8,957 nucleotides of DNA from Candidatus Zhuqueibacterota bacterium (GTDB lineage: Bacteria; SM23-31). The notes under the pieces are model-generated. The model had not been told where the DNA came from and made no database searches. It saw only the letters and a program-made list of their open reading frames with translations. Below are positions 1 through 8,957 of the stretch, piece after piece. The DNA lies in NCBI GenBank assembly GCA_022562855.1, contig JADFON010000048.1, positions 1 to 8,957 on the forward strand. Reading direction: 5' to 3'. The position numbers and the translations under genes were made by a program. Numbering within the stretch: position 1 is the first letter of the stretch; the number at the start of each line of letters is the position of its first letter.

Positions 1-1
1 A

Positions 2-274
2 CTCAACGATAAGTTCTATATTATGCCGAGAATGGAAGTAAACCTAAAAGTTGATCGCAATAATATATTAGAAGAGGAACTTATTATATACGAACTGGAC
101 GAGGATTTAAAAATATTAAGAAAATTCGTCCTTGGTAATTATCGTTTCGACAGGAGGATAGCGAGAGAAAGACAATTCATAGTTATGAAGAGATTTGGAA
201 TAACGGATAACGAAGATATCCTGATTGCAAATTTTGGAAGAGCTGAAATTATGAAGTTCAGCAAGAATAAATAA
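2..274 (+). CDS. C-terminal end of an unidentified protein, possibly beta-propeller-like (5' truncated by window edge)
   Basis: The reading frame is open from the left edge of the window to a TAA stop. The ATG at 23 is therefore probably internal: in-frame codons before it read LNDKFYI, there is no Shine-Dalgarno ahead of it, and the product from there would be only 83 residues. The visible 90 residues have no signal peptide or membrane helix. They alternate short strand-like stretches (KFYIMPRMEV, ELIIYELDED) and end in NEDILIANFGRAEIMKFSKNK-type residues, a pattern typical of the last blade of beta-propeller or TolB-like proteins common in FCB bacteria. That family link is inferred from texture only; no catalytic motif is visible. 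The gene converges on the repeat protein to its right, with a 73-bp gap. It could also be an unrelated hypothetical protein. Confidence 0.6.
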   Translation, partial: LNDKFYIMPRMEVNLKVDRNNILEEELIIYELDEDLKILRKFVLGNYRFDRRIARERQFIVMKRFGITDNEDILIANFGRAEIMKFSKNK

Positions 275-311
275 GAACTCAATAAATCTGGATTAAGAAA
301 TTTCCGGAGGT

Positions 312-331
312 AAAACAGACATTCCTGTCTG
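312..331 (-). terminator. Probable intrinsic terminator of the helical-repeat gene
   Basis: On the minus strand, 17 bases after the TAA stop of the 574-residue gene, a 6-bp stem CAGACA/TGTCTG (316-321 and 326-331) closes on a 4-base loop and is followed by TTTTA. The T run lies on the minus-strand side, so it fits termination of the leftward gene rather than of the rightward partial gene. The stem is short and only half G+C, so strength is uncertain. Confidence 0.5.
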
Positions 332-347
332 GTAATAAGTAAATTTA

Positions 348-2072
348 TTACACGTCGGCTTTGGTCGTTTCGGGTGCAGGGCTTTCGGGAAGCGGGTTTT
401 CGGACTCTGTGTCCACCGGCGGCGGGACTACCGGTCCTTCCTCGTTACCAAAAAGCAGGCTCAGCAATTTTCTGATAAACTCCAGAATCCAGGTAATTAG
501 ACCTACATTCAGGTTATACTCTTCCCTGAGTTTTTTTGCCATTTCAACCTTATTTTCTTGGAACAGCCGGTTGTATTCTTCTTTGGCAATTTGGTCAGTA
601 TATTTCTTTGTCAGTTTGTGTTTCTTTTTTATTACGGCAGCTTTTTTGTATTCATTCCTGCTTATAAGGTCCTCCCAGACCATTTTTGCCGATTCTTTTA
701 CCTCGGGCGAGCTAATTTCAAAAATAAATCCGATATTTGCGGCAGTTTCCTGATACCCGTTATTCCGGCACTGGCTGAATGCCTCTTTCGCGGCTGCTAT
801 CACTTCGAAGTTTCCTATGTCAACATGAAAATTGCTGACAATATCTAAGGCGCGTTCACTCTTACCATCCTGCAGGGAGTTGATCACCGCGTCGTTTGCA
901 ACGTGCTCAATTTCTTTTTGAGGTATACTGTACTCTTTTATAAGTTCGTTTCCGGTATTTGTTTCGCCCTTTTCGATAAGCTTTACAAGCATTGATACGA
1001 TCGCGCTCTGTATTAAATCTATACTGTCTGCATCACTATACGTACCAAGCAAATCGTAATCCTTTTTCATCTGTATAGCTAAGGAAAAGTTTCCGTTTTG
1101 TAAAAACTGGTTGTGAAATGAAACTGCCTGGTTATAAATATCTTTCAATGTTTTATCGGGTGTGTTTTCTTCCAGTAGACTCAATTCATTCGTAAACCAG
1201 ACCGCATCGTCGTACCGGTTTTTCTGGAGCAGGTACTCGTGAATTTGTACTGCTTGGTTGTAAATAAAGTGCACAAGATCTTTTAACGTATGATTGTTAA
1301 TATCTTTGTACAGGACACCCACTCCGTGGATAACTTCGACAATATTGCGAAAAGAATCCGAACGGAGTTTCTCCTTTATAAAACTCTCCGTTAACTTAAT
1401 AAGCGTACGCCCTTCTTCTTCTCCAAGCAACCCAAATCCGTTGTCGTTAAATATTCGGAATTCGCTTTCGACAAGCACCATTCTATCGAAATCATTCTGC
1501 TTGATCGCTTTACGAAACGCTTTGGCGGCGGTAATAATTGTCTTTCGTTCAGACATACCGAATTCTCTACTCAAAAGCGCTGCATCGAAGAATTTTTCAT
1601 TCTTAAAGGCGTCGTCATAACCTATCTGCCAGGTATTGCCGATCTGTTCCTCATCGACAGAATATTTTTTCTTTATATCCACTGCCATTTCTATATTCTT
1701 ATTCCGTATCGCAATTTCAATTCCCTTTATCGCGGCACGCGTGATTTCATAATCGGGCAAGTTGTTTTTCAATGCCCAATCTATTGCCGAATCAATATTG
1801 CCCGTTGCAATAATTCTCCGAAATTCAAGGTATATCGCATCGTGTATCTTGTCTTCAGGAAGTTCGTATTTATTACCAATTTCTATTGCATTAATAAATT
1901 CTTCTTCTTTCAAAAATTCTTCATAAACAGAATGGACCACGGACATTATCCCCTGCTGTGCAATTGCATTATCGCGCTCGATTACCTTAGCCTCATCAAA
2001 GTTGCCTGCGAGGAGCTCTAAGCGAAACGCAGTTATCGCCTGTGCATCCTGAGTTATGTTCTCTTCTGCCAT
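348..2072 (-). CDS. Unidentified 574-residue alpha-solenoid (helical-hairpin repeat) protein with amphipathic helix and Pro-rich tail
   Basis: I do not recognise a named family. From about residue 13 to 520 the protein consists of some 14 imperfect repeats of 33-42 residues. Each has a helix, a short turn around G/N-x-[FY], a second helix with a conserved Ala, and a KKY-x-[LV]-like end (for example KYELPEDKI 68-76, KKYSVDEEQI 135-144, KEYSIPQKEI 379-388, KKHKLTKKY 483-491). This is TPR/SEL1-like texture and suggests a protein-binding scaffold. Units near 263-291 and 309-332 share IYNQAV and look like a recent duplication. Residues 525-541 (LITWILEFIRKLLSLLF) form a strongly amphipathic helix with E531, R534/K535 and S538 on one face. 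Residues 542-574 are a Pro/Glu/Thr-rich disordered tail. There is no N-terminal signal peptide, so the cytoplasm, perhaps membrane-associated, is inferred. Start: ATG with only a weak, very close purine stretch (AAAGAG); no better upstream start is seen. The gene is divergent from rpsT. Confidence 0.8.
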   Translation of the reverse strand: MAEENITQDAQAITAFRLELLAGNFDEAKVIERDNAIAQQGIMSVVHSVYEEFLKEEEFINAIEIGNKYELPEDKIHDAIYLEFRRIIATGNIDSAIDWALKNNLPDYEITRAAIKGIEIAIRNKNIEMAVDIKKKYSVDEEQIGNTWQIGYDDAFKNEKFFDAALLSREFGMSERKTIITAAKAFRKAIKQNDFDRMVLVESEFRIFNDNGFGLLGEEEGRTLIKLTESFIKEKLRSDSFRNIVEVIHGVGVLYKDINNHTLKDLVHFIYNQAVQIHEYLLQKNRYDDAVWFTNELSLLEENTPDKTLKDIYNQAVSFHNQFLQNGNFSLAIQMKKDYDLLGTYSDADSIDLIQSAIVSMLVKLIEKGETNTGNELIKEYSIPQKEIEHVANDAVINSLQDGKSERALDIVSNFHVDIGNFEVIAAAKEAFSQCRNNGYQETAANIGFIFEISSPEVKESAKMVWEDLISRNEYKKAAVIKKKHKLTKKYTDQIAKEEYNRLFQENKVEMAKKLREEYNLNVGLITWILEFIRKLLSLLFGNEEGPVVPPPVDTESENPLPESPAPETTKADV

Positions 2073-2096
2073 CTCTTTACTGTTCTTGAATCTGTA

Positions 2097-2127
2097 AACC
2101 GCAAAAGCGGGGTTAAAATACTGTCAA
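2097..2127 (-). promoter_or_regulatory. Possible -35 element and leader hairpin of the helical-repeat gene
   Basis: Reading leftward, a perfect TTGACA (2122-2127) lies about 50 bases before the start of the 574-residue gene. It is followed by a small inverted repeat, CCGC-AAAA-GCGG with flanking AA/TT (2097-2114). No good TATAAT-like hexamer sits 16-18 bases downstream of TTGACA, because that position falls inside the hairpin. The promoter call is therefore weak; the hairpin could be an operator or a leader structure. Confidence 0.2.
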
Positions 2128-2223
2128 AATAATAACTTGTGTATATTTCATTATCTGATATTGAGACTGTTTACTTCATAAATTTGCTATTTCGTATGGC
2201 ATCTGCAAAATAGTTTTTATATA

Positions 2224-2235
2224 CATTTGCAAATG
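2224..2235. promoter_or_regulatory. 12-bp perfect palindrome in the rpsT upstream region
   Basis: CATTTGCAAATG is fully self-complementary and lies 17 bases upstream of the putative rpsT -35 element, in the shared intergenic region between the divergent solenoid gene and rpsT. Related TGCAAA words occur just upstream at 2204. It may be a binding site for a dimeric regulator, but a 12-mer palindrome in AT-rich DNA can arise by chance. Confidence 0.25.
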
Positions 2236-2251
2236 CAGTAACAATTTTCTG

Positions 2252-2280
2252 TTGATTTACTCTCAATTATTCTTTACATT
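2252..2280 (+). promoter_or_regulatory. Putative sigma-70-like promoter of rpsT
   Basis: TTGATT (2252-2257) and TACATT (2275-2280) are separated by 17 bases. A start about 7 bases downstream of the -10 would leave an untranslated leader of only about 5 bases before the ATG at 2292. That agrees with the absence of any Shine-Dalgarno and suggests near-leaderless translation. An alternative -10-like TATATACAT at 2218-2226 would give a longer leader but lacks a good -35. Confidence 0.4.
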
Positions 2281-2291
2281 AACCAGCGACT

Positions 2292-2546
2292 ATGGCAAAT
2301 CATAAATCAACAAAAAAACGAATCGTATTAAGCAAGAAGCAGAATCTGCGGAATAGCAAGTATAGGTCTGCTTACAAAACAGCGATAAAACGGGTATTTC
2401 AGAGTGAATCGAAAGATACTGCTCTTAGCGAATTCAGAGAAGCCGTGTCGGTTATTGACAAATTAGCCGGAAAGGGAATCATTCACCAGAATCGCGCTGC
2501 CCGTAAAAAATCTCAGTTAGCAGGATACGTTAACGGCTTAGAATAA
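2292..2546 (+). CDS. rpsT: 30S ribosomal protein S20
   Basis: The 84-residue product is a complete S20 (bS20) of normal family length. It begins MANHKSTKKR, is very rich in Lys/Arg (for example KKRIVLSKKQ, NRAARKKSQL), and carries the family signatures NLRNSKYRSAYKT near 19-31 and GIIHQNRAARKKSQL near 61-75. S20 binds 16S rRNA early in small-subunit assembly. The start is fixed by homology to the S20 N-terminus even though no Shine-Dalgarno precedes it: the bases before the ATG are ACCAGCGACT. S20 is autoregulated at translation in Escherichia coli; nothing visible here shows the same control. The gene appears to stand alone with its own promoter and terminator. It is divergent from the solenoid gene and convergent with guaB3. 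Confidence 0.97.
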   Translation: MANHKSTKKRIVLSKKQNLRNSKYRSAYKTAIKRVFQSESKDTALSEFREAVSVIDKLAGKGIIHQNRAARKKSQLAGYVNGLE

Positions 2547-2561
2547 TTACGTTTCAATTGT

Positions 2562-2630
2562 AAACCGGACGGCATTGGTGGGTGATATTTCCCCCGATAT
2601 CCCTACTTTTAATGCTGATCCGGTTTTTTA
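2562..2630 (+). terminator. Long hairpin terminator after rpsT
   Basis: Sixteen bases after the rpsT stop, AAACCGGA (2562-2569) pairs with TCCGGTTT (2619-2626), and the T run extends to 2629. Inside it, GCATT (2572-2576) pairs with AATGC (2611-2615), GTGGG (2578-2582) pairs with CCTAC (2602-2606, one G-U), and ATAT (2585-2588) pairs with ATAT (2597-2600) around an 8-base loop. Together this is a long, interrupted hairpin of about 22 pairs. The T run follows on the plus strand, so it terminates rpsT. The mirror T run on the minus strand is only three bases, so it is weaker for the opposing guaB3. Confidence 0.7.
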
Positions 2631-2704
2631 TTTTCTTTCTTGCCTCTCTATTATTTGCTTCGTTGAGCAGGAGCCGCCAAACGTGATGTATTCAAACAAA
2701 CTGC

Positions 2705-3865
2705 CTATTTTCCCATGCCGACTCTTTGAACTTTCTGAAGTAATTTTCCTTCGGTTTTGATAGCGGGGGCAATAATAATCTCGGTTATCTGCATTTCCTT
2801 TATGTTCATTGCTCCGACGCTTCCCATCGATGTTCTCAATGCTCCGATAAGATTCTGAGACCCGTCATCCATTTCGGCAGGTCCATACAATATTTGCTCG
2901 AGTGAACCGCATGTTCCCACATAAATTCGTGTACCGCGGGGCAGGTTCGCATGAGGCGTTGCCATCCCCCAGTGAAATCCTTTCCCCGGCGCCTCCGTAG
3001 CCTTTGCAAATGAAGATCCAACCATAACGGCGTCGGCGCCTGATGCAAACGCTTTACAAATATCGCCGCCGGCCGACATTCCTCCATCGGTAATAATCGG
3101 CACATATCTCCCGGTTTTTACATAATAGCGGTTTCGTGCTGCGGCACTGTCTGCCGTAGCGGTAACCTGCGGAACCCCAATACCAAGAACCCCGCGCGTA
3201 GTACATGCCGCACCGGGACCGATTCCAATCAGTAGTGCGTCAATTCCCGTCTCCATTAACGCCAATGCAGTTTTAAAAGTGACACTGTTTCCGACTATCA
3301 CCGGGACTTTCATACTTTTGCAAAATTTCTCGAAATCGAGTGACTTGTATTCGGAAGAAATGTGTTTGGTGGTGGTTACCGTTGATTGTACAACAAAAAT
3401 GTCGACGCCTGCATCCTGGGCAATTTTTCCGAATTTTTCAGCATTTTGCGGGATAGTCGACACTGCGGCAATGGCGCCGGACTTTTTTATTTCCGATATC
3501 CGTTCTCCGATCAAATTTTCGTCAATTTCCTTTTGATAAATTTCCTGCAGCAGTTGCGTAGTACTCTCATTGTCCGATTCGGAGATTCGCGTGTACACAT
3601 CATCCGGGTTTCTGTAGCGCGTCTGGATTCCCTCAAGATTAAGAACCGCAAATCCCCCCATTTTGCCCATTTCAATTGCAAATTTCTTATCGACCACCCC
3701 ATCCATTGCAGCCGCAATAATCGGGATTTCGAATTTTCTCCCCCGTAACTCCCATACAATATCTACATCGTTTGGGTTTATTGTTACCGAACCGGGTACT
3801 AACGCTATTTCGTCAAGACCGTAGCATCTCCGAGCTTTCCTGCCCCGTCCAACATACATTCCCAT
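2705..3865 (-). CDS. guaB3: GuaB3-type IMP dehydrogenase family protein (no CBS domains)
   Basis: This 386-residue protein is a single (beta/alpha)8 barrel of the IMP dehydrogenase/GMP reductase family without the CBS insertion. Visible features are the GRGRKARRCYGLDEIALVPG opening (6-25), the IIAAAMDGVVD strand (49-59), the catalytic loop GIGPGAACTTR with Cys221 (214-224), the IMP-phosphate loops ITDGGM (258-263) and MVGSSFA (281-287), and the substrate segment ALRTSMGSVGA (342-352). The mobile flap that carries the catalytic Arg-Tyr pair in canonical GuaB is shortened to about EAPGKGFHWGMATPHANLPR (291-310). Together with the GMGK C-terminus, this matches the GuaB3 group. Cyanobacterial GuaB3 is reported to act as an IMP dehydrogenase (IMP + NAD+ to XMP, guanine nucleotide synthesis), while the actinobacterial form has no settled role. 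Cys221 is present here, so an active enzyme is likely but unproven. The ATG at 3865 is chosen because GAGGAGGT lies 8 bases upstream; Met3 would be too distant. Confidence 0.92.
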   Translation of the reverse strand: MGMYVGRGRKARRCYGLDEIALVPGSVTINPNDVDIVWELRGRKFEIPIIAAAMDGVVDKKFAIEMGKMGGFAVLNLEGIQTRYRNPDDVYTRISESDNESTTQLLQEIYQKEIDENLIGERISEIKKSGAIAAVSTIPQNAEKFGKIAQDAGVDIFVVQSTVTTTKHISSEYKSLDFEKFCKSMKVPVIVGNSVTFKTALALMETGIDALLIGIGPGAACTTRGVLGIGVPQVTATADSAAARNRYYVKTGRYVPIITDGGMSAGGDICKAFASGADAVMVGSSFAKATEAPGKGFHWGMATPHANLPRGTRIYVGTCGSLEQILYGPAEMDDGSQNLIGALRTSMGSVGAMNIKEMQITEIIIAPAIKTEGKLLQKVQRVGMGK

Positions 3866-3873
3866 GGTCTTTT

Positions 3874-3881
3874 ACCTCCTC
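3874..3881 (-). promoter_or_regulatory. Strong Shine-Dalgarno of guaB3
   Basis: On the minus strand GAGGAGGT precedes the ATG at 3865 by 8 bases. It is the best ribosome-binding site in the window. It decides the start between two in-frame ATG codons (Met1 and Met3) in favour of the first. Confidence 0.85.
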
Positions 3882-3907
3882 ATCATCGTTTGTCGTCCAA
3901 ACAAAAA

Positions 3908-3936
3908 AGTATATTAAAAATAAATGATTTTATCAA
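3908..3936 (-). promoter_or_regulatory. Near-consensus sigma-70-like promoter of guaB3
   Basis: Reading leftward, TTGATA (3931-3936) and TATACT (3908-3913) are separated by exactly 17 bases; each hexamer differs from consensus at one position. Transcription would start near 3901 and give a leader of about 35 bases that includes the Shine-Dalgarno at 3874-3881. No riboswitch-sized structure fits in this short leader. Confidence 0.7.
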
Positions 3937-3975
3937 TAGATTTGTGATATAATTGAATTCCTTTAATATATTTTT

Positions 3976-4075
3976 TGACACAGATTCTCACAGATTTCTT
4001 GTGATTCTCACGGACAAAATCTTTTTGTTGAAGAATTCTGTGTTTATCATATTAAATCAGCGTCCCTCAGTGTCT
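3976..4075. repeat. ACAGATT-type interspersed repeat-like element
   Basis: The stretch contains GATTCTCAC twice with a 20-base period (3983-3991, 4003-4011) and a TCACA/TGTGA hairpin (3988-3992 with 4000-4004). ACACAGATTCT (3978-3988) is nearly inverted as AGAATTCTGTGT (4032-4043). It ends in ATCAGCGTCCCTCAGTGTCT (4056-4075). This texture resembles non-coding interspersed elements built of CACAGATT/CAGTGTCT words that recur in many bacterial genomes. Only one copy lies in this window, so calling it a genome-wide repeat is inference. Confidence 0.45.
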
Positions 4076-4121
4076 AACGTTTTATCCGGAGTTTAATCTT
4101 CGTGTGGTTGTTGTTTGCCTC

Positions 4122-4176
4122 GTAAGGGCGGTTCGCGAACCGCCCCTACCGATGTTCTGTGACGAACCGCCCCTAC
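4122..4176. repeat. GC-rich palindromic repeat with an additional half copy
   Basis: Positions 4122-4149 form a 28-base palindrome around GGTTCGCGAACC with a single mismatched pair (A4125 against C4146). Its right half, CGAACCGCCCCTAC (4136-4149), is repeated exactly at 4163-4176. Palindromes with this core occur as dispersed intergenic repeats in many bacteria, from family knowledge. The tandem arrangement of a full and a half copy suggests a REP/BIME-like mobile repeat. No T run follows, so a terminator role is not favoured. Confidence 0.7.
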
Positions 4177-4235
4177 TTGTCCCAGTTTTCCGGATTATCT
4201 TCATCAAGCTGCCATTGAGCAACTCTTTCTATCGG
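4173..4235 (-). pseudogene. Possible C-terminal coding relic on the minus strand
   Basis: On the minus strand 20 codons read PIERVAQWQL then DEDNPENWDK and end in a TAG supplied by the edge of the GC-rich repeat half copy. The W/D/N-rich composition looks more coding than random, but the frame is closed just upstream by TAA (4236-4238) and there is no start codon or ribosome-binding site. It may be the tail of a lost gene cut by a rearrangement or by the repeat. An open run of this length can also occur by chance, so this is a weak call. Confidence 0.2.
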
Positions 4236-4293
4236 TTATAGAGTTTACAAATCAGCAGTGGAAAATCCGATAAAATCGTTAAGATATGAATAG
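4219..4293 (+). pseudogene. Relic of an FtsX/MacB-type permease C-terminus
   Basis: After a TGA (4216-4218) the plus strand encodes 24 residues ending GYRVYKSAVENPIKSLRYE and a TAG stop. This aligns without gaps to the last 24 residues of the intact permease in this window (SYQSLKAGLANPVNSIRAD at its end). Tyr, Lys, the Asn-Pro pair, Ser and Arg are identical, with hydrophobic positions conserved between them. A tail of the form NP-V/I-x-S-L/I-R is characteristic of this permease class. No other part of the gene remains upstream: the preceding bases show no membrane-helix frame and run into repeat DNA. I interpret it as the last remnant of a deleted permease gene, probably a paralog rather than a copy, because the residues differ. 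Confidence 0.6.
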
Positions 4294-4343
4294 AACTTGA
4301 CAATTTGTTTTTCGTTGACAAGTATTAAGGAAGGTAATGCGGG

Positions 4344-4610
4344 TTATTCTGGTTCTTCTTTTAGTTCTTCAATTTTATCTATGATCGATAATCCCCACAA
4401 AATATCTTTATCCGCCGGTCGGTGAAAATTTCCTGCCTTAAACGCCATCCTCTGTAGACATTTTCTTTTTTTGTAGCTGAATAATTTTTCATTTTCAGGT
4501 TTTTCAGTATAATCTAAAAACTCAAGCCAGTCTTTTTCTTTATACTGGTCATATTCTCCGTGCATCATGGTAATATCAGATGGATCACCGAGGTCATATT
4601 GAGCGTACAT
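4344..4610 (-). CDS. Small unknown acidic/basic-patch protein, 88 residues
   Basis: I do not recognise this protein. It is soluble, with no signal peptide or membrane helix. It has an aromatic, acidic N-terminal half (MYAQYDLGD, EYDQYKEKDWLEFLDY), a basic centre (SYKKRKCLQRM, residues 45-55, with a single Cys) and a predicted helix plus Glu-rich end (DILWGLSIIDKIEELKEEPE, 69-88). The start is supported by AAGGA 7 bases upstream of the ATG at 4610 and by a plausible promoter farther up. This makes it more likely to be a real gene than a chance frame. It is divergent from the helicase and borders the relic region on its 3' side, so it may be recently acquired or partly eroded. No terminator is visible after its TAA. 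Confidence 0.6.
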   Translation of the reverse strand: MYAQYDLGDPSDITMMHGEYDQYKEKDWLEFLDYTEKPENEKLFSYKKRKCLQRMAFKAGNFHRPADKDILWGLSIIDKIEELKEEPE

Positions 4611-4653
4611 TAAATATCCTTGTAAGAAGTTTATCTACAATTTACGATTGCCT

Positions 4654-4682
4654 AAAATAAACTTTTCAACGATAATAATCAA
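4654..4682 (-). promoter_or_regulatory. Putative promoter of the 88-residue gene
   Basis: Reading leftward, TTGATT (4677-4682) and TATTTT (4654-4659) are separated by 17 bases, about 45 bases before the ATG at 4610. The -35 hexamer lies inside the 15-bp palindrome at 4675-4689, so a protein bound there would block this promoter. Confidence 0.45.
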
Positions 4683-4689
4683 TGATTAT
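4675..4689. promoter_or_regulatory. 7-1-7 palindrome, possible operator between divergent genes
   Basis: ATAATCA-A-TGATTAT is a perfect 7-1-7 inverted repeat. It overlaps a second, wider inverted repeat, CGATAAT/ATTATCG (4670-4676 with 4685-4691). The 7-1-7 geometry and AT-rich sequence resemble operators of Fur-superfamily regulators (Fur, PerR, Zur), but the match to any one consensus is not exact. It covers the putative -35 of the leftward small gene and lies 112 bases upstream of the helicase start. The regulator is unknown. Confidence 0.4.
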
Positions 4690-4747
4690 CGCTCTATGTT
4701 GAAGGACAAAACGTTTTTGTATCTTTTGATGCGAAAAATCGATAACT

Positions 4748-4777
4748 TTGTTCAGTCAATAGTTAGTAAAATAGATA
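4748..4777 (+). promoter_or_regulatory. Weak candidate promoter of the helicase gene
   Basis: TTGTTC (4748-4753) and TAGATA (4772-4777) are separated by 18 bases and would start transcription about 18 bases before the ATG at 4802. An AGGA at 4785-4788 is the only Shine-Dalgarno-like word, and at 13 bases from the ATG it is too far for an ideal site. Both hexamers match the consensus poorly. Confidence 0.25.
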
Positions 4778-4801
4778 TAAAAACAGGATATTGAAAAACA
4801 G

Positions 4802-6385
4802 ATGAAAACCAAAAAATCATTTGATGACCTTGGACTTTCAGCAAAGGCGCTGGATGCAATTAATAGTAAGGGTTTTGAGGTGCCGACTGAAATTCAGATC
4901 ATGACTATACCTTTGATGCTGAGGGATGATACGAATATTATCGCTCAAGCTCAAACAGGAACGGGGAAAACGGCGGCATTTGGATTGCCATTGATCGAGT
5001 TGATCGATACAGGTACTAAATCCGTTCAGGCGATAATTCTGGTCCCGACACGCGAGTTAGCGATCCAGGTTTCAGAAGAGATCAGCTCTCTCAAAGTAGA
5101 TAAGAATTTGAAGATCATACCGATATATGGCGGTCAATCTATTGACCAGCAGTTACGAAAATTGAAAAAAGGTGTGCATATTGTTGTTGGAACCCCGGGA
5201 AGAGTAATCGATCATCTTAAGAGAAAAACTCTGAAACTTCACGATATTGAGCATTTGATACTTGATGAGGCGGACGAAATGCTCAATATGGGGTTCATCG
5301 ATGACATAGAAAAAATAATGAAGCATACAAATCCTGATAAAAGAACGCTGTTGTTTTCCGCGACATTACCGGGGAGGATAAAGCAGCTTGCCCGCAAATA
5401 CATGGATGATTATGAACTTCTTGTAGTAAAAAATGAGCCGATCACTACTAACCTGACGGATCAAATATACTTTGAGGTAAAGGCTTCTGATAAATTTGAG
5501 GCGCTGTGCAGGATCATCGATATTGAAAATGAGTTTTACAGCTTGGTTTTTTGCAGAACAAAAAAAGATGTCGATCAGGTTTCTACTCGTTTGTCAAACA
5601 GAGGATATGACGCAGATTGTATTCATGGAGGTCTGACACAAGCGCAAAGAGAAAAAACGCTTGAAAAATTTAAGAAAAAAAGGGTGACTATTCTTGTAGC
5701 AACAGATGTTGCAGCCCGCGGAATCGATGTTGTTGATCTCACCCACGTTATAAACTATTCGCTCCCTCATGACCCGGAAGCGTACATTCACCGCATAGGC
5801 AGAACGGGAAGAGCAGGCAAAGAAGGGACTGCCATTACTTTTATCACTCCTGAAGAATACAGGCAATTGATGCACATTAAAAAAGTTATAAAAACCGATA
5901 TACGAAAGGAAAAACTGCCGAAGAGTGATGAAATATTGAACGCAAAAAAATATAAAGTAATGGACAACATAAATAAATTGGTCAGTGAAGATGTCCCTGA
6001 CGAATTTTACCAAATGGCAAAGGATATTTTGACAGACAATAAACCAAAGCAAGCTTTAGCTGCGATCCTCCACTACGCGTTTCACGAAGAACTGGGACAA
6101 AAATATTACAACGAAATACGTGATGTACATCCCCATATATCAGGAAAAACCCGTTTGTTTGTCTCCAAGGGGAAAAAACATAATATGACGAAGAGAAAAC
6201 TGGTGGAATTCATTATAAGGAAAGCAAATACTGATGAAAGAAAGATCGATGATGTCCAGGTTTTTGATACCTTCTCTTTTATAACCGTTCCGTTCACGGA
6301 AGCGGAGGTCATTCTGAAATGTTTCAAAAAGTCAAAAAAGGGTGACCGGTCTGTAGTTGAAAGAGCAAAGAAGGAAAAAAAGTGA
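4802..6385 (+). CDS. DEAD-box ATP-dependent RNA helicase with DbpA/CsdA-type RNA-binding domain
   Basis: The 527-residue protein carries the full DEAD-box set: the Q motif (Phe7 and GFEVPTEIQ, Q32), Walker A AQTGTGKT (50-57), PTRELA (82-87), GG (110-111), TPGR (131-134), DEAD (155-158), SAT (186-188), SLVFCRT (247-253), ATDVAARGID (300-309) and HRIGRTGR (330-337). A helical linker follows. Residues about 449-509 (TRLFVSKGKKHNMTKRKLVEF... through ILKCFKK) match the RRM-like RNA-binding fold of DbpA/CsdA, and the end is a basic tail. Such proteins unwind short RNA duplexes with ATP and act in ribosome assembly, cold adaptation or mRNA turnover. The length is between DbpA (about 457) and E. coli CsdA/DeaD (about 629), so I give no firm gene name. 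All catalytic residues are intact. The gene converges on the permease with 59 bases between stops and no clear terminator. Confidence 0.95.
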   Translation: MKTKKSFDDLGLSAKALDAINSKGFEVPTEIQIMTIPLMLRDDTNIIAQAQTGTGKTAAFGLPLIELIDTGTKSVQAIILVPTRELAIQVSEEISSLKVDKNLKIIPIYGGQSIDQQLRKLKKGVHIVVGTPGRVIDHLKRKTLKLHDIEHLILDEADEMLNMGFIDDIEKIMKHTNPDKRTLLFSATLPGRIKQLARKYMDDYELLVVKNEPITTNLTDQIYFEVKASDKFEALCRIIDIENEFYSLVFCRTKKDVDQVSTRLSNRGYDADCIHGGLTQAQREKTLEKFKKKRVTILVATDVAARGIDVVDLTHVINYSLPHDPEAYIHRIGRTGRAGKEGTAITFITPEEYRQLMHIKKVIKTDIRKEKLPKSDEILNAKKYKVMDNINKLVSEDVPDEFYQMAKDILTDNKPKQALAAILHYAFHEELGQKYYNEIRDVHPHISGKTRLFVSKGKKHNMTKRKLVEFIIRKANTDERKIDDVQVFDTFSFITVPFTEAEVILKCFKKSKKGDRSVVERAKKEKK

Positions 6386-6444
6386 AGTTCGAAAAGTATT
6401 TAAAGTGATTCCTTACCCAGAGCGATTTTCAGAATGAGTAAATC

Positions 6445-8838
6445 TTAATCCGCCCTGATGGAATTTACGGGATTTGCAAGACCCGCTTTCAAAGACTGAT
6501 AACTGACGGTCGCTATAGCAAGAAAAATTGAGATTGCTCCGGCAACTATAAATGTAAACACTCCGATATTTATCCTATAGGCAAAACTCTGCAGCCAGTC
6601 GCTCATTATGAAAAAGGCTAATATCCAGCCTATCACATTGCCGACAACAACTAACTTTGTAAAATCTTTTATGAGCATTTGAACGATCTGTGAAACCGAA
6701 GAACCCAGTACTTTTCTGATTCCGATCTCTTTTTTCCTTTGCTGTGCGGTAAACGACGCCATCCCGAATAGCCCCAGGCTTGATACAAAAATTGCGATCG
6801 CTGTAAATGCCGTGAATATTCCTTTCAGTCTTTCTTCAAACCTGAATAATTGATCAAACGAATCGTCCACAAAAACATAATCGAACGGCATGGATGGGCT
6901 GAATTTCCGCCAAACGCCCCTGATATAATCTACAGTTTCAGATATGTTTTCGGGTTTTATCCTGACTGAGATCATAGAGAAACTCTGTCCGGACATTTGG
7001 AGAACCATCGGTTTTATAGCCTGATTCATTGATTCATAATGAAAATCTTTTACTACACCGATCACTTTTCCGGGAGTTGTTTCTAACGGTTCTAAGTTTG
7101 TCAACTGGTCAAATTTTTTGTTAAGCGCCGTTTCCCATCCGAGGTCTCTTACAGCCATCTCGTTCAGGATGATCCCTTCAAGAGTATCCGTAGGGAAATC
7201 TCTCGAAAAATTCCTCCCGCCGGTAATTTGCATTCTGTATGTGTCGACAAAATCGTGGTCGATGATCATCCTTGAATAAATCATCAAATCCTTGATCGTC
7301 TTACCCTCCGGTAAAAAGGCATTCGTATCAAAATTACCGAACGGCAGATGACTCGAGGCTGCGGCGCTTATTACGTTGCTGTGCTTCTTTAATTCATTTT
7401 TTATCGTTTCATACTGCAAACTTACCTGCCGCTCTCTCAACCTGAAGGTAAGAATCTGTTCCTTATCAAATCCGAGGTCTTTATTTCTCATGTAGTTTAT
7501 CTGTTCAAATATTATCATCGACCCGATAATAAAAATAACGGACACAGCGAACTGTGATACAACAAGAACATTCCTGATTGCCGAATTCGTTGCCCCGTTT
7601 TTCGAACTGCCTTTCAGTACTATTACCGGGTTGAACGAAGACAGGAAAAACGCGGGATAGCTGCCGGCTGCGAACCCGACAACTACGGTTAAAACCAAAA
7701 GCCCGGCGATCATCACCGGTTCTGTCAAAAATCCCATGTCTAATGTTTTCCCCGATATATCGTTAAAATATGGAAGAAGAAGCTTTATCAGCCCAAAAGA
7801 AACTATCAAAGAAACAAAAGCCAGGAAAACCGATTCGCTTAAAAACTGTTTGATCAATTGGGACTTATATGCACCGGACACCTTGCGCAGCCCGACCTCT
7901 TTGGCGCGGTTCGCCGACCGGGCGGTCGATAGGTTCATAAAGTTTATGCAGGCTATCAGCATCGTAATAAACGCAACCGCGGCAAATATATAGATATAAT
8001 TTATGTTCCCGTTTTGAGCCAGTTCAAATTCGAGATCGGAATACAGATAGATATCGGTCAGCTTTTGGAATCTCAATTCGAAAGTGGCGTTCAATTGCTC
8101 AAGCATTTCACCAATCAAATTATTGATTATTTCGGGTACATCTCTTATCATAACATCGAGGGAAACATTCTCATGCATCAGTAAGTAGGTAGCGTAATTC
8201 AAATTACCGAGCATTAAATTATCGTCGATATTTGTCGACCTGACCGACGCCATCATGTCAAAGATAAAATGGGAGTTTGCGGGCACGTTTTCTATAACCG
8301 CCGTAACGTTGTACGTGGCGTTTCGGTTGGATGTCAGCTCTTTCCCAACCGGGTCTTCATCCGGAAAATATTTGTTTGCCGTTGCTTCGGTCAATACGAT
8401 CGAATTCGGCGCCATCAACGCCGTTTCAGGATTTCCCCTTATAAATTTATGCGAAAATATGTTAAAAAAAGTGGAATCTGCCATAAAAAACCGTTTTTCC
8501 TCAAAGTACCTGTCCTCGTAATTCATGACAGTACTGCCAATCAGGTCGACCCTGGTAAAATTCTCAACCTGTGGAAACTCCCTATGCAGGATCGGTCCGG
8601 TAGCGGGAGAAGATGTGGCAATGTTCAAAGACCTGCTGGGCAGGACTGCGTAGGTATAGACCCGGACTATCCTGTCGGCATTTTCGTGGTACCTGTCGTA
8701 GCTCAACTCGTCTACTATATATAATATGATCAATATCGAACACGCCAGCCCTATGGCAAGCCCGAATATATTGATAAAGGAATACCCGGGATTTCTCAGA
8801 ATAGTACGGTATGCCACCTTGATAAAATTAGCAATCAT
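6445..8838 (-). CDS. ABC transporter permease, FtsX/MacB-like, eight-helix duplicated type
   Basis: The 797-residue protein is a tandem duplication of the MacB core. Predicted helices lie at about 21-43, 281-303, 334-355, 374-396, 422-444, 674-696, 726-745 and 758-780. Two periplasmic MacB_PCD-like domains fall at about 44-280 and 445-673. The paired cytoplasmic coupling motifs RAKEVGLRKVSGA (311-323) and RKKEIGIRKVLGSS (701-714) precede the FtsX helix sets, and the tail ends LANPVNSIRAD. The N-terminus (LRNPGYSFINIFGLAIGLA, 14-32) and DELSYDRYHENADRIVRV (43-60) are typical of FCB-type permeases. MacB-like systems couple cytoplasmic ATP hydrolysis to mechanical work in the periplasm, for export of peptides, lipoproteins or drugs, or in envelope signalling; the substrate here is unknown. 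No partner ATPase gene is visible in the window. The start is supported by AGGA (8846-8849) 7 bases upstream. Confidence 0.93.
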   Translation of the reverse strand: MIANFIKVAYRTILRNPGYSFINIFGLAIGLACSILIILYIVDELSYDRYHENADRIVRVYTYAVLPSRSLNIATSSPATGPILHREFPQVENFTRVDLIGSTVMNYEDRYFEEKRFFMADSTFFNIFSHKFIRGNPETALMAPNSIVLTEATANKYFPDEDPVGKELTSNRNATYNVTAVIENVPANSHFIFDMMASVRSTNIDDNLMLGNLNYATYLLMHENVSLDVMIRDVPEIINNLIGEMLEQLNATFELRFQKLTDIYLYSDLEFELAQNGNINYIYIFAAVAFITMLIACINFMNLSTARSANRAKEVGLRKVSGAYKSQLIKQFLSESVFLAFVSLIVSFGLIKLLLPYFNDISGKTLDMGFLTEPVMIAGLLVLTVVVGFAAGSYPAFFLSSFNPVIVLKGSSKNGATNSAIRNVLVVSQFAVSVIFIIGSMIIFEQINYMRNKDLGFDKEQILTFRLRERQVSLQYETIKNELKKHSNVISAAASSHLPFGNFDTNAFLPEGKTIKDLMIYSRMIIDHDFVDTYRMQITGGRNFSRDFPTDTLEGIILNEMAVRDLGWETALNKKFDQLTNLEPLETTPGKVIGVVKDFHYESMNQAIKPMVLQMSGQSFSMISVRIKPENISETVDYIRGVWRKFSPSMPFDYVFVDDSFDQLFRFEERLKGIFTAFTAIAIFVSSLGLFGMASFTAQQRKKEIGIRKVLGSSVSQIVQMLIKDFTKLVVVGNVIGWILAFFIMSDWLQSFAYRINIGVFTFIVAGAISIFLAIATVSYQSLKAGLANPVNSIRAD

Positions 8839-8957
8839 GAATTTATCCTATATTTCAAAAGTGATAAAGATACTGATTTCTATTAGCCTGAATAATTCAT
8901 GAAATATCTTATGGCGTGAGCCATCAATAAGTGAATGAAATTCGGAACAATGCTAAA

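Follow-up and report, generated by a model that had tools for sequence, protein, structure and literature searches.

REP palindromes that carry a GTAG tag and are tied to RAYTs (REP-associated tyrosine transposases) are known, and some of them overlap the end of the RAYT gene (PMC3733652). We analysed a stretch of 8,957 bp from a Candidatus Zhuqueibacterota bacterium, hereafter called the window, in which palindromes of this kind lie beside two short gene remnants facing away from each other. The locus is best read as ordinary genome decay and not as a working gene. Quite probably it is a rearrangement scar, in which a RAYT gene truncated to its 3' end, together with GTAG REPs, and a similarly truncated FtsX-type permease gene have become joined around position 4218. 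The following features were distinguished:

3972..4085, no strand assigned: left-flank dispersed repeat, about 115 bp long, with copies at 68-76% identity on contigs C121, C387, C166 and C201 of the same genome

4122..4149, minus strand: GTAG-tagged REP palindrome, GTAGGGGCGGTTCGCGAACCGCCCTTAC, with perfect 10-bp arms after the GTAG

4163..4176, minus strand: second, half REP, GTAGGGGCGGTTCG, which repeats an arm of the first REP in direct orientation, overlapping the stop codon of the putative RAYT tail

4173..4217, minus strand: about 14 C-terminal codons and the TAG stop of a putative RAYT-type transposase gene lacking its 5' part, recognised from peptide matches, a tail profile and the placement of the stop within a REP's GTAG tag

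4219..4293, plus strand: C-terminal 24 codons and stop of a predicted FtsX/MacB-type permease gene lacking its 5' part, recognised from tail profiles and matches to the permease C-termini of relatives

The plus-strand remnant translates as ATLSIGYRVYKSAVENPIKSLRYE followed by a stop, and an in-frame TGA lies immediately 5' of it. Searches of this peptide against Pfam and NCBIfam gave no match, and neither the FtsX and MacB_PCD domains nor membrane segments were found in it. As 24 residues are too short for these collections, dedicated profiles of permease C-termini were built. The profile made from four permeases of the window genome scored 20.9 bits (E = 5.4e-6), and a class profile made from a broader permease set, which is mildly biased because its members were partly picked using the relic itself, scored 36.1 bits (E = 1.1e-10). 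The top scores among 300 Markov-simulated windows were 12.8 and 13.9 bits, respectively. The proposal of an earlier note on this DNA, that a second FtsX-type permease has left its C-terminus here as a fossil, with nothing else of it remaining, is thus borne out, and the profile check it suggested for the 24 residues gave scores above background with these tail profiles. Used as a query, the 24-mer had 123 matches in a relative of the same family (G002); nearly all are the ends of open frames of about 800 to 900 codons, and every one in the subset inspected was the C-terminus of an FtsX-type permease.

The alignment of the relic, without gaps, to the very end of the intact permease at 6445-8838, in which Pfam recognises FtsX and MacB_PCD domains, was found as previously described. 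Only 7 of the 24 residues are identical, however, and the relic therefore appears to stem from another paralogue. Nothing convincingly permease was seen in the in-frame sequence 5' of the relic; with a few queries the alignment stretched leftwards to 4186 or beyond, crossing the TGA with one gap and little gain. A weak match of the tail profiles at 3886-3987 on the minus strand was discarded, its scores (8.0 and 11.3 bits) being at background level. On these comparisons, 4219-4293 is taken to be a genuine permease tail, a remnant only and not a permease.

On the minus strand, a 20-codon frame reads PIERVAQWQLDEDNPENWDK, with its stop at 4173-4175, and is open up to 4235. Its recognisable portion, QWQLDEDNPENWDK, covers about 14 codons (4176-4217). 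At E <= 10, the 20-residue peptide had foreign matches in seven genomes, and nine out of ten were to RAYTs or RAYT relics. Among them is a full-length protein of the relative G004, which matched the NCBIfam family REP_Tyr_transpos with E = 8e-21 and 74.5 bits, against a curated cut-off of 80, and gave a weak match to Pfam Y1_Tnp. A RAYT-tail profile scored 16.6 bits on the window peptide, compared to a null maximum of 11.6. RAYT genes in this class terminate in ...NPLKWELDKENPKNW; in several, a GTAG palindrome lies at the end of the tail or at most about 60 nt past it, so that tail, stop and palindrome come in the order found in the window, where the TAG stop sits within a REP's GTAG tag. The minus-strand relic most likely represents a RAYT C-terminus, recognised over about 14 codons. 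It is a remnant and not a transposase: neither the HUH motif nor the catalytic tyrosine was found in it, that part of the gene being absent.

GTAG REPs are palindromes of 20 to 40 bp with GTAG at one end, repeated in the genome, and both properties were found here. Exact copies of the REP core are present on contigs C68 and C254 of the same genome, and further copies in G001, G004 and G005. The GTAG REP pattern has 3 sites in the window genome and about 17 in G004, while the reversed control pattern has none. The region 4120-4178 folds at -17.6 kcal/mol, with a z-score of -5.0 relative to shuffled sequences. We conclude that the GC-rich palindromes are a real pair of GTAG-tagged REPs. They and the opposed relic probably belong together as the remnant of one REP/RAYT element, a connection that the earlier note missed. 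The dispersed repeat of the left flank (TTTTTTGACACAGATT...) is unrelated to the REPs; its diverged copies occur in at least four other contigs of the genome, in both orientations.

The RAYT match extends to 4217 and the permease match sets in at 4219, so that the tails meet head to head, and neither keeps its 5' portion. The opposed 20-codon relic reported previously is indeed present, but it does not overlap the permease tail as had been thought: with its recognisable part at 4176-4217, it abuts it. The loss of 5' parts with tails left beside palindromes holds insofar as both tails are truncated at the 5' end, but a local deletion within an inherited order of genes does not follow from this, since the small gene and the helicase to the right of the junction have no counterparts in the five class relatives.

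This last point emerged from a comparison with relatives. S20 and guaB3 are adjacent in G001, G002, G003 and G005, and the gene next past guaB3 varies between families. The window guaB3 is 76 to 81% identical to the four complete copies of class relatives, and about 72% identical to its best Omnitrophota matches. Inspection of the sequence 5' of guaB3 in each of the five class relatives revealed no permease, permease tail or RAYT tail; a permease between guaB3 and the small gene, which the earlier note had expected, was thus seen in none of the five. It is conceivable that a permease arrived later at the guaB3 site and was then lost. In the same five relatives, the small gene had no counterpart, and the helicase none at E <= 1e-60. 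As the left block is conserved and the right block is not, the junction lies close to the edge between them. The helicase (4802-6385) is a CshA/DbpA-like DEAD-box protein with counterparts in a dozen distant genomes, up to 62% identical, and is possibly a horizontal gain; within the flanks examined there, neither a permease nor the small gene stood beside it. The flanks examined in relatives contained no intact divergent RAYT-permease pair and no permease beside a RAYT.

Three rival explanations were weighed. The minus-strand peptide might be a chance match or a fragment derived from a DUF2723 gene, in which case just the permease tail and REPs would be real. The match is short, and 4177-4207 is 94% identical at the DNA level, over 31 nt, to part of an apparently DUF2723-like gene of G004 (contig C191), which contains the similar motif DENNPENW. 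This gene was dropped as the source in favour of RAYT: it is absent from the peptide matches at E <= 10, where RAYTs dominate, and a REP located at the stop codon matches the arrangement of RAYT genes, which makes a non-RAYT origin unlikely. An assembly artefact, by which the assembler fused two unrelated sequences around 4218 and no cell carries the scar, would agree with the conservation of S20-guaB3 on the left and the absence of small gene and helicase from all five class relatives on the right, and the window genome is a fragmented MAG of 491 contigs. However, the REP lies about 40 bp to the left of the junction, and 4218 itself has no repeat that could cause a false overlap; the tetranucleotide composition and GC content of both halves fall within the range of the genome's own contigs, although this is a weak test, and the permease of the right half has paralogues in the window genome. 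We regard such a join as quite improbable.

Even more doubtful is the insertion of a REP/RAYT 3'-end fragment into a permease gene whose left half was lost later. It would account for the head-to-head abutment without a gap, and G004 is rich in relics of RAYT 3' ends; but no permease sequence was found to the left of the REPs, and the truncation points of RAYT relics differ between loci, so that nothing points to a defined mobile 3' unit. Relatives keep S20-guaB3 with no permease there and lack both the small gene and the helicase; we therefore favour a scar at a decayed REP/RAYT element. Both tail identities, the REPs, a junction at which the tails abut, and relatives lacking this arrangement are observed. 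As to what happened and in which order, we infer that a leftward RAYT 3' end with downstream GTAG REPs would have been joined around 4218 to a rightward permease 3' end. The simplest single event would be a deletion removing the 5' parts of two divergent genes along with the upstream region they shared; about equally likely would be a rearrangement bringing two truncated ends together beside the S20-guaB3 block. The deletion would give this end product, yet other rearrangements would too. Either way both genes would have lost their 5' parts, and neither tail would be expected to function. That the event was mediated by the REPs or catalysed by the RAYT is conjecture.

Remnants of this kind are not unique to the window site: a second 5'-truncated permease tail, of at least 83 codons, lies at 531-782 of contig C93 of the same genome (L171). 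Near it, a minus-strand frame resembles by eye the start of a TilS-type gene. In the 5.3 Mb of G002, about 120 FtsX-type permease tails were counted, many in arrays spaced about 3 kb apart (for example on contigs C56, C30, C231 and C159; loci L030-L058), compared to fewer than 10 in the window genome. Expansions of ADOP permeases are known in Acidobacteria, and the abundance in G002 recalls them. G004 contains many decayed RAYT fragments (loci L212-L215), several of them close to GTAG palindromes, which come in more than one sequence type; this suggests recent REP/RAYT turnover in that genome.

The value of the locus is mainly one of annotation: an odd intergenic stretch is accounted for by fused remnants of a REP/RAYT element and a permease gene, and the class of the window genome is added to the lineages with GTAG REPs. 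If tail-to-REP junctions proved common, RAYT elements would mark breakpoints of genome rearrangement; that RAYT 3' ends and REPs move or recombine as a unit, repeatedly truncating host genes in the class and leaving such scars, seems to us extremely improbable.

With respect to known systems, the plus-strand relic shares with FtsX/MacB-type permeases (nearest NCBIfam families ADOP and DarB) the NP-x-x-S-L-R-Y-E tail at the C-terminus, and ends at the same residue as its intact relatives; unlike them, it retains 24 of some 800 codons, with no membrane segment and no start codon. With the REPtrons, in which a RAYT is combined with REPs (PMC3733652), the window has in common that GC-rich, GTAG-tagged palindromes adjoin a RAYT-type gene and overlap its 3' end. 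It differs from them in that the transposase is reduced to its last codons; with the catalytic domain missing, the REP/RAYT pair of the window is not a working element but what appears to be left of one.
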